This document shows, in pieces, positions 1 to 64,000 of a DNA stretch of 64,000 nt. The stretch lies in contig CALAOT010000093.1 of NCBI GenBank assembly GCA_937889545.1, forward strand, positions 1 to 64,000, given 5' to 3'. Position numbers and translations under genes: made by a program. The stretch comes from an uncultured Opitutaceae bacterium. GTDB lineage: Bacteria; Verrucomicrobiota; Verrucomicrobiia; Opitutales; Opitutaceae. The notes beneath the pieces were generated by a model. The model saw only the letters and a program-made list of their open reading frames with translations, did not search any database and was not told the origin of the DNA. Position 1 is the first letter of the stretch, and the number at the start of each line of letters is the position of its first letter.

Positions 1-834
1 GCCGCGGCGCTTGCGCTGGGCAGCCGGAACTACGCCGGGGTATTCAGGGACGACGAGACATTCTGGGCCTATGCAGCTGCAAGAAACCCCGAGGCATGGA
101 TTGCGCACAGCAACCTGGGCCTCGCCATATATCGCAGGGGCCTGGTGCCGGAAGCGGTCTCGCACTACCGGGAGGCGCTTCGCCTGAAGCCGGACTTCGA
201 CGCGGCGCACGTCAATCTCGGCAACGCGCTGGCGCGCTCTGGCAGGGAGGCCGAGGCGGCCGCCGAGTTCAACGAGGCGATCCGGCTGCGGCCCGACAAC
301 ACGGATGCCCGCACCAACCTCGGGAACCTGGCCCTCGCCGCGGGGCGCTACGGCGAGGCGGTCGGGCAGTATGAGGCGGTTCTGCGCATCCGGCCCTCGG
401 ACGCGGATGTCCTGCGCAGCTGCGCCGAGGCCCGCTACCGGAACGGCAATGTGCTCGGCAACGCCGGCAGGGTCCGCGAGGCGGCATCCGAATATGCGAA
501 GGCCCTGCGCCTTTGGCCCGGATTTGCGCAGGCCCACGCGAACCTGGGCCTGGCCCTCGCAACCGAGGGGAAGGCTGCCGAGGCAATTGCCGAGCTCGGG
601 CAGGCGCTCCGGCTCAAGCCCGACTACGCCGAGGCACATGCCTATCTTGGCCTCGCCTTCGCCGGCGCGGGCCGCCTGACGGAAGCCATCGCGCAGTACG
701 AGGAGGCGCTCCGGCTCAAGCCCGACGCCGCCGAGGTCCATTACAACCTTGCCGTCGCCCTCCGGAGCTCCGGCCGCCTGCCCGAGGCCGCGGCGCATTT
801 TGAGGCGGCCTCCAGGCTGGGCGCCGCGCAATAG
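1..834 (+). CDS. TPR protein, 5' end outside window
   Basis: The frame is open from the first base, so this is the C-terminal 277 residues of a longer protein. About six 34-residue tetratricopeptide repeats are visible, with the usual pattern of NLGNAL near the start of helix A and A-x-x-x-Y/F-x-x-A-L-R-L-x-P at the end of helix B. The first visible segment (RDDETFWAYAAARNPEAW) resembles the stretch that links the membrane domain to the TPR tail in TMTC-like proteins, and the gene at 10849-12720 has the same arrangement. I infer a membrane-anchored TPR protein, possibly glycosyltransferase-like. Its substrate is unknown. It ends 12 bp before dinB and may be co-transcribed with it. Confidence 0.8.
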   Translation, partial: AAALALGSRNYAGVFRDDETFWAYAAARNPEAWIAHSNLGLAIYRRGLVPEAVSHYREALRLKPDFDAAHVNLGNALARSGREAEAAAEFNEAIRLRPDNTDARTNLGNLALAAGRYGEAVGQYEAVLRIRPSDADVLRSCAEARYRNGNVLGNAGRVREAASEYAKALRLWPGFAQAHANLGLALATEGKAAEAIAELGQALRLKPDYAEAHAYLGLAFAGAGRLTEAIAQYEEALRLKPDAAEVHYNLAVALRSSGRLPEAAAHFEAASRLGAAQ

Positions 835-846
835 CAACCCACGGTC

Positions 847-2034
847 ATGCAAGGATTTCCGACGATCGTGCATCTCGACGCCGACGCGTTCTTCGTGTCG
901 TGCGAGCAGGCGCGCGATCCCTCGCTGGTAGGCAAGAAATGCGCCGTGGGCGGGCGGGAGCGCGGCATCATCTCGTCGGCCAGCTACGAGGCGCGCGCGT
1001 GCGGCGTATATACGCCCATGCCGACCGCGCGCGCATTGCGCGTCTGCCCGGACCTGATACTCATCCGCCACACCCAGGGACTCTACGGCGACGTCTCGCT
1101 GCGGATGTTCGACATGTGCGAGGCGCTGACGCCGGCCGTCCAGAGGAATTCAATCGACGAGGGCTACCTCGATCTCGGACCCTGCGGGTTCCCGGGGCTC
1201 GAGTCCCTCGAACGGGCGGTGCGCGACCTGCAGCGGAGAATCTGGGATGAACTTCGGATTCCCGTCTCCATGGGGATCGCGGCGAACAAGCTCGTCGCGC
1301 AGATCGCCTCCAAGCTGCGCAAGCCGAGGGGGTTCGTGGTTGTGCCTTCGGGAGGGGAGGAGGCGTTCCTGGCTCCCCTGCCGATCGGCCGGCTGCCAGG
1401 CGTCGGGACGAAAACCGAGGCCGCGCTCAACCGACTCGGGCTCCGCCTTGTTCGCGACCTGTTCGAGCGCAGCGAGCGCGAGCTGTCGGCGGTCTTTGGC
1501 CGCGGCTGGCGCGGCGTGCTCGAGCGCGCACGCGGCCAGGACGACAGCCCGGTGGAGACCGCGAGCGAGGAAGCGAAGAGCTATTCGAAGCAGGAGACCT
1601 TCGCCGCAGATGTGGCGGACTTTGCCGCGATCGAACGCATCGCTAAGGGGATGCTGGACGAGCTCATGCCCAAGATCCGAGCCGACCGCGCCAAGGTGAG
1701 GACGATCACGGTCATGGTGCGGTATGCGGACTTCAGCCAGGAGTCGCACGGCCGCAGCCTCAAGTGTGCGACTGACCTCGAGGCGCCGTTCTATCCGCTC
1801 GTTGGCCCGCTGCTGCGCGCCGCATGGCGCCGGCCGCGGCCGCTGCGACTGGTGAGCGTCCGGCTTTCAGGGGTCGATGCGGGTCCGGCGCAGCTGGAGA
1901 TGTTTGGCCAGGCGGATGAAAAGCGGCGGATCCTGGCGGGCGTCCTGGACCGGCTCAACCGCGGCGGCCGGGACCATGTGGTGATGCGCGGGCATCAGCT
2001 CCCGCCATCAAGTATTGAGAAAAAGGATACTTAA
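847..2034 (+). CDS. dinB: DNA polymerase IV (Y-family)
   Basis: This is a 395-residue Y-family translesion polymerase. The N-terminal palm motif DADAFFVSCEQ supplies the first metal-binding Asp. The second catalytic block is SIDEGYLDL near residue 102. A helix-hairpin-helix region (LPGVGTKTEAALNRLGL) lies near residues 180-200, and a little-finger domain follows (SKQETFAADV onward). Length fits the family, which is usually 350-420 residues. It starts 12 bp after the preceding stop without a strong Shine-Dalgarno. I see no clear LexA box in the short upstream gap, so SOS control would have to come from further upstream. The family copies past damaged bases with low fidelity. Confidence 0.93.
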   Translation: MQGFPTIVHLDADAFFVSCEQARDPSLVGKKCAVGGRERGIISSASYEARACGVYTPMPTARALRVCPDLILIRHTQGLYGDVSLRMFDMCEALTPAVQRNSIDEGYLDLGPCGFPGLESLERAVRDLQRRIWDELRIPVSMGIAANKLVAQIASKLRKPRGFVVVPSGGEEAFLAPLPIGRLPGVGTKTEAALNRLGLRLVRDLFERSERELSAVFGRGWRGVLERARGQDDSPVETASEEAKSYSKQETFAADVADFAAIERIAKGMLDELMPKIRADRAKVRTITVMVRYADFSQESHGRSLKCATDLEAPFYPLVGPLLRAAWRRPRPLRLVSVRLSGVDAGPAQLEMFGQADEKRRILAGVLDRLNRGGRDHVVMRGHQLPPSSIEKKDT

Positions 2035-2354
2035 TGACCGCAGGAGGCCTCGGGGCCGGCTGAAAAGGTGGAGGGAGAGCCTGGGGGCCCTACCAGGGCC
2101 GTTGGGGGATGCCGGAGGGGTTTCCCGCCCGGGAGGCGCGAATCAACAATAAAATTCACATTCGAGGCCTACAAACCTGTTGACGGCGGAAAACCGAGGC
2201 TCAATAGGTTGTGGCCGTCCGAGGCTTTGACCACATCCTGTTGTGGTCAACAACGCGTAAATAAGTTCCAGCAACTTTAGGTCGCCTAGGCTCATTTCGC
2301 GTTGGAAATAGCCCAGGTTAGCCCCAATTCGCACCCACTTTAACGCCAGATGCC
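2035..2354 (+). promoter_or_regulatory. nrdB leader with overlapping inverted repeats
   Basis: This 320-bp gap has no credible gene. It holds a GC-rich hairpin at 2086-2100 (GGCCCT/AGGGCC) that could help end dinB transcription but lacks a T-run. A perfect 9-bp inverted repeat with a 6-nt loop (TTGACCACA...TGTGGTCAA) lies at 2227-2250. An upstream segment at 2206-2214 (AGGTTGTGG) can pair with 2231-2239 (CCACATCCT) with one mismatch, so two alternative hairpins share one arm. This fits an operator array or an attenuator for the reductase genes. I did not find a convincing NrdR box. The half-sites resemble but do not match the DnaA box TTATCCACA. Confidence 0.45.
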
Positions 2355-3440
2355 ATGCAAAAGATTTTCCAGGTAGGAACCAAGACATTCGTACTCGATC
2401 AGGAGAAGGCCGAGGCCGCGTTTGCGGCGAAGCGCGTGATCAACGGGCGGCAGACGATGACGTTCAACCTGCTGCCGCTGAAATACCAGTGGGCCTACGA
2501 GCTGTACCGGAAGATGAAGGCCAACCATTGGGAGCCCGAGGACATCCCGATGGGAAAGGACATCGAGCAATGGCGGGACGCGAAGGCCGTCTCGGACATT
2601 GAGCGCTGGATCATCCGGATGGGAATCGGCTACTTCTCGGCTGCTGAGGGCATCGTCGGGGACAACATCCAGCACGTCGTTCGGGAGCTTGTCACGGCGC
2701 CCGAGCTCAAGCTTGTGCTCGGGCGCCATGCCCACGAGGAGAACATCCACGCCGATTCGCTGCTCTACATGATCGCCTCGCTCGGGATCAATCCGCACGA
2801 ATGCGAGGCCATGTTCGAGGACGTGGCAACGATCGTTAGGAAGAACGAGTTTGTAACCCGGATTTCACGGGAACTTCGCAGGGATCTGGACCTTACGCGG
2901 CCGGAGAACAAGAAGCTGCTCGCCTCGAACATATTTGTCTTCGGGCAGTGCATGGAAGGGACGCAGTTCTACGGGCTTTTTGGGATGGTCCTTTCCCTGT
3001 ACCGGCAGAACAAGTTCCCCGGGATAGGCCAGATGTTCCGCTACACGCTCCGGGACGAGTCGAACCACATCGAGGTCTTTCGCAACCTGTTCATGGACTT
3101 GGTTGAGGAGAACCGCGACATTTGGACGCCGGAATACAAGGAGGAGCTGCGCGGCCTGATGCGCGAGGCGATCACTCTTGAGAAGGATTTCATACGCGAT
3201 TGCCTGCCCGTCAACGCGGTGGGGCTGTGCCTCGAGGATTTCGAAACCTATATCGACTACATCGCCGATCGCCGCCTTGAAGGCTGCGGTCTGGCTCCGC
3301 TCTCGGGCGGCATCAAGAATCCACTGCCTTGGCTCGCCGAGATGATGGATATCACGAAGGAACAGAATTTTTTCGAGGGCAGGGTCACCGAATACCAAAA
3401 AGCGTCCTCATTGACTGTCGCCTCGGACGACGAGCTCTGA
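2355..3440 (+). CDS. nrdB: ribonucleotide reductase small subunit, class Ic-like
   Basis: This 361-residue R2 protein holds the dimetal cofactor that starts ribonucleotide reduction. Aligning by eye with the chlamydial R2c protein gives metal ligands E98 (FSAAEGIVGDN), E129 and H132 (EENIHADS), E201 (CMEGTQFYG), and E235 and H238 (RDESNHIE). The first ligand is Glu rather than the Asp of class Ia. The radical position (Tyr in class Ia, Phe in Chlamydia) is Leu, L136. Both features point to a Mn/Fe or other Tyr-radical-free enzyme, which is an inference. Near the C terminus a Tyr in VTEYQKASS can serve radical transfer to NrdA. It lies 152 bp upstream of nrdA in the same orientation. Confidence 0.93.
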   Translation: MQKIFQVGTKTFVLDQEKAEAAFAAKRVINGRQTMTFNLLPLKYQWAYELYRKMKANHWEPEDIPMGKDIEQWRDAKAVSDIERWIIRMGIGYFSAAEGIVGDNIQHVVRELVTAPELKLVLGRHAHEENIHADSLLYMIASLGINPHECEAMFEDVATIVRKNEFVTRISRELRRDLDLTRPENKKLLASNIFVFGQCMEGTQFYGLFGMVLSLYRQNKFPGIGQMFRYTLRDESNHIEVFRNLFMDLVEENRDIWTPEYKEELRGLMREAITLEKDFIRDCLPVNAVGLCLEDFETYIDYIADRRLEGCGLAPLSGGIKNPLPWLAEMMDITKEQNFFEGRVTEYQKASSLTVASDDEL

Positions 3441-3592
3441 CAACGGGCCGTTTGAACCGGGCATCCTAGCACCGACCGTCTTCCCCAATGCTTTAGAGGA
3501 CCCTTTGTCCGGCGCCGCAGGCGCGTGGGGGTCGTCAGCGCCCCGCTCTAGAAACTGCAATTGCAACTCTTTTATAAATTGGAACTTAGACC

Positions 3593-6500
3593 ATGAATAA
3601 CATCCCGCTGGCCCAGGATCTCGCGCTCAAGCGAACGGTCCACGCCCCGCTCGAGCAAAAACCCGTATACGCCTGGCGGGACGTCCTTGCGGCCGGGGAA
3701 ATCTCGCTGCCGCCGATCATCCTCCTGTGCCCGCACGGAGAGGAGCGCTTCGACATGACCGAGGTCGCCGACACGCTTGGAAAGGCGTTCACGAACGTCT
3801 GCATTTCCCAGGGAGAGATGGAGATTTTCACCGACAAGAACCGGGCTTGGGTTGCGCAGATCTGCCGCGAGCTCGGCGGCAACCTGACGGAGATGGCGCG
3901 CAAGCAGAACCCGCTCCGGCTTACGCTCAACGGCCTCTACGAGCTGATCGAAAAGACCCTGGTCGACAACAACGCCTACATGGTGGCAAAGAGCCTGCTG
4001 CTCAACCGCTCGCGGAAGCTCTCGGTCAGCCGCGAATCGGCCGCCCAGAGCACCATCCGCGTCATCCGGCGGAACAGCCAAGTGGTCCCGTGGAATGACA
4101 GCAAGGTCGAGATTGCGGTGCGCAAGACCTTCCTATCCCTCGCGCGCGATTCGGCGCCCGCAGTTGCAATCGCAAAGTCCGTATCGGATCGCGTCCAGGC
4201 TTCACACCAGGCCTTTGTGAGGATCGAGGAGGTCCAGGACATCGTGCAGGAGGAGCTGATGAAGGCCGGGCACTACAAGGTGGCCGAGGCTTATATTCTC
4301 TTCCGGGCCGAACGTGCCGCTGCGCGAGCCAGCTGTGCATCGGAAACAATCGACGCGTCGCTGGAACCGGCGGCATCCGGGCAGGAAACGCTGGTTGTCG
4401 TCAAGCAACCGAACGGGGAGACCGTGCTCTGGGATGGCGCCGATCTGCGCAAGAGGATCGAGTTTGCCCGGGTGGGACTCGATCTATGCCTCACAAGCGA
4501 GGAGATCGAACACGAACTCAGGCGGTCCATTTACGACCAGATCTCGCAGAAGGGCCTGGATTCCACGATCATCCTCAATTCAAAGACGCTGATCGAGCGG
4601 GATGCGGATTTTGCGAAATTCGCGGGACGGATCCAGCTCACCTACATCTACGAGGAGGTGCTTGGCTGGGACATCATGAGGGACGGCGTGGGGAAGCTTA
4701 AGGAATCGCACCTGAAGATCTTCAAGAAGTACATCGAGCACGGGATCGCCATAAATCGGCTGAATCCAAGGATGGCCGAATACGACCTTGCGCGGCTTGC
4801 GGAAGCGCTCGATCCGTCGTCGGACCTTGAGTTTGATTTCCTTGGAGTACAGACGCTTTATGACCGCTATCTGATCGTTGACAAGGTGTCGAAAACGTCG
4901 CGGCGGATCGAGACCCCGCAGTACTTCTGGATGCGCGTAGCAATGGGGCTGTTCCTCGACGAAAAGGGGGACCGCGAATCCAGGGCCGTTGCGCTCTATG
5001 ATCTCTACAAGACCCGGCGTTTCTGCTCGTCGACGCCAACGTTGTTTAACAGTGGCACCGTGCACAGTCAGCTCAGTTCGTGTTTTCTGTATCATGTTGA
5101 TGACTCGATAGAAGGGATATTCCAAAGGGGAATAGCTGAGAACGCTTACCTTTCAAAATGGGCCGGCGGCCTGGGCGGATCGTGGACGTCGGTGCGCGGT
5201 ACCGGAGCCTACATCGGCGGGACAAACGGCGAGTCGCAAGGCGTCATACCTTTCCTAAAGCTTCACAATGATCAACTGGTCGCTGTGAACCAGTGCTTTG
5301 CCCCGGAAACTATCGTGTACACGGCTGACGGCCCGAGAGCGATTCGTGACGTAATCGTGGGGAATCTAGTCTTGGGAAACAGCGGCACCTACCGCGAGGT
5401 GACCGAAAAACTCGCCTATGCTCAGCACGGTCCGATGGTGGCGGTGAAGATAAAGCATTCCATTGCCCCTGTTCGAGTCACAACCGGGCATCCATTCTTC
5501 GCGATTCGCGGTGTACCGATGGAACAGGCCTGTGCGCGCACCATGCAGTGGTTGGCAAAAGGCAACGTCAGGAGCCAATGGATCGATGCGGGCGAGCTAC
5601 GGCCCGGTGACTACGTGGCTCAAGTTATTCCCACCCAGGTTATTCCCGTCGACGGCTTTTCCGAAGACGATGCCCGCATGTACGGCATCTTATTGGGCGA
5701 CGGTCATCTTTCAAAGAACGGTCATCAATGGGGTGTCTCCGGCCATCCAGAACGTGACGCACATATGCAGTTCGTCCGGCAATATCTTGCCGAGCGGGGC
5801 GTTCATTTTTGGGAAACCGGTCGCGGCGAGACCTATCTGCAGATTCATTGGGCAAGCGGCCGCGGAGTTGTGCGCGATGGCACCACGGGGCGCATTGCGA
5901 GCGCGGGGCCCGCGACCATGCCGTTCGGATATGATGATCTTTACGATCAAGACGGGAAGAAGAGCCTATCGCGTCGTTTCACCCACCTACAACACGGACA
6001 TGCCCGTGCATTGATCCAGGGGCTCCTCGAGACAGACGGCGGTATTTCCCGTGGTACCGAGATATCCTTCACCAATACGTCGCAACCGCTCGTCGAGGGG
6101 CTTCGTTACCAGCTCCTGCGACTTGGAATCCCGACAGCTGGACAATTCCGCCGGCGCGACGTTTCGCACAAAGGCAAACGGTCTGACGGTTCTGCTGTCG
6201 AGTTTAAGGGAAACTGCGACTGCTATGATGTTCGCATCCCCGCAGTGATGGAGATTGCGGCGCTGGTCGGATGCAGACCGCTCACAAAGAGAAATTGGAT
6301 TTTCAACGATGGATGCATCTATTCACGGGTGAGGGATGTCGTAAGTATAGAGCCCGATCCGTTTGTTTTTGATCTTAAGGTGGAGGGCGACGAAACCTAC
6401 ATGACCAACGCCGCCTTGGTTCACAACGGAGGCAAACGCAAGGGATCCGGCTGCGCCTACCTCGAGAGCTGGCACAACGACATCTTTGAGTTTCTCGAGC

Positions 6501-8056
6501 TGAGGAAGAACACGGGAGACGACAGGCGCCGCACCCACGACATGAATACGGCAAACTGGATTCCGGACCTGTTCATGAAGCGAATGGAGGCACGCGGGTC
6601 CTGGACCCTGTTCCACTCGAACGAGGTGCCTGACCTCCACGATTCCTACGGCAGGAAATTCGAGGAGCTCTACCTCAATTACGAAAAGCTCTCGGAGGAG
6701 GGAAAGATTTACGGGCACAAGGTCGAGGCGTTGGACCTCTGGAAGAAGATGCTCTCGATGATCTTCGAGACGGGGCATCCGTGGATCACATTCAAGGACC
6801 CGTGCAACGTGCGCTCGCCGCAGGATCATGTGGGTGTCGTGCATTCATCTAATTTATGCACCGAGATTACCCTGAATACGTCCAAGGAGGAGACGGCCGT
6901 GTGCAACCTGGGCTCTGTCATCCTGGAGACCCATCTCCTTCCTGACGGCTCGCTCGACCATCGGAAACTCCGCGAGACGATCCGGATGGCAGTCCGGGCG
7001 CTCGACAACGTGATTGACATCAACTTCTACCCGACAGAGGCGGCGAAACGTTCAAACATGCGCCACCGGCCGATTGGGCTGGGGTTGATGGGACTAGCGA
7101 ACAGCCTTTACATGAAGGGCATCGCATTCGCGTCGCCAGAGGCGGTCGAGTTCAACGACGAGGCCATGGAGGCGATCGCCTTCTATGCCTACGAGGCGAG
7201 CTCGGACCTCGCCGCGGAGCGCGGAACCTATTCGTCGTACAAGGGTTCGAAGTGGGAGCGCGGGCTCCTGCCGCTGGACTCGGTGGAGCTGCTCGAGGAA
7301 GAGCGCGGCCTTCCGATCAAGGTGTCGCGCAAGGCGCGGATGGACTGGTCGCCGCTGCGCATGAAGATCGCGGCCCAGGGCATGCGCAACAGCAACGTGC
7401 TCGCGATCGCGCCGACGGCGACGATTTCGAACATTACGAACACGTCGCCCTGCATCGAACCCACGTACAAGAACCTCTTCGTCAAATCGAACCTATCGGG
7501 CGAATTCATAGTCCTGAATCCGTTCCTGGTTAAGGATCTCAAGGCGCGGGGCCTTTGGGACCGGGACATGATGGACAGCTTGAAATACTTCGACGGGGAG
7601 TTGAAGGACATCGACCGTATCCCGGCCGACCTGAAGCAAAGATACCTCACGGCGTTCGACATTGACCACAAGTGGGTCATCGACGCGGCGGCCCGCCGCC
7701 AGAAGTGGATCGACCAGTCGCAGTCGGTTAACCTCTGGATCAAGACGCCGGACCTGAAGACGCTCTCCCACATGTACCGTTATGCGTGGCACGCCGGGCT
7801 CAAGACGACGTACTACCTGCGTGGGCTTGGCGCCTCCAACATTGAAAAGGCGACGGTGCAGGTGAAGAAGGAAATGCGCGGCGCCGCCGGAGAGACCGTC
7901 GCGGAGACCGCGACGCGCGACGCCGCAACCTTGCTCACCGCGCCGCCCTTCCCGGTAGGCGGCTCGGGGGCTCCAAAGCAGTTCACTGCTGAGGAGAAGA
8001 ACGCCTGCTCCATCGAGGCGATGCGCAGTGGCGGGACGTGCGAGGCGTGCCAGTGA
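3593..8056 (+). CDS. nrdA: ribonucleotide reductase large subunit, intein-containing precursor
   Basis: The precursor has 1487 residues and the predicted spliced protein 1109. The N terminus shows three ATP-cone-like modules: about 43-142 (degenerate), 154-242 (IRVIRRNSQVVPWNDSK) and 266-352 (VVVKQPNGETVLWDGADLRK). They should sense ATP/dATP. The catalytic domain has redox Cys C497 (SSCFLYHVDD), the N-x-C-x-E set N1087/C1089/E1091, partner C1104 (VCNLGSV), radical-path tyrosines Y1407-Y1408 (TTYYLRG) and a C-terminal CEACQ pair, C1483/C1486. The intein (residues 568-945) splits the conserved VNQ/GGKRKG segment. Uninterrupted homologues read straight through this point, so activity should need splicing. 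The palindrome TGCAATTGCA at 3556-3565 lies just upstream. Confidence 0.95.
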   Translation: MNNIPLAQDLALKRTVHAPLEQKPVYAWRDVLAAGEISLPPIILLCPHGEERFDMTEVADTLGKAFTNVCISQGEMEIFTDKNRAWVAQICRELGGNLTEMARKQNPLRLTLNGLYELIEKTLVDNNAYMVAKSLLLNRSRKLSVSRESAAQSTIRVIRRNSQVVPWNDSKVEIAVRKTFLSLARDSAPAVAIAKSVSDRVQASHQAFVRIEEVQDIVQEELMKAGHYKVAEAYILFRAERAAARASCASETIDASLEPAASGQETLVVVKQPNGETVLWDGADLRKRIEFARVGLDLCLTSEEIEHELRRSIYDQISQKGLDSTIILNSKTLIERDADFAKFAGRIQLTYIYEEVLGWDIMRDGVGKLKESHLKIFKKYIEHGIAINRLNPRMAEYDLARLAEALDPSSDLEFDFLGVQTLYDRYLIVDKVSKTSRRIETPQYFWMRVAMGLFLDEKGDRESRAVALYDLYKTRRFCSSTPTLFNSGTVHSQLSSCFLYHVDDSIEGIFQRGIAENAYLSKWAGGLGGSWTSVRGTGAYIGGTNGESQGVIPFLKLHNDQLVAVNQCFAPETIVYTADGPRAIRDVIVGNLVLGNSGTYREVTEKLAYAQHGPMVAVKIKHSIAPVRVTTGHPFFAIRGVPMEQACARTMQWLAKGNVRSQWIDAGELRPGDYVAQVIPTQVIPVDGFSEDDARMYGILLGDGHLSKNGHQWGVSGHPERDAHMQFVRQYLAERGVHFWETGRGETYLQIHWASGRGVVRDGTTGRIASAGPATMPFGYDDLYDQDGKKSLSRRFTHLQHGHARALIQGLLETDGGISRGTEISFTNTSQPLVEGLRYQLLRLGIPTAGQFRRRDVSHKGKRSDGSAVEFKGNCDCYDVRIPAVMEIAALVGCRPLTKRNWIFNDGCIYSRVRDVVSIEPDPFVFDLKVEGDETYMTNAALVHNGGKRKGSGCAYLESWHNDIFEFLELRKNTGDDRRRTHDMNTANWIPDLFMKRMEARGSWTLFHSNEVPDLHDSYGRKFEELYLNYEKLSEEGKIYGHKVEALDLWKKMLSMIFETGHPWITFKDPCNVRSPQDHVGVVHSSNLCTEITLNTSKEETAVCNLGSVILETHLLPDGSLDHRKLRETIRMAVRALDNVIDINFYPTEAAKRSNMRHRPIGLGLMGLANSLYMKGIAFASPEAVEFNDEAMEAIAFYAYEASSDLAAERGTYSSYKGSKWERGLLPLDSVELLEEERGLPIKVSRKARMDWSPLRMKIAAQGMRNSNVLAIAPTATISNITNTSPCIEPTYKNLFVKSNLSGEFIVLNPFLVKDLKARGLWDRDMMDSLKYFDGELKDIDRIPADLKQRYLTAFDIDHKWVIDAAARRQKWIDQSQSVNLWIKTPDLKTLSHMYRYAWHAGLKTTYYLRGLGASNIEKATVQVKKEMRGAAGETVAETATRDAATLLTAPPFPVGGSGAPKQFTAEEKNACSIEAMRSGGTCEACQ
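5294..6427 (+). mobile_element. intein with LAGLIDADG homing endonuclease inside nrdA
   Basis: This is a 378-residue in-frame insertion. Block A begins at C568 (CFAPETIVYTADG). Block B is VRVTTGHPFFAI with the T-x-x-H pattern. The two endonuclease motifs are MYGILLGDGHLSKN and ALIQGLLETDGGIS. The C-terminal block is VFDLKVEGDETYM...LVHN, ending in His-Asn (N945). The next residue is Gly, whereas standard splicing uses Cys, Ser or Thr at this +1 position. Sampled base composition is lower in GC than flanking nrdA (about 55% against 65% in the lines I counted), which suggests later arrival by homing. Confidence 0.92.
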
Positions 8057-8080
8057 ATACAGCCCTCAGCTGAAAGTTCA

Positions 8081-8106
8081 AAGGCCCGCTTCGGCGGGTT
8101 TTTTTT
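8081..8106 (+). terminator. rho-independent terminator of nrdBA
   Basis: A CCCGC-TTCG-GCGGG hairpin with a tetraloop (8085-8098) is followed directly by eight T residues. It lies 25 bp after the nrdA stop codon. This is the best intrinsic terminator in the window. Confidence 0.9.
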
Positions 8107-8171
8107 CCAGCGCCACTCCTTCGGAATGGCCTTGGTGCTGCGCGAATCACCCGAATATGTCTCAAACCGTC

Positions 8172-8606
8172 CTAGCCGGCGAGCGGCAGGCCTAAACGCG
8201 CCGCGGCCTGGAGCATACGGAGATCCTTGGAGAACAGAGGGCCAGTCTCGATGCTCAAGTACGTCGCCAAGTGAAGAGCATCAAGCGTGCGCAAGGGCAC
8301 ACTGGGATGCAGTTCGCTCAAGAGGTCTGCAGCATCCTGGACCAGCAGGTCATTCAGGGAGACGAAGCGTATCTTGAGGGCCGCGATATCCTTTTCGAAC
8401 TCCTGCCATACCTCGGCCATCAACTCGGCGGAGATTACCCCGCGCGATACCTTGCCCAAGAGCGCGGATCGAAACTCGCAATAGAGCAGCCGGGAGGACA
8501 CCAGCGTCGTTCCGACGACAATCGCCTCGCAAGCCTCGGAATCAGGTTCCTCGACATAGAGCTTAACCACCGCCGAGGTGTCTATGTACATGGCTTCAAT
8601 AGTCAC
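8172..8606 (-). CDS. VapC-like PIN-domain toxin
   Basis: A PIN-domain protein of about 140 residues. Acidic residues expected of the nuclease site are visible in MYIDTSAVVKLY (Asp), YCEFRSALL (Glu), RTLDALHLA (Asp) and LFSKDLRML (Asp). Known family members are Mg-dependent RNases that cut tRNA or rRNA and are blocked by a co-encoded antitoxin. Two starts are possible. GTG at 8606 overlaps the antitoxin end by 11 bp. ATG at 8591 begins MYIDTSA, the usual VapC opening, and sits 4 bp after the antitoxin stop. Either gives tight translational coupling. RNase targets cannot be read from the sequence. Confidence 0.85.
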   Translation of the reverse strand: MTIEAMYIDTSAVVKLYVEEPDSEACEAIVVGTTLVSSRLLYCEFRSALLGKVSRGVISAELMAEVWQEFEKDIAALKIRFVSLNDLLVQDAADLLSELHPSVPLRTLDALHLATYLSIETGPLFSKDLRMLQAAARLGLPLAG

Positions 8607-8943
8607 TGTCTCTCATCTCGCGGATGATCGGGGTCGAGTCCTCGGAGACTCGGGTTTTCTGGCGAAGGGCCCGCCGTGACGTCCACTTGGCCCCTTGGAT
8701 CATGGGCCGGTAGCGCACGATCATCGCCTTTGGTCGACCGTCGCTGGTGATCACAATCTGTTCTCCGCGCGCAGCTCGATCCAGGAGACTCGACAATTGG
8801 TCCTTCGCTTCGCGCACGTTGACGACGTCGCAGTCCACCCCGAAGGCGGCAGCGGCCTCCTTAATCTCGAGTTCTTGCGCCTTGGCCTCGGGGTAGGTTG
8901 AGCGCACTCTTCGTTTTCGATTCATGAGGCTACATGTGTCCAT
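8596..8943 (-). CDS. Phd/YefM-type antitoxin of the VapC-like pair
   Basis: The central part reads VNVREAKDQLSSLLDRAARG followed by EQIVITSDGRPKAMIV, the standard Phd/YefM antitoxin fold. This domain binds DNA as a dimer and represses its own operon. Its flexible C-terminal tail would cap the toxin. I chose the ATG at 8943 (115 residues) because a GAGG Shine-Dalgarno sits 5 bp upstream. An internal ATG at 8925 would give 109 residues. An N-terminal extension of about 35 residues precedes the Phd core, which is longer than usual. The gene is first in the pair, the usual antitoxin-toxin order. Confidence 0.82.
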   Translation of the reverse strand: MDTCSLMNRKRRVRSTYPEAKAQELEIKEAAAAFGVDCDVVNVREAKDQLSSLLDRAARGEQIVITSDGRPKAMIVRYRPMIQGAKWTSRRALRQKTRVSEDSTPIIREMRDSDY

Positions 8944-9123
8944 ATAATCCTCGAAGTCAACCAGACGTCGGAGCCGGTTATCACCTGCGCCGCCTGGCGG
9001 GAGATCCCTTCCGAGAAGCGCCCGGCGGCTGCGGCCAGTGCAACGACGAAACCCCGGCAATAAACCACACGCCACTAATATTAGACTTGTCTAACAAGCA
9101 GAGTTAATCATCTCATCCGCACC

Positions 9124-10767
9124 ATGATCATTCAGCGCCCTCGGCAGATCGCCCTCATCGCAATCCTTGCTGTAGCAGCCACGCTCGCATCCCGGGCGTA
9201 TGGCCAGGCAACCAGCTACGCTTCCGAGTCGGCCGCGATGGGGCCGGGGGGCTTCGTCGTGAACTTCGACGTCCTGTGGACCTGCGATGACGACCCGAGG
9301 GGGACGGCGGGCGCTCCCGGGCGGATCGACCTGGTCGACGGGAGCGGCAACCTGGTGGGGCAGGTGATAGCGACTGCCGCCAATGGGACGCCGTCGGTCT
9401 CAGTAAATGGCGCAGGCACCATCACGAACGCCAGAGCGTCGATCCACCTTGACGGCGCAGGCGGGACACCGGCCGACGGAATCCTGCATGCGACTTGGAC
9501 GGTGCCCTTTCTTGGTTCCGGTTCCTACACATTCCGATTCTGGTTTAGGCAAAGCTTCGTTCATGGTAACCCGCTCAGCGTCATATCGACGGACGCGCTG
9601 AACGCGGGGGGAGGGGGCCCCGTGGGGAATGCGCCAACCCCGACGCCGACTCCGCCGCCGCAGCCCCCAGCCGTCACCCTATCGCCTCCTCCGTCCGCGA
9701 CAGTTTTCCAGCAGGTAGGCATCGGCGCCGCCGCCCAAGCGCCCCCGAACGGCAACCCGCTGGCGTCCGTGGTCATCGACGTCTCCGAGGACGGCGGAAT
9801 CACATGGGTCCGAATCGACTCAAACTCCCACCCCTCCAATCCCGCCGATTCGGAGAGGGTCTCATATGCGTTTGGCGCAGCCGGAACCGCGACCCTGAGG
9901 GCCACCGCGACCGACTCGACGGGGCTCGCCGGCTCGGCCCAGGGGACGCTTGCGGTTGGAAAGGCGGGCCAGCCCGCGGTCGCGATAACGCCCGCAAGCG
10001 CAGCCGTAACGGCGGGCCAAAGCATCGGTTTCGCCGCCTCGGGCGGCGCCACGGGCAACTATGCCTGGGCGGGCGCGGCCTCCGGGCAGGGATCGTCCCA
10101 GACGGTCACGTTTTCCGCGCCGGGCACGTATACGGTCACGGTGGTCGACTCCGGAAGCGCGAACTACAACCCTTCGGCCGCCGCGTCGGCCACGGTTTCT
10201 GTCACGGCGGCATTCTTCACGCTTTCCATAACCGCGTCCGCTGGCGGTTCGGTGTCGGGCGGAGGCAGCTATCCCCCCAACGCCCTGGCAACCGCAGCGG
10301 CCTCCGCAGGCCCAGGCAACGCGTTCGCGGGCTGGACGGGGGACGCAACGGGAGCCGCCCCGACCCTCTCGGTCGTCATGAACTCCAACAAGTCGGTCAT
10401 GGCCCATTTCACCCCCCTGCTTTCGCAGACAATCTCGTTTGTCCCGCCGGGCTCCGTCACGACCCGCGCGCTCCCGTTCACGCTCGTGGCCACCGCCTCC
10501 AGCGGCCTTCCCGTGGCCCTCGCGCTCGACTCGGGCCCGGTCGCGCTCGCGGGCAGCGTGGTGACGCCGTCGGGATCCCCCGGCGAGGTCGCGATCACGG
10601 CGACGCAGCCCGGAAACGCAGCGTACCTTCCCGCACAGCCCGTTGTCATCGTGTTCGCCATTGGCTCGCCGCCCCCCGGCGTGTTGCTCACGGACGACTC
10701 GGCGGAGACAAAGCGAACCGACAAGACAACGCGGACCACCAGCTTCAGGAGCGGCCCGGCAGATTGA
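9124..10767 (+). CDS. secreted protein with PKD-like and InlB B-repeat-like domains
   Basis: 547 residues with a clear signal peptide (MIIQRPRQIALIAILAVAAT, cleavage probably after AYG). The first 150 residues form a beta-rich domain. A Pro-rich linker near residues 177-187 (TPTPTPPPQPP) leads to Ig-like and PKD-like modules. A divergent InlB B-repeat follows, recognised by GGSVSGGGSYPPNALAT, FAGWTGDATG and NSNKSVMAHF. One more Ig-like block precedes a short charged tail (DDSAETKRTDKTTRTT). There are no catalytic motifs and no recognisable PEP-CTERM, LPXTG or type IX sorting signal. The likely place is the cell surface or medium, in adhesion or structure, but function is unknown. Confidence 0.75.
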   Translation: MIIQRPRQIALIAILAVAATLASRAYGQATSYASESAAMGPGGFVVNFDVLWTCDDDPRGTAGAPGRIDLVDGSGNLVGQVIATAANGTPSVSVNGAGTITNARASIHLDGAGGTPADGILHATWTVPFLGSGSYTFRFWFRQSFVHGNPLSVISTDALNAGGGGPVGNAPTPTPTPPPQPPAVTLSPPPSATVFQQVGIGAAAQAPPNGNPLASVVIDVSEDGGITWVRIDSNSHPSNPADSERVSYAFGAAGTATLRATATDSTGLAGSAQGTLAVGKAGQPAVAITPASAAVTAGQSIGFAASGGATGNYAWAGAASGQGSSQTVTFSAPGTYTVTVVDSGSANYNPSAAASATVSVTAAFFTLSITASAGGSVSGGGSYPPNALATAAASAGPGNAFAGWTGDATGAAPTLSVVMNSNKSVMAHFTPLLSQTISFVPPGSVTTRALPFTLVATASSGLPVALALDSGPVALAGSVVTPSGSPGEVAITATQPGNAAYLPAQPVVIVFAIGSPPPGVLLTDDSAETKRTDKTTRTTSFRSGPAD

Positions 10768-10848
10768 AGGAGCCAACGGTGCTTCCCCCGACACCTTTCG
10801 CCTGGATGCCCGGGTACGGTGGCCTGGGAGGGCGCGTTCCGCCCCCGG

Positions 10849-12720
10849 CTACCGGGGGACGGCCCGCAGGCGCTCGATCATCTCGCGAGCCTGCACCAGG
10901 TCGGGTTTGTCCCTGAGCGCGGCTTCGAACTGTTCCACAGCCTCGCCCGTCCTCCCGGGGATGCCCGATAGGGCAAGCCCCAGGTTGTAGTGCGCCTCGG
11001 CGAAGCCGGGCTTGAGCCTCGCCGCCGTCCGGAACTCCTCGATCGCCTCAGGCATCCCCCCTGGCAACCGGGCCAGCGCGATGCCCAGATTGTAGTGCGC
11101 ACCGACGAAATCGGGCCTGAGGCGCGCTGCCGTCCGGAACTCCTCGATCGCCTCCGGCAGTCCGCCCGGTATCCCTGCCAGCGCGGTCCCCAGGTTGTAG
11201 TGCGGTCCGGCGAGGTCCGGCATGATCCGCACCGCGGTCCGGAAATCCTTGATAGCCTCCAGCGAACCCCCGGGCGTCCGTTCCAGCTCAATTCCCCTCT
11301 TGTCGTAGTTTTCCGCGAAGGCGGCGAGGATGCGCACGGTCTCCTGGAGCTCGGCGCCCGCCCCGGGTGCGGAGGACTTGGACATGGTGGCAAAAAGGTT
11401 GGCGTGCGCGACCCAGTTGTTCTCGGTGACAGCTAGGGCGTGCCGGAATAGGCTCGCACCGTCCTTCCAGAAGCTCAGCTGCCGGGTGGTCATGGCGGCG
11501 AGGACGACGAGGACCGCGCCGGCCCCAAGGCTTCGCACGCGGCGCCTGTGCGGCCAGGATGCCGTCGCGTCGCCGGCTGCCCATGCCGCCATGATAAACA
11601 CCCCGATCAACGGCACGTAGGTGTACCGGTCTGCCATGGACTGCCCGCCTATCTGGACCAGGCCTATCACGGGCATCAGCGTGCCCGCAAACCACAGCCA
11701 GCCGACCAGCAAGTACGGCCGTCGCCTGGTGAGGGCCACAGCCGCCGCGGTCACCCCGGCCAGCAGAGCGCCAGCCAGCAGGGGCTCCCAGAGGGGTGGT
11801 TGCTCGGGAAAAAAGGGATAGAACACCGCGAGCTTCGCCGGGACGAAGCACCTGCCCAGGTACCGGCAATACGCGATCAGGGCGTTGGCAACGCGGACGG
11901 GCCACGGAAAGTCCTCCGTCGACGAAACGGCTCCCCCGCTGCCCTGCGCGAGCAAGGTGACGGCGCTCGCCGCGGCCGAGAGCGCGAAGAATGGGATTTT
12001 CTCGGCCAAAAGGGCCCAGCGGGCCGCGGCGGAGGTGGCCTCCCAGCGGCGCAAAGGCCAGTAGTCCAGGAGCAGCAGGACGCACGGAAGCGTGACGAGC
12101 ATCGGCTTGCACATCAGGCCGAGGGCGAAGAACAGCAGGGCCAATCCGTAGAAGACCGGGGCGGAGCGACCGCGGGCCCTCGCGACCTGCGCCCGGCGCG
12201 CATAGGCCCACAGGACCAGCATCCAGAAGATGGTGCTCAGCACGTCCTTGCGCTCCGAGACCCACGCAACGGATTCGACGTGGAGAGGGTGAAGGCCAAA
12301 GAGGGCCGCCACGAGCAGGCTGCGCCAGAGCGCCCCGGTCATCAATCGGAGGGCGGCAAAGAGCAGGACGGCGTTGGTCGCGTGCAGGAGCACGCTCGTG
12401 AGGTGATGGCCCCAGGGATGCAACCCGAAGACCTGGCAATCCGCCATGTGCGACAGCCAAGTCAGCGGATGCCAGTTGGAGGCCTCCGTGCTGTGGAACG
12501 CCCACTCGACGTTTGCCCAGGTCAGGCCGCCTTTCACGTGCGCGTTCTCCGTCACGTACACGGGGTCGTCGTAGGTGATGAAGTCATGCGAGACGGCCGG
12601 CAGGAAGATGCCCGCCACGAGCAGGAACAGCAGGGCGCCGAGGAACATTGGCCCACGGCCGCCCGGCTCGGCGCCATGGCCCGCCGGGTCCGCAGTCCAC
12701 CTGGGGTTCGAAACCTTCAT
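10849..12720 (-). CDS. TMTC-like multi-pass membrane protein with C-terminal TPRs
   Basis: About 623 residues from the ATG at 12720 (MKVSNPRWTAD). Upstream in-frame codons lack membrane-protein character, so a longer start is unlikely. Roughly ten hydrophobic helices occupy the first 450 residues. The segments HDFITYDDPVYVTEN, NWHPLTWLSHM, HPLHVESVAWVSERKD and CKPMLVTLP are typical of the PMT-fold glycosyltransferase-like TMTC group, whose members transfer sugars from lipid carriers. At least three TPR units of 35 residues follow (GAHYNLGIALARLPGGMPEA). No enzymatic specificity can be assigned. It is divergent from the glycosyltransferase at 12939 and related in layout to the partial gene at position 1. 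Confidence 0.8.
   Translation of the reverse strand: MKVSNPRWTADPAGHGAEPGGRGPMFLGALLFLLVAGIFLPAVSHDFITYDDPVYVTENAHVKGGLTWANVEWAFHSTEASNWHPLTWLSHMADCQVFGLHPWGHHLTSVLLHATNAVLLFAALRLMTGALWRSLLVAALFGLHPLHVESVAWVSERKDVLSTIFWMLVLWAYARRAQVARARGRSAPVFYGLALLFFALGLMCKPMLVTLPCVLLLLDYWPLRRWEATSAAARWALLAEKIPFFALSAAASAVTLLAQGSGGAVSSTEDFPWPVRVANALIAYCRYLGRCFVPAKLAVFYPFFPEQPPLWEPLLAGALLAGVTAAAVALTRRRPYLLVGWLWFAGTLMPVIGLVQIGGQSMADRYTYVPLIGVFIMAAWAAGDATASWPHRRRVRSLGAGAVLVVLAAMTTRQLSFWKDGASLFRHALAVTENNWVAHANLFATMSKSSAPGAGAELQETVRILAAFAENYDKRGIELERTPGGSLEAIKDFRTAVRIMPDLAGPHYNLGTALAGIPGGLPEAIEEFRTAARLRPDFVGAHYNLGIALARLPGGMPEAIEEFRTAARLKPGFAEAHYNLGLALSGIPGRTGEAVEQFEAALRDKPDLVQAREMIERLRAVPR
10967..11281 (-). repeat. 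tandem 105-bp TPR-coding repeat
   Basis: Three units of 105 bp (35 codons) lie in tandem. The segment reading TCCGGAACTCCTCGATCGCC on the plus strand recurs at the same place in two adjacent units. The two upstream units on the coding strand are nearly identical at protein level (HYNLGxALAxxPGGxPEAIE). The period is one codon longer than the canonical 34-residue TPR. Confidence 0.75.
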
Positions 12721-12938
12721 TGTTGCTGAGCGTTTGGCTTTTTCCTGCGCGGATTCAAGGGTCCGGAGAAGGGCCGCTTCCCGAGGCGCCGTCTGGGAAG
12801 CTGTCCTGCCCGAGCAGGTCATTTCATGCGGAACCGGCTGGGTTTTGACAAGGATCCGGATATCCGGGGCGGCGCAGTGGCCCATGCGGCCCCGGGGGCA
12901 GACTTTGCTTGCGCGGCCGGACCGGGCCCTCAAACGTC

Positions 12939-13760
12939 ATGAAACCGGTGATCTACGGTGCGAAACTGTGCGTGGTCCTTCCCGCGTTCAACGCCGCGAG
13001 GACCCTCGCCCGTACCCTCGAGGGGCTTGACCGGGCGTTGATCGACGAGGTCATCGTCGTGGACGACGCGAGCACCGACGAGACGCGCGAGATAACCCGC
13101 AGGCTCGGGGTCCGTTTCGCCTTTCACCGCCGCAATCTCGGATACGGGGGCAACCAGAAGACGTGCTACGCGCTGGCCCTTGAGACGGGCGCCGACATAG
13201 TGGTCATGGTGCACCCCGACTACCAGTACGAGCCGCGGCTGGTCCCGGCCATGGCCTTCATGGTGGCATCCGGGGTCTACGATGTGGCTCTGGCCTCCAG
13301 GATACTGGGCCTGGGCGCCGTTTCGGGCGGCATGCCCCGCTACAAGTACGTTGCCAACCGGTTTCTGACGCTCGCCCAGAATCTGCTGATCGGGCAGAAG
13401 CTGTCCGAATACCATTCGGGTTTCCGGGCCTTTTCGCGCCGGGTCCTTGAGACGCTTCCCCTCCTTGCGAACTCCGACGACTTCCTTTTCGACAACCAGA
13501 TGCTGGTCCAGTGTCACTGGTGGGGATTCCGGATCGCCGAGATCTCGTGTCCGACAAAGTACTTCGCCGAGGCCTCCTCGATCGATTTTCCCCGGAGCCT
13601 GAAGTACGGCGTCGGGACGCTCGGGGTGAGCGTCCAATGCCTTCTTTGCCGGGCGGGCTGGCGCCCGCCGGCCTACCTGGACCGCAGCTTCGGGCCGGCA
13701 TCGAAGCTTTCGGTCGCCTCAATCCGGGAACGGGTTTCCGAGACCAACATCAACGTTTGA
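12939..13760 (+). CDS. family 2 glycosyltransferase (dolichyl-phosphate-mannose synthase-like)
   Basis: 273 residues with a GT-A fold. The nucleotide-binding region is CVVLPAFNAARTLARTLEG followed by IDEVIVVDDASTDETRE. The metal-binding acidic motif is in MVHPDYQYEP, where HPD replaces the more common DxD. An acceptor-side region (KLSEYHSGFRAFSRRVLE) follows. I chose the ATG at 12939 because the protein then starts just before the first beta strand. No transmembrane helix is seen, so it probably acts at the inner face of the membrane on a lipid-phosphate acceptor. The divergent TMTC-like neighbour is a plausible partner. Confidence 0.85.
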   Translation: MKPVIYGAKLCVVLPAFNAARTLARTLEGLDRALIDEVIVVDDASTDETREITRRLGVRFAFHRRNLGYGGNQKTCYALALETGADIVVMVHPDYQYEPRLVPAMAFMVASGVYDVALASRILGLGAVSGGMPRYKYVANRFLTLAQNLLIGQKLSEYHSGFRAFSRRVLETLPLLANSDDFLFDNQMLVQCHWWGFRIAEISCPTKYFAEASSIDFPRSLKYGVGTLGVSVQCLLCRAGWRPPAYLDRSFGPASKLSVASIRERVSETNINV

Positions 13761-13816
13761 ACCAGGCCACTGCAGGAAGCCGTCCCTGCGCTCGAACACT
13801 GACGGGCCGCAACTTT

Positions 13817-13834
13817 CCCCGCCGTTCGGCGGGG
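13817..13834 (+). other. hairpin downstream of the glycosyltransferase
   Basis: A perfect 7-bp stem (CCCCGCC/GGCGGGG) with a GTTC loop lies 57 bp after the glycosyltransferase stop and 71 bp before the next start. No T-run follows, so it is at best a weak or rho-assisted terminator. Confidence 0.35.
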
Positions 13835-13904
13835 GCCGGGGCCTGCCGGTGCCCAGGATGCTCAGTGACAGCCAAAGATTCCCCAACCAGAAAAACCGAC
13901 TACC

Positions 13905-15050
13905 ATGACCACCCGAGACCTGGACATACGCTCATCCCGCCGCCCCATCTTGGGGTTGACCGCCACCTGCATCATGTTGATTAGCGGGGTTGCCATGAAG
14001 GCACAGACGAATCCCCCTGCTGCGAAGCGCTGGCTGGAAAAGGCCGAGCTGGCGCGGCCGTTTGCGGTGCCCGCGTCCCGGGAGGCGTGGGAGGCCGAAC
14101 GCCGGGGAGTACGGGCCCAACTCTGGGCGCTTCTCGGCCGGCTTCCGGCTCGGCCGAGGACACCCAGGGTGGAGACCCTGTCGCGCGAGGACCGCGGCTC
14201 GTACATCGTCGAAAAGTTTCGGTTCGACAACGGGGCGGGCGCGACCGTGCCCGGCTACCTGCTTCTGCCGGAGAACGCGCCGGGAAGGCGGCCCGCGATC
14301 CTCTATTGCCACTGGCATGCCGGCGAATACGACCTCGGCAAGGAGGAGCTGTTCCAGGCGAAGCACACGCCGGAGGCGCCCGGGCCGGCCTTCGCGAGGC
14401 GCGGCTACGTCGTCGTGGCCATAGACGCGAGCGGCTTCGGCGAGCGCAACGGGCAGGGCCCCGACGGTCCGGCCGAGACGAACTACACCGCCGAGGAGAC
14501 GGCCAGCAAGTTCAACCTCTGGGTCGGACGCACATTCTGGGGAATGCTGCTGCGCGACGACCTGATGGCGCTGGACTATCTGGCGTCCCGGCCCGAGGTG
14601 GACCCCGACCGGATCGGCGTGACGGGCATGAGCATGGGCGCAACCCGGACTTGGTGGCTGATGGCGCTGGACGAGCGGATCAAGACCGGCGTCGCGATCG
14701 CCTGCCTCACCCGCTACCAGAACTTGATCGAGCACGGCGCGATCCACGAGCACGACATCGGCTATTTCGTGCCCGGCATGCTGAACCACTTCGACACCGA
14801 GGCCGTGGTCGCCCTCATCGCCCCGCGGCCGCTCCTGTTCCAGACCGGCGACAAGGACGGCGGCTCGCCCGTGGATGGCATTCGCGCCATCGAAGCCGCC
14901 GTGAGGCCCGCATATCGGCTCTACGGCAGGGAGGACGCGTTCCAAAGCCTCATCTACCCCGGCCTCGGCCACGTCTACACGCCGGAAATGTGGGAAAAGA
15001 CCCTGGCGTGGATGGACGAGCACTTGGGTGCGTCGGCAGATCGGCGCTGA
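13905..15050 (+). CDS. secreted alpha/beta hydrolase, acetyl-xylan-esterase-like
   Basis: 381 residues. A hydrophobic stretch near residues 15-33 followed by MKAQTNPP looks like a signal peptide after a short charged N terminus. The nucleophile elbow is GMSMGA with Ser243. The acid is probably Asp316 or Asp318 (QTGDKDGGSP) and the catalytic His is His356 (YPGLGHVYTP). An oxyanion-hole region is CHWHAGEYD. This architecture matches the dienelactone hydrolase and acetyl xylan esterase branch, which removes acyl groups from carbohydrates. The true substrate cannot be read from the sequence. It is convergent with the broken serine hydrolase downstream. Confidence 0.78.
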   Translation: MTTRDLDIRSSRRPILGLTATCIMLISGVAMKAQTNPPAAKRWLEKAELARPFAVPASREAWEAERRGVRAQLWALLGRLPARPRTPRVETLSREDRGSYIVEKFRFDNGAGATVPGYLLLPENAPGRRPAILYCHWHAGEYDLGKEELFQAKHTPEAPGPAFARRGYVVVAIDASGFGERNGQGPDGPAETNYTAEETASKFNLWVGRTFWGMLLRDDLMALDYLASRPEVDPDRIGVTGMSMGATRTWWLMALDERIKTGVAIACLTRYQNLIEHGAIHEHDIGYFVPGMLNHFDTEAVVALIAPRPLLFQTGDKDGGSPVDGIRAIEAAVRPAYRLYGREDAFQSLIYPGLGHVYTPEMWEKTLAWMDEHLGASADRR

Positions 15051-15215
15051 TCCCCCCAGTGTCCCATAGCCTGGGAAGGCGCCTGCTGCGCGGGCTGGCC
15101 TGCAGGCGCTCTTGTTCTCGACGTGGCGGAAACGCGCGCGCCATTGGGGGAAGGGGGAGCTTCCGCGGAATGGGAATTCGTGCGACCCCCGCCAACGAAG
15201 GGGGACCAAGACGTC

Positions 15216-17084
15216 CTAGGTCCACGGCATCCAGCCTACGATTCCCCAATAGGCCAGATACGCCGCGACAACCGTAAGGACCGCCGAGGCCGCGAATGCG
15301 TGCCACCAGACAAGGCGGCGTATCCCGCGATTTCGGGTGCTCAGCGCGAGCGCCAACCCCAGCACCGCGAACAGCGCGAAGGCGGTGACGGACCCAAAGA
15401 TCCCCACGGACCAGAACGTCGGCAGCCCGAGCCGCTCTATCGGGGCGCTCAAGGCTGCTGTGACCAGCGCGAAGGCGACCAAAAATGAAAGCGCCGCCAG
15501 CACCGGCATCGCGCGCACGCGGAGGTGGCCCACGGACTTCAAGTCCCCGAAGATCTTTCGCGGAACCCAGACCAGCGCGAACACCACCGAACTCGCCATG
15601 AGCAGGAGCGCCGCGGCGATCACCGAGAGCTCGAGCCACGGAAGCCATTGCGGAACGCTCCGGAAGGTTCCCCCCGGCATCTCAACCAGCGTTCCCTCCA
15701 CCCTGTCCGCAATGAGCGCGAGCGTCGCCACCGTCTGAGAGTCGCGGCGGAACAGCCGGTCGGAAACGGCGATGAACTTGCGTTCCCCGCCGAATACGCC
15801 CCGAAGGCGCAGGCCACCCTTTTGGACGGCCATTCTCGTCAACCCCAGGATGCGCACCAGGAACCGGGCCCGCTCGGGGCGCACGCTGATGGGCTCGTAC
15901 CAGCCGGCATAGTCGTGCGCCGGACCGGAAGGCACCGCCGCCTCCGGAGGAAGAGCGGGCTTTGGCAATGTCCGCGTGACATATCCGCGGATAAGGTCGG
16001 CGATCTGGGACAGCGCCCCGGGATTCGCGGAATTGATCATGACGACATAGCCGGCGCCGGCGTCCGGCAGATACGCGAGCTGCGTCAAGCCGCCCTCTAC
16101 GCCTCCGTCGTGGCCGTGGAACACCCACCTGTCCTTCACGGTTACGTAGTTGCCCAGGCCGTATCCCGCCTTCAATCCTTCGCGGGCCGCATACGTGGAC
16201 GTCGGCAGTTCCATGCGATCAATGGCCTCCGCGGGCAGCAGCTGGATGCCTCCAAAGGAGCCGCGGTTGAGATAGAACTGAACATAGTTTGCCATCTCCC
16301 GCGCCGACGCGTTGACCGCGCCCGCCGGCCTCACGATGATGTGCCAGTAGGGGAAGGGCGTCCTGCCGTCCTGGTGATAGAGCTTCGTCAGGCGGCTCAC
16401 CACTTCCGGCGTGTCGAGGTAGCTGGCGGTGTCCATCCGCAGCGGCTTGAACCAGTTCTGCTCCACATAGTCCTCGAACCGCTGGCCGGTGACCTTCTCG
16501 ACCACGTAGGCCGCCGCAGCCGGCCCGGAATTCGCGTACGAAAAGCGGGTGCCGGGCTTCCAGCGCGACGTCCGCGACTTCGGGTAGTACGCCAGCCCCT
16601 CCCGCAGCGTCAGCTCCCGCTCCGGGTTGTACGCGTACTCCCGCAGGGCCAGGTCATCCCATCCGGAAGTGTGCTCCAAGAGATTCACGATGCGCACCGG
16701 ATCGCTTGCCTCCTATGGGTTCGTGAACTCCAGTTCGGGCGCCCGAGACCTCAGCGTGTCCTGCAGGCTCAGCTTGCCTTCCAGCTGCAGCTTCAGGACG
16801 GAGAGCGAGACAAAGCCCTTCGACACCGAGCCGATGCGGAAGAGCGTCGCCGGCGTAACCGGTGCCTTGGCCGCGACATCCGCGAGTCCGATGCCCGCCA
16901 CCCATTCCGGTCCCTCGCGCCTGACGATCGCGACGCCTGCGCCTGGCGTAAGGGTTTGCTTCAATATCTTTTCAACCTGCACCTGCAATTCAGCCGTGGT
17001 TGCAGGCGGCTTAGCCTTGGCGTCCTTCGCCCATGCGGGAGTGGCGATCAGGAGGCAGAACAGGGGGATCCGGACGGTCCACAT
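15216..17084 (-). pseudogene. beta-lactamase-family serine hydrolase interrupted by one TAG
   Basis: Two segments in the same frame together make a normal CubicO-like (class C beta-lactamase fold) serine hydrolase. The first begins at 17084 with a signal peptide (MWTVRIPLFCLLIATPAWA) and carries the S-x-x-K nucleophile S86-K89 (GSVSKGF). It stops at a TAG at 16713-16715, codon 124. The frame then continues without shift into EASDPVRIVNLLEHTSGWDD, the Y-x-N motif (FSYANSG), HGHDGG in place of KTG, and three or four C-terminal membrane helices. I expect a Trp codon here in homologues, so a single TGG-to-TAG change explains it. A GTG at 16697 could restart only a fragment without the nucleophile. 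Confidence 0.85.
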
Positions 17085-17236
17085 GGAGCCGGAAGGAGGA
17101 TGGCTATGCGCGGGATGCCTCAAGGGGGAAAGCGGGCCTTCGTGGGCATTAAGGGTCTTGAGCCGGGCGAGCCGAGCCAAATCAGGCGGCCGCGCGGGCG
17201 TCTTGACGGGTTTTCGGGTGAAAGGTTTACTTTGGC

Positions 17237-18571
17237 ATGATCTGGCTGCCGCGTTTTGTAGCGAATCGCATTTGTGCCCGGACCGGTGTTGCCGCGTTCG
17301 CCGCATCGCTGCTGGTTTACGCCTCTGTGTGGGCCGGGCCGGCCGCTTCCGGGGATGAGCTGCAGCTGGCGATCATCCTGACCCGGCACGGCGTCCGGTC
17401 GCCCCTGAAGACAAACGAAGCAATGGCGCGGCTTGCCTCCCAACCCTGGCCCACGTGGGAGGTCGCGCCGGGAATCCAGACGCCCCATGGCAACGCGCTG
17501 ATCGCCCAGATGGGCGACTATTATCGCGCGCGCCTCACCGAGTCCGGCGCCCTGTCCGGCGATCCCGCCGTCGACGGCCAGCGGGTGTTCATCCGCACGG
17601 ACAATGACCAGAGGACGATCGAGACGGGGCGCATCATCGGCAAGTCGCTCGTCCGGCTCGGCGAGCCCGACGTCCATTCTCTCGCTGCGGGGACGGCCGA
17701 CCCGCTGTTCCGGCCGGTCAGGGCCCAAGTCGGGCATCCCGACAAGGCCCGGGCGGTGGCGGCCGTGCTGGGTCGGATGGGGGGGGACCCCCGGAGGGTC
17801 GATCGCGCCTGCGCCACCCAGCTTGCGCAATTGAGGGGAATCCTGTTCGGGCCGGGGGGCGCGCCGACGGGAGCCTCGCCGTTCGACGAACCGACCGCGG
17901 TCGGTCCCGGAGAAGGGGACAATCTGGTTACGATCTCAGGGCCGGTCTACGCCGCGCTGCAATGCACCGAAAGCCTGATCCTCGAGTACGCCGACGGGAT
18001 GCCTGCATCTGACGTGGGCTGGGGCAGGGTGGACGAACGGGCATTGACCGACCTGCTCGCCCTTCATGAGCTCTTTTTCGACCTGGCGCAAAGGACCTAT
18101 TACCCCGCGCAGGTCGGGGGATCCAACCTGGCGAGCCATATCGTCGACACCCTGGAACAGGCGGCCCTTGGCCAGCCCGTTCCGGGCGCCTTCGGCCCAT
18201 CCGGGGAGCGTGTGGTCGTCCTCGTGGGCCACGACACGAACATTGCAAACATAGGAGGTCTTTTTGGCATGGGCTGGTGGATTCCGGGGACGCAGGCGAA
18301 CCCGGTGGTGCCTGGCGGAGCCCTGCTGTTTGAGCTGTGGAAGCGAGGGGGCCAGCAGAGCTCGTTTTATGTGAGGACCAGCTACGTGGCCCAGACGCTC
18401 GTCCAGATGCGCGAGGCGAGCCCCGTCTCTCCGGGCAATGCCCCGGCGCGGTCCCCGATCTTTGTCCCGGGGTGCAGCGGCGCGGGACCGGACTTCGACG
18501 CGCCCCTGGCCTCCTTCGTGCGCATGGCCCGGCGCGTGATCGATCCGGCGTTTGTCACCGAGGAACCATGA
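17237..18571 (+). CDS. secreted histidine acid phosphatase (phytase/glucose-1-phosphatase type)
   Basis: 444 residues. The N terminus has a hydrophobic stretch near residues 17-33 consistent with a signal peptide ending around VWAGPAA. The catalytic motif is R50-H51-G-V-R54-S-P. His51 would be the phospho-accepting residue. The proton donor region is GHDTN with His332-Asp333. This matches branch 2 of the histidine phosphatase superfamily, which hydrolyses phytate, sugar phosphates or other monoesters in the periplasm. Substrate preference cannot be decided here. It starts 152 bp from the divergent broken hydrolase. Confidence 0.87.
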   Translation: MIWLPRFVANRICARTGVAAFAASLLVYASVWAGPAASGDELQLAIILTRHGVRSPLKTNEAMARLASQPWPTWEVAPGIQTPHGNALIAQMGDYYRARLTESGALSGDPAVDGQRVFIRTDNDQRTIETGRIIGKSLVRLGEPDVHSLAAGTADPLFRPVRAQVGHPDKARAVAAVLGRMGGDPRRVDRACATQLAQLRGILFGPGGAPTGASPFDEPTAVGPGEGDNLVTISGPVYAALQCTESLILEYADGMPASDVGWGRVDERALTDLLALHELFFDLAQRTYYPAQVGGSNLASHIVDTLEQAALGQPVPGAFGPSGERVVVLVGHDTNIANIGGLFGMGWWIPGTQANPVVPGGALLFELWKRGGQQSSFYVRTSYVAQTLVQMREASPVSPGNAPARSPIFVPGCSGAGPDFDAPLASFVRMARRVIDPAFVTEEP

Positions 18572-18610
18572 GGCGGTTGCAATACCCGTCGGCCGCCGGA
18601 TGATGCCGGG

Positions 18611-19018
18611 ATGGTAAGGATCACCGGAGAATACCAGGGCGACCTCCACTGCTCGGCCGTCCACGAGCCCTCGGGCAGCGCCCTCGCCACGGACGCCCCT
18701 AAGGACAACCAGGGCCGGGGCGCGGCTTTCTCGCCCACCGACCTGGTCGCGACCGCGTTCGCGACCTGCATCGCGACCACCATGGCCATCGCCGCCCGCA
18801 GGCACGGCGTGGACATTGCGGGCATAAGATACGAGGTGACCAAGGAAATGGCCGCGGATGCGCCCCGGAGAATATCCAGGCTCTCCGCACGCTTTTGGCT
18901 GCCCGCGTCTGCGCGCGGCGTGCCTCAGGGGGTGCTTGAAAGGGCGGCCGCCACGTGCCCCGTCCACCAGAGCCTCGCGCCCTCGGTTGAGAAGACAGTC
19001 GATTTCGCCTGGGAGTAA
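18611..19018 (+). CDS. OsmC/Ohr-family thiol peroxidase-like protein
   Basis: 135 residues. The family pattern is clear: an N-terminal beta domain (MVRITGEYQGDLHCSAVHEPSG), SPTDLVATAFATCIATTM with Cys53, and TCPVHQSL with Cys116. These two cysteines are the redox pair that reduces organic hydroperoxides in characterised members. The arrangement fits the YhfA/OsmC side of the family better than Ohr. It lies 39 bp after the phosphatase gene in the same orientation. Its 3' end overlaps a minus-strand gene (18925-19476). Confidence 0.87.
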   Translation: MVRITGEYQGDLHCSAVHEPSGSALATDAPKDNQGRGAAFSPTDLVATAFATCIATTMAIAARRHGVDIAGIRYEVTKEMAADAPRRISRLSARFWLPASARGVPQGVLERAAATCPVHQSLAPSVEKTVDFAWE

Positions 19019-19476
19019 GGGCTGGAGGCCGCCTGCAACTCGTAGGTCGTGTCGAAGGTGAGGAAGAGCCTCTTCGTCACATAGACGCGCACCCGGATCC
19101 TGCCGCTCGAAGGCCCGGTCGGGGTCGCGCGCCCCTCGAGCTTTCGCTCGTCGCCGGACTCGCTGATTCCGCGGCCCGTGAAATCGGCGGGCTCGCCCAC
19201 GGCGATGCGGAGGAGCTTTTCCCACGGGAGCGTGATCGAAATCCGGCCGCTCTCGCTCCAGAAGAAATAGGGGAACACCCTCGCCGAATACGTGGATGAG
19301 AAGACGGTGTCGCGCCGGACAAACGGCGGCATCGTCATCGTTACCGTTGCAATATAGATGGACGCGGTCGTCGGCTTGATGGCGACCACGTTGAACCGCT
19401 CCATGGCGTTGTCCGCGCTCCGTGCGGGCGCGAAGGCTACAAGGGCTATGGCGGCGAAGGCGGCATTTCGGAGCAC
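18925..19476 (-). CDS. small secreted protein of unknown function
   Basis: About 183 residues from a GTG at 19476 ([23 protein letters not shown]). The start looks like a signal peptide with cleavage near ARSA. No ATG is available before the hydrophobic segment, and AAGAGG lies immediately upstream of the GTG, closer than usual. The mature part is beta-rich ([40 protein letters not shown]) without catalytic motifs that I know. The last 94 bp overlap the 3' end of the osmC-like gene on the other strand. The end of the protein may therefore be shorter in reality or truly overlapping. Function unknown. Confidence 0.6.
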
Positions 19477-19582
19477 CCTCTTAATCTGGGCAACGGGCGG
19501 CGGCGGGCAAACCGGAAAACGGCTGGGAATCTTTCGCGTTGCGCCTTCGCCCCGCGAAGGGTCATCTCGTCCCCAGTCATCT

Positions 19583-20983
19583 ATGGCCAAGCCAATCCAA
19601 GCCACCTGGGGGGGGCGCTTCAAGTCGGGCCCCGCCGACCTGATGCTCAAGTTCAGCGAATCCGCCTCGTTCGACCGGCGCCTGGCTCCGTTCGACATCA
19701 TCGGAAGCAAGGCGCATTCCGCGATGCTGGCCCATGTCGGGCTGATCACGGCAAGGGAGCGCGATGAGATCCACGCCGGCCTCGATGAGATCCTTGCGGA
19801 CATCAGAAGCGGGCGCTTCGTGTGGGACAGCAGGCTTGAGGACGTCCACATGAACATCGAGCACGCCCTCGCGAAGCGGATCCCTGCCGCGACGAAGCTC
19901 CACACCGCCCGCAGCCGCAACGACCAGGTCGCGACCGACATGAGGCTCTTCTTCAAGTACGCCTGCGCGGCGCTGGGCGTCAAGGTGCTTGGGGTCCAGC
20001 GCGCGCTTCTGGCCGTTGCGGATGCGAACCGCAGCGTGATCATCCCCGGGTACACCCACCTCCAGCGGGCGCAGCCCGTCTACGCCTCCCACCACCTGTT
20101 TGCATGGATCGAGATGCTCGAGCGCGACCGGACGCGCCTGTCGACGGTTGCCGACAAGGCGAACGAGTCTCCCCTGGGCTCCGGAGCCGTTGCGGGCACG
20201 ACCCTTCCGATCGACCGGGAGTTTGCGGCGAGAATGCTGCGGTTCGTCGACCGCAGGGGCCGCCCGCGGGTCACCCAGAATTCGATGGATGCCGTGGCGG
20301 ATCGGGACCTCTTCATCGAGTTTGCCTCTGCCTGCGCCCTCTTCGGCGTGCACATTTCGCGAATCGCCGAGGACCTGATCATCTGGAGCAGTTCCGAGTT
20401 CCGGCTCGTGGAGCTGCCGGATGAATTCTGCACGGGCAGTTCGCTCATGCCGCAGAAGAGGAACCCCGACGCGTGCGAGCTCCTTCGGGGGAAGGCCGCG
20501 CGGCTGCAGGGGAACCTCCAAACCCTCCTGAGCCTGGTCAAAGGCCTTCCCATGGCCTACAACCGGGACCTTCAGGAGGACAAGCCGCCGGTCTTCGACA
20601 GTTTCGACCAGTCGGCGATCTGCGCCGATGTCCTGGAGGGGACGGTGCGGGGGATGTCGTTCAACCGGGAGCGCTGCGCGGCTGCCGCGTCGGATCCCGC
20701 GCTACTCGCCACGGATCTCGCCGATTACCTCGTGTCGCGGGGCGTTCCCTTCCGCGAGGCTCATCACGCGGTCGGCGCGGTCGTGGCGCTTGCGGAGAGA
20801 AAAGGCTGCGCGATCCCGGATCTTTCGAACGCCGAGGTCAACCGGCTTCATCCGCGCTTCGGGACTCGCTGGGCGTCCGTATTCGACCTCGATCGCGCCC
20901 TCTCGATGCGGAAGGGAACGGGAATGCCCGGCCCCTCCCAGATTGCCCGGCAGTTCGGCCGCTGGAGGAAGATCCTCCGGTAG
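19583..20983 (+). CDS. argH: argininosuccinate lyase
   Basis: 466 residues from the ATG at 19583 ([19 protein letters not shown]). This enzyme splits argininosuccinate into arginine and fumarate, the last step of arginine synthesis. The fumarase/aspartase superfamily signature is [15 protein letters not shown] near residue 290, with the catalytic Ser in its first part. Further conserved parts are [12 protein letters not shown] and [10 protein letters not shown]. Length matches the family (about 460). mutL follows after 30 bp in the same orientation. I see no ARG box upstream. Confidence 0.96.
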
Positions 20984-21013
20984 CTGCGACCCGCTGCGCG
21001 CTCGAGAACTGGA

Positions 21014-22753
21014 ATGGCCAAAGTCCGAATCCTGCCAGAACGGGTGGCCAACCAGATTGCCGCCGGGGAGGTGATCGAGCGTCCGGCAGCCGTGGTGAAG
21101 GAACTGGTTGAAAACGCCCTGGATGCAGGCGCCACGCGCGTTGTTGTCGAATTCGCACACGCAGGCCAGTCTCTCATCCGCGTGGAGGACAATGGGTTAG
21201 GAATGTCCCCTCAGGATGCCCGGACCGCCCTCGAGCGCCACGCGACAAGTAAGATAACCGATGCGGCCGATCTCGACCGGCTTGCCACCTTCGGATTCCG
21301 GGGCGAGGCGCTCCCATCTATCGCGAGTGTTTCGCGCTTCACGCTGCAGACCCGGGAGGCGGGGCAGGATTCTGGGACCGAGATCGCCGTGAATGCGGGC
21401 AGGGTGCTGCACGAAAGGGCGTGCGGCCGCCCCGTGGGCACGCGAGTCGACGTCGAGCATCTCTTCGAGCCCGTTCCGGCGCGCCGCAAGTTCCTCAAGA
21501 CCGACCGGACCGAATCTGGGCACATCGTCAACTGCGTGCGCCTTTACGCGCTCGCATGCCCGGCGGTCTCATTTGCGCTTTACGAGGAGGGGAGGGAGGT
21601 CTTCCGGTCGCCGGAATGCTCCAGCCTGTCCGACCGCGTGGCGGAGATCTTCGGGCGGCAGGCGGCCGAGGGGCTCCTGCCGATCGACTTCGCCGAATCG
21701 GGAATGCGCCTCGCGGGACTGATCGGCCGCCCAGGGGTGGGGCGCGCGACCCGGCACGACATGGTGGCGTTCGTGAATTCGAGGCCTGTCGACAGCCGGA
21801 CGCTGAACGGGGCATTGATCGAGAGCTACCGCGAGTCGATTCCCCAGGGGCGCTATCCGGTCGCGTATGTGTTTCTGGAATGCGGGCCGCACGAGATAGA
21901 CGTGAATGTTCATCCGGCCAAGCGCGAGGTGCGTTTCCGGAAGGAGGCCCTTGTCCGGGGGTTTGTCATACGCGCGGTCCTCACCGGGCTGCGCCAATGG
22001 ACGAGACGGGGCGCCGCGGACGGGATCGCGGCTGCCGCGCCCACTTTTCTCGGGGATCCGGGCCCGCTGCCGGCTCCGTTCCACCCCTGGGCCGGCGAGC
22101 CGGCCCAGTCGGCGCCGCTTGCACGGCCGGCCGCGGCGCCCTCGGGACCGGCGCCCTCCGGAGCGAATCGGGAGGTCGCTCCCGCGTGGCGGTTCCTGGG
22201 AACGGCGCACGGCGGCTACACGCTCTTTGAGACGCCCCAGGGACTCGTGCTTCTCGACCGCCGGGCGGCCCATGAGCGGGTGTGGTACGAGCGGCTGAAG
22301 GGGCAATTCGGAACGGGCCGGGTGCCCGTGCAGCGCCTGCTTCTTCCGGTTCCGATAGAGCTCAACCCGGTGGCCTCCGCCGTGCTAATTGACAATCTCG
22401 GGTTTCTCCTGGCGCACGGGCTGGAGATCAGCGAGTTCGGCCGGAACTTCTTCCGGGTCGATGCGCTTCCCGCCTGGATGGAGCCCGGGGACGCCGAGGA
22501 TTTCATTCGCGATCTTGTCGGCGCGTTGCGCGAGGGCCGGATGCCTGGCTCGGACATCGACCTGGCCCGGGACGAACTCGCGCGCCTCGCTGCGGCAAAG
22601 GCCGTGCGGCTCCCGCCCGCAACGGGCGAGGCCGAGGCGCTGGCCCTGCTGCGGGATCTGTTCGCCACATCCTCGCCGATCTCCAGCCCGGCGGGGCGCC
22701 CCACCTACGTGGAGCTCAACCATGGCGAACTCGCCAGGCGCTTCCAAAAATGA
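21014..22753 (+). CDS. mutL: DNA mismatch repair protein MutL, endonuclease motifs degenerate
   Basis: 579 residues. The N-terminal GHKL ATPase is intact: ELVENALDAGATRV, VEDNGLGM, TSKI and GFRGEALPSI. A low-complexity Pro/Ala linker spans about residues 335-390. The C-terminal dimerisation domain is present, but the motifs that bind metal in endonucleolytic MutL proteins are altered. DQHAxxE is DRRAAHE (Asp415 onward), CPHGRP is SPAGRP (558-563), and the middle motif is LAAAKAVRLP. Such a protein should bind ATP and coordinate repair but not nick DNA. Then a separate nicking enzyme would be needed. It follows argH closely. Confidence 0.95.
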   Translation: MAKVRILPERVANQIAAGEVIERPAAVVKELVENALDAGATRVVVEFAHAGQSLIRVEDNGLGMSPQDARTALERHATSKITDAADLDRLATFGFRGEALPSIASVSRFTLQTREAGQDSGTEIAVNAGRVLHERACGRPVGTRVDVEHLFEPVPARRKFLKTDRTESGHIVNCVRLYALACPAVSFALYEEGREVFRSPECSSLSDRVAEIFGRQAAEGLLPIDFAESGMRLAGLIGRPGVGRATRHDMVAFVNSRPVDSRTLNGALIESYRESIPQGRYPVAYVFLECGPHEIDVNVHPAKREVRFRKEALVRGFVIRAVLTGLRQWTRRGAADGIAAAAPTFLGDPGPLPAPFHPWAGEPAQSAPLARPAAAPSGPAPSGANREVAPAWRFLGTAHGGYTLFETPQGLVLLDRRAAHERVWYERLKGQFGTGRVPVQRLLLPVPIELNPVASAVLIDNLGFLLAHGLEISEFGRNFFRVDALPAWMEPGDAEDFIRDLVGALREGRMPGSDIDLARDELARLAAAKAVRLPPATGEAEALALLRDLFATSSPISSPAGRPTYVELNHGELARRFQK

Positions 22754-22829
22754 CGCCGCGGTTCGAGTTTTGGCGTGACCGTTACCCCCTGGCGGCGTGA
22801 GTCTTGTCCCGGCCGCAGGCCCGTCTAAC

Positions 22830-25304
22830 ATGCCATCTCTACAAAAGGACAACAAGCTGAGCGACTCGCCGGCGGTGATCATGCGTTCGCTGATCCAGCG
22901 CCACCTGACCTCGACGCTCGCCCGTCACGGGCCGTCCGCCACTCCAAGGGATTGGTGGGTAGCGGCTTCTCTCGCTGTCAGGGATACGATCCACGAGAGG
23001 ATGATCGGCACGCAGAGTGTCCACAATGAGCTCAATACGCGGCGGGTGTACTACCTTTCGATGGAGTACATGATGGGCCGGCTCTTTGAGAGCAACCTGC
23101 TCGCAACGGGGCTCACCGAGGCGGTGCGGTCGGCACTCGACTCGCTTGGCGTGAGTTTCGAGGAAGTGCGCGAGTCCGAGGTCGACATGGGCCTTGGCAA
23201 CGGCGGGCTCGGCCGCCTTGCGGCCTGCTTCCTCGATTCGCTGGCGACGCTGGACTATCCGGCCCTGGGATACGGCATCTACTACGAGTTTGGCCTCTTC
23301 AAGCAGGAGTTCGTGAACGGCAACCAGGTGGAGCATCCCGACCGATGGATGCTGTTCGGGAACCCGTGGGAGGTCATCAGGGCAGACTACACGCAGGAGG
23401 TGAGACTCTACGGGCATGTCGTCAACGAATTCGATGACCGCGGGGACTCGAAGCCGAATTGGGTCGGCTTCCGGACGGTGCTCGGCGTCCCCCACGACAT
23501 TCCGGTCGCCGGGTTTGGCACGAAGACGGTGAACCTCCTGCGCCTTTGGGCCTCGCGAGCGACTGAGGACTTCGACCTGGCGGTGTTCAATTCGGGCGGA
23601 TACGTCGACGCCGTTCGGGAAAAGGCCATCGGCGAGACGGTATCCAAGGTCCTTTATCCAAACGACAAGACCGAAAACGGAAAGGAGCTCAGGCTCGTCC
23701 AGCAGTACTTCTTCGTCGCCTGCTCCATTCGCGACATCATCCGGCGCCACTTCCGGTCGCCTGGGAATTCGTGGACGAATTTCGCGGACAAGGTGGCCAT
23801 CCAGCTCAATGACACGCATCCGGCGATCGCGGTCGTGGAGCTCATGAGGATCCTGATCGACGAGCAGGAGGTGGATTGGGACACGGCCTGGGACATCACG
23901 GTCCGAACGATGGGCTACACGAACCACACGCTGCTCCCCGAGGCGCTCGAAAAGTGGGGGATTCCGCTCTTCGAGCGCGTTCTTCCGAGGCACCTTCAGA
24001 TCATCTTTGACATCAACGTGCGCGTCATGGCCATGTGCGAGGCGAAATGGCCGAACGACAACGAGAAGAAGAGGGCTTGCTCGCTGATCGAGGAGAATGG
24101 CGAGAAGAGGGTGCGGATGGCGCATATCGCCGCCGTGGGCTCCCATGCCGTCAACGGGGTGGCGGCGCTGCACACCGAGCTGCTGCGCAAACACCTCTTC
24201 CCGGAGTTTGACGCCCTCTTCCCGGGAAGATTTCAGAACAAGACGAACGGAATCACGCCGAGACGCTGGCTGCTGCAGTGCAACCGCCGCCTTGCCTCCC
24301 TGGTCACGCGCACGCTCGGGGACGAGGACTGGGCGCGCGACCTAGACCGGCTGCGCGCACTGGAGAAATTCGCCGACGACAGCGCCTTCCGGCGCGAATT
24401 CATGGAGGTGAAGCGGGCGAACAAGGTGGACCTTACCCATGTAATCCGGGCCGAGTGCGGCATAGCGGTGTCGCCCGACGCCATCTTTGACGTGCAGATA
24501 AAGCGGCTCCACGAATACAAGCGCCAGCACTTGAATCTGCTGCACATCATGTCGCTCTACCGCCGGCTCCTGCACGACCCGTCGTTGGACATCGTGCCCC
24601 GCGTCTTCATCTTCGCGGCAAAGGCGGCGCCCGGCTACGACGTCGCAAAGAATCTGATCCGGGCGATCAATACGGTCGGCGTCCGGGTCAATTCCGACAG
24701 CCGGATCGGGGACAAGATCAAGATCGCCTTCCTCCCGAACTACAGGGTTTCCCTGGCCGAAAAGATCATCCCGGCCGCCGATCTCTCCGAGCAGATCTCG
24801 ACGGCCGGCAAGGAGGCGTCGGGAACGGGCAACATGAAGCTCGCCCTCAACGGTGCGCTCACGATCGGAACGCTTGACGGGGCCAATGTGGAGATCCGCG
24901 AGGAGGTCGGCGACGAGAACATCTTCATATTCGGAATGACCGTGGAGGAGGTCGAGGCGCTGCGGGCCCGCGGCTACAACCCCTGGAACCTGCACAGGGA
25001 CGACGAGGAGATCAGGGCCATATTGGACTGGCTGGGAAGCGACTACTGGACGCCGGGCGAGCACGATGCGTTTTCCGCGGTCCACGACACGCTGCTCTCC
25101 GGCGGAGACCCATTCATGGTTCTTGCCGATTTCCGGGCCTACAGCGACTGCCAGAAGAAGGTGGACGCGGCCTACCGCGACAGGGACGGCTGGGCCCGCA
25201 AGGCCGTGCTGAACATGGCGCGGGTCGGGAAATTCTCGAGCGACCGCACCATCCGCGAGTACGCCCAGCAGATCTGGAGCCTCGCCCCGGTCCCGGTCCC
25301 GTGA
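22830..25304 (+). CDS. glgP: glycogen/maltodextrin phosphorylase
   Basis: 824 residues from the ATG at 22830. A GTG at 22797 would add 11 residues. The enzyme uses phosphate to release glucose-1-phosphate from alpha-1,4-glucans. The PLP-binding lysine lies in EASGTGNMK, the family signature. Other conserved parts include [57 protein letters not shown] and [11 protein letters not shown]. Length matches the family (about 800-850). There is no other glycogen gene beside it, so it probably acts with genes elsewhere. Confidence 0.96.
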
Positions 25305-25396
25305 AAGCGCAGCGCGTGCTGCCGGCCTCGATCCGGGACGGATACAGGAGTCGCCATGGTTCGAGCCTGGTGTGACGCCGCCGTCCGGGTTGCGAC

Positions 25397-25422
25397 AAAA
25401 AAACCGGCGCAGTTGCGCCCGG
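25397..25422 (-). terminator. minus-strand terminator-like hairpin upstream of nupC
   Basis: On the minus strand a GC-rich hairpin (CCGGGCGCA-AC-TGCGCCGG, one bulge) is followed by seven T residues. It lies in the 252-bp gap between glgP and the transporter gene. No minus-strand gene ends here, so it may stop an antisense transcript, or it may be chance. On the plus strand the A-run precedes the hairpin and it would not act as an intrinsic terminator. Nothing else recognisable is in the gap. Confidence 0.35.
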
Positions 25423-25556
25423 AAAGGGCCGACCCGATCCCGGCGCGGAGCCCGGCGGCCCTATTGGACCAGAATGGATTGACGTAAGCCGCGCGCATCC
25501 CTTTCTCGTGATGCCGCCGGGCGGCCGCACGGGACCCCTCACTCGCAGCCAACGAC

Positions 25557-26783
25557 ATGCATCATTTAACCGGAATCCTCGGTCTGATCGCCATCGTGGG
25601 ATCAGCGTTTCTTTTCTCCACGCGCAGGAGCGCGATCAAGCTGAGCATCCTCCTATGGGGACTGGGCCTGCAGTTCGGCTTTGCCTTCCTGGTGCTGAGG
25701 ACCGGCTTTGGCCGGGTGTTTCAGCTCATCAGCGAGGGCGTGAACGCTCTCCTGCACTTCGCGGTGGCCGGCAGCAGCTTCGTGTTCGGCGAACAGCTGG
25801 GCTCTCCCAGCGGCCCGTTTGGCGTCGTCTTTGCCTTCCAGGTGCTGGCGGTCATCATCTTCATCGCGTCGTTTTTCTCGGTCATGTATTACGTCGGCAT
25901 CATGCCCTGGCTCGTGCGCGTGATGGCGGTCGGAATGCGCAAGACCATGCATGTCAGCGGCGCGGAGTCGCTCAACGTGGCGGCAAGCATCTTCATGGGG
26001 CAGACGGAGGCTCCGCTCACGATTCGGCCCTTCCTCGCGGGCCTGACGGAATCGGAGCTCTTCACCGTCATGACCTGCGGCATGGCTCACGTCTCCGGCT
26101 CCATCATGGCCGCCTATGTCCTGGTGGCCCACGTGCAGATCGTGCATCTGCTGACCGCCGTCATCATGACGGCGCCGGCCACGATAATGCTGGCCAAGCT
26201 CTTCATCCCGGAGACGGGGACGCCGGCAACGGCGGGGGGAGCGGACATCAAGGTGGAGCAGGGTGCGGTCAACGTGATCGACGCCGCGGCCCGCGGCGCC
26301 AGCGACGGTCTTCACCTGGCCCTGCAGGTTGCCGCGATGCTGATCGCGTTCATTGCGCTGGTCGCGCTGATGAACGGCGTGCTGGGATGGGCGCACTCTT
26401 TGCCGTTTCTGGGCTGGTTGCCCCGGACCCTGCAGGATCTCCTTGGCACGATCTTCGCGCCGATTGCCTGGCTGATGGGGGTGTCGTGGAAAGACGCGGC
26501 GGACGTCGGCAATCTGCTGGGAACGCGCATGGTCCTGAACGAATTCATCGCCTTCAAGCTCCTTGGGCCGATGCAGCCCCACCTTGATCCCCGATCCTTC
26601 ACGATCGCCACATACGCCCTGTGCGGCTTCGCGAACTTCAGCTCGATCGCGATTCAGATTGGCGGAATCGGAGCTCTCGCACCGAGCCGAAAGTCGGATT
26701 TGGCGCGGCTGGGGTTTCGCGCCATGATCACCGGCACGCTGGCGAACTTCATGTCGGCGTGCATCGCGGGGCTGCTGCTTTGA
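25557..26783 (+). CDS. nupC: concentrative nucleoside transporter, NupC type
   Basis: 408 residues with about ten hydrophobic segments. The CNT-family marks are visible: VSGAESLNVAASIFMGQTEAP, FTVMTCGMAHVSGSIMAAY, GNLLGTRMVLNEFIAF and CGFANFSSIAIQIGGIGAL. These regions bind the nucleoside and the coupling cation in characterised members. It acts in the inner membrane and imports nucleosides with H+ or Na+. Substrate range cannot be told. It stands as a single gene between glgP and the carbonic anhydrase-like gene. Confidence 0.93.
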   Translation: MHHLTGILGLIAIVGSAFLFSTRRSAIKLSILLWGLGLQFGFAFLVLRTGFGRVFQLISEGVNALLHFAVAGSSFVFGEQLGSPSGPFGVVFAFQVLAVIIFIASFFSVMYYVGIMPWLVRVMAVGMRKTMHVSGAESLNVAASIFMGQTEAPLTIRPFLAGLTESELFTVMTCGMAHVSGSIMAAYVLVAHVQIVHLLTAVIMTAPATIMLAKLFIPETGTPATAGGADIKVEQGAVNVIDAAARGASDGLHLALQVAAMLIAFIALVALMNGVLGWAHSLPFLGWLPRTLQDLLGTIFAPIAWLMGVSWKDAADVGNLLGTRMVLNEFIAFKLLGPMQPHLDPRSFTIATYALCGFANFSSIAIQIGGIGALAPSRKSDLARLGFRAMITGTLANFMSACIAGLLL

Positions 26784-26943
26784 GCTGCGGCCAGCCGTGG
26801 AGCTCGAGCATCGGAAAGTCCGGGACAGGCCCAAGTGAACCCGCAGGCATGAATCCGTCCTTGCGACCTGTGCTCCCGGGGCCAGGCGGGCCCCCTGTCC
26901 CCGTGACGGGCAACGCGCCGCGCAATGGCGGGGACGCGCGCCC

Positions 26944-27477
26944 ATGACGCTCAGGGAGCGGCTGCGGCGGCATCTGGGCCGGACGCCGGACACGTCGGGG
27001 TCCATCTTCATCGCGGCCAGCGCGACAGTCATCGGCGATGTCGTGCTTGGGCCCAAGAGCAGCGTGTTCTACGGATCCGTTCTTCGGGGAGACATAAACG
27101 CGATACGGGTGGGGGAGGGGACGAACATACAGGACAACGTGGTCGTGCACCTCGCCGACGGATTGGGCGCGCGCATCGGCGCGTGGTGCACGGTCGGGCA
27201 CGGCGCGATCGTCCACGCCTGCAGGATAGGCGACGAATGCCTCATCGGGATGGGGGCGACTGTCCTCGACGGGGCCGTAATCGGGGCGCGCAGCATCGTG
27301 GGGGCCAATTCCCTCGTCGGGCAGCGGTTCAAGTGCCCCCCGGGCTCGCTTGTCTACGGTTCGCCCGCCCGTGTGATCCGGTCGCTGTCGGCCGGGGAGC
27401 AGGGCGGGATCCGGAAGTGGGCGCAGAAGTACGTCGAGGTCGCAAGGGCGCATGCGGCCCGCGTTGGGCCCGGCTAG
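26944..27477 (+). CDS. gamma-carbonic anhydrase-family hexapeptide protein
   Basis: 177 residues that form a left-handed beta helix of hexapeptide repeats (SIFIAASATVIGDVVLGPKS and onward) and a C-terminal helix. The three metal-binding His of gamma carbonic anhydrases are in place: His69 (VVVHLADG), His86 (VGHGAIV) and His91 (VHACRIG). Members hydrate CO2 or act as structural or ferripyochelin-binding-like proteins. Actual anhydrase activity is uncertain. Its TAG stop overlaps the TAG stop of folA on the opposite strand in a shared CTAG. Confidence 0.88.
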   Translation: MTLRERLRRHLGRTPDTSGSIFIAASATVIGDVVLGPKSSVFYGSVLRGDINAIRVGEGTNIQDNVVVHLADGLGARIGAWCTVGHGAIVHACRIGDECLIGMGATVLDGAVIGARSIVGANSLVGQRFKCPPGSLVYGSPARVIRSLSAGEQGGIRKWAQKYVEVARAHAARVGPG

Positions 27478-27965
27478 CGCTCGAGCGTGAGGAAGGTGTA
27501 GCGGAAGTTCTCGTCCTCGCCGTCGTGCCGGTGCACCTCGCGCCACTGGAGATGGCGCCATTCGGGGAAGCACCTGTCGCCCTGGACCTCCGCATGGACG
27601 AGCGTCAGGTGAAGCCGCATGGGCCGGGGCAACGCCAGAACCTCCTCGAAGATCCGCTCGCCACCGTTCACGTAGACCTCACCCGGCATCGCCTCGGCGA
27701 TCTCAAGCGCCTCGGGCACGGAGTGTGCGACGCGCACCCCGTCGCGCTCAAGAGAGGGGTCGCTCGTGATCACGATCAGCCTCCTGCCGTCCTCCCGCGC
27801 CCGCGGCCAGGTCTGGTAGCAGATGCGCCCGAGGATGATCGTCCTGCCGGCGGTCTGCCTGTGGAAGAACTGGGAATCTTCGGGAATCCGCCAGGGAAGG
27901 CGGCCATTGCGGCCCATCACGCGGTTCTCGGCGCAGGCCACCATGAGGTTGATCATCTTGGGCAT
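27474..27965 (-). CDS. folA: dihydrofolate reductase
   Basis: 163 residues from ATG 27965, or 160 from the ATG at 27956 (MINLMVACAENRVMG), which has a G-run 9 bp upstream and looks like the usual family start. The protein reduces dihydrofolate with NADPH. Seen are the Met20-loop region ENRVMGRNGRLPWRIPED with the catalytic acidic residue, the cofactor motif TIILGRICYQTWPR, and VYVNGGERIFEE. Arg in RLIVITSDP follows the family. It is convergent with the carbonic anhydrase-like gene with a 4-bp overlap, and divergent from ald. Confidence 0.94.
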   Translation of the reverse strand: MPKMINLMVACAENRVMGRNGRLPWRIPEDSQFFHRQTAGRTIILGRICYQTWPRAREDGRRLIVITSDPSLERDGVRVAHSVPEALEIAEAMPGEVYVNGGERIFEEVLALPRPMRLHLTLVHAEVQGDRCFPEWRHLQWREVHRHDGEDENFRYTFLTLER

Positions 27966-28069
27966 CCCCCCTGTGCATGAGGCAACAAGGGCCGGATTCC
28001 AAGCTCGGGCCCGATGCCGGGGCGCCTCTTGAAACTTGTCACCCCGATGCGCCGCCGCATGATCTGCGC

Positions 28070-29158
28070 ATGACAATTGGAGTACCCAAGGAAATCAAAA
28101 TCGGGGAGACGCGGGTCTCGATGACCCCCAGCTTGTGCCGCCGCTGCGTGTCCCTGGGCGCCAAAGTGCTGATCGAGAAGTCCGCCGGTCTTAGCTCCGG
28201 ATTCACGGACGCGGAATACCGGGCCGCAGGGGCCGCGATCGTGGCCGAAGCGGCCAGGGTGTGGGGGTCGGCGGAGCTGATCCTCAAGGTCAAGGAGCCG
28301 CTGCCCGCGGAGTACGCGTTCCTGCAGGACGGTCAGGCCCTGTTCACCTACCTCCACCTTGCCGCCGGTCCGGCGCTCGCCAAGGTCCTTCTCAGGAAGA
28401 ACATCCTGGGGATCGCGTACGAGACCGTCGAGGGCGCCGATGGGTCGTTCCCGCTGCTCAAGCCGATGTCGCAGATCGCGGGCAGGCTGGCGATCCAGGT
28501 TGGGGCCTATTTTCTCCAGACCCAGCACGGGGGCTCGGGCGTCCTCCTCGGGGGGATTCCGGGCACGCTGCCGGGGCACGTCGTCGTGGTCGGGGCGGGA
28601 AACTCGGGCGCGCACTCGGTCCAGATGGCCGTCGGAATGGGGGCCCGGGTCACCGTCCTCGACCTTGACACGCGCAAGCTCGAGCTCCTCGACTCGGAAT
28701 ACCGGGGGCGGGTCGTGACGTTGATGTCCAATTTCTCAAACCTGGAAAGCTGCGTTGCCGACGCCGACCTGCTCGTGGGCGCGGTGCTCATTCCAGCCGC
28801 GAAGGCGCCCACCGTCGTCACCAGCGCGATGGTGTCGAAGATGCGGCCCGGCAGCGTGATCGTGGACATCGCGATCGACCAAGGCGGCTGCATCGAGAGC
28901 ATCCACTCCACGTCGCACATCGAGCCGGTGTACAAGCACCGCGGCGTCATCCACTACGCGGTGCCCAACATGCCCGCCCTCGTCGGCCGGACCTCGACGC
29001 AGGGGCTGACGCAGGCCACGGAGCCATATGTGGCCCTGATAGTTCAAAAGGGCGTCGCGGCCGCGCTTGCCGGCCACAAGGGGCTGGCAATGGGCGTGAA
29101 TACCCGCGAGGGGCGCATCACTTACGGGGCGGTCGCCAAGGCGCTCGGTTACGCCTAG
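28070..29158 (+). CDS. ald: alanine dehydrogenase
   Basis: 362 residues from the ATG at 28070 (MTIGVPKEIKIGETRVSMTP). It interconverts L-alanine and pyruvate plus ammonia with NAD. Pyruvate-site residues are expected in RVSMTP, VKEPLPAEY and FTYLHLA. The Rossmann motif is VVVGAGNSGAHSVQMAVGMG. VDIAIDQGGCIES and YAVPNMPALVGRTST are conserved family blocks. Length fits (about 370). It starts 105 bp from the divergent folA. Confidence 0.95.
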   Translation: MTIGVPKEIKIGETRVSMTPSLCRRCVSLGAKVLIEKSAGLSSGFTDAEYRAAGAAIVAEAARVWGSAELILKVKEPLPAEYAFLQDGQALFTYLHLAAGPALAKVLLRKNILGIAYETVEGADGSFPLLKPMSQIAGRLAIQVGAYFLQTQHGGSGVLLGGIPGTLPGHVVVVGAGNSGAHSVQMAVGMGARVTVLDLDTRKLELLDSEYRGRVVTLMSNFSNLESCVADADLLVGAVLIPAAKAPTVVTSAMVSKMRPGSVIVDIAIDQGGCIESIHSTSHIEPVYKHRGVIHYAVPNMPALVGRTSTQGLTQATEPYVALIVQKGVAAALAGHKGLAMGVNTREGRITYGAVAKALGYA

Positions 29159-29226
29159 GCGCAACGCCGTCAGCCTTTGCGCGCCGCAGGCCCGCCAATG
29201 GCGGACCCGGGACCCGTCGGGAAGCT

Positions 29227-29745
29227 CTAGCCCGCTGCCGGTACGATCCTGACGCTCTCCACGCCGACCCGCTCGACAGGGGTGCTCTTCTCGCTTCCCC
29301 CGCCGGTCGGAACGTTGGCGATCCGCTCCAGCACGTCCTCCCCGGACACCAGCTCGCCGAACGCCGTGTACTGGCGGTCCAGGAACCGGGCGTCGCCATG
29401 GCAGATGAAGAACTGGCTGCCCGCAGAGTCCGGACTGGCCGAGCGCGCCATCGAGATTACCCCGCGGACATGGGGCCTGGCGTTGAATTCGGCCTTGATC
29501 TGGTAGCCGGGGCCGCCGGTTCCCGGCGTGTCGCGCCCGCCCTGCTTTGTGTTGGGGCAGCCGCCCTGGATCATGAACCCCTTGATTATCCGGTGGAATG
29601 CTGTCCCGTCGTAAAACCCGTTCCTGGCGAGTTTCTTGAAGTTCTCAACTGTCTTGGGGGCGGCGTCGGGCCAGAAGGCCACAGTCATCTCGCCGTAGGA
29701 CGTCTTTATGACTGCCTGTTCGCTGGGGGGTTGGTTTTGGCTCAT
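29227..29745 (-). CDS. cyclophilin-type peptidyl-prolyl isomerase
   Basis: 172 residues without a signal peptide, so probably cytoplasmic. The cyclophilin active-site segments are FHRIIKGFMIQGGCPN and GSQFFICHGDARFLDRQYTAFG. The catalytic Arg is in FHRII, and Trp of the classic cyclosporin site is replaced, as in many bacterial members. It speeds proline isomerisation during folding. Its ATG overlaps the gmhA stop by 4 bp (ATGA type), so the two genes are translationally coupled, with gmhA first. Confidence 0.93.
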   Translation of the reverse strand: MSQNQPPSEQAVIKTSYGEMTVAFWPDAAPKTVENFKKLARNGFYDGTAFHRIIKGFMIQGGCPNTKQGGRDTPGTGGPGYQIKAEFNARPHVRGVISMARSASPDSAGSQFFICHGDARFLDRQYTAFGELVSGEDVLERIANVPTGGGSEKSTPVERVGVESVRIVPAAG

Positions 29746-30299
29746 GGGAAAGAGGCTTCGATCAATTCGCAGAAATAATGGATGAGGAACAGGTGGGACT
29801 CCTGCGCCGAGGTCCCCCTGCTGCCTGGTATGATGAGCTCGCAGGTCGCGAGCCCCTTGGCCTTGCCGCCCCCCCGGCCGAGAAAGGCGATGGACTTCAG
29901 GCCCAGTCGCCCCGCCTCCTGGAGCGCAGCGACGATGTTCGGCGACCTGCCGCTCGAGGTGACGACAACGACAAGGTCGCCCGGTTTCGAGAGCCCGGCG
30001 ACCTGCCGGGCGAAGACCTGCTCAAAGCCAAAATCGTTCCCGATGCATGTGATCAGGGAGCCGTCCGAGGAGAGGGCCACGGCCGGGAGCGGTCGCCGGC
30101 TGCGTTCGAAACGCCCCACAAGCTCGGTCGCAAAATGGGCCGCCTCCGCCGCGCTGCCGCCGTTTCCGCATATCAGGAGCTTGCCCCCTGCCCGGAGGGT
30201 CCCGACGATCAGTTCCGCCGCCGCGTCAATGGCCGGCCGGATCTCCCCGAGGGATTCAAGCGTGCGGATGGCCTCCGCCAGCGATTTCTCGAACGTCAT
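29742..30299 (-). CDS. gmhA: phosphoheptose isomerase
   Basis: 185 residues with one SIS domain. It converts sedoheptulose-7-phosphate to D-glycero-D-manno-heptose-7-phosphate, the first step to the LPS core heptose. Key segments are LLICGNGGSAAEAAHFATEL, with the GNGGSA loop and the Zn/Glu region, SSDGSLITCIGNDFGFEQVF and VVVTSSGRSPN. The C-terminal part (GTSAQESHLFLIHYFCELIE) holds the expected Gln/His metal ligands. Its presence supports a Gram-negative envelope. First gene of a pair with the cyclophilin. Confidence 0.93.
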   Translation of the reverse strand: MTFEKSLAEAIRTLESLGEIRPAIDAAAELIVGTLRAGGKLLICGNGGSAAEAAHFATELVGRFERSRRPLPAVALSSDGSLITCIGNDFGFEQVFARQVAGLSKPGDLVVVVTSSGRSPNIVAALQEAGRLGLKSIAFLGRGGGKAKGLATCELIIPGSRGTSAQESHLFLIHYFCELIEASFP

Positions 30300-30454
30300 C
30301 CCGCAAGCAAAGAGGGCCGCAGACGAGCTCGCGACAGAATTTTTCGATGTTTTGGGGCGCTTTCAACCCGCTCCCGGGCGTCGGGGCAGGGGAGCGTGTT
30401 CTCGGTTGCGGAGGGTAGGATCCGTGCCGAGCATGGGGGGATGGGGGCTGCAGT

Positions 30455-31213
30455 TTGACCTTTCACGCATGGCAATGGTGCCTGGCGGCGCTTGGGGCGC
30501 TCCTCGTGGGCGTGTCGAAGACGGGCGTCACGGGGTTGAGCCTGATCTTCGTGTCGATCTTCGCGGCGATCATGCCCGCCAGGCGCTCGACGGGCCTTGT
30601 CCTGCCGCTCCTCATGCTCGGGGACATCGTAGCGGTCCTCTCGTATCGCAGCCACGCCCAATGGCGGCATGTCTGGCGGCTGCTTCCGTGGGCCGGGGCG
30701 GGGGTCGTGATCGGGTATTTCGCATTGGGACGCATGAACGAACCCCAGGCGCGCTTCGCCATCGGGTCGATTGTGGTCGGCCTTGCCGTCCTTTACATCG
30801 TCCGGCGCATGCGGCCGGGAGGCGACCAGGAGGAGCACGCGCCATGGTTCGCGCCGGTGATCGGGATCCTGGCGGGGTTCACGACCCTCGTGGCCAACGC
30901 GGCGGGCCCCCTTACGGTGATCTACATGCTCGCGATGCGGTTGCCCAAGATGAAATACATGGGCACCACGGCCGTCTTCTTCCTGCTCCTCAACCTGTTC
31001 AAGCTGCCTTTCATGGTCGGACTTGGCCTGATCACGCGCCAAAGCCTCGCGGTGAGCATCGTGCTGGCCCCCGCTGTGCTCGCCGGGACGTGGCTGGGGA
31101 AGTGGCTCCTCGGCTGGATCAACCAGCGCGCCTTCGAGGCCATCATTCTTGCGCTCGCGCTCTTGGCGGGGGCGAGTGATGTTTATCTGACAGCACGATC
31201 ATGGCTAAGATGA
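30455..31213 (+). CDS. TauE/SafE-family permease
   Basis: 252 residues and seven or eight hydrophobic helices. The family's repeated motif is visible as GVSKTGVTGLSLIFVSIFA and again as GFTTLVANAAGPLTVIYM. Members export or import sulfonates, sulfite or related anions. The substrate is unknown here. The start appears to be TTG at 30455 with a G-run 7 bp upstream. No ATG or GTG is usable in this frame before the first helix. Its end overlaps the ruvC start by 13 bp. Confidence 0.87.
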   Translation: MTFHAWQWCLAALGALLVGVSKTGVTGLSLIFVSIFAAIMPARRSTGLVLPLLMLGDIVAVLSYRSHAQWRHVWRLLPWAGAGVVIGYFALGRMNEPQARFAIGSIVVGLAVLYIVRRMRPGGDQEEHAPWFAPVIGILAGFTTLVANAAGPLTVIYMLAMRLPKMKYMGTTAVFFLLLNLFKLPFMVGLGLITRQSLAVSIVLAPAVLAGTWLGKWLLGWINQRAFEAIILALALLAGASDVYLTARSWLR

Positions 31214-31806
31214 GCTCAAGGCAGATGTGGACCGCCAAGCTGACTGGCAAGCCGGGCGCCGGCCGGCCCGCCGCGACGCCGCGCAGGGCCGTTCCTGACG
31301 GGGAGCTCTATCAAAAAAGGGCCTTTTGCGGGCTCGTCCTCGGCATCGATCCCTCGCTCCGGGGGACCGGGCTCGCCCTCGTTGATTTTCAGGCGAACCG
31401 GATGCCGGTCCTCCTGCGGTGCAGGACCGTCCGCGTTCCCGCCGGCCGGACCTTGGCGGTCGCCCTTGCCGAGATCCACCGCGCCGTCGCCGAGTTCATC
31501 GCAAGCGGGGCCGGCGTGCGGCACGTGGCCCTCGAGCGGACGATCTATGTGCAGAACTTCCAGACGGCGCAGATCCTTGGCGCGGCCCGCGGCGCCGCCA
31601 TCGCGGCAGCCGCCCTCGAGGGGCTGCCGGTCTTCGAGTACCCGCCGCTCCGCGTGAAGCAGGCTGTCGCCGGAACGGGGAGGGCGAGCAAGGAGCAGCT
31701 GGCGCGCTCGGTGATGGCCCTCCTCGGGCACGGAAAGGCGCTTGCGTTCGACGAGGCGGACGCGGCCGGTGTCGCGCTTTGCCACGCCTTCACCTGGCAG
31801 CCGTGA
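31201..31806 (+). CDS. ruvC: Holliday junction resolvase RuvC
   Basis: 201 residues. RuvC cuts four-way junctions made in recombination, with RuvAB. The RNase H-like acidic site is Asp50 (GIDPSLRGTG), Glu112 (ALERTIYVQN), Asp184 and Asp187 (FDEADAAGVALCHA). Basic N-terminal residues before Asp50 form an extension of about 40 residues not seen in typical 160-180-residue RuvC. A later start (for example the Met at residue 9) is possible. It overlaps the permease gene by 13 bp, and ruvAB are not nearby. Confidence 0.92.
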   Translation: MAKMSSRQMWTAKLTGKPGAGRPAATPRRAVPDGELYQKRAFCGLVLGIDPSLRGTGLALVDFQANRMPVLLRCRTVRVPAGRTLAVALAEIHRAVAEFIASGAGVRHVALERTIYVQNFQTAQILGAARGAAIAAAALEGLPVFEYPPLRVKQAVAGTGRASKEQLARSVMALLGHGKALAFDEADAAGVALCHAFTWQP

Positions 31807-31819
31807 GCGCCGTTTCCCG

Positions 31820-34507
31820 TCAGCCTAGGACCGCCTTGAGCACCTTGCCCAGGTCGGCGACCCGGTAGGGCTTCGTCAGGTAGCCGCAGAAGCCCATGTC
31901 GAGGTATTGCCGGGCCATGTCCTCGTTGTCGTAGCCAGTCGACACGATTGCGCGCACCTCGGAATCGAGCTCGCGCAGGACCCTGAACGTTTCCTCGCCG
32001 CCCAGGCCGCCCACCACCGTCAGGTCCATGATAACGGCGTCGTACGGGCGGCCGATGTTGAGGTAGCGCTTGTAGAAGGCGATCGCGTCCTCGCCGTTCT
32101 TCGCGATGTCGAACTTGTAGTCGAGGCTCTGCAGCATCGCGGCCGTCAGGGCGCAGATGTGATCGTCATCGTCCATGAAGAGCACCCGCCCGGTGCAGAA
32201 TCGCTGCGACGGGGCGGGGCGGGCCTGCACGTCGACGGGCTGGTCGGCTATCGGAAGGAAGACGCTGAACACGGTCCCGACACCAACGGTTGACTGCACG
32301 CCTATCTCGCCGCCGAACTTCCGGACAATGCCCATCGCGGTCGACAGGCCGAGGCCCGTTCCGTGCTTCTTGGTCGTGAAGAATGGGTCCCAGATCCTTT
32401 CGAGATTCTCCTGGCTGATCCCGCTCCCGTTGTCGCGCACCTCGAACTCCACGTATTCGCCCGGAGCCAGGGACGCGATCTGGCCTTCGACAAAATGGAC
32501 GTCCGCAGCCCTCAGCTGCAGGCGCGCGCTGTGGGGCGCGGGTGGCATCGCCTGCAGGGAGTTGAGAATGAGGTTCTGGAAAACCTGCACGATCTGGGCG
32601 CGGTCCACCTTCACGGCCCCGGTCCCCGCCGGCGCCTGCACGGTGATCTCGGCCGTGGAGCCCGCCGAGGCCATCTTCACGGCCTCCTCGAGAATCTCCT
32701 TCGAATCGCAGACCGTGACGGCGCCCGTCCCGCCCCTCGCGAACGTGAGGAGCTGCTTCGTGAGGTTCTTTGCGGTGAGGCACGCCTCCTCGGATTCGGC
32801 GAGCCCCGAAGGGTCGCGGCTATCCTTTGCGAGCGACAGCCCTCCGAGTATCTTGGTCAGCAGGTCGTTGAAATCACTCGCGAACCCGGCGGCCAGCTGC
32901 GCGAGCGACGCGTATCGGTTCGCCCGTATCAGCTCTTCCGGCGTCAGACCCATCTCGTCGGGGTTGCGGAACACGATCACGACACCGAGGAGACTCGAGT
33001 CCGGGCCGTACGAGGCCCGCGCCGTCCAAATGACGGGCACCGGCTCGCCGCCCACGACCGTGACCGCCTGGTCGGTGATGAGCGGAAGCGGTCCGCTGGC
33101 GGAGAGCGCCCGATCAGCGGCATTGTCGCCAGGCCTGCCGCTCTGGCGGTCCACAAGGGAGAACACTTGGTCGAGGGGCCGGCCTGCAAATCCGTCGACC
33201 GGTATCCGCAGCAGGCGCGAGGCCGTCGCGTTTCCAAAGAGCACGTGCCCGCCCGAGTCGGTCGCGAGCACGCCCTCCGACAGGGTGGCGAGGACCTCCT
33301 CGATGATGCCGTTGGAAGGAGCCGCCGGCGCCACCTCGGGGAGTGCCGGCGCAGGGGACGCCGCCGCGGCCCCGACTTGCTGCCGTTCAGGAGCCAGGCA
33401 GGCGAAACCGACAACGCGGGCCAGCGCGCGCTTCCTGGTAAGCGTGCGATTGAGGCTGAGGAGGGCGGGAAGAGACCGGCCATCCTTGGTGCGAAGGCGG
33501 ACCTCCTGGGAAAACGACGACTGGCCGGGCTCATGGCTCAGGAGCCACGCTTCGATTCCGCCGGGGAAAGCCTCGGGCGCAAGCGCCTCGGCCAGCGCGG
33601 CCACGCCGTTCTCGGGCGCGGGCGCTCCTCCGACCAGCCGCAGCCACGCATCGGAGAACCACGATGTCTTGCCTATGATATCCAGCTCGAACGCGGCCAG
33701 CGACCCGTCGTCCGACAGGGCGCGCAGGCGGGCATCACTCGCCAGGGCGGACTCCTCCAGCTCCTTGCGCTCCGTAGCGTCGATGTGGATTCCGATGACG
33801 CGCTCCAGGTCCCCCCACGGGCTCACCATCTGGAGGCCGGCGCACTGGATCCACGCCCAGTGCCCGAGCTTGTGCTTCATCCGGAACTCGACCCCGAACG
33901 GGCGTGCGCCGACCTTGAACTTCCGGCCGGCCTTGTCGGGCGCAGCCGCCGTGTCCTCGGGGTGGAGCAGGTTAAGCCATGCCTCGTAGGTGTCCGCAAG
34001 CTCGGCATCGGCGTATCCGAGCATCCTCTTCCAGGCTGGGGAGTAGACGGCCCGGCGGGCCTTCAGGTTCAAATCGAAGAAGCCGACATCGCCCTTCTCG
34101 GCGAAGAGCTGCAGGGCCTCGGCCTGGTCGTCCGGAAATGCTGGGGACGCCGCGCCGGGCTTGAAGGGCGACTCGATCACCACGATGTACGCGCCTGCTG
34201 CGCCGATCGCCTTCTCCGCCCGCACGGTCATCGGCCGCGGCGCGCCTTCCTTGGGCTGGATGGATAGCACGGCGCTCTTGTCGAGCGTGGCCGCAAGCAG
34301 GACGTCCCACTGGGCCTCCACCATCCTGGGTTCGTCAGAGACGATATCTAGCTCAAAGAGTCCCGGGAAGGATTCGCCCACAAGCTCCCCAACGCCCGTC
34401 TGCCACAGCGTCTTCGCCTCCTGGTTTGCGGCGATGACCTTCCCGGAATCATCCAAGACCAGCACGGCAATCTGGGGTTCATTCGTCCCGGGTTTTACTG
34501 TGGTCAC
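31820..34507 (-). CDS. PAS-rich hybrid sensor histidine kinase lacking the phospho-His
   Basis: 895 residues with no transmembrane helix, so probably cytoplasmic. Four PAS-like domains lie at about 10-110, 130-250, 258-372 and 398-515. A dimerisation helix follows at 530-590. The ATPase domain has the N box (FQNLILNSLQA), G1 (DNGSGIS), FFTTKKHGTGLGLS and GVGTVFSVFLP. A receiver domain follows, with acidic pocket MDDDDH, Asp828 (VIMDLT) and Lys879 (YLTKPY). The residue that should be phosphorylated (AHDFNN in this group) is Ser544 in GFASDFNDLL, read directly as AGT. The protein may signal through the receiver, or act with another kinase. No response regulator is adjacent. Confidence 0.9.
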   Translation of the reverse strand: MTTVKPGTNEPQIAVLVLDDSGKVIAANQEAKTLWQTGVGELVGESFPGLFELDIVSDEPRMVEAQWDVLLAATLDKSAVLSIQPKEGAPRPMTVRAEKAIGAAGAYIVVIESPFKPGAASPAFPDDQAEALQLFAEKGDVGFFDLNLKARRAVYSPAWKRMLGYADAELADTYEAWLNLLHPEDTAAAPDKAGRKFKVGARPFGVEFRMKHKLGHWAWIQCAGLQMVSPWGDLERVIGIHIDATERKELEESALASDARLRALSDDGSLAAFELDIIGKTSWFSDAWLRLVGGAPAPENGVAALAEALAPEAFPGGIEAWLLSHEPGQSSFSQEVRLRTKDGRSLPALLSLNRTLTRKRALARVVGFACLAPERQQVGAAAASPAPALPEVAPAAPSNGIIEEVLATLSEGVLATDSGGHVLFGNATASRLLRIPVDGFAGRPLDQVFSLVDRQSGRPGDNAADRALSASGPLPLITDQAVTVVGGEPVPVIWTARASYGPDSSLLGVVIVFRNPDEMGLTPEELIRANRYASLAQLAAGFASDFNDLLTKILGGLSLAKDSRDPSGLAESEEACLTAKNLTKQLLTFARGGTGAVTVCDSKEILEEAVKMASAGSTAEITVQAPAGTGAVKVDRAQIVQVFQNLILNSLQAMPPAPHSARLQLRAADVHFVEGQIASLAPGEYVEFEVRDNGSGISQENLERIWDPFFTTKKHGTGLGLSTAMGIVRKFGGEIGVQSTVGVGTVFSVFLPIADQPVDVQARPAPSQRFCTGRVLFMDDDDHICALTAAMLQSLDYKFDIAKNGEDAIAFYKRYLNIGRPYDAVIMDLTVVGGLGGEETFRVLRELDSEVRAIVSTGYDNEDMARQYLDMGFCGYLTKPYRVADLGKVLKAVLG

Positions 34508-34530
34508 TGGTGTATATATGAACGGCTGGC

Positions 34531-35565
34531 TCAGAGCGCGCCGCTATTCAGCCACTTTTGCACACGGTTTGCGAGGAATTCGATATAGGCAGGATGGTCA
34601 TTTGGACAAAGTATCTTCTCAAAGTGTTCTCCTCCAGCTCCTAGAAACGTTTCACGGCCGACTATGGAAATTTCTTCAAGCGTTTCAAGGCAATCGGCGA
34701 CAAAACTGGGGCAAATTACCAGCAACCGCCGCACTCCCGCCTTAGCAAGCCGGACGAATTCCAAGTCCGTGAAGGGCTCAAGCCAGGGCTCTCCCGCGAG
34801 TCGCGACTGGAACGACATCGAGTATCGAGCGGGATCGAGGCCGGCCCGGCGGGCAAAGTCCGCTGTCATGCGCACGCACTGAGCTCGGTAACACGTGGCA
34901 TGGGCGGGCGAGCAGGTCGCGCAGCAATCGGCCACCACCATGCAATGCGCATGAGATGAATCCGCCTTGCGCAGATGGCGCACAGGTATGCCATGGAAGC
35001 TGAACAGGAGGTGGTCGTGCGGCACCTCCAGAAAGGGCGAGGCGACCGTGTGGAGGAGCTCGATGTAATCCGGGTCGCCGAAGAATGGCTGGACACAGCT
35101 GATTCGCATTCCGGGCGCCTGCCTTGCGGCTTCCTCATAGACCCGCACAACCACCGTTTCCCAGGACGACATCGCGTAGTGGGGGTATTGGGGGACGAGC
35201 AGGACGTCGTCGCAGCCTGCGGCCACCAGCGTGGCCACCCCGGACGCAATGGAGGGATTGCCATACCTCATTGCGGCGTGGACCGCCACGCCGGGGTCGA
35301 GCGACGCCGCGAGATCGCGGCGGACGCGCTCCGAGGTCACGACAAGCGGCGAACCCTCGGGCGTCCAGATCCTCGAGTATGCGTGGGCCGTGCGCTTGGG
35401 CCGCGTGGGCAGGATGATCGCCTCGAGGAGGAGCCACCGGAGCGGCGCCGGCAGGTCGAGCACCCGCCCGTCGCCCAGGAACTCGCGCAGGAAGCGCCGC
35501 ACATCGGGAACGGACGTGGAATCCGGGGACCCGAGGTTGGCAATGAGGACGGCGCGCTTCGGCAT
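34531..35565 (-). CDS. hemH: ferrochelatase, probable [2Fe-2S] internal-insert class
   Basis: 344 residues. It inserts Fe(II) into protoporphyrin IX, the last step of heme synthesis. The catalytic His is His191 in FSFHGIPVRH. A second conserved block is VICPSFVADCLETLEE with the catalytic Glu. Just after the first motif is a Cys-rich stretch of about 25 residues with Cys at 208, 214, 215, 218, 225 and 230 (ADCCATCSPAHATCYRAQC). A class of bacterial ferrochelatases described from Bdellovibrio carries a [2Fe-2S] cluster in such an internal segment, and this one fits. It is divergent from gpmI, and hemB is about 8 kb away. Confidence 0.94.
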   Translation of the reverse strand: MPKRAVLIANLGSPDSTSVPDVRRFLREFLGDGRVLDLPAPLRWLLLEAIILPTRPKRTAHAYSRIWTPEGSPLVVTSERVRRDLAASLDPGVAVHAAMRYGNPSIASGVATLVAAGCDDVLLVPQYPHYAMSSWETVVVRVYEEAARQAPGMRISCVQPFFGDPDYIELLHTVASPFLEVPHDHLLFSFHGIPVRHLRKADSSHAHCMVVADCCATCSPAHATCYRAQCVRMTADFARRAGLDPARYSMSFQSRLAGEPWLEPFTDLEFVRLAKAGVRRLLVICPSFVADCLETLEEISIVGRETFLGAGGEHFEKILCPNDHPAYIEFLANRVQKWLNSGAL

Positions 35566-35707
35566 CTCTCAATTCCACTCGCCCGGCTGCTTCCGCGTCA
35601 AGCCGCGCCTCGTCACCAGTCGGCCGTGAATCAAGGGCTCCATATCGGGTTTAATTTTGCGTCGCAGCGGTCGACACGGGCCCCACCGGTGGTATCTTCA
35701 ACAATCC

Positions 35708-37297
35708 ATGAACACTCCGCGCAAGCCCGTGCTCCTCGTCATCCGAGACGGCTGGGGAAAGAACCCCGACGCCAAGCAGGACCGCTTCAACGCCGTCGCC
35801 CTGGCGAGGAAGCCCTGTGACGACATGCTTCACGCCCGGTATCCCTTTGCGCTCGTCAGGACGTGCGGCCTCGATGTCGGGCTTCCCGAAGGCGTGATGG
35901 GAAACAGCGAGGTGGGCCACGAGAACATTGGTGCGGGCCGGATCGTCAACCAGGAACTCGTCCGAATCAATGCGCTCTTTTCCGAGGGCCTCGTTGCGTC
36001 GAATCGCGTCTGGCGCGGCGCGGTGGACCGGGTGAAGGGCCGGGGATCGAGGCTCCACCTCATGGGGATCGTCTCGGATGCAGGCGTTCACGGCATGCTG
36101 GAGCACCTTTACGGCTTCCTGGCCCAGGCGAAGGCCGACGGAATCGCGCCCGACCGCGTGTTTGTGCACGCGTTCACGGATGGGCGCGACACGCCCCCGA
36201 CCAGCGGGCTCGGATACGTCGGCAAGATCGATGCGAAGTGCAGCGAGTTAGGTATCGGGCGCATCGCGACGGTGAGCGGCCGCTTCTGGGCCATGGACCG
36301 CGACAACCGGTGGGAGCGGGTGTCCAAGGCCTACGCGGTCCTGACGGGCAGGAAGGTGGAGGCGTCCGCAGGCAGCGCGGAGGAGGCGGTCCAGGCCTAC
36401 TACGACCATCCGCTCAGCGCGACCCAGACCGGCGACGAATTCGTGACCCCGACGGCCGTCGTGGGCAAGGACGGCAGGCCCGTCGGCGCCATCGCCGACG
36501 GCGACGCGGTCGTCTTCTACAATTACCGCGGCGACCGGCCCCGTGAGCTCACCAAGGCCTTTGTGGCGGACGGATTCAGCGGATTCGACCGGGGTCCGAA
36601 GCTCGACCTCTATTTCGCGACGATGACCGAGTACGAGGCCGGCCTTCCGGTGCACGTCATCCTCCCTAAGCCCGAGAAGCTGAAGAACATACTTGGCGAG
36701 GTCGTGGCCAAGGCCGGCCTCGCGCAATTCCGCTGCGCCGAAACGGAGAAGAACCCGCACGTCACATTCTTCTTCAACAACTACCGGAAGGACCCGTTTC
36801 CGGGCGAAGAGCGCGAATGCCCGGCCAGCGCGAAGGTGGCGACCTACGACCTCCAGCCCGAGATGTCCGCGGTCGAAGTCACCCGTCTCGCAAGGGAGGC
36901 AATCCTTTCGGGCAAGTACGCCCTCATTGTCGTCAACTTCGCCAATCCCGACATGGTGGGGCACACCGGGTCGCTTCCGGCGGCGATAAAGGCGGTCGAG
37001 ACGACGGACAAGGCGGTCGGCGAGCTTCTGGGCGCCCTTGCGCAAATGGGCGGAAGCGCCGTCGTCGGAGCCGACCACGGAAACTGCGAGCAGATGTGGG
37101 ATCCCGTCCACAACGCGCCGCACACCTCGCACACGCTCAACCCCGTGGAGTTCTTCGTCGTAGGCGAAGGCTACGCGGCCGGGAAGACTCGGATGCGCGA
37201 GGGGGGCCGACTGGCCGACGTGGCGCCGACGGTTCTCCACCTCATGGGAATGCCCAAGCCCCCCGAAATGTCGGGCCAGTGCCTCATTCTAGGGTGA
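35708..37297 (+). CDS. gpmI: cofactor-independent phosphoglycerate mutase
   Basis: 529 residues from the ATG at 35708 (MNTPRKPVLLVIRDGWG). It interconverts 3- and 2-phosphoglycerate in glycolysis through a phosphoserine intermediate and two Mn ions. The catalytic Ser lies in GVMGNSEVGHENIGAG. Other conserved parts are FVHAFTDGRDTPP, YNYRGDRPRELT, VVNFANPDMVGHTG and VGADHGNCEQMWD. Length matches (about 510-530). aspS follows after 78 bp in the same orientation. Confidence 0.96.
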   Translation: MNTPRKPVLLVIRDGWGKNPDAKQDRFNAVALARKPCDDMLHARYPFALVRTCGLDVGLPEGVMGNSEVGHENIGAGRIVNQELVRINALFSEGLVASNRVWRGAVDRVKGRGSRLHLMGIVSDAGVHGMLEHLYGFLAQAKADGIAPDRVFVHAFTDGRDTPPTSGLGYVGKIDAKCSELGIGRIATVSGRFWAMDRDNRWERVSKAYAVLTGRKVEASAGSAEEAVQAYYDHPLSATQTGDEFVTPTAVVGKDGRPVGAIADGDAVVFYNYRGDRPRELTKAFVADGFSGFDRGPKLDLYFATMTEYEAGLPVHVILPKPEKLKNILGEVVAKAGLAQFRCAETEKNPHVTFFFNNYRKDPFPGEERECPASAKVATYDLQPEMSAVEVTRLAREAILSGKYALIVVNFANPDMVGHTGSLPAAIKAVETTDKAVGELLGALAQMGGSAVVGADHGNCEQMWDPVHNAPHTSHTLNPVEFFVVGEGYAAGKTRMREGGRLADVAPTVLHLMGMPKPPEMSGQCLILG

Positions 37298-37375
37298 CTC
37301 CCGGGCCCGGCCCAAGAATCGGGTTGCCCCTGACCGCCCGGGGCTGCTTCCTCTAGCGTTTACACGCAAACCGAG

Positions 37376-39178
37376 ATGATGAAGCGCTCCCACCATTGTG
37401 CCCAGCTGAGGACGGCCGACATCGGCGCCGCCGTATCCCTATCGGGGTGGGTCGATTCCATCCGCGACCATGGGGGAATCATCTTTATCGACCTTCGCGA
37501 CCGCAAGGGCGTGACCCAGTTTAAGTTTGATCCCAAGAGCAACGCGGAGCTCGGCGCCCGCGCGGGCCGCCTCAGGCCCGAGTCGGTGGCAAGCGTCGCG
37601 GGAAAGGTCGTGGCGCGGCCCGAGGGCACCGTGAACGCGGCCATGCCCACGGGCGAGGTCGAGGTGAACGCCGCGGAGCTCGAGATCCTCAACATGTCGG
37701 AGACGCCGCCCTTTCCGCTCGACGACGAGGGGGGCGACCGGGTGAACGAGGACCTGCGGCTCACCTACCGATACCTCGACCTCCGCAGGCCGAAAATGCG
37801 CCGCAACCTGGCGGTCCGGCACCGGGCCACCAAGTCGATCCGCGATTACTTTGACTCGCAGGAATTCATCGAGGTCGAGACGCCTGTCCTGTTCAAGAGC
37901 ACGCCCGAGGGGGCGCGCGAATACATCGTGCCCTCGCGCATCCACGCGGGGCAGTTCTATGCCCTTTCGCAGTCCCCGCAGCAGTTCAAGCAGATCCTGA
38001 TGGTCGCCGGGGTGGAGCGGTATTTCCAGATCGCGCGCTGCTTCCGGGACGAGGACCTGCGCACCGACCGCCAGATGGAGTTCACCCAGGTGGACGTCGA
38101 GGCGTCGTTCGTCGACCGCGAGGACATCTACGCGCTGTTCGAGGGCATGCTGAAGAAGCTCTGGAAGGACGTCCTCGGCGCCGACATCCCGACGCCGTTT
38201 CCCCGGATGCCATACGCCGAAGCGATGAACCGGTTCGGGGTGGACAAGCCGGACCTCCGTTTCGGATTCGAGCTCAGGGACCTTTCCGAGACGTTCAGGG
38301 CGTCAAAGTTCAAGTTGTTCCAGGCGACGGTCGCGTCCGGCGGCGCCGTGAAGGCGATCAACGCCAAGGGGCTGGCCGACCTCACGCAGGGCGAGCTAAC
38401 GGCGCTGGAGGAGGTTGCCAGGAGCCTGGGCGCAAAGGGCCTCGCCTTCATCAAGGCGGAGGGGGGCGAGTGGAAGTCGCCCATCGTGAAGTTCTTTTCG
38501 GACGCGGAGCGGGCCGCATTGACCGCATCGCTCGGGATTTCCGAGGGAGACATGATCTTCTTTGCGGCCGCCCCGTGGGAGAAGGCCTGTGCCATCCTGG
38601 GCCGGATCAGGCTGGAGATCGCCGCGCTCCTTCAGAAGCGCGGCAAGCTCGAGCTCAGGCCCGACGACTGGAAGTTCCTCTGGGTCGTCGACTTTCCCCT
38701 GATGAGCTTCGATGAGCAGGAGAAGCGCTATGTCGCGACACACCACCCGTTCACGGCGCCCGTGGTCGAGGACACAGGGCTGCTCGATTCAAACCCAACG
38801 GCGGTGCGCGGCCAGCATTACGACGTCGTCCTTAACGGGACGGAACTCGGCGGCGGCTCGATCCGGATTCACCGGCCCGACGTCCAGAAGAAGGTTTTTG
38901 AGGACGTCCTGAAGATCCCGGCGGACATGGTGGAGAACCGGTTCGGCTACCTGCTTCGCGCCTTCGCCTATGGAGCGCCCCCGCACGGGGGCATTGCGTT
39001 CGGGCTGGACCGGCTGGTGGCCCTGCTCTGCGGAACAACCAGCATCCGCGACGTGATCGCCTTCCCCAAGACGCAGAAGGGCCAGGACCTGATGACCGGC
39101 AGCCCGACCCCGGTCACGGAAAGGCAGCTGAGGGAGCTGCACATCGCGATCCTGGAGTCCGAGCGCCCATTGGCATAA
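37376..39178 (+). CDS. aspS: aspartyl-tRNA synthetase, bacterial type
   Basis: 600 residues. It charges tRNA-Asp, or also tRNA-Asn in non-discriminating forms, which cannot be decided here. An N-terminal OB-fold anticodon domain (GWVDSIRDHGGIIFIDLRDRK) is followed by class II motif 2 (ARCFRDEDLRTDRQMEFTQVD), a bacterial GAD insertion (about residues 285-420), and motif 3 (PPHGGIAFGLDRLVALLCG). Length matches bacterial AspRS. The start MMKRSHHCAQL offers two adjacent Met codons. glnB follows 138 bp downstream. Confidence 0.96.
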   Translation: MMKRSHHCAQLRTADIGAAVSLSGWVDSIRDHGGIIFIDLRDRKGVTQFKFDPKSNAELGARAGRLRPESVASVAGKVVARPEGTVNAAMPTGEVEVNAAELEILNMSETPPFPLDDEGGDRVNEDLRLTYRYLDLRRPKMRRNLAVRHRATKSIRDYFDSQEFIEVETPVLFKSTPEGAREYIVPSRIHAGQFYALSQSPQQFKQILMVAGVERYFQIARCFRDEDLRTDRQMEFTQVDVEASFVDREDIYALFEGMLKKLWKDVLGADIPTPFPRMPYAEAMNRFGVDKPDLRFGFELRDLSETFRASKFKLFQATVASGGAVKAINAKGLADLTQGELTALEEVARSLGAKGLAFIKAEGGEWKSPIVKFFSDAERAALTASLGISEGDMIFFAAAPWEKACAILGRIRLEIAALLQKRGKLELRPDDWKFLWVVDFPLMSFDEQEKRYVATHHPFTAPVVEDTGLLDSNPTAVRGQHYDVVLNGTELGGGSIRIHRPDVQKKVFEDVLKIPADMVENRFGYLLRAFAYGAPPHGGIAFGLDRLVALLCGTTSIRDVIAFPKTQKGQDLMTGSPTPVTERQLRELHIAILESERPLA

Positions 39179-39298
39179 TGAATGCTGGGGCACCTGCATG
39201 CATTTGTCACCTGCGCCGCTGGCAAGACGCTTCAGGGGAGGAACCAGTGCTTGCGCGGGTCGCCGGTCCGCCCTAGGTTGAACGCCAGGATTCGGTAA

Positions 39299-39655
<357 letters not shown>

Positions 39656-39674
39656 GCCTTCGGCGGCCGGCGCG

Positions 39675-41582
39675 CTAGGTCGCCTTCTTTCCCGAGAGCG
39701 ACCGCGAGCGGATCTCGTCCTGGATTTTCGCGAGGAACCGCTCGAACGGCTCCGCCCCCTCGTCGCCCCGCGCGCGGCTGCGCACGCTGGCTGTCCCGGC
39801 CTCGGATTCCTTTGCGCCCAGGACCAGCGTGTAGGGCACCTTTTCCATCTCGGCCCGGCGGATCTTGGCGCCCAGCTTGTCGTTGTGCTCGTCGAGCGAG
39901 GCCCGGACGCCCCCGGACCTGAGCCGGTCGAGGAGAGCGCGGCCGTAGTCGAGCGTCTTCTCGCTGATGGGGACGAGGCGCACCTGCTCGGGCGAGAGCC
40001 AGACGGGGAAGTCGCCGCCGAAGTGCTCGATCAGCACCCCGCAGAACCGCTCCATCGAGCCGAAGGGCGCTCGGTGGATCATGACCGGCCGGTGAGGCTG
40101 GTTGTCCGCGCCGCTGTACGTCAGGTCGAACCGGACGGGGAGATTGTAGTCCACCTGGACCGTACCGAGCTGCCATTCGCGCCCGATCACGTCCTTGACG
40201 ATGAAGTCGATCTTTGGGCCGTAGAACGCGGCCTCCCCGGGCTCCTCGGTGAACGCAACCCCGAGGGTCTTCGCAGCCTGCCGGCACGCGTCCTCCGCCT
40301 TGTCCCAGTTCTCCTTCTGGCCGATGTATTTGCTCGAATCGGGATCCCGGAGCCCGACGCGCACCCGGTAGTCGCTCATCCCGAGGGTCGTGAGGACGAC
40401 CTTCACAAGCGCGAGGCATCCGAGAACCTCCTGGGCGACCTGCTCCTCGGTGCAGAAGAGGTGGGCGTCATCCTGGGTGAACCCGCGCACGCGCGTCAAG
40501 CCGTTCAGCTCGCCTGACTGCTCCCACCGGTACACCGTGCCGAATTCGGCGAGGCGCACAGGAAGGTCGCGGTAGGAGTGGGGCTGCGACGCGTAGATCT
40601 TAATGTGGTGGGGGCAGTTCATCGGCTTCAGCAGGAAGCCGTCGAGTATCTGGTCATCCGGCCTCACCCGGCCGGGTGCGATGGTCTCCCTGCCGGTGCG
40701 CTCGTTGATCTGGGCCGCGAGGCGCGACGACATGGACTCGAGGCGCACGACCATCTCGGCGCACGAGCAGCCCTCGTGGAGCATCCTCGCGAGCGACTCA
40801 TTCTCGACGACGGGCGTGAACTGAGAGTCCTTGTAGAAGGGGAAGTGGCCGGATGTCTTGTAGAGCTCCAGCTTGCCGATGTGGGGAGTGAACACCTGCG
40901 AATAGCCCTGCTTGCGCAGCTCCTCGCTGATGAAGGTCTGCAGCTCCTGCCGAATGATGGATCCGTTGGGCGTCCAGAGGATCAGGCCCTGGCCCACGTC
41001 CTCGTCGATGACGAAGAGCTTGAGGTCCTTCCCGAGCTTGCGATGGTCGCGGTGCTTGGCCTGCTCGACCTGCTCAAGGTATCGGGCCAGCTCCTCCTTG
41101 GTCGGGAACGCGGTGCCGTAGATGCGCTGGAGCTGCTTGTTCTTCTCGTCGCCCCGGTGGTACGCGCCCGCGATGGAAAGCAGCTTGAACGCCTTGATCT
41201 TCGAGGTGTAGCGGACATGCGTGCCCGCGCAGAGGTCGACGAACTCGCCGTTCTGGTAGAACGAGATCTTCTCTCCCTCGGGGATGTCGGCGAGCCGGCC
41301 GAGCTTGTAGCGCTCCTGGCCGATGGACTTGATGATCCCGGCGGCCTCCTCGCGGGCGACCTCCCTGCGGACAAACGGCTGGTTCTCGTCGGCGACCTTC
41401 TTCATCTCGGCCTCGATCCTCGCGAGGTCCTCGGCGGTGAGCTTGTGGTCGAGGTCGACGTCGTAATAGAACCCGGTGTCGGTCGGAGGGCCTATGTCGA
41501 GCTTGGCATCGGGATAGATGCGAAGGAGCGCGGTCGCAAGGACGTGCGAGGCCGAGTGGCGGAGTTCTTCGAGCGGTGTCAT
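39675..41582 (-). CDS. thrS: threonyl-tRNA synthetase, no TGS domain
   Basis: 635 residues from the ATG at 41582 (MTPLEELRHSASHVLA). The N-terminal TGS domain of about 60 residues found in most bacterial ThrRS is absent. The editing domain is present, with H-x-x-x-H in RHSASHVLA and DLCAGTHVRYT. The class II core has motif 2 (FGTVYRWEQSGELNGLTRVRGFTQDD), the Zn-binding Cys in LKPMNCPHH, and motif 3 (HRAPFGSMERFCGVLIEHFGG). Between the YK of TSGHFPFYK and LLKPMNCPHH there are about 65 residues instead of the usual 15 or so. It lies 43 bp downstream of cysS. Confidence 0.95.
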   Translation of the reverse strand: MTPLEELRHSASHVLATALLRIYPDAKLDIGPPTDTGFYYDVDLDHKLTAEDLARIEAEMKKVADENQPFVRREVAREEAAGIIKSIGQERYKLGRLADIPEGEKISFYQNGEFVDLCAGTHVRYTSKIKAFKLLSIAGAYHRGDEKNKQLQRIYGTAFPTKEELARYLEQVEQAKHRDHRKLGKDLKLFVIDEDVGQGLILWTPNGSIIRQELQTFISEELRKQGYSQVFTPHIGKLELYKTSGHFPFYKDSQFTPVVENESLARMLHEGCSCAEMVVRLESMSSRLAAQINERTGRETIAPGRVRPDDQILDGFLLKPMNCPHHIKIYASQPHSYRDLPVRLAEFGTVYRWEQSGELNGLTRVRGFTQDDAHLFCTEEQVAQEVLGCLALVKVVLTTLGMSDYRVRVGLRDPDSSKYIGQKENWDKAEDACRQAAKTLGVAFTEEPGEAAFYGPKIDFIVKDVIGREWQLGTVQVDYNLPVRFDLTYSGADNQPHRPVMIHRAPFGSMERFCGVLIEHFGGDFPVWLSPEQVRLVPISEKTLDYGRALLDRLRSGGVRASLDEHNDKLGAKIRRAEMEKVPYTLVLGAKESEAGTASVRSRARGDEGAEPFERFLAKIQDEIRSRSLSGKKAT

Positions 41583-41625
41583 CGGTCGGAGGCTTAACGA
41601 TGGACGGCGGGCGGACAAAGCCAAG

Positions 41626-43026
<1,401 letters not shown>

Positions 43027-43179
43027 GGGTGGGTGAAAGGGGACGTTGGATTGCTACCGCATATTCAACCGAAGCGGAACGCTGTTTTTTGGCCGACAGC
43101 GTGCCGGTGGCGCGCGGCTGTGCAAAATCTTGTGGCGACCCGGCGGATGGCGTGCTTCAATGGATGAGCCAACGAAGAC

Positions 43180-44202
43180 ATGCACAACCCATTCAAGCTC
43201 AATCTAGTTCACCGCCCGAGGCGGCTGCGGCGGACGGCGGCCCTTCGGGCGCTTGTCGAAGATACGGTACTGCGGCCCAGCGACCTGATCGCCCCGCTCT
43301 TTGTCATCGAAGGCAAGGGCCGTCCGGAGCCGGTCGCGTCGATGCCGGGGGTGTACCGCCTGTCCATCCGCGACCTCGTCAGGGAGTGCCGGACCTTGAG
43401 AAAGCTCGGGATCCTGGCGGTGGCGCTTTTCCCAAAGCTCGATTCACGGCTGAAGGACGAGGACGGCACCGCTGCGCTTCGGGAGGATGCTCTCATCCTG
43501 CGCGCGGTCCAGGCGGTCAAGAGGGCCCTGCCGGAAATGATCGTCATGACCGACATCGCGCTCGACCCGTACACGGTTCACGGGCACGACGGCGTGCTGA
43601 CCCCGGACGGGAGGGACGTGGACAACGACCGCACGGTCGGGATTCTTGCGAACATGGCGGTGCTCCACGCGTGTGCCGGCGTCGACCTTGTGGCACCGAG
43701 CGACATGATGGACGGCAGGGTCGGGGCGATCCGCAGGGCGCTCGATGCCGCGGGCCGCGAGGGCACGGCAATCATGGCGTACACCGCAAAATTCGCCTCG
43801 GCCTATTACGGGCCTTTCCGCGATGCGGTTGGAAGCGCGCGTGCCGCCGGAACGCGAAGCCTCGACAAACGGACCTACCAGCTCAATCCCGCGAACTGGC
43901 GGGAGGCCCTCACCGAGCTTGCGCTCGATGAGGCCGAGGGCGCGGACATCATGATGGTGAAGCCCGCGGGCCCCTATCTCGACATCATCCGCGAACTGCG
44001 CGGCGCGACGAGGAAGCCCATCGCCGCCTACCAGGTGTCCGGGGAATACGCGCAGATCCACGCCGCCGCCAAGCTGGGGTGGCTTGACCTCGCCCCGTGC
44101 CGGCGGGAGTCGCTGACGGGCATCAAGAGGGCCGGCGCCGGCATCATCCTGACGTATTTTGCGAAGGAGATGGCGGCCGAGCTGGGGCGCGGCGGGCCCT
44201 AG
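43180..44202 (+). CDS. hemB: delta-aminolevulinic acid dehydratase (porphobilinogen synthase)
   Basis: 340 residues. It joins two 5-aminolevulinate molecules into porphobilinogen in heme synthesis. The Schiff-base lysines are in AYTAKFASAYYG and MMVKPAGPYLD. VDLVAPSDMMDGRV is the family signature. In the metal region the sequence is MTDIALDPYTVHGHDG. The three Zn-binding Cys are replaced by Asp/Ala, as in Mg-dependent enzymes such as that of Pseudomonas aeruginosa. The TAG stop is shared with the opposite-strand lipoprotein gene in a CTAG. Confidence 0.96.
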   Translation: MHNPFKLNLVHRPRRLRRTAALRALVEDTVLRPSDLIAPLFVIEGKGRPEPVASMPGVYRLSIRDLVRECRTLRKLGILAVALFPKLDSRLKDEDGTAALREDALILRAVQAVKRALPEMIVMTDIALDPYTVHGHDGVLTPDGRDVDNDRTVGILANMAVLHACAGVDLVAPSDMMDGRVGAIRRALDAAGREGTAIMAYTAKFASAYYGPFRDAVGSARAAGTRSLDKRTYQLNPANWREALTELALDEAEGADIMMVKPAGPYLDIIRELRGATRKPIAAYQVSGEYAQIHAAAKLGWLDLAPCRRESLTGIKRAGAGIILTYFAKEMAAELGRGGP

Positions 44203-44777
44203 AACGCAGAGCGCGGCACCTGCACCGAGTCGCCGGGCTCGAGCTTCGGATCCTGGGACGGGTTCTTCTGGGCGAGCTTGATGTCGAGCTCGTAAAGGAT
44301 CTGGTTGCGCACGACGCCCACCTTGTCCTCCTTGGCGTAAAGCGTGAACCCCCCCGCCGCCTGGATCGCCTTGGAGGCCGTGAGGTCGGGCGTCCATACG
44401 ATCCGGCCCGGTTTCTCGACCTCGCCGCCGACATAGACGTAGCGCTCGGTGACGCTGACCGAGATGTCGACGGACATGTATATCTTCTGGGTGACGTAGG
44501 CCTGCCGTATGCTCTGGGTGAGGCCCGCGGCAGTCTCGCCCGATGCCTTGACGGTTCCGATGAACGGAAGGTTGATGAATCCACGGTCGTCGATCTGAAC
44601 GTTGTTCGTCGTGGGATCGGGGACGCCGATGATGGCAACGGTCAGGCTGTCCCCCGGGCGGAGCTGGGAGGCCGAGGCCGCCGAGGGCATCACGGGATTG
44701 CGCCCGGTTGGGGCGGCGTTCTCGCACCCTGCGAGGACCCCCAGGAGGGCGATCGTCGCTACGCGAAGCGATTGCAT
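44199..44777 (-). CDS. Wza-like polysaccharide export lipoprotein
   Basis: 192 residues. The N terminus is a lipoprotein signal (MQSLRVATIALLGVLAGCE, with the lipobox LAGC). A PES domain follows (LRPGDSLTVAIIGVPD...NLPFIGTV), then one SLBB-like domain (YVYVGGEVEKPGRIVW). Characterised family members form outer-membrane channels or periplasmic adapters for capsule or exopolysaccharide export. This one is short, close to the minimal type. No Wzc kinase or polymerase is next to it. It overlaps the convergent hemB stop by 4 bp and lies 17 bp downstream of the acidic protein gene. Confidence 0.85.
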   Translation of the reverse strand: MQSLRVATIALLGVLAGCENAAPTGRNPVMPSAASASQLRPGDSLTVAIIGVPDPTTNNVQIDDRGFINLPFIGTVKASGETAAGLTQSIRQAYVTQKIYMSVDISVSVTERYVYVGGEVEKPGRIVWTPDLTASKAIQAAGGFTLYAKEDKVGVVRNQILYELDIKLAQKNPSQDPKLEPGDSVQVPRSAF

Positions 44778-44794
44778 GGCGCGTGCGGTCCGGC

Positions 44795-45574
44795 TCAGCG
44801 CTTGCCGCGCGACTTGCGCCGGGGTTTCGCGGCTTCGTCGTCCGCGTCTGCCTCCTCCTTGTCGCTTGCCTCTTCCTTCTTCTCCCCGTCCTCCTTTTCG
44901 TCCGCCTTCTCGTCGTCGCTGTCCTCATCCCATTTCAGGGACTCGTCATTCTTCAGCTTCTCCTCCTCCTCGGCGTCGAGCGTGGGGAGGTCGTCGTCCT
45001 CCTCCTCGGCCGCCTTGGACGGCTGTTCCTCGTCGGAGTCCATCCCCTCCGGCATGAAGTCTAGAATGGCGCACAGTTCGGTGAACGTGTGCACGGCCTT
45101 GCCCTCGATGAAGTGGGTGTTCTGCTCCTCGCGGATCTCGTCCTCGACCTCGTCGACGGTGAGCTTGCTTTCGAAATTGAAGAGGTCGTTCAGCATCTTC
45201 ACGCGGCAGCGGGTAAGGTGGTCGAGCAGGTCCGCATACGGACCGTTCTCCTCGTCGAGAATGTCCGGCAGCACGAAAAGCTTCTCCTCCGTTTCAAAGA
45301 TGGACTCCTTGACCCGCTTGAGCCTCACCTTTCCGGCGCCCAGGTCCTTCTCGATCCGGAACGGGATGAATGCGGCCTCGAAAAGGTCCTGATGGAAACC
45401 GTAGTCGCGAAGCGCATCCACAAGGTCGATCAGGTGCGCCACCTGTCGCGGGTCGACTAAGCTCAGGCCGTCCACATCCCAGCGCACGGGGTCGCTTGTC
45501 TCGCATACCCACCAGTTGTGGTCTTCGCCGAGCCGGATGACGCACCATTCTAGGGTGGATGTGGTTTTAGCCAT
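44795..45574 (-). CDS. unknown protein with long acidic tail
   Basis: 259 residues from the ATG at 45574 (MAKTTSTLEWCVIRLGEDH). I do not recognise the family. The first 165 residues look folded (WWVCETSDPVRWDVDGLSL, FIPFRIEKDLGAGKVRLKR, RCRVKMLNDLFNFESKLTV). From about residue 175 the sequence is dominated by Glu, Asp and Lys, and it ends in a basic patch (KPRRKSRGKR). This acidic-then-basic tail suggests a nucleic-acid or ribosome-associated role, but that is only inference. It is divergent from pyrD and directly upstream of the export lipoprotein gene. Confidence 0.75.
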   Translation of the reverse strand: MAKTTSTLEWCVIRLGEDHNWWVCETSDPVRWDVDGLSLVDPRQVAHLIDLVDALRDYGFHQDLFEAAFIPFRIEKDLGAGKVRLKRVKESIFETEEKLFVLPDILDEENGPYADLLDHLTRCRVKMLNDLFNFESKLTVDEVEDEIREEQNTHFIEGKAVHTFTELCAILDFMPEGMDSDEEQPSKAAEEEDDDLPTLDAEEEEKLKNDESLKWDEDSDDEKADEKEDGEKKEEASDKEEADADDEAAKPRRKSRGKR

Positions 45575-45746
45575 GGATTTAGAATCGAGGGGGATTTTAG
45601 CCGCAGCGTGCGAGGGGGGGGGCAAATAACAAGCACAAAAGCACCGCGGAGGTCGCCGCGTTGCGGGATAATGGAACGCATTGGCCCGCCGGGTGTTTCA
45701 CGAGCAGTACTTGCGTTTTCGCGGGCGGATTTCACGCTGGTGTCGC

Positions 45747-46811
45747 ATGGGTTCGCTTTACGAAAAGATCATGCGGCCCGTCCTGTTCCGCCTCGATCCC
45801 GAGCACGCCCACGAGCTGGCGGTGCATTCGATGGCGCTTCTGGGCCGGTTCGCGCCGGTCTGCAGGATGATGGAGGCGCTGGCGCGCGTGTCGCCGGCAA
45901 GCTTCCGCCCGGTGGAGGCGTTCGGCGTCCGGTTCCCAAACGCGGTCGGCCTGGCGGCCGGATTCGACAAAAATGCGCGGGCGTGGCCTGCGGCGGCGGC
46001 GCTCGGATTCGGGCATGTCGAGCTGGGAACGGTGACCGCTGCGGCGCAGCCGGGCAACCCGAGGCCTCGGGTATTCCGCTACCCCGGGCAGGAGGCGCTG
46101 ATCAACCGGCTGGGCTTCAACAACGAAGGCTCGGAGGCGGTTGCGGCGCGCCTAGCTGGGCATCCGCCTCCCGGAAAGAGGCGGATTCCCCTGGGAGTGA
46201 ACCTCGGCAAGTCGAGGGTCGCCGAGATCGACCGAGCGCCGGACGATTATCTGGCGAGCTTCGCGCTGCTGGCGGACTACGCGGACTATGTCGTGCTCAA
46301 CGTCTCCAGCCCCAACACGCCGGGCCTCCGGCAGCTTCAGGACGAATCCCGCCTTAGGGAGCTTCTCTCCGCGGTCGTCGGGGCGAACAAGGGGCGCGCC
46401 TCGTCGCCCGGCAGGACGCGCGTCCCGATCCTCCTCAAGATCGCGCCGGATCTCGGTTTTGCCCAGATTGACGCCGTGCTTGCGGTGGTGGCGGACCACG
46501 GGCTCGACGGGTTGGTAGCGACGAACACGATGCTGGCACGGCCCGGCGTGTTTGCCCGCGTTGCGGAGGAAGGAGGGCTGAGCGGGGCTCCCCTGCGCCG
46601 GCGCTCGACCGAAGTGGTCAAATACGTCGCCCGCGCCACGGGCGGCAGGCTTCCGATCATCGGGGTGGGAGGGATCACGGACATTGAAAGCGCCGCCGAG
46701 AAGCTGGATGCTGGCGCGTCCCTGGTCCAGGTCTACACCGGGATGGTCTATCGCGGGCCGTTTTTCGCGGCCGAGCTCGCGCGGGCGCTGGCAGACCGGC
46801 AGCGGCGCTAG
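45747..46811 (+). CDS. pyrD: dihydroorotate dehydrogenase (quinone), class 2
   Basis: 354 residues from the ATG at 45747 (MGSLYEKIMRPVLFRLDPEH). The N-terminal helix pair (about residues 1-40) is the membrane-binding part of class 2 enzymes, which pass electrons to quinone. FMN and substrate sites are visible in GLAAGFDKNARAWPA, LGTVTAAAQPGNPRPR, RLGFNNEGSEA, VLNVSSPNTPGLRQLQ (catalytic Ser) and GVGGITDIESAAEKLDAG. It makes orotate in pyrimidine synthesis. Its end is convergent with cysE. Confidence 0.95.
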   Translation: MGSLYEKIMRPVLFRLDPEHAHELAVHSMALLGRFAPVCRMMEALARVSPASFRPVEAFGVRFPNAVGLAAGFDKNARAWPAAAALGFGHVELGTVTAAAQPGNPRPRVFRYPGQEALINRLGFNNEGSEAVAARLAGHPPPGKRRIPLGVNLGKSRVAEIDRAPDDYLASFALLADYADYVVLNVSSPNTPGLRQLQDESRLRELLSAVVGANKGRASSPGRTRVPILLKIAPDLGFAQIDAVLAVVADHGLDGLVATNTMLARPGVFARVAEEGGLSGAPLRRRSTEVVKYVARATGGRLPIIGVGGITDIESAAEKLDAGASLVQVYTGMVYRGPFFAAELARALADRQRR

Positions 46812-46827
46812 GCCGGCCGGGGCGCTC

Positions 46828-47745
46828 TCAGATCACCCAGTCTTCGACGTATCCGACGAGGGCTTCCTTTTTCTGGCGCGGCCGGATGACCAGATCATCG
46901 CTCTTGAAGTAGGCGATGCTGTTCGCGGGGACCGACTCCAGGAGCCAGACGTTTCCCCCTATGACGGAATTCGCGCCTATGGAGGTGTCGCCGCCGAGGA
47001 TCGTCGCCTGCGCGTAGATCGTCACGTGGTCCCCGATGTCGGGGTGGCGCTTCACTCCCTTGACCGGGTTGCCCTGGGTGTCGGTCTCGAATGATTTAGC
47101 CCCAAGGGTCACGCCCTGGTACAGCTTGACATGCGAGCCGATGGTGGCCGTTTCTCCGATGACGACGCCGGTGCCGTGGTCGATGAAGAAATGCGTGCCG
47201 ATGCGCGCGCCGGGATGGATGTCCATGCCCGTGCGCTCATGGGCGAATTCCGTGATCATCCTCGGCAGGAGAGGGACGCCGAGGTTGTAGAGCACGTGGG
47301 CGAAGCGCTGGAGCGAGATGCCGAGGACGCATGGATAAGCCAGGATGATCTCCTCATAGTTGCGCGCGGCTGGGTCTCCCTGGTAAGCCGCCTCCACGTC
47401 CGTCCGAATGGCCTTCCGCAGATCGGGGAGCCTTCCGAGCGCTTCCAGGGTCAGGGCGCGGGCGTGCGAGGCGGGATGGGGATCGCGAGAGAACCGCAGG
47501 CATTTCTCGATTTCGACCTCGAGCCTCTTCCCGATGTGTTCCAGCAGCGAATCGACCAGGTCTGGAATGTCCTTTTTCGAAAGTCGCCTCTCCTCGAAAT
47601 AGCCGGGGAACAGGAGATGCATGCACTGGCGCGCGATCTCGTTGACCGATTCCTGGGACGGCAGGTTGACCCCGTCCAGGTGGTTGATTCCGCCGTCGGT
47701 CTCATAGGAGGCAAGGAGCGCCGCTTTGATTGCGTCGAGTTTCAT
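46828..47745 (-). CDS. cysE: serine O-acetyltransferase
   Basis: 305 residues from the ATG at 47745 (MKLDAIKAALLASYETDGG). It makes O-acetylserine for cysteine synthesis. The C-terminal half is a left-handed beta helix: GMDIHPGARIGTHFFIDHGTGVVIGET, with catalytic His, then HVKLYQGVTLGAKSF and DHVTIYAQATILGGDTSIG. The N-terminal helical half is long, as in plant-like and EpsC-type enzymes. A Met 10 codons upstream (47775) is another possible start. The C terminus is longer than in E. coli, and I cannot judge cysteine feedback control. Confidence 0.92.
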   Translation of the reverse strand: MKLDAIKAALLASYETDGGINHLDGVNLPSQESVNEIARQCMHLLFPGYFEERRLSKKDIPDLVDSLLEHIGKRLEVEIEKCLRFSRDPHPASHARALTLEALGRLPDLRKAIRTDVEAAYQGDPAARNYEEIILAYPCVLGISLQRFAHVLYNLGVPLLPRMITEFAHERTGMDIHPGARIGTHFFIDHGTGVVIGETATIGSHVKLYQGVTLGAKSFETDTQGNPVKGVKRHPDIGDHVTIYAQATILGGDTSIGANSVIGGNVWLLESVPANSIAYFKSDDLVIRPRQKKEALVGYVEDWVI

Positions 47746-47857
47746 GGAAGGACGACCGCCGGGAAGGTTCCCCATGAAGGCGAGTGCGTCAAAACCCAAT
47801 TTCAGGGCTGGACAACCCACAACGGTTGCCGCTGATTACCCGCTCCCGGCTCAATAT

Positions 47858-47942
47858 GCTCAGGTGGTGGAATTGGTAGACACACACGTTTGAGGGGCGT
47901 GTGCCGTAAGGCGTAAGGGTTCGAGTCCCTTCCTGAGCACCA
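47858..47942 (+). tRNA. tRNA-Leu (anticodon GAG)
   Basis: The acceptor stem pairs GCTCAGG (47858-47864) with CCTGAGC (47932-47938), then A and an encoded CCA. The D arm has the leucine-type GGTGGAATTGGTAGAC. The anticodon stem is CACGT/GCGTG with loop TTGAGGG, placing GAG at 47892-47894. A long variable arm (TGCCGTAAGGCGTAA) and the T arm GGGTTCGAGTCCC complete a class II tRNA. It reads CUC and CUU. Confidence 0.97.
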
Positions 47943-48014
47943 ATTTGTAAGTCATTCCTATTTAATGGTGCGCAAGACCCCAGTCGTCGCAGGCCTGGCG
48001 GCGAACTCACGTCC

Positions 48015-48224
48015 ATGATTCATAGCATGCGTCGGCAGGGAAAGGACCTGGGCGCCTTTTCGCCGGAGGAACTTCGGCGTCACCGCAATTCCGGGGAATT
48101 GGCCGGGAGCGAGAATGTCCAAAGGAACGGGATGCCAGGCCGGCAACCTTTGGTTCTGGTGTTGAAGCAGGATCTCCTCAGTGCCGCGCTGCAAATGCCG
48201 GCAGCAGCCCAAAGGGCGGAATGA
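48015..48224 (+). CDS. small GYF_2-like protein
   Basis: 69 residues. The central part (RRQGKDLGAFSPEELRRHRN, SGELAGSENVQRNGMPGRQPL) follows the pattern of the bacterial GYF_2 domain: G-x-x-x-G-P-F/Y-S-x-x-E-L, an S-G-x-L turn, and E-G-M-x-x-W-Q-P-L. Two usual residues are changed: Pro to Ala in GAF, and the conserved Trp to Arg in GMPGRQPL. The stop overlaps the next gene's ATG as ATGA, so translational coupling is likely. In related bacteria this domain often sits N-terminal to a membrane helix in one protein, so this could be a split relic. No good Shine-Dalgarno is seen. Confidence 0.5.
   Translation: MIHSMRRQGKDLGAFSPEELRRHRNSGELAGSENVQRNGMPGRQPLVLVLKQDLLSAALQMPAAAQRAE
48086..48101. promoter_or_regulatory. 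16-bp perfect palindrome
   Basis: CAATTCC-GG-GGAATTG is an exact inverted repeat, but it lies inside the GYF-like coding frame, 120 bp upstream of the large unknown gene. It may be an operator or chance. Confidence 0.25.
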
Positions 48225-50380
48225 GCAAGCGCGCCTTTGGGCTCATTATAGCCGGCGGGATGATAATCCTGTTTGCCACCGCTGTCGCGTTCATCGGGCA
48301 TTTTGCGACCAAACCGATTATCGAGCCGCCGACGGGCGGAATTGCGGCCGCAGGCAAGCCCGTGCTGCCGACCTCCGCAACGCCAACCTTCCTGGAGGCT
48401 CAAAAACGAGTCCGCGAATTCAGGTCGCGCCAGTGGCTGGAGGGTTACGAGAAGCGAGGCCGGCGCAACCCGGCCTGCGACGCGGAGGCGGAACAATTCA
48501 TCCGCGCCTTTATCGCCGCAAATTCGGGAGGTCCGGAGGAGACCCTCCCGGTTTCGCTGGAGACCGAAAGCGAGAGGCTCGCTCGAAACCCCGATTGTAC
48601 CGACCCGCTCGTGTTGACGGTGGCAGCCGTCAATACCCTTAACTTGTTCGATAAAGCCCACCGCTACGAGCGCGCCCTGGCGGCGTATCCCGGGACCGCC
48701 CATCGGGCGTATCCGATATTCTACGCTACGGTCAACCTCATGAGCCAGTCGAGGGACAAGGCCGGCCCGAAAGGCGAGCCGAACACTTCTGCGTTGGGGC
48801 TGCTGGCGAAGTGCTTTGCCGATGCCAGCTTCGCGCCTGGGGACCAGCAGGAAATCGCGGAGATCTTCGTCAACAACTGGGGCCACGATTTCTTCGAAAA
48901 CAACGACGCGCAAGTCTGTGAAATCGTGCATCAGGCGGGCCCCTCCTATAGATGGCTCTCGCTCGTCTTGGACGGCGAGCGGCACATCACCGAAGCCTGG
49001 AAGGCGCGCGGAAGCGGCTACGCCGGCAGCGTCACCAACGTGGGATGGCAGGGCTTCAACAGCAACCTGGCGGAGGCGCGAAAGATTCTGACGGAGGCCT
49101 GGAATCTGCAGCCCCGCTTTCCACTCGCGCCGTGCCGGATGATCACGGTGTCCCTGGGCGACTCCGGCATCGGGGAGATGCGGGTCTGGTTTGACCGGAC
49201 TCTGGCCGCGCAGATCGACTACCCCGGCGCCTGGTCCAGTATGCGCTGGGGTTTGCGCCCGCGCTGGTATGGAAGCGAGGCCGCCATGCTCGCGTTGGGG
49301 AAGACGGCCATCAGCACGGGGCGCTTCGACACCGATGTCCCGCGCAAGTTCTTCGACTGCGTCTCGGACGCGGAGTCGGAGGAGGCATTGCCGGCGGGCC
49401 GGCACATTTACGGCCGCCCCGACATCTGGCCGGAATTCCAGAAGATGTATGAGGGATACATCGCAGAGCCGGCGCAGCTGCCCTGGCGCGATGGCTGGCG
49501 CACCTCGTACGCGGTGGTCGCATATTTCGCCGGAAGATACGATGTGGCCCGCGGACAGCTGGAGGCGCTCGATTGGAAGCCGGTGCATCGAAACCTGGAC
49601 GGTTGGGGCGTCGACCTCTCGTCGATGCCGCTCGAGGTCGCCGCCCGCACCGGGCCGCTTGGCGCGAAAATTGCCGCCGCGGAATCCGCCCGCGCCGCCG
49701 GCCAGATCGCACCCGCTCTGAAACAGTATTCCGATATGGCATCGGCGCCCGCCGCCGATGCGCGTTCGAAGGAGTTCATCCAGCGCCGGCAGGCCCGGCT
49801 TTCGGTCGAGGAGCGCCTGCACGAGGGCAAATGGGTCGATTTGCTGCCTGCAGACGACCATGACCCCGATTGGGTGTACAGTTTCGGCAAGACGCACCGA
49901 CTCGCGGATGGCGCGCTGGAGGTCGAGTTCGGCCCCAAGGGCCACATGCTGTTCTCAACGGTGCCCGTGGGCAGGAATTTCGAGGTGCGCGGCCGTTTTG
50001 AGACCGTCCGTTCATCCAACAAGAACTTTCAGGCGGGCCTCGTCTTGGGTGTGCCGGATTTCGACAGCTACAACTGGTATGGCTTCCGCCTCAAGCGGCA
50101 TGACGAGGAAGGGGATGTCGTTTGCCTTGGCATCGGCTGGTCAAGGCAGCAGATCGTCCAGCACGTCGTGTTGAATGACCTCACGAACTCGTTCGACTTC
50201 ATCTTCCAAGGCGGAAAGACGACCGCGTCCGTCAACAACAAGGAGGTCTTTCACCAGGCGGCGCCGCCGGCGGCGATCCGCGTGCCGGACAATTCCTATC
50301 TGGTTGGACTCGGCGCGTTCAGCGACAGCGCCGACGCCGTGGTCCGTTATCGTGACGTGCAGGTGCGGCAGCTCCATTGA
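48221..50380 (+). CDS. large membrane-anchored protein of unknown function
   Basis: 719 residues. One N-terminal membrane helix (FGLIIAGGMIILFATAVAFI) is followed by a Pro-rich spacer, so most of the protein is periplasmic or extracytoplasmic. Residues 55-510 are mostly helical with Trp-rich segments (RQWLEGYEKRGRRNP, NVGWQGFNSNLAEARKILTE, PWRDGWRTSYAVVAYFAGRY) that recall DUF4034-like or TPR-like solenoids. Residues 555-719 look like a concanavalin-like beta sandwich of the DUF1080/LamG kind (FEVRGRFETVRSSNKNF, DSYNWYGFRLKRHD). I see no catalytic site. Function unknown. A carbohydrate-binding role for the C-terminal part is a guess. Confidence 0.8.
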   Translation: MSKRAFGLIIAGGMIILFATAVAFIGHFATKPIIEPPTGGIAAAGKPVLPTSATPTFLEAQKRVREFRSRQWLEGYEKRGRRNPACDAEAEQFIRAFIAANSGGPEETLPVSLETESERLARNPDCTDPLVLTVAAVNTLNLFDKAHRYERALAAYPGTAHRAYPIFYATVNLMSQSRDKAGPKGEPNTSALGLLAKCFADASFAPGDQQEIAEIFVNNWGHDFFENNDAQVCEIVHQAGPSYRWLSLVLDGERHITEAWKARGSGYAGSVTNVGWQGFNSNLAEARKILTEAWNLQPRFPLAPCRMITVSLGDSGIGEMRVWFDRTLAAQIDYPGAWSSMRWGLRPRWYGSEAAMLALGKTAISTGRFDTDVPRKFFDCVSDAESEEALPAGRHIYGRPDIWPEFQKMYEGYIAEPAQLPWRDGWRTSYAVVAYFAGRYDVARGQLEALDWKPVHRNLDGWGVDLSSMPLEVAARTGPLGAKIAAAESARAAGQIAPALKQYSDMASAPAADARSKEFIQRRQARLSVEERLHEGKWVDLLPADDHDPDWVYSFGKTHRLADGALEVEFGPKGHMLFSTVPVGRNFEVRGRFETVRSSNKNFQAGLVLGVPDFDSYNWYGFRLKRHDEEGDVVCLGIGWSRQQIVQHVVLNDLTNSFDFIFQGGKTTASVNNKEVFHQAAPPAAIRVPDNSYLVGLGAFSDSADAVVRYRDVQVRQLH

Positions 50381-50577
50381 ATCTGGCCAGTCGGGGAGGG
50401 CATCAAATGAATGAGGACAACGGTGTCCGGGTTAGACGGTTTAAGGTTTCTGGCCGTTCGATCAGCCTGCCTGCGCGCGATTGGGAAACCATCCGGCGGC
50501 AGGAGGCATCGAGCCTCTTTCGCTAGGCGCGCCGAGGACTGAGCGCGCGGACTTGCGGTTTGCGCCTCGAGAAGGGC
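50381..50577. other. gap between two convergent genes
   Basis: It holds the 39-codon candidate gene described separately and nothing else that I recognise. No clear terminator is seen. Confidence 0.5.
50407..50526 (+). CDS. candidate 39-residue small protein
   Basis: A 39-codon frame opens 26 bp after the previous stop. A strong Shine-Dalgarno-like GGGGAGGG (50393-50400) is placed 6 bp before the ATG. The product is strongly basic (GVRVRRFKVSGRSISLPARD) with no hydrophobic segment. Good ribosome-site placement argues for translation, but length and lack of any known family leave it uncertain. Confidence 0.35.
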   Translation: MNEDNGVRVRRFKVSGRSISLPARDWETIRRQEASSLFR

Positions 50578-52941
50578 TCAGTTGCCGGAGCCCACGGAGC
50601 GCATTTCTGCCGAAATCCTTTGGGCGAGCTTCGGATCTCCCGTTAACATTGCTACGCGCTCCGCCCGCGTGAGCTCGACGAGCGCGTCCGTCGGCCTGTT
50701 TGATTTCATCAGGTGGCTGGCGAGGTATAGATGGATCTGCGCATCCGCGGGCCCGCACAAGGTCGCCGCGCGCAGGCACGCGGCGACATTCTCCTCGTCG
50801 CTGCGCTCCATGTAGATCTTGGCGAGGTCCACATTATTCTCAAAGTTGAGAGGCTGGGTTCGCCTGGCCTCCGACATCAGGGCGAAGGCCTCCTCCGTCC
50901 GTCCCTCGCCCTTAAAGAGTGACACCAGGCGGCGGAGCGCGTCGGCATTCTCCGGGTCCCGCGCCAGCACGGTCCGGCATTCGCCAGCGGCCTCGTCGCG
51001 GTCTCCGTGAAAAAAGAGCAAGTCAGCGTAGGTCAGCCGGATATAGCTGCTTTCGGGATTCCTGCCGAGCGCTGCTGACAGGGTCGCCCGCCCCGTTTCA
51101 AAATCCCTCGTCTTTCGCAGGACCTCGACGAGCTCCGTGTAGGACGGCAGGTGGTAGGGGTCCATCCGGAGCGACTCGAGGATTGCCGCCTGCGCTTCGC
51201 CGTAGCGCCCGAGGGCGACCAGGATGCGGCCGCGCTGCACGAGGAGGTCCGGGAACCGCGGCTCGATCTCCAGGACGCGGTCGACCAGCTGGAGGGACCG
51301 GTCGGGCAGGCTGGAATAGTCATCCACCTCTGATAGGCGCAGCGCGAGGTTGGGATCGTTCGGATCGTGCAGCAAAGCGGCCCCTATCTGCTCCCGGGCC
51401 CGCGCGAGTCCTTCCGCCGAGGTCGCCTTCCCGGTTGCGAGCTCGACCTCCCGATTATGGCGCACCTGGTCCTCGCCAAACGTCAGCTGACCCGTGAAGG
51501 GCGGCTTTCCCCAGAGGGGTTCCATCTGCCTGAGCGTCCTAAGCCTTCCGAAGTCGGTGTAGCCGACGGCCGCGGCGCAGCCGGCGTCGTCGAGCCAATT
51601 CCCCGGGGGCGGGCTGGCGCCGAAAAGCGCGAGCGCTGATTGCTCCGCAACCATGCGACCGATGCGCTTGTCGCCCTCCCAGTTGAAGTGCACGTGCTCC
51701 AGGAGGATCTCCCGTCCCGCGGGAGGGCCCGCAGATGCGGCATCGGAGCCCATCATGAGCGCCGAGTCCACGAGGAGGACCGATCCTGCCGACTCGGAGG
51801 CGACCCTTCTTATGATGGCATTGATCCGCGCATCGGGCCGGAATCGGAGCGCATCCCAGTGGAGGGCTTCCAGAAAATGGGTGCGGGCCCCGGGGACGTC
51901 GCCCTTGTCCTGGAGCAGCTTTCCCAGGACATAGTGGGCGTCCGCGTATTCGGGGTCGATCTTCAGCGCCGCGTTGAGGGATTCGATCGCTTCGTCCGAA
52001 AGGCCCAGCTCCCAAAGCTTCGTGCCCGTTTCGTAGGACCGCCTCCAGCGGTCCAGCTGCGGCCCGGTCATCCCGTCGCGATGAAGGGAGGTGAACGGGG
52101 CGCTGTCCCTGAGGTTGGCGACGACGGTCGCGAGGACCGTCTTGATCCCGCTCCTCGAGGCGACGCCGACGATGTCCCGCAGGTTGGCCTCGAAGTTCCG
52201 GTAGACGCCTTCGAGCCTGGGGTCGTCGCCCCGCACGGTCCTGCCCGTAAACGTGCTCATCCCCCGCCAGTCGGCAGGATGGTTCGCGGGCTTCGCGAGC
52301 CTGCCCAGGAGGCGGGCGATGAGCTGTCCCATGCGGGTGCCGCCCGTCCAGATGGACGCCCGAATAACGAATAACGGAGGCATCGCAGACAGGTTCGCGG
52401 AGCCCGGACCGTAGGGGCCGACGACCTCGTTGTTTCCCATGTAGACGACAAACAGGTCGGGTTCGAATTTGGCGGCCTGCCGGGCCATCTGGCGGACCAC
52501 GTGCGAGTTGATCGCGACGATGCCGAGGTTGAAGACTTCAAACTGCCTGCCGGGATAGGCGGCCCGCAGCTGCGAGCCGAGAAGCGAAGCGAAGCCAAAG
52601 CCCGGCTCGGGGGTCCCCTTGGCCGCGGACTCCCCGAGGACGAAGATTCGCACGTGTCCGGGCTCCTTGTGGCGGGGAATCCGGAAGTTCAGGGGGTACA
52701 GGTCAAACTGGGCCGGGAAGAAGGGAGCCGTGAAGTTGGGATTCGTCCGAAAACACCCGGCCTTCACGTCGGGCACGAACAGGTCCGTGTTTTTCCCGTA
52801 GCCGGCGATCCTCAGCGACCCCTCAAGCGCGAGCGCAAAGGCAATCGGTGCCCCGACGGAGAGAAGGCAGCGCATGAGCCAGACCTTGCGCTTGGAAGGC
52901 CGCCCTGGGCCGTTTTCGCCCGGCTGCGAGGCTATGCCCAT
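50578..52941 (-). CDS. membrane-anchored SGNH-hydrolase-like protein with TPRs
   Basis: 787 residues. One N-terminal membrane helix (LMRCLLSVGAPIAFALALEG) anchors the protein. The SGNH-like domain has a nucleophile block VRIFVLGESAAKGTPEPG (GES in place of GDS), an Asn block (VVYMGNNEVVGPYG), and a late His block LLEHVHFNWEGD. Several TPR-like repeats lie both inside (about 325-370) and at the C terminus (about 520-780). SGNH proteins remove or transfer acyl groups on polysaccharides or lipids. This combined form is common in Verrucomicrobiota and Planctomycetes but uncharacterised as far as I know. It is convergent with the unknown protein upstream. Confidence 0.8.
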   Translation of the reverse strand: MGIASQPGENGPGRPSKRKVWLMRCLLSVGAPIAFALALEGSLRIAGYGKNTDLFVPDVKAGCFRTNPNFTAPFFPAQFDLYPLNFRIPRHKEPGHVRIFVLGESAAKGTPEPGFGFASLLGSQLRAAYPGRQFEVFNLGIVAINSHVVRQMARQAAKFEPDLFVVYMGNNEVVGPYGPGSANLSAMPPLFVIRASIWTGGTRMGQLIARLLGRLAKPANHPADWRGMSTFTGRTVRGDDPRLEGVYRNFEANLRDIVGVASRSGIKTVLATVVANLRDSAPFTSLHRDGMTGPQLDRWRRSYETGTKLWELGLSDEAIESLNAALKIDPEYADAHYVLGKLLQDKGDVPGARTHFLEALHWDALRFRPDARINAIIRRVASESAGSVLLVDSALMMGSDAASAGPPAGREILLEHVHFNWEGDKRIGRMVAEQSALALFGASPPPGNWLDDAGCAAAVGYTDFGRLRTLRQMEPLWGKPPFTGQLTFGEDQVRHNREVELATGKATSAEGLARAREQIGAALLHDPNDPNLALRLSEVDDYSSLPDRSLQLVDRVLEIEPRFPDLLVQRGRILVALGRYGEAQAAILESLRMDPYHLPSYTELVEVLRKTRDFETGRATLSAALGRNPESSYIRLTYADLLFFHGDRDEAAGECRTVLARDPENADALRRLVSLFKGEGRTEEAFALMSEARRTQPLNFENNVDLAKIYMERSDEENVAACLRAATLCGPADAQIHLYLASHLMKSNRPTDALVELTRAERVAMLTGDPKLAQRISAEMRSVGSGN

Positions 52942-53057
52942 CGAGTTTGGCCCGCTCCCTGCGCAGGCAGCGCCGGGCCCGGGAGTTTCAGTGGTCGGTC
53001 GAGCATGATGGCGTCAGGCTCCGCCCAGCCTGCTGCCTCTCCGGCCCCCATCAACGA

Positions 53058-53095
53058 GAAACCCAGCGAGCGGCTTGCGCCGCCGGCTGGGTTTC
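53058..53095 (-). terminator. terminator of the TonB receptor gene
   Basis: A perfect 10-bp stem (GAAACCCAGC/GCTGGGTTTC) encloses a second small hairpin (CGGC/GCCG). It begins 33 bp after the receptor stop on the minus strand and ends in TTTCTCGTT. Only a short T-rich tail is present, but stem length and position fit a terminator. Confidence 0.7.
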
Positions 53096-53128
53096 GGCTA
53101 AAACGGAACCTCAGGACGAGCCGTCGAA

Positions 53129-55990
53129 TCAGAACTTCGTCTGGACCGAGAACGAGAACTTGCGCGGCTCAAGGAAGTAGAAGTTCGATCCCTGGGTCAT
53201 GCTTCCGTTCTGGTTATACCCCGTGAAGACGAGGTTCTGGTTGTTGGTCAGGTTGTCCACGTTGAACTGGTAGGTGACGTGGAGCTTCTTGCCCGACACC
53301 CCATAGACGGTCGCGTACTTGAGAAACGCGATGTACGTCGTGTAGGCGGGCGAGTACAGGATGCCCCCGGTCGAGGTTTCCTGCTCGCCAAGAGCGGTGG
53401 CGCCGGCGCCGATCGTCAGCCCCTTGACCAGCGTGTCGGTGAAGGTGTAGGCCGCGACCACGTTGAACGTGGACTTGACGGTTCCCTGGTTGTTGGCGGA
53501 GACAGCCGTGTTGGTCAGCTCGAGCTGCGCATTGGCGAGGTCCTGCTTGACCTGGCCGTCCAGCGAGGTGCCGCCATTGGCGACCGCCGACCATTCCGTG
53601 AGGTGGGCCGCAAAGTATCCCCGGCTTCCAGGCAGGTCATTCGTCGACACCGACTTGGGCTCTGAATAGCTAATCTGGATCTTCCAGTTGGGCGTCGGAT
53701 TCGCAACGGCGGATATTTCGTAGCCCGTGTCCTTCAGGTCCTCCGTGTCCGCATAGTTGAACTGGGTATCGTAATTGGGGGGGGTGCCCGAGAGCTGCCC
53801 GGCCGGCCCGATGTCCGTCGCCGTGCCGCCCGCCTTGTAGTAGTCGTTCCAGATTCCCTGGATGCCGATGCCGTCGTTGCTGATCCGGCCGTGCGAGACG
53901 TCTTTGTAATAGTCGGTCGTGATGTAGTACTTCCCGTCGTCGGTGGAGAAGCGCAGGCCGACCGAGTTACCCTTGCCGACCGCCGGACCAAACTGGGTCC
54001 CGGAAAGGCTGGGGGAGACTCCGTTGGCGTTGGGAGCAAAGTTGCTCGAGTAATTGTAGGTGGCGGCGATCTGCTTGGTGATGAAGCCGACGAGGCCCGC
54101 GGAGTAGCTATTTCCGGTGTCGTTCTCGAAGCTGTGGCCCTGGGGGTACGGCAGCCCGAATGGGGGCCGCACGCTCTGGAGCAGGTCGTTCGAGTAGGCG
54201 TCGTGGCGGGCGCCCAGCGTGACATCCAGCCGGTCGTCCCAAAGGCGTGTCTGCGAGACGGCGCCGAAGTACTTGATCTCCTCGGCGAGGTCGTGGTCGA
54301 ACCAGTTGAAGCCGAGAGGCTGGTAGACGATCGGATGGCCGTTGAAGGAGGACGGCAGGTTGATCGCGTCGTTCGGGTGGTCAAAATACTCGCGCGCCCA
54401 GATCATGTTCTCGGTCCATGGGCCGGTGTTCCAGTTTGCGGGGAAGTTGTCACCAAAGCTGGCGATGTACTGGCGGGTCAAGAGGAGGTGGAACGAGTAG
54501 CCGCCCGAGAAGCTCAGCCACTCCTTGACCGGAATGTTGAACACGCTTGTGTCGAAGTGATAGTTAAACTGGCCGCGGAATTCGTTCACCGAGTGGTCCT
54601 GCTGTTGCTTGTCGAGGAACATGTCGGCGTAGAGCTGGCCGAACTCTGGGTTCGGCGCCCCGTTCGGCAGCTGCTTATTGATGTCGACCGAGACGTTTCC
54701 GGGGGACTCGAAGTTCTTTGAGACCTCCGTGTCGGAGTAACGGTACGCGGAGAGCTCGAGCTCGCAGTGCTCGTTGATCTTCTGGTCGATGTACGCCGTG
54801 AGCGTGTAGTAATTCAGCGTGTTGTTGCCGTTGGAGGGCCCGATTGTGAAATCCCTGCTCTTGAGCGCCGGAACCGTCTGGCTGGTGCCGACAAGGGTGT
54901 AGGGAGAGGGCCTCAGCTCGGCGGTGGAGTAGTAGGGCGCGTCCGCAAGGCCGACGCCGTTGTAGCCCGCCGACCAGTTTGCCATGGTGCCCTCGGCGGG
55001 AATCCAGAGGTAGAAGGGGTTGAACGGACCGCTCCATTGGGACATGCCGTTCGGATTGTACGTCGTGCCGCCTGTGGGGGTCGCGCCCCAGGTCTGGGAG
55101 GCGGTCTTGCCGTCCCACTGGGAGTAGTGGTCCTGCAGGTTCTCGCTGAACTGGGGAAGAACCACCTTGTAGATCTCAGCGTCAAACCGGACGGAGGTGT
55201 TGTTGGAAACCTTGAACGTGGCGGCCTCGGATGCGCCCCACCTCTTGATCAGGTCCGCCTTGCGCCAGTCCTCGTCGCGGTCGCCGAGGAGGTTGATGCG
55301 AATGCCCAGGTCGTCCTTCTTCAGGATGGAGAGGCGTTCGTTCACATCGAACGTCAGGCGCACGCCTCCGAAGCTGTTCACGACGAGGTCCGCCTCCGAG
55401 AAGTCCTGGTCGAAGCGCGGCTTCTTGGTGTAGGAGGCGACGGACCCGCCGAGGCTGCCGACGCCGAACAGGATCGAGTTGGGCCCGAGGTTGAGCTCGA
55501 AGCGGTCGACGTTGAAGAAGTCCTTGATGGCGTAGATCGGGAAGTAGTTGACCGTCGGCGCAGTGCCGCCCTGTGGGCCGGAGCCTGCACCGCGCAGGTT
55601 GACCGCCCATGAATTGAACTCATTTCCGCTTCCAACGTTGGGCGTCAGGTTCTGGGGAATCGCGTTCATCGTCCACTTGAGAGCGTCCGTTGCGTTCGTC
55701 AGCTGCAAGTCGTCAATGAATTCTGCGGTCAGCGCCGAGACCGTCGTGGGCGTGATCGCGAGCGGTGTGTTGTTGCGCCCGCCCGCAAGGGAATTGACGG
55801 CGACGTAGCCCACGTCCGTCGAAGTATCGACGGTGAACGCGTTGAGTACAACCGGCGTTTCTGCGGCCGCCTGGGCTTGCTGTTCCGTGGAGGCGCCGCT
55901 CGGGGTGACGGCTTGTGCCCTCAACGAGGCACCGAGGCCGAGCGTCAGCAGGAGGGCCAACGCGTATCTGCAGGGATGTAGTTTTTGCAT
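53129..55990 (-). CDS. TonB-dependent outer-membrane receptor
   Basis: 953 residues from the ATG at 55990 (MQKLHPCRYALALLLTLGLG, signal peptide ending near RAQA). The plug domain holds LAITPTTVSALTAEFIDDLQ, NATDALKWTMNAIPQN and LNLGPNSILFGVGSLGGSVA. The remainder is a 22-strand-type beta barrel rich in aromatic and Asn residues, and the final residues FSFSVQTKF end in Phe as needed for barrel assembly. No carboxypeptidase-like N-terminal domain is present. The adjacent GH144, GH3 and GH94 genes suggest the ligand is a beta-1,2-linked glucan or a fragment of it. No SusD partner is seen. Confidence 0.92.
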   Translation of the reverse strand: MQKLHPCRYALALLLTLGLGASLRAQAVTPSGASTEQQAQAAAETPVVLNAFTVDTSTDVGYVAVNSLAGGRNNTPLAITPTTVSALTAEFIDDLQLTNATDALKWTMNAIPQNLTPNVGSGNEFNSWAVNLRGAGSGPQGGTAPTVNYFPIYAIKDFFNVDRFELNLGPNSILFGVGSLGGSVASYTKKPRFDQDFSEADLVVNSFGGVRLTFDVNERLSILKKDDLGIRINLLGDRDEDWRKADLIKRWGASEAATFKVSNNTSVRFDAEIYKVVLPQFSENLQDHYSQWDGKTASQTWGATPTGGTTYNPNGMSQWSGPFNPFYLWIPAEGTMANWSAGYNGVGLADAPYYSTAELRPSPYTLVGTSQTVPALKSRDFTIGPSNGNNTLNYYTLTAYIDQKINEHCELELSAYRYSDTEVSKNFESPGNVSVDINKQLPNGAPNPEFGQLYADMFLDKQQQDHSVNEFRGQFNYHFDTSVFNIPVKEWLSFSGGYSFHLLLTRQYIASFGDNFPANWNTGPWTENMIWAREYFDHPNDAINLPSSFNGHPIVYQPLGFNWFDHDLAEEIKYFGAVSQTRLWDDRLDVTLGARHDAYSNDLLQSVRPPFGLPYPQGHSFENDTGNSYSAGLVGFITKQIAATYNYSSNFAPNANGVSPSLSGTQFGPAVGKGNSVGLRFSTDDGKYYITTDYYKDVSHGRISNDGIGIQGIWNDYYKAGGTATDIGPAGQLSGTPPNYDTQFNYADTEDLKDTGYEISAVANPTPNWKIQISYSEPKSVSTNDLPGSRGYFAAHLTEWSAVANGGTSLDGQVKQDLANAQLELTNTAVSANNQGTVKSTFNVVAAYTFTDTLVKGLTIGAGATALGEQETSTGGILYSPAYTTYIAFLKYATVYGVSGKKLHVTYQFNVDNLTNNQNLVFTGYNQNGSMTQGSNFYFLEPRKFSFSVQTKF

Positions 55991-56082
55991 GTGGTGGTGG
56001 GTAGGGACGGACATTTCGTGAATCCGCAAAGACTTCTCGCAAAGCGAGGAGGGGGGTACGGGGGACTAGCGTTGCGGCCTGA

Positions 56083-56111
56083 TTTATATGACAACGTTAT
56101 CATTGCAACAA
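56083..56111 (-). promoter_or_regulatory. receptor promoter with operator in spacer
   Basis: On the minus strand TTGTTG (56106-56111) and TATAAA (56083-56088) are separated by exactly 17 bp. The spacer contains TGATAACGTTGTCA (56089-56102), a near-perfect 14-bp palindrome with a central CG, the pattern of LacI-family operators. A repressor bound here would block RNA polymerase. It lies 99 bp upstream of the receptor start. Confidence 0.65.
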
Positions 56112-56167
56112 AAAAAATGTCGGCCCTCAATTCCCCTCTAAATATCCCATGGCCGGGCGCCAGTAGC

Positions 56168-56181
56168 CGCAAACGTTATCA
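56168..56181. promoter_or_regulatory. second LacI-type operator-like half-conserved site
   Basis: CGCAAACGTTATCA shares nine consecutive bases (ACGTTATCA) with the operator at 56089-56102 plus G and AA in the left half. The centres are 79 bp apart. It lies between the GH144 stop and the receptor promoter. Confidence 0.5.
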
Positions 56182-56211
56182 GTGGATTGATTCTGGCGCG
56201 GGCTGGGCCGC

Positions 56212-58413
56212 CTAGGGCCTCGGGCCCCGGTCCGGGGAGAAGCCAATCGCATCGAGCGCCGTCCGTATCTCCGGGTTGGCCATGAAACACTTCCACGCCA
56301 GCCCGGACCGGTGGTTCTCGATCATGACAACGATTTGCGCCTGATTAAGTCCCATCCAGACCGGTTGATACCAGTCGTCCGTCTCGTTGAAGCCATCATA
56401 GAAGCCGTAGATGCCCCATGTCTTGGGCCCCAGATCGCGGTAAAAATGCTTGAGGGCGGCCATTGACTCCTTCGGCGTGTAAGGAAACTCCCCCAGGGCC
56501 GCCGAACAGCAGATGGTTCCGTTGTCCGCGTTCGGCTGCGGCATTCCGCCGCCGGAGTTGATTCCGGCCGATAGGCCCCAGCAATCCGGCCCATAGCCTC
56601 TGAAATGCCCGGGATTGGCGATGCAGTAGGCGCGGTTGACGAGGGCGATGTTGCGGTTGTTCCAGAAGTAGTTCGTGAAGCGGTCCCTCTTGCCGCGCGG
56701 GTCGAAGCCCAGGAAGGAGAACTGCGTGAAGAACAGGCTGCCCCCGGAGCCTTCCCCGACATCGAGCTTGATGCCGTAGAAATTCCGCCCGCTGGCATAG
56801 TGGTCGCCAATGGTCGTGCGGCTCCAATTCCGGCGGTATTGGACCGCCGTGTCGGACTGGCCGGCCCAGCCCGTGTAGTAGAGGCTCGCGGGAACCGGAT
56901 GGGTCGGCGAGGCGATGGCGAGCAGGTAGGCAACCATCGTCTCGTTCCAGCCCACCAGCGGGTGGCTGATGTACCAGCCGTGGTCGGGCGACCAATGCCA
57001 GTACAGGAAGTCGCCGGTCGGGCTCTGCCGGTACCAGTCCCACTCGACCCCGCGCCAGAGGGAAGTGACCGTCTCGCGGATCTCCCTCTCAGCCGGCGTG
57101 TCGCGGTCGAAGTACTGGCGCGCCGTCAGGAGGCCCTGCATCAGGAACGCGGTCTCCACGAGGTCGCCGCCGTCGTCATAAGGGCCGAAGTAGGGAATGA
57201 CCTTGCCCGTCCGCCCGTCCAGGAAGTGCGGCCAGACGCCGTGAAACCGGTCGGCGCCCTTCAGGAAGCGCACGATCCTGAGGATACGTCCGGCGCCCTC
57301 CTCGCGTGTGACGAATCCCCGCTCGGTCCCCACGATGAGCGCCATCGCCCCGAACCCGGAGGCTCCGAGTGCGACAAGGTTCGGGTCGCCCGGCACGATT
57401 TCCGGGGCCATGCCGGCATTGGGGTGGCCCCGCTCCCAGTAGTAGCGGAAGCAGGCCTCCTGCACCATGGTGAGAAGGTCGTTGTCGCCGAGCTCCCGAG
57501 TTGTGGCCGACACGGCCGGGGACTCTGGGGATTCGGCGCCTGCCGGGGACACAGCGCTGACCTTGAAAAACGCCTTCAGCCCCGGCTTGCCCACAAATGC
57601 CGCATAGCGGTCGAGGTCCCCCTGCTGGATCCCGATCGGGTCGAACGTGATGCCATCCCAGGAGCGGTAGACCTTGTAGCGCAGGACATCGTCTTTTGGG
57701 TTCAGCGCCCATTTCAGATCGAAATGCCGCTCGCCCGCCTTTATCGCGAGACCCGCGGGCGCGGCGGGCGGCGGCTTCGCGGCCGCGCTTTCCCAACCGA
57801 ACTGAACGTCGTCGATGAAGAGCGTGTGCGCCTTGCCGTCGTCCAGCCCCTGCTCAAACACGGCGTCCGCCAGACGGCGCACGTCGAACCGGCTGTCGTC
57901 GGTGCTTCGGTAAATCGCCCGGAAATTGGCGATCGGCAGCCGCACCTGGGCCCATTGGCCCGCCTGCAGCGCCCCGCGCCCGGAAAGCATGTTGATCGTG
58001 AAGGTCGCCGCGCCGTCTGCGTCCTCCAGGCGGATGCGGGGCGCGTCGTCAGGCGCGAGGCCCGTCGGCGAGAGGCACCAGAAGGTGATCGTGTCCCCGT
58101 CGAAGTCGTTGAGGAGGCCGTAGCGGGAGCGGGTCTTGAGCTTCGCCTGCCAATCGCCGCCCGTGGCTGATTTCCAGGTCAGGCGCAGGGAGGTCGGAGG
58201 GACGACGAAGTGCCCCGAGTCGAGGGGAATCCTGCCGTTGACTAGGTCGAATGCACTTGGAGCCGTTACCGTTCCTTCACTCAGACTGTAGGAGCGGGCC
58301 GGGACGTTTTGATCGAAGACGACGTGGCGGTCATAGCTCGACTCGACGGGTCTCCGCTCGGACGCCGCCAGCAGCGGGCACAGGATAAGAGGGGCGAGGG
58401 CAAGGACGCGCAT
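56212..58413 (-). CDS. GH144-type endo-beta-1,2-glucanase candidate
   Basis: 733 residues from the ATG at 58413 (MRVLALAPLILCPLLAASER, signal peptide). Residues about 40-215 form a beta-sandwich, carbohydrate-binding-like domain. About 220-305 is a fibronectin III-like domain (PAAPAGLAIKAGERHFDLKW). From about 311 the alpha/alpha-barrel catalytic domain begins (FRYYWERGHPNAGM). Conserved parts match the glucoamylase-like/GH144 group: GWNETMVAYLLAIASPTHPV, FTQFSFLGFDPRGKRD, GYGPDCWGLSAG and ALGEFPYTPKESMAALKHFY. Characterised GH144 enzymes cut linear beta-1,2-glucan to sophorose and larger oligomers. Exact activity needs assay. It precedes the receptor gene on the same strand. Confidence 0.82.
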   Translation of the reverse strand: MRVLALAPLILCPLLAASERRPVESSYDRHVVFDQNVPARSYSLSEGTVTAPSAFDLVNGRIPLDSGHFVVPPTSLRLTWKSATGGDWQAKLKTRSRYGLLNDFDGDTITFWCLSPTGLAPDDAPRIRLEDADGAATFTINMLSGRGALQAGQWAQVRLPIANFRAIYRSTDDSRFDVRRLADAVFEQGLDDGKAHTLFIDDVQFGWESAAAKPPPAAPAGLAIKAGERHFDLKWALNPKDDVLRYKVYRSWDGITFDPIGIQQGDLDRYAAFVGKPGLKAFFKVSAVSPAGAESPESPAVSATTRELGDNDLLTMVQEACFRYYWERGHPNAGMAPEIVPGDPNLVALGASGFGAMALIVGTERGFVTREEGAGRILRIVRFLKGADRFHGVWPHFLDGRTGKVIPYFGPYDDGGDLVETAFLMQGLLTARQYFDRDTPAEREIRETVTSLWRGVEWDWYRQSPTGDFLYWHWSPDHGWYISHPLVGWNETMVAYLLAIASPTHPVPASLYYTGWAGQSDTAVQYRRNWSRTTIGDHYASGRNFYGIKLDVGEGSGGSLFFTQFSFLGFDPRGKRDRFTNYFWNNRNIALVNRAYCIANPGHFRGYGPDCWGLSAGINSGGGMPQPNADNGTICCSAALGEFPYTPKESMAALKHFYRDLGPKTWGIYGFYDGFNETDDWYQPVWMGLNQAQIVVMIENHRSGLAWKCFMANPEIRTALDAIGFSPDRGPRP

Positions 58414-58457
58414 GGATCGGGGAGGGAGAAAGGGGCAAATGCTCTTTTTGATTGCGA

Positions 58458-58471
58458 TGCAAATGTTGTCA
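58458..58471. promoter_or_regulatory. third operator-like site, between GH144 and GH3 genes
   Basis: On the minus strand TGACAACATTTGCA matches the receptor operator at 11 of 14 positions, with identical TGACAAC. A perfect TTGACA (−35-like) for the GH144 gene overlaps it. A matching −10 is poor. It is placed to act on both divergent genes. Confidence 0.5.
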
Positions 58472-58538
58472 AAAGGATACTTCCCCATGCGGGGACCGCT
58501 TGATCTCGCGCCTGCTGAGCCTGCATCCCGAAGCAATC

Positions 58539-60842
58539 ATGCAACGAAATCCCTCGATCATCCCCGTTCTCGTTTGGCTGCTACCTCTGGCCGTGCAGAC
58601 CGGTAGGCTCGCCGCGCAGACCGGGGACCTTGGGCCGCCGCAGGCGCAAGCCCGCGTCGACGCCCTACTCGGGCGGATGACTCTCGAGGAGAAGGTCGGC
58701 CAGCTTAACCAGATTTCGCCCGATTCGACCACCGGTCCGAAGCAGGCGGTCGAGAATGCCGATGAACTGATCAGGAATGGGTCGGTTGGCGGCATGCTCA
58801 ACGCGGTGACCGCCCGCGAGACCAATGGCCTTCAACGGGAGGCGGTCGAAGGGTCGCGGATGCACATTCCGATCCTCTTCGGGCTCGACGTGATCCACGG
58901 GTTCCGCACCCTCTTCCCGATCCCGCTGGGCCTTTCCGCGAGCTGGGATCCGGCCCTTGTGGGGCAGACCGCGCGCTACGCAGCCCAGGAGGCGTCGAGC
59001 CAGGGTGTCCGCTGGGTTTTCTCGCCGATGGTGGATATCGCGCGCGATCCCCGGTGGGGCCGGATCGCAGAGGGGGCCGGCGAGGACCCGTACCTCGGCT
59101 CGGCATTCGCCCGCGCATACGTCCGGGGCTATCAGGGAGAGAGCCTGGACAACCCGACCTCGGTCGTCGCGTGCGCAAAGCACTTCGTGGGATACGGGGC
59201 TGCCGAGGGCGGACGGGATTACAATACGACGGAGATATCGGAGCGCACGCTGCGCGGCGTGTACCTGCCGCCCTTTCAAGCGGCGGTCGGCGATGGCGTG
59301 GGGACCGTCATGTCCGCGTTCAACGCAATCAATGGAGTGCCGGCCAGCGCCAACGCCTTCACGCTCACCCAAGTGCTGCGCACCGAGTGGGGTTTCCGGG
59401 GGTTCGTCGACAGCGACTGGACTGCGGTCCGGGAGGTCATGCTTCATGGCATTGCAGACGACGAGAGGACCGCGGCGCTCAGGAGCTTCCTCGCCGGGGT
59501 CGACATGGACATGCAAAGTGGCATCTACTTGCACAATGTCGCTGGCCTGGTCCGTTCGGGCCAGGTGCCCATGGAGCGCCTTGACGAGTCGGTGCGCGCG
59601 ATCCTGCGGATCAAGGTCGCCCTGGGGCTCTTCGAGCATCCCTATGTCGGCGAGGCAGTCGTCCCGGACCCGGCGGCCGCTGCGCTGGGCGCGACGCTTG
59701 CGCGCAAGGCCGCTGAGGAATCCTTTGTTCTCCTTGAGAACCGGAAGTTCGGGGGCGCTCCGCTGCTTCCCCTTGCGGCGTCAAAAGGCAGGAGGATTGC
59801 ATTGCTCGGCCCGCTGGCGGACAGCGCCGAGGACATGCTGGGCTGCTGGTCGTGCCAGGCAGAGCCCAGCGACATGGTGACCCTGCGCAGCGCGTTGTCC
59901 GAGCGCGCGGCGCGCCAGGGGATGCATTTGTCCTTCGCTCCGGGAACGGAGGTGTCAGGCACTTCAGAGGCGGGGTTTTCCAAGGCGATGGATGCCGCGA
60001 GGAACGCCGACGTGGTTGTGATGGCGCTGGGAGAGAGCGGCCATAGCTCCGGCGAGGCCTCCTCCAGGTCCGACATCAACCTTCCTGGAAACCAGGAGAA
60101 GCTCCTGGAAGCGGTCGTGGGGACGGGCAAGCCCGTCGTCCTCGTTGTGTTCAGCGGGCGGCCGCTTTCGATCGCGTGGGCTTCGGAGCACGTCCCGGCG
60201 GTCCTGATGGCCTGGTTTCCGGGTACCCAGGCGGGCCCGGCGCTGGTGCGCACGTTGTTTGGCGATGCAGAGCCGGCCGGGCGGCTGACCGTTTCAGTCC
60301 CGCGCTCGGTCGGACAAGTGCCGATCTACTACAACCACCTGAACACCGGCCGGCCCCGCGTAGACCCGATCGGCCTGGGCGCGACCAAGCCGGACCCCTA
60401 TTTCGTCACCGGATACATAGACCAGGAGAACACGCCGCTCTATCCGTTCGGCTATGGGCTCACCTACACGTCGTTCAGCTATTCCCCCGCCCACGTGAGC
60501 GCCGCCACCCTCAGCAGCAAGGACATCAACCTTGGGAAGGCGCGGCTGGCGGTTAGCGCCGAAGTCAGGAACACCGGCAACCGCGAGGGGACGGAAACGG
60601 CGCAGCTCTACATCCGGCTGCGCGGAACAAGCGTCGCGCGCCCGGTGAGGGAGCTGAAGGGCTTCCAGCGCGTGCATCTTGCACCCGGAGAGAGCCGGCG
60701 CCTGGAATTCGAATTGGGCCGGGACGAGCTCGCGTTTTGGAACGCGGACATGAAGGAAGCGGCGGAGCCCGGCTCTCTCTACGTCTGGGTGGCGCCTGAC
60801 AGCGCGCGGGGAACGCCCGCGAAAGTGGAGCTGGCGGAATAG
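58539..60842 (+). CDS. bglX: GH3 beta-glucosidase, BglX-like
   Basis: 767 residues from the ATG at 58539 (MQRNPSIIPVLVWLLPLAVQ, signal peptide). The (beta/alpha)8 domain has the nucleophile Asp293 in GFVDSDWTA, substrate-site residues in KHFVGYGAAEGGRDYN, and FGLDVIHGFRT. The alpha/beta sandwich domain (ALLGPLADSAEDMLGCW, VVMALGESGHSSGEASSRSD) supplies the acid/base. A C-terminal fibronectin III-like domain begins about residue 675 (VSAEVRNTGNREGTETAQLY). Characterised GH3 enzymes remove terminal beta-glucose. In this locus sophorose or longer beta-1,2-glucooligosaccharides are likely substrates. It is periplasmic and divergent from GH144. Confidence 0.92.
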   Translation: MQRNPSIIPVLVWLLPLAVQTGRLAAQTGDLGPPQAQARVDALLGRMTLEEKVGQLNQISPDSTTGPKQAVENADELIRNGSVGGMLNAVTARETNGLQREAVEGSRMHIPILFGLDVIHGFRTLFPIPLGLSASWDPALVGQTARYAAQEASSQGVRWVFSPMVDIARDPRWGRIAEGAGEDPYLGSAFARAYVRGYQGESLDNPTSVVACAKHFVGYGAAEGGRDYNTTEISERTLRGVYLPPFQAAVGDGVGTVMSAFNAINGVPASANAFTLTQVLRTEWGFRGFVDSDWTAVREVMLHGIADDERTAALRSFLAGVDMDMQSGIYLHNVAGLVRSGQVPMERLDESVRAILRIKVALGLFEHPYVGEAVVPDPAAAALGATLARKAAEESFVLLENRKFGGAPLLPLAASKGRRIALLGPLADSAEDMLGCWSCQAEPSDMVTLRSALSERAARQGMHLSFAPGTEVSGTSEAGFSKAMDAARNADVVVMALGESGHSSGEASSRSDINLPGNQEKLLEAVVGTGKPVVLVVFSGRPLSIAWASEHVPAVLMAWFPGTQAGPALVRTLFGDAEPAGRLTVSVPRSVGQVPIYYNHLNTGRPRVDPIGLGATKPDPYFVTGYIDQENTPLYPFGYGLTYTSFSYSPAHVSAATLSSKDINLGKARLAVSAEVRNTGNREGTETAQLYIRLRGTSVARPVRELKGFQRVHLAPGESRRLEFELGRDELAFWNADMKEAAEPGSLYVWVAPDSARGTPAKVELAE

Positions 60843-60885
60843 CTCCAAGCCCGGTGCCGAGGGGAGCCTGCCGGGAGACGGCGAG

Positions 60886-60913
60886 AGCGCGGGCCCGGGC
60901 TCGCAAGCGCTCC
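60886..60913. other. hairpin between convergent GH3 and GH94 genes
   Basis: GAGCGC (60886-60891) can pair with GCGCTC (60908-60913) across a GC-rich loop. There is no T-run in either direction. It is a possible weak bidirectional terminator in the 95-bp gap. Confidence 0.3.
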
Positions 60914-60937
60914 CGTGAGCGACGGGGCCGCCCCGTG

Positions 60938-63900
60938 TCAGAGCTCGACGACAATCACGTTGTCGCCGGAGGAAAGAAGAGCCTTCACCGCATCCTCCCG
61001 AAAGCGCAGGCCCCCGACGCGGTACGGACTGGCCTCGCGCCGTCCCCCGGTGAGCTCAACGCCGTTAACGGTCACCGAGCCCGGGGCGAATGACCGGCCC
61101 TTGACCCGGTAGCGAACTTCGACGGGCCGGCCGCACAAGGTCACCCGGGCGGCGATCCCGTCGAGGCTCCGCGGCAGCACCGGGTCGAAGACCACGTCGC
61201 CGAACGACTCCCGCAGCCCGAGCAGGCAGGCGCGGACAGCGTGAATGAACAATCCTGGGCCGCTTGAATAGAGCCGCCAGCCGCCGCGCACGCGCACGGA
61301 TCCGGTCCGCAGCTCCTTCCACCGGAGCGCCGCCTCGACGCGATCATGGAAATCGGCGTCCGAGCTTGAGAAATACACATTGCTCTGCCTGGCCATCGCG
61401 TGGGGGACAACCTCCCTCAAACCCACCGGATTGACCACCTGCAGCGCGGTCCAGAGCCGGTCCGCGTCCCCGAGCTTGGCAGCGGCCTCGGCGTAGCGCA
61501 GGTGCGCGTGGACGTATTGCAGCCCGATTTCGCGGCCCACGTTCGCAGCCGTATCCGCCCGCTTGAAGAGGCGCTCCATTCCGCCGCCATAGGTCGTCGG
61601 TTCGCTCATTAGCCGCGCGCCGTCGGGGTACAGGAGCTCCTGGTTCACGATGGCCATGTGCCTCGCAGCCTCCTCCAGCGTGAAGAGCTCTGCCAGGATT
61701 GAGCGCGTCATCGGAAGCAGCCGGTAGCGGATGCCGGTCACGGCGTCCGAAGGATGGAGGAGGGGCCGGGTTGTCCCGTCGGCCTCCGCCACCAGGAACC
61801 CCGCGACAACGGAGCCCGGCATCAGCCGGTCCGCAAAATCGCGGCGCATGCGCGCGAGCACCATCTCCAGCCGCGCCAGGCGCGCCGGCTCTGATGCCCG
61901 GCGGAGGACCTCGGCCAGCTGCCTGAACGTCTGATACGAGAGCTCAACGGTCCAGGCGCTGATCATGCGCGTGCGCATCGCCGGGTCCGCGGGCTGCAGG
62001 GTGTCGTCCCAGTCCCCATCGCCGTAGTTGACGAGCGCCGTGCCGGGGACAAACCGGGCCTCGCATTGATCGACGACCCGGTCGCAGTGCTGGAGCAGGG
62101 TCTCTTCGGGGCCCACCGGGCCGAAGCTCTCCGGGTCCGTGTAGCCGGTCCTCCATCCCAGAAACGCCAGGTCGTTGCTGGCCTCAATGTAGTCACACAG
62201 CGCCTTCAACGGCCAGAATAAGACGTCGCCGTGGCTGTGGGTCTGCTGGATGGACCGATACGGCGGGTGCATGAACCACTGTGGCCAGGAGCCGTCGCGG
62301 ACATACTGCTGCGAGAACACGGTCTCAAGCATGCGGCGCGCGATCGGCCACTCGCGCTCGGCGAGAAGCCATTCGGCCGAACCCTGGCAGACGTCGCGCA
62401 CCCCCCAGGCGGCGCCGCCCTGCTGCTCCAGGCCATGCGGGGCCGAGAAGTGGATCGCGGCGTTGTGGGCAAGCCACGGCAGCATTTCGTCGAGCCTGGC
62501 CACCGCGGGCGCCAACCCGTCTCGGTCCCGCGGTTTTCGGGGGGAGGGGGACAGCGTCAGGCGCACCGGCGCGGGAGGAGGCGCAGCCGGTTCGCATCCG
62601 GCCCTCCATTCGGATCGCGCCGCCTCCACAGCGGCCGGGAGCAAGCCCGTGCCGTCCAGGGTCCCGCAGAGGATCACCCCGAATCGGCTCACCTTGGCTG
62701 TGCGAAGCACCAGGCAAGGCTGCCCCCGGGATCGCCCGTCCGCATAAAGCAGTCCATCGTCTCCGATCTGGGTCTCGCAGCCCGCATCGGCCGCGGCGAT
62801 GGCAAAGCAAGCTCCGGGAAGATGGCTCCCGACAACGCTGGCAGGGTCCGGTTTGCATGCGGCCCATCGCTCGTCGTGGAAGACGCGGACTTCTCCGGAG
62901 TGGTCGAATTCGTTCACGTCCAGCGCAAGGGTGTGCGTGACCAGGAATTCGGCCGGCTGTCCCCCGGTGCCCACCTGCAGCTCCAGGAATGCGGCGGCGC
63001 GTGCGCGGGAACACCATACCCGGGCCGTCACGACTTCGGCTCCCGAGCGATAAATCCAGCGCACATCCGATGGCGTCATGGCGAACGCCGATGGCACGCC
63101 AAGCTGCTGCCAGGAGCCCGCGCGGCGAATGAAGACCCGCTGGCCCGTCGCCCGCCCCAGGCCCAGCGTTTCCCGGAGCACCGGAAGGAGGCGGGCAAAC
63201 GTCGGGTTTCCCAGATAGGTCTGGACCGAGAATATTCCGGCCGCGTAGCACGTCGTGCCGAACTGGCCGGGATCGATCCAGCGCCAGGTGCCGCTGCGAA
63301 GGATGTGGCCGTGCGGCCGCGCAACGGCCGCCTCCTTGTCGCGCCCCACGACATGCGTCGCAACCCCATGGAAGAATGCGAGGAGCCCTCCGTCGGCCCC
63401 GCGCTCCTCGTGGCGGCGTTCGCCCGGGAACCATTCGGACCATTCGTTTTCCAGCGGCCGGTCCCCGTGAAGCCAGGGTGCGGTCACAAAAAGCGACGGC
63501 GTGGCCGGCGCCGCATCGTTCGCCAGGCCCGCGGCGCAGTGGGCTGCGACTCCGGGCGACCAGTCCGCGGGCAACACCTCGCGCAGGCGGTCGAGATCCG
63601 CGGCACAAGAGGCCTCGGGATGGTCGGGGAGGAAGCGGGCCACGAAGACGGTGTCGCTTGACGCGCCTGGTTCCAGGTCAACGGCCCGGCTCTGGAGCCC
63701 AGCCAGGGCGGATTCGTACTGGAGCCGGCGCGACTGCAGATTCCTGTTCCTCACGGCAGCCGGCACGCTGGCCAGGCGATGGTCCGAACCGAAGAACTGC
63801 CTTGCGTCCGTGCAGAACGCCGCGGCCCCGCCTGCGCAAGCGACAGCCAGCCACGGATGGCAGCCGCCGGCCGTCGGCTGATTCTGCCGCGCCAGCACGG

Positions 63901-64000
63901 CCCACCCCAGCCGCGCGTCCTCGATCGGAAGGACGTCTATGTACTGCGAAGTGAAGGCTTCGCTGTTGCGAACGGTTGCCTCGTCGCCCAGGCCCAGGTC
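60938..64000 (-). CDS. GH94 phosphorylase, probable 1,2-beta-oligoglucan phosphorylase, 5' end outside window
   Basis: 1020 residues are visible and the frame is still open at the window edge (LGLGDEATVRNSEAFTSQYI). The GTG at 63898 is therefore an internal Val. The length is already that of the long GH94 group that contains 1,2-beta-oligoglucan phosphorylases (about 1100 residues). The (alpha/alpha)6 domain has HSHGDVLFWPLKALCDYIEA and GDGDWDDTLQPADPAMR, where the general-acid Asp is expected. LHGDRPLENEWSEWFPGERR and SEPTTYGGGMERLFKRADTA are other strong blocks. No signal peptide can be judged because the start is missing. It would phosphorolyse imported oligosaccharides to glucose-1-phosphate. 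Cellobiose- or chitobiose-type GH94 is the alternative. Confidence 0.82.
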   Translation of the reverse strand, partial: DLGLGDEATVRNSEAFTSQYIDVLPIEDARLGWAVLARQNQPTAGGCHPWLAVACAGGAAAFCTDARQFFGSDHRLASVPAAVRNRNLQSRRLQYESALAGLQSRAVDLEPGASSDTVFVARFLPDHPEASCAADLDRLREVLPADWSPGVAAHCAAGLANDAAPATPSLFVTAPWLHGDRPLENEWSEWFPGERRHEERGADGGLLAFFHGVATHVVGRDKEAAVARPHGHILRSGTWRWIDPGQFGTTCYAAGIFSVQTYLGNPTFARLLPVLRETLGLGRATGQRVFIRRAGSWQQLGVPSAFAMTPSDVRWIYRSGAEVVTARVWCSRARAAAFLELQVGTGGQPAEFLVTHTLALDVNEFDHSGEVRVFHDERWAACKPDPASVVGSHLPGACFAIAAADAGCETQIGDDGLLYADGRSRGQPCLVLRTAKVSRFGVILCGTLDGTGLLPAAVEAARSEWRAGCEPAAPPPAPVRLTLSPSPRKPRDRDGLAPAVARLDEMLPWLAHNAAIHFSAPHGLEQQGGAAWGVRDVCQGSAEWLLAEREWPIARRMLETVFSQQYVRDGSWPQWFMHPPYRSIQQTHSHGDVLFWPLKALCDYIEASNDLAFLGWRTGYTDPESFGPVGPEETLLQHCDRVVDQCEARFVPGTALVNYGDGDWDDTLQPADPAMRTRMISAWTVELSYQTFRQLAEVLRRASEPARLARLEMVLARMRRDFADRLMPGSVVAGFLVAEADGTTRPLLHPSDAVTGIRYRLLPMTRSILAELFTLEEAARHMAIVNQELLYPDGARLMSEPTTYGGGMERLFKRADTAANVGREIGLQYVHAHLRYAEAAAKLGDADRLWTALQVVNPVGLREVVPHAMARQSNVYFSSSDADFHDRVEAALRWKELRTGSVRVRGGWRLYSSGPGLFIHAVRACLLGLRESFGDVVFDPVLPRSLDGIAARVTLCGRPVEVRYRVKGRSFAPGSVTVNGVELTGGRREASPYRVGGLRFREDAVKALLSSGDNVIVVEL

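Follow-up and report, generated by a model that had tools for sequence, protein, structure and literature searches.

DivL of Caulobacter, an alphaproteobacterium, joins PAS domains to a DHp-CA core with a residue other than His at the phospho-site and has no receiver domain, and NifL, a PAS-DHp-CA protein that acts without phosphotransfer, also has no receiver and is encoded adjacent to its partner NifA. CckA-type hybrid kinases are bifunctional, keep the His, and carry an HDFNNLL-type DHp domain, a CA domain and a receiver with an FxSGY-like motif. The protein described here shares its PAS-DHp-CA layout with DivL and NifL, its non-His phospho-site with DivL, and its DHp type, CA domain and receiver motif with CckA. 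It differs from NifL, which lacks a receiver and has its partner encoded alongside, from CckA in the missing His and in an Asp at position H+4, and from DivL, a single conserved lineage, in having a fused receiver and in belonging to a family in which the His was lost repeatedly. Two further systems are comparable. In plants, the ETR2-type ethylene receptors of subfamily II are naturally occurring hybrid kinases whose kinase core has degenerated and whose receiver has its Asp (PMC4579252), and RetS blocks GacS independently of the RetS phosphorelay residues (excerpt of PMC4866733). DivL homologs carry a non-His residue at the site throughout, namely Tyr, or Ala in Magnetospirillum, according to the relevant part of PMC4211667. 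DivL, the ethylene receptors and the contact mechanism of RetS-GacS show that a His-less type can work; none of them is the present family, which is new within a known kind of pseudokinase. Our search of the literature on histidine kinases in Opitutaceae, or with ferrochelatase/hemH in Verrucomicrobia, returned nothing on this kinase family.

The window, by which we mean the whole stretch of 64,000 nucleotides analysed (an uncultured Opitutaceae bacterium, assembly GCA_937889545.1, contig CALAOT010000093.1, positions 1 to 64,000), carries at 31820..34507 on the minus strand the gene for a His-less hybrid sensor kinase of 895 aa, laid out as four PAS domains, DHp, CA and receiver (REC) according to the open reading frame, Pfam and an AF2 model. 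The frame starts with GTG and is fully open, and all parts given below lie on the same strand. PAS 1 (residues 13-112; 34172..34471), PAS 2 (residues 128-243; 33779..34126) and PAS 4 (residues 399-514; 32966..33313) were delimited from Pfam matches (PAS_9, PAS_3 and PAS_4, respectively) and AF2 secondary structure, and a PAS 3-like domain (residues 271-371; 33395..33697) from AF2 secondary structure only. A DHp helical hairpin follows (residues 523-590; 32738..32941; AF2 and a scan for His), then a HATPase_c/CA domain with intact ATP-binding residues (residues 635-753; 32249..32605; PF02518, E 1.6e-21) and the receiver (residues 775-889; 31841..32185; Pfam, E 1.3e-14). Pfam matched the PAS, HATPase_c and receiver domains of the protein and gave no match to HisKA. 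The AF2 model (mean pLDDT 78.5), read by its secondary structure, contains four PAS-like folds, followed by the DHp hairpin and by the folds of a CA domain and a receiver; given a pTM of 0.32, it was used for domain folds and not for domain arrangement. A Foldseek search with it returned kinases and phytochromes at low whole-length TM-scores, adding little beyond the domain folds.

Ser544 (codon AGT; 32876..32878) lies in the middle of DHp helix 1 (residues 523-562 of the model) and aligns both with the phospho-His of the orthologs and with the His of AHDFNNLL in the CckA structure 5idj, the best solved-structure match by sequence. A preliminary description of the gene had read this residue as a replacement of the phospho-accepting His by a codon not one step from CAC or CAT. 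The alignments agree on both counts: AGT stands two steps from CAY, and the sister species has the intermediate AAT, which is one step away from CAT and from AGT alike. The same description had called the ATPase motifs, Asp828 and Lys879 intact, as alignment confirms, and had allowed that an alignment might place another His of the helix at the phospho-site; residues 520-629 contain none, and misalignment with a His nearby is thus rejected. Sequencing or assembly error is likewise rejected, as the His is missing from the sister's protein, in a separate MAG, as well, and further DHp positions nearby have changed. Among these is position H+4, where Asn is normally found and which is the usual phosphatase position; the window protein has Asp548 (32864..32866), a change absent from the preliminary description. 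At the ATP site, Asn649, Asp692 and Gly718 are present, as are, in the receiver, the acidic pair Asp779/780, the phospho-acceptor Asp828 (32024..32026), the S/T residue Thr857 and Lys879 (31871..31873). Thr857 belongs to VSTGY (residues 855-859; 31931..31945). This sequence nearly matches the FxSGY/FATGUY motif located where beta 4 ends, Val standing in for Phe and Thr for Ser; according to section 11 of PMC9981736, the motif goes with intermediary receivers of the CckA class. The protein is therefore built as a hybrid histidine kinase with a complete set of receiver residues and, by near match, a CckA-type intermediary receiver; it has the HATPase_c domain with N, D and G of an active HisKA-type kinase and lacks the His in DHp helix 1, and in place of the Tyr and missing receiver that define DivL it has Ser and a fused receiver.

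The preliminary description had also proposed searching relatives for the same change, and this search was fruitful. At E <= 1e-95, orthologs were matched in 134 of 200 Opitutaceae genomes, leaving 66 with no match at that cut-off, and the phospho-site was read in 135 proteins (the 134 and two more congeners, minus one N-terminal fragment): 124 have His, five Ala, two Ser, two Arg, one Asn and one Gln. The 11 non-His orthologs, all of which keep the N, D and G residues checked at the ATP site, form three separate clades. One comprises the window protein (Ser, AGT) and that of a sister species of the same genus (Asn, AAT); another, three short forms without PAS domains, also from the window's genus (Arg, CGG, in two and Gln, CAG, in the third); and the last, every one of the six members of a second genus in which the site could be read (five Ala, GCC, and one Ser, TCC). 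A tree of 126 complete cores requires three changes of the non-His label, all forced by well-supported branches, while the short-form branches are long and their exact place in the kinase tree is unsure. In a gpmI tree, a clade supported at 100/99-100 unites the window and its sister with five congeners that have the His; the species with short forms fall outside it. The window protein, its sister and the proteins of the second genus all keep the receiver quintet and the FxSGY-like motif. In the short forms, 13-18 of the conserved DHp positions are altered and the GY of the receiver motif is lost (Gly is kept in one of the three), with Arg for the receiver Lys in one and Gly for the S/T residue in two.

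Within the window's genus, the gene is present in 12 of 13 genomes, five of which lack the His, and the thirteenth has hemH-ruvC without the kinase gene. Among paralogs of the HDFNN type in this genus, the first 34 non-ortholog matches listed all keep the His (5/12 against 0/34; Fisher p = 0.0006, shared ancestry ignored). The loss is a property of the hemH-linked ortholog and not of the genus, and with the sister MAG also His-less and the paralogs intact, it is not a matter of chance or an assembly slip. We also considered a His-bearing replacement copy elsewhere in the window's genome, which is 92% complete, and rejected it, as nothing above 36% identity was found. The second genus has a readable site in six of ten genomes; in three others (L239, L240, L241) hemH adjoins ruvC directly with the kinase cleanly absent, and in the remaining one a contig end interrupts the locus. 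Of the orthologs from this genus, the one with Ser (L019, G019) has one in-frame TAG in the PAS region, between open frames 1390-2271 and 2275-4218, which is either a recent pseudogene or a sequencing error.

The kinase gene sits between hemH (ferrochelatase; 34531..35565, minus strand), 23 bp upstream, and the convergent downstream ruvC (31201..31806, plus strand). Across Opitutaceae, the gene immediately upstream, and in the same orientation, is hemH at all 47 loci where both genes were located (53 loci were examined, six without hemH in reach, and some genomes were counted twice), and no other conserved neighbour was found at the ortholog loci. A heme- or respiration-linked role of the kinase is possible. 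Two variants of the arrangement were seen: a congener without the kinase (L243 and L244, G011) has hemH twice, with one copy lying inside an open frame of 832 aa, and in a short-form congener (L231, G009) hemH is on another contig while gpmI, the shortened kinase and ruvC stay together.

Selection was assessed by likelihood at the codon level, with a model written for this analysis that has distinct omega classes. Over DHp-CA-REC, omega is 0.030 on the window and sister branches and 0.026 in the background, and omega = 1 costs 191.7 lnL. By domain, the window tip compares with the rest at 0.097 against 0.025 for DHp (2dlnL 4.56, nominal p about 0.03, uncorrected), at 0.028 against 0.027 for CA, and at 0.006 against 0.019 for REC, the slowest domain in this lineage, although such single-tip tests have little power and forcing omega = 1 for REC alone costs just 1.1 lnL. 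Of the positions at least 95% conserved among 115 His-bearing rows, the window protein has changed three out of 26 in DHp (H544S, N548D and T552K), one out of 34 in CA and one out of 37 in REC. In the window lineage, constraint on CA and REC thus equals that in relatives with the His, and DHp alone is faster, nominally. Inside the second-genus clade, omega is 0.064 against 0.025 in neighbours (omega = 1 costs 549 lnL), with REC less constrained than in His-bearing neighbours (0.041 against 0.009); omega on the stem of this clade was unstable (4.87 for the whole core) and left out of use. With its open frame and low omega, the window gene is not a pseudogene. As an ortholog of active-type kinases that has lost the site while CA and REC stay constrained, its product is, judged by sequence, a maintained pseudo-histidine kinase.

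We propose that this protein descends from an ordinary hybrid kinase and that its receiver most likely serves as a drain by reverse relay, gated by PAS domains and nucleotide, a reading to which we give a probability of roughly 0.4. The phospho-His was probably replaced first by Asn and then by Ser, the H+4 Asn reads as Asp in the window protein, and a protein so altered would be unable to autophosphorylate on its DHp domain. Its receiver may still exchange phosphate with an HPt domain, or with the DHp domain of another kinase, the most likely course being from HPt~P to Asp828 and on to Pi, and PAS signals together with the nucleotide state of CA would set how available the receiver is. Receivers of hybrid kinases can take phosphate away from HPt even when the kinase His is missing. 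In the part of PMC3310172 concerned with these mutants, LuxU~P is still dephosphorylated by CqsS H194Q and by the ATP-site mutant CqsS Cat- but not by D618N, and in ArcB, on the evidence of an extract from PMC11620690, the reverse relay ends at the protein's own receiver Asp. The FxSGY-like motif, set beside these precedents, fits a drain. HPt-domain proteins occur in 13 of 13 genomes of the window's genus; being present everywhere, they do not discriminate. Several results weigh against a drain. No partner HPt or kinase was identified among the neighbours, the HPt census or the genome's paralogs; the second-genus REC is less constrained than that of its neighbours, and the single-tip REC test is weak; and outright deletion in some species of both genera means that the kinase is dispensable there. 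A pure receiver drain, moreover, needs no ATP binding, as CqsS Cat- illustrates. Since CA is no less constrained than in relatives, it must have some further function, which leaves a gated drain or a DivL-like scaffold as the leading candidates. In the short clade, where the receiver motif is lost too, a drain is unlikely and such a scaffold more likely.

As an allosteric scaffold of the DivL/NifL kind, which for the window protein we hold possible though doubtful, DHp-CA would bind nucleotide and a partner kinase or regulator and act by contact without phosphotransfer, the receiver being a docking or autoregulatory module. The undiminished constraint on CA, the ATP-site residues of all 11 His-less orthologs, and a short clade that kept CA while losing the receiver motif speak for it, whereas DivL has no receiver, the window receiver has all its phospho-residues, and no domain of the lineage evolves more slowly than REC. 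DivL is a proven case of this mode of action, though a weak ATP binder (both from portions of PMC4211667), and the RetS-GacS block offers a further precedent (PMC4866733, in extract). Constraint on both CA and REC would also suit a mixed dimer, in which the window CA phosphorylates the His of a related kinase and the window receiver takes the phosphate, much as the pseudokinase ChrS pairs with its paralogue HrrS (abstract of PMC9491836); we consider this improbable, as the window's genome has no close paralog (next best 36% identity) and DHp, the dimer interface, changes fastest. The preliminary description had supposed that ATP may be bound without autophosphorylation, or the receiver controlled through a partner kinase or phosphatase. 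That autophosphorylation was lost while the residues of the ATP site and the receiver stayed in place is supported by the alignment, three separate losses and purifying selection; no partner emerged, and the search for a conserved one ended at hemH.

Similarly improbable is that the loss marks relaxed constraint ahead of deletion. The clean hemH/ruvC deletions (three of ten second-genus genomes and one of 13 in the window's genus), the G019 ortholog with its in-frame TAG and the short forms without PAS domains would be expected of a gene in decay; omega remains far below 1 after the loss, however, the window frame is open with CA and REC constrained as in relatives, and, as 66 of 200 family genomes gave no match at the E threshold applied, the two genera are not alone in lacking the gene. 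That Ser544 or another residue is itself the acceptor of a Ser-type autokinase is very improbable: Ser can carry phosphate and recurs once in the second genus, but with Ala, Asn, Arg or Gln in relatives, a hydroxyl group is not conserved at this position.

Taken a step further, and more tentatively than the gated drain itself, one bacterial family may have seen at least three conversions of a hemH-paired hybrid kinase to a device that binds nucleotide and lacks the His. Two of the three lineages would keep a relay-competent receiver and work as dedicated phosphate drains gated by signals, nature's equivalent of the H-to-Q hybrid kinases made in the laboratory, and the Asn-bearing sister would stand at the first step. 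The route from active histidine kinase to pseudokinase has so far been inferred mostly from old, fixed cases such as DivL. Here, close relatives hold in one orthologous gene the ancestral His, a first step to Asn, a remodelled site (Ser, and Asp at H+4), two more losses that arose independently, and clean deletions, which makes the order of events, and what selection keeps (the ATP site and the receiver), directly testable. Because the ATP-binding and receiver domains are under selection and the same loss occurred three separate times, the protein has probably become a non-kinase switch or a phosphate drain.

What the first reader, a model, noticed from the sequence alone, without database searches (positions are those of the whole stretch)
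53129..64000. Likely beta-1,2-glucan utilisation locus
A TonB receptor, a GH144-type enzyme, a GH3 beta-glucosidase and a long GH94 protein lie together. In known systems GH144 cuts beta-1,2-glucan, GH3 trims the products, and 1,2-beta-oligoglucan phosphorylase yields glucose-1-phosphate. There is no SusD, and the receptor lacks a carboxypeptidase-like N-terminal domain, so the system would differ from Bacteroidetes loci.
Basis: partly seen in the sequence, partly recalled or inferred. Interest (0 to 1): 0.65.

Follow-up and report, generated by a model that had tools for sequence, protein, structure and literature searches.

The report
Opitutaceae beta-1,2-glucan utilisation locus
A bacterium of the Verrucomicrobiota, close to peat-soil relatives, carries one co-regulated gene set that very probably imports and eats beta-1,2-glucan, a sugar polymer made by other bacteria; the enzymes are of known kinds, and the new parts are the host group, a shared control switch and an inner-membrane transporter that differs between relatives.

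Summary
[quoted passage not shown] The contig continues to 72868 with a LacI regulator, a second GH144 and a sugar ABC transporter. The window GH144 matches exo-type BDI_3064 over its full length; the second is closest to XcSGL. The GH94 protein matches LpSOGP over its full length and keeps the active-site residues checked; cellobiose phosphorylase is at noise level. There is no SusD, and the receptor has only a plug domain. The locus is conserved across Opitutaceae. A 14-bp operator (consensus TGCAAACGTTGTCA) sits at all four promoter regions, with one other match in the genome. In eight relatives' genomes the exact consensus occurs only at genes of this kind, including three sites away from the SOGP locus. 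Sister genera use an MFS symporter where this genus has the ABC transporter. A TonB + ABC + GH144 + GH94 cluster is already described in Ignavibacterium album, so this is a new member of a known kind. All activities are inferred from sequence. The main rivals are a mixed or substituted glucan substrate, and recycling of self-made cyclic glucan (the genome encodes a synthase).

The parts
53129..56029 (-). TonB-dependent receptor, 966 aa, plug domain only at the N-terminus
   Evidence: Pfam Plug E 2e-6; a receptor sits by SOGP in 20 of 21 Opitutales loci outside the window's own group
56089..56102 (-). LacI-type operator TGATAACGTTGTCA upstream of the receptor gene
   Evidence: 0.01 pattern matches expected in the window by shuffling
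56168..56181 (-). weaker second operator-like site TGATAACGTTTGCG (one mismatch)
   Evidence: similar sites in sisters L074 and L075
56212..58536 (-). GH144a: exo-type GH144 with N-terminal region; likely start at 58413, signal peptide
   Evidence: PF10091 E 3e-63; full-length match to BDI_3064 5z06 E 8e-202 against CpSGL 2e-122; catalytic Glu equivalents kept
58458..58471 (+). operator TGCAAATGTTGTCA in the divergent GH144a/GH3 promoter region
   Evidence: conserved in L042, L074, L075, L076
58452..60842 (+). GH3 beta-glucosidase, likely start 58539, signal peptide (periplasmic)
   Evidence: PF00933, PF01915, PF14310; best solved relatives 9urf, BT_3567 5xxl (2.7e-194), Lin1840 4zoa (3e-152)
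60938..64000 (-). SOGP: 1,2-beta-oligoglucan phosphorylase (GH94), cytoplasmic; 1182 aa in all, its first 486 bases lie past the window end. The locus goes on in contig numbering: operator 64678-64691, LacI 64870-65952 (-), operator 66009-66022, GH144b 66186-68972 (+), ABC binding lipoprotein 68923-70431 (+), permeases 70415-71305 and 71312-72424 (+)
   Evidence: SOGP_N, SOGP_2nd, SOGP_4th; LpSOGP 5h3z E 2.4e-189 over 52-1176; active-site residues; genes past the end:

Best explanation
This is a beta-1,2-glucan utilisation regulon of an Opitutaceae bacterium (Verrucomicrobiota). The TonB receptor carries beta-1,2-glucan or its fragments across the outer membrane. In the periplasm the XcSGL-like GH144b cuts the chain internally and would open rings, the BDI_3064-like GH144a trims sophorose from non-reducing ends, and GH3 hydrolyses sophorose and short oligomers to glucose. 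The ABC transporter brings remaining oligomers into the cytoplasm, where SOGP releases glucose-1-phosphate. A LacI-family regulator bound to TGCAAACGTTGTCA-type operators switches all four promoter regions together. Shown here: gene content, families, conserved catalytic residues, conserved synteny and operator conservation. Inferred: all activities, the substrate, the cell locations, and that this LacI protein binds this operator.
For: GH144a full-length to BDI_3064 (676 bits), well above CpSGL (413). GH144b best to XcSGL with acid, base and clan Phe positions kept. SOGP full-length to LpSOGP, 634 bits against 13 for cellobiose phosphorylase, with equivalents of Q621, R630, D631, W758, D760, R907, E917, Y922, H924, Y1004 and S1005 kept. 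Opitutaceae SOGPs form one clade with 100 SH-aLRT. SOGP, TonB receptor, LacI, GH144 and GH3 travel together in more than 20 Opitutales loci. Operator pattern: 5 matches in 4.33 Mb, 4 of them in the locus; present in 23 of 26 distinct loci of the family. In 8 relatives' genomes all 10 exact-consensus sites lie at such genes, three of them away from the SOGP locus: at GH144 homologues in G375 and G169, and at GH3 next to GH144b in G467. The ABC cassette's nearest homologues in other families of the phylum include ones beside GH144b (L128, L129) or SOGP (L065), and 5 of 12 such genomes have SOGP against 26 of 386 overall, p = 5e-4.
Against: No activity has been measured. The binding protein is nearer to mannan-binding MBP1 (136 bits) than to the Listeria sophoro-oligosaccharide protein Lin1841 (37 bits), so the ABC substrate rests on context. 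GH144a lacks the clan's subsite -3 Tyr; this fits an exo mode but is unproven. The ABC ATPase is not in the locus; one MalK-type ATPase lies elsewhere. A periplasmic GH3 would compete with SOGP for oligomers, and SOGP leaves sophorose in the cytoplasm, for which no cytoplasmic beta-glucosidase was sought or identified. The operator pattern was drawn from the four sites of this locus, so its count in this genome alone is partly circular.
Confidence: 0.85

Rival explanations
1. The locus recycles the cell's own cyclic beta-1,2-glucan rather than feeding on that of others.
For: [quoted passage not shown]
Against: The operator does not occur at the synthase; the only match outside the locus is at C23. 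A TonB receptor and a solute-binding lipoprotein point to uptake from outside. In sisters the exact operator lies only at catabolic genes.
Confidence: 0.08
2. The locus degrades a different or mixed glucan, for example a substituted or branched osmoregulated periplasmic glucan, with unsubstituted beta-1,2 chains only part of it.
For: GH3 enzymes of the BglX type are broad; the binding protein resembles a mannan-binding protein; related loci add GH31 and an unclassified (alpha/alpha)6 enzyme.
Against: Two GH144 enzymes and SOGP, kinds characterised only on beta-1,2 links, are the conserved core; no hydrolase of another glucan family appears in this locus.
Confidence: 0.1
3. Chance neighbours: a TonB siderophore receptor beside unrelated sugar genes.
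For: NCBIfam's weak hits for the receptor are siderophore receptors, and the receptor is the least conserved member (about 33-43% outside the nearest sisters).
Against: A receptor occurs beside SOGP in 20 of 21 Opitutales loci outside the window's group and has the operator upstream.
Confidence: 0.02

Closest known systems
Ignavibacterium album GH144 cluster (IALB_1177-1187; PMC8861115)
   Same: Two GH144 proteins, a GH94 (SOGP-like) protein, an ABC sugar-binding protein; uptake through a TonB-dependent transporter and then an ABC transporter was proposed there
   Different: That cluster has the GH35 glycosyltransferase IaSGT, and its GH94 is described as a homologue of the synthase's C-terminal SOGP domain; no LacI operator is mentioned in the passages read; different phylum
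Listeria innocua lin1839-1840 type cluster (SOGP, GH3, sophoro-oligosaccharide-binding ABC protein)
   Same: SOGP beside GH3, LacI and ABC permeases, also seen here in Listeria loci L093-L100
   Different: No outer membrane receptor, GH3 cytosolic (PMC4757417), no GH144 detected in those loci, SOGP only 29-34% identical in best segment
Bacteroidota enzymes BDI_3064 (GH144, Parabacteroides distasonis) and BT_3567 (GH3, Bacteroides thetaiotaomicron)
   Same: Closest solved relative of GH144a, and among the closest of GH3
   Different: Here there is no SusD and no SusC-type N-terminal domain, and a phosphorylase plus ABC transporter are added

Membership tests
GH144 | PF10091 catalytic domain above cut-off, closest to GH144 members rather than other SGL-clan families | tested here: met
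   213.7 and 207.2 bits, cut-off 27; best solved relatives BDI_3064 and XcSGL
GH144 | General acid (CpSGL E211 / XcSGL E239) and proposed base (CpSGL E142) kept as acidic residues | tested here: met
   GWNE and DLVE in GH144a; YSE and PID in GH144b; residues from PMC12102758
GH144 | Clan Phe (XcSGL F286) | tested here: met
   LFF in GH144a and QLFIHQ in GH144b
GH144 | Clan Tyr at subsite -3 (XcSGL Y367) | tested here: inconclusive
   Conserved Tyr nearby in GH144b (YKAWGG) but not aligned column to column; no Tyr in Opitutaceae GH144a
GH144 | Hydrolysis of beta-1,2-glucan | not testable with these tools
   needs enzyme assay
SOGP (GH94, EC 2.4.1.333) | N-terminal Ndom1 / SOGP_N domain and SOGP architecture | tested here: met
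   SOGP_N, SOGP_2nd and SOGP_4th above cut-off; full-length LpSOGP alignment
SOGP (GH94, EC 2.4.1.333) | LpSOGP donor, phosphate and +1 acceptor residues | tested here: met
   equivalents of Q621, R630, D631, W758, D760, E917, Y922, H924, Y1004, S1005 present; the last two lie past the printed alignment and were placed by counting on without gaps
SOGP (GH94, EC 2.4.1.333) | Phosphorolysis of sophoro-oligosaccharides of DP 3 or more | not testable with these tools
   needs enzyme assay
GH3 beta-glucosidase | GH3 N, C and Fn3-like domains in order | tested here: met
GH3 beta-glucosidase | Preference for sophorose or sophoro-oligosaccharides | not testable with these tools
   BT_3567 and Lin1840 are relatives, which does not fix specificity
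Bacteroidota-type PUL (SusC/SusD pair) | SusD lipoprotein beside the receptor | tested here: not met
   no such gene among the locus genes scanned
Bacteroidota-type PUL (SusC/SusD pair) | CarboxypepD_reg N-terminal domain on the receptor | tested here: not met
   Plug only
Sugar ABC importer | Solute-binding protein and two BPD_transp_1 permeases | tested here: met
   ATPase not in the locus, one MalK-type elsewhere in the genome
Sugar ABC importer | Binding of sophoro-oligosaccharides as in Lin1841 | tested here: inconclusive
   only 37 bits to Lin1841, best hit mannan-binding MBP1; binding itself not testable here

The most novel reading that the evidence does not exclude
Across Opitutaceae a single LacI regulon with a near-invariant operator controls beta-1,2-glucan catabolism, while the inner-membrane step has been exchanged between an MFS symporter (often with an undescribed discoidin plus (alpha/alpha)6 protein family, sometimes with GH31) and an ABC cassette. 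The extra enzymes would mark which loci can take substituted or alpha-linked cyclic glucans, and the undescribed protein would be a new glycoside-active family.
Probability: 0.3. Interest if true: 0.6.

Novelty: new member of a known kind. Interest (0 to 1): 0.38.

Why it matters
Beta-1,2-glucans are symbiosis and virulence polymers of many Gram-negative bacteria, and few complete catabolic loci are known. This one adds Verrucomicrobiota, a phylum for which no such locus was found in the paper library searched. It gives a sequence-level operator that picks out further regulon members in relatives, and a natural exchange of inner-membrane transporters that can be compared directly.

Tried and rejected
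Structure predictions of the accessory enzyme of sister loci (mean pLDDT 57) and of GH144b (mean pLDDT 45) were too poor to use; the fold search with the first gave GH94- and GH116-like hits with TM-scores near 0.3, kept only as a hint. NCBIfam gave no hit for the GH144 or SOGP proteins. A search for palindromes shared between promoters listed none as shared; the operator was seen by reading the printed promoter sequences and was then tested by pattern. Considered and dropped: cellobiose or chitobiose phosphorylase for the GH94 protein; a fragment of a cyclic glucan synthase (domain order and SOGP_N differ).

Full report
Observation. Pfam names a TonB Plug domain at 53129-56029, PF10091 at 56212-58536, GH3 domains at 58452-60842, and SOGP_N, SOGP_2nd and SOGP_4th on the open frame at the window edge. 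The window is the first 64000 bases of a 72868-base contig in a 4.33-Mb, 128-contig genome. On the contig the SOGP gene is complete (60938-64486, 1182 aa).

What lies beyond the window. After SOGP come a LacI-family regulator (64870-65952, -), a second PF10091 protein of 928 aa (GH144b, 66186-68972, +), a lipoprotein solute-binding protein (68923-70431, +) and two ABC permeases (70415-71305 and 71312-72424, +).

What the enzymes are. The window GH144 (GH144a) aligns over almost its whole length, N-terminal region included, to BDI_3064 of Parabacteroides distasonis (676 bits), against 413 bits for the endo enzyme CpSGL. A GH144 homologue with an extra N-terminal region is described as releasing sophorose from non-reducing ends (PMC8861115; PMC11842490); that this enzyme is BDI_3064 is from my own knowledge. 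GH144b is closest to XcSGL, a GH144 beta-1,2-glucanase. The residues taken as acid and base in this clan (PMC12102758) are kept in both, and the clan Phe too. The subsite -3 Tyr is missing from Opitutaceae GH144a, which would suit an exo mode (inference). The GH94 protein matches LpSOGP along its length (634 bits; cellobiose phosphorylase 13 bits) and keeps the donor, phosphate and acceptor residues named for LpSOGP (PMC5309861; read from the alignment; Y1004 and S1005 lie past the printed alignment and were placed by counting on without gaps). GH3 is nearest to 9urf and BT_3567, and more distantly to Lin1840.

Kin and conservation. SOGP_N is found in 27 of 387 genomes of the phylum and 15 of 120 of the family. 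Named relatives are mostly Opitutaceae, the nearest from palsa and bog samples. Counting each record once, 26 Opitutales loci were compared. In the 21 outside the window's own group (L044-L056, L078, L079, L085-L089, L092), a TonB receptor sits by SOGP in 20, an MFS_2 symporter in 19, and a LacI gene and a GH144 gene in about 18 each, several of the misses being cut contigs. SOGPs of this order form one clade at 100 SH-aLRT with the window inside it.

Inner-membrane transporter. The window and its nearest sisters (L042/L084, L074, L075, and in part L146) have GH144b followed by the ABC genes; the window's genome and two others of its genus have only distant relatives of the sister genera's MFS gene (26% identity at best in the window's genome). 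Other Opitutaceae have the MFS gene next to SOGP or nearby. Among the ABC cassette's closest homologues in other families of the phylum are ones next to GH144b (L128, L129) or SOGP (L065), and their genomes hold SOGP more often than expected (5 of 12 against 26 of 386, hypergeometric p = 5e-4). This ties the ABC transporter to the pathway; which transporter is ancestral is not settled.

Control. Reading the promoter regions showed a shared near-palindrome. The pattern TGMWAHYGTTKKCA, drawn from the four sites, has two matches in the window against 0.01 expected and five in the whole genome, four of them in the locus, one per promoter region. Since the pattern was drawn from these sites, the stronger test is elsewhere. 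It occurs in 23 of 26 distinct related loci. In eight relatives' whole genomes the exact consensus TGCAAACGTTGTCA occurs ten times: seven in SOGP loci and three elsewhere, which turned out to lie before a GH3 gene beside GH144b (G467:C264), between a GH144 homologue and a TonB receptor (G375:C7) and before another GH144 homologue (G169:C1). Degenerate matches in these genomes mostly lie at unrelated genes, as chance would give.

Mechanism. Outer-membrane uptake by the TonB receptor; periplasmic cutting by GH144b and GH144a; sophorose hydrolysis by GH3; uptake of oligomers by the ABC transporter, with an ATPase from elsewhere (one MalK-type gene in the genome); cytoplasmic phosphorolysis by SOGP; all under one LacI regulator. 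Locations rest on signal sequences read by eye. The pairing of this LacI with this operator rests on adjacency and co-occurrence.

What is known. Listeria has SOGP, GH3 and a sophoro-oligosaccharide-binding ABC protein (PMC4757417; PMC8861115), and Listeria loci came up in the same search. The Ignavibacterium album cluster already joins GH144, GH94, a TonB route and an ABC route. Paper searches found no such locus in Verrucomicrobiota. That library lacks many subscription journals, and commas cannot be searched, so absence is weak evidence.

Verdict. A real, well-supported beta-1,2-glucan locus and a new member of a known kind. Its added value is the host phylum, the operator with out-of-sample support and the transporter exchange.

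Noticed in passing
L045:14322-17525, L090:15135-18332, L049, L050, L055, L058:4055-7144, L061, L062, L069, L070: A roughly 1065-aa protein with a discoidin-type domain and an (alpha/alpha)6-like C-terminal half, without a catalytic Pfam family above cut-off, recurs beside SOGP across the phylum. It is absent from the window locus; the structure model was too poor to place it.
   Followed up: partly
[quoted passage not shown]
   Followed up: partly
L007:9246-10616 (G000:C71): A third, stand-alone PF10091 protein of 456 aa in the same genome, without an obvious signal peptide and without an exact operator match on its contig.
   Followed up: no
L147:8658-13006: In G375 a GH144 homologue and a TonB receptor are divergent around two operator sites, apart from the SOGP locus: a second outpost of the regulon.
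   Followed up: yes
L051:1171-3336, L054:27-2345, L056:15109-17283: GH31 genes join some Opitutales loci, which may point to alpha-linked glucose in the substrate, such as cyclic glucans closed by an alpha-1,6 link.
   Followed up: no
window 50578-52941: TPR protein with a weak GDSL-lipase-like N-terminal domain next to the receptor gene, no operator nearby; likely unrelated.
   Followed up: no
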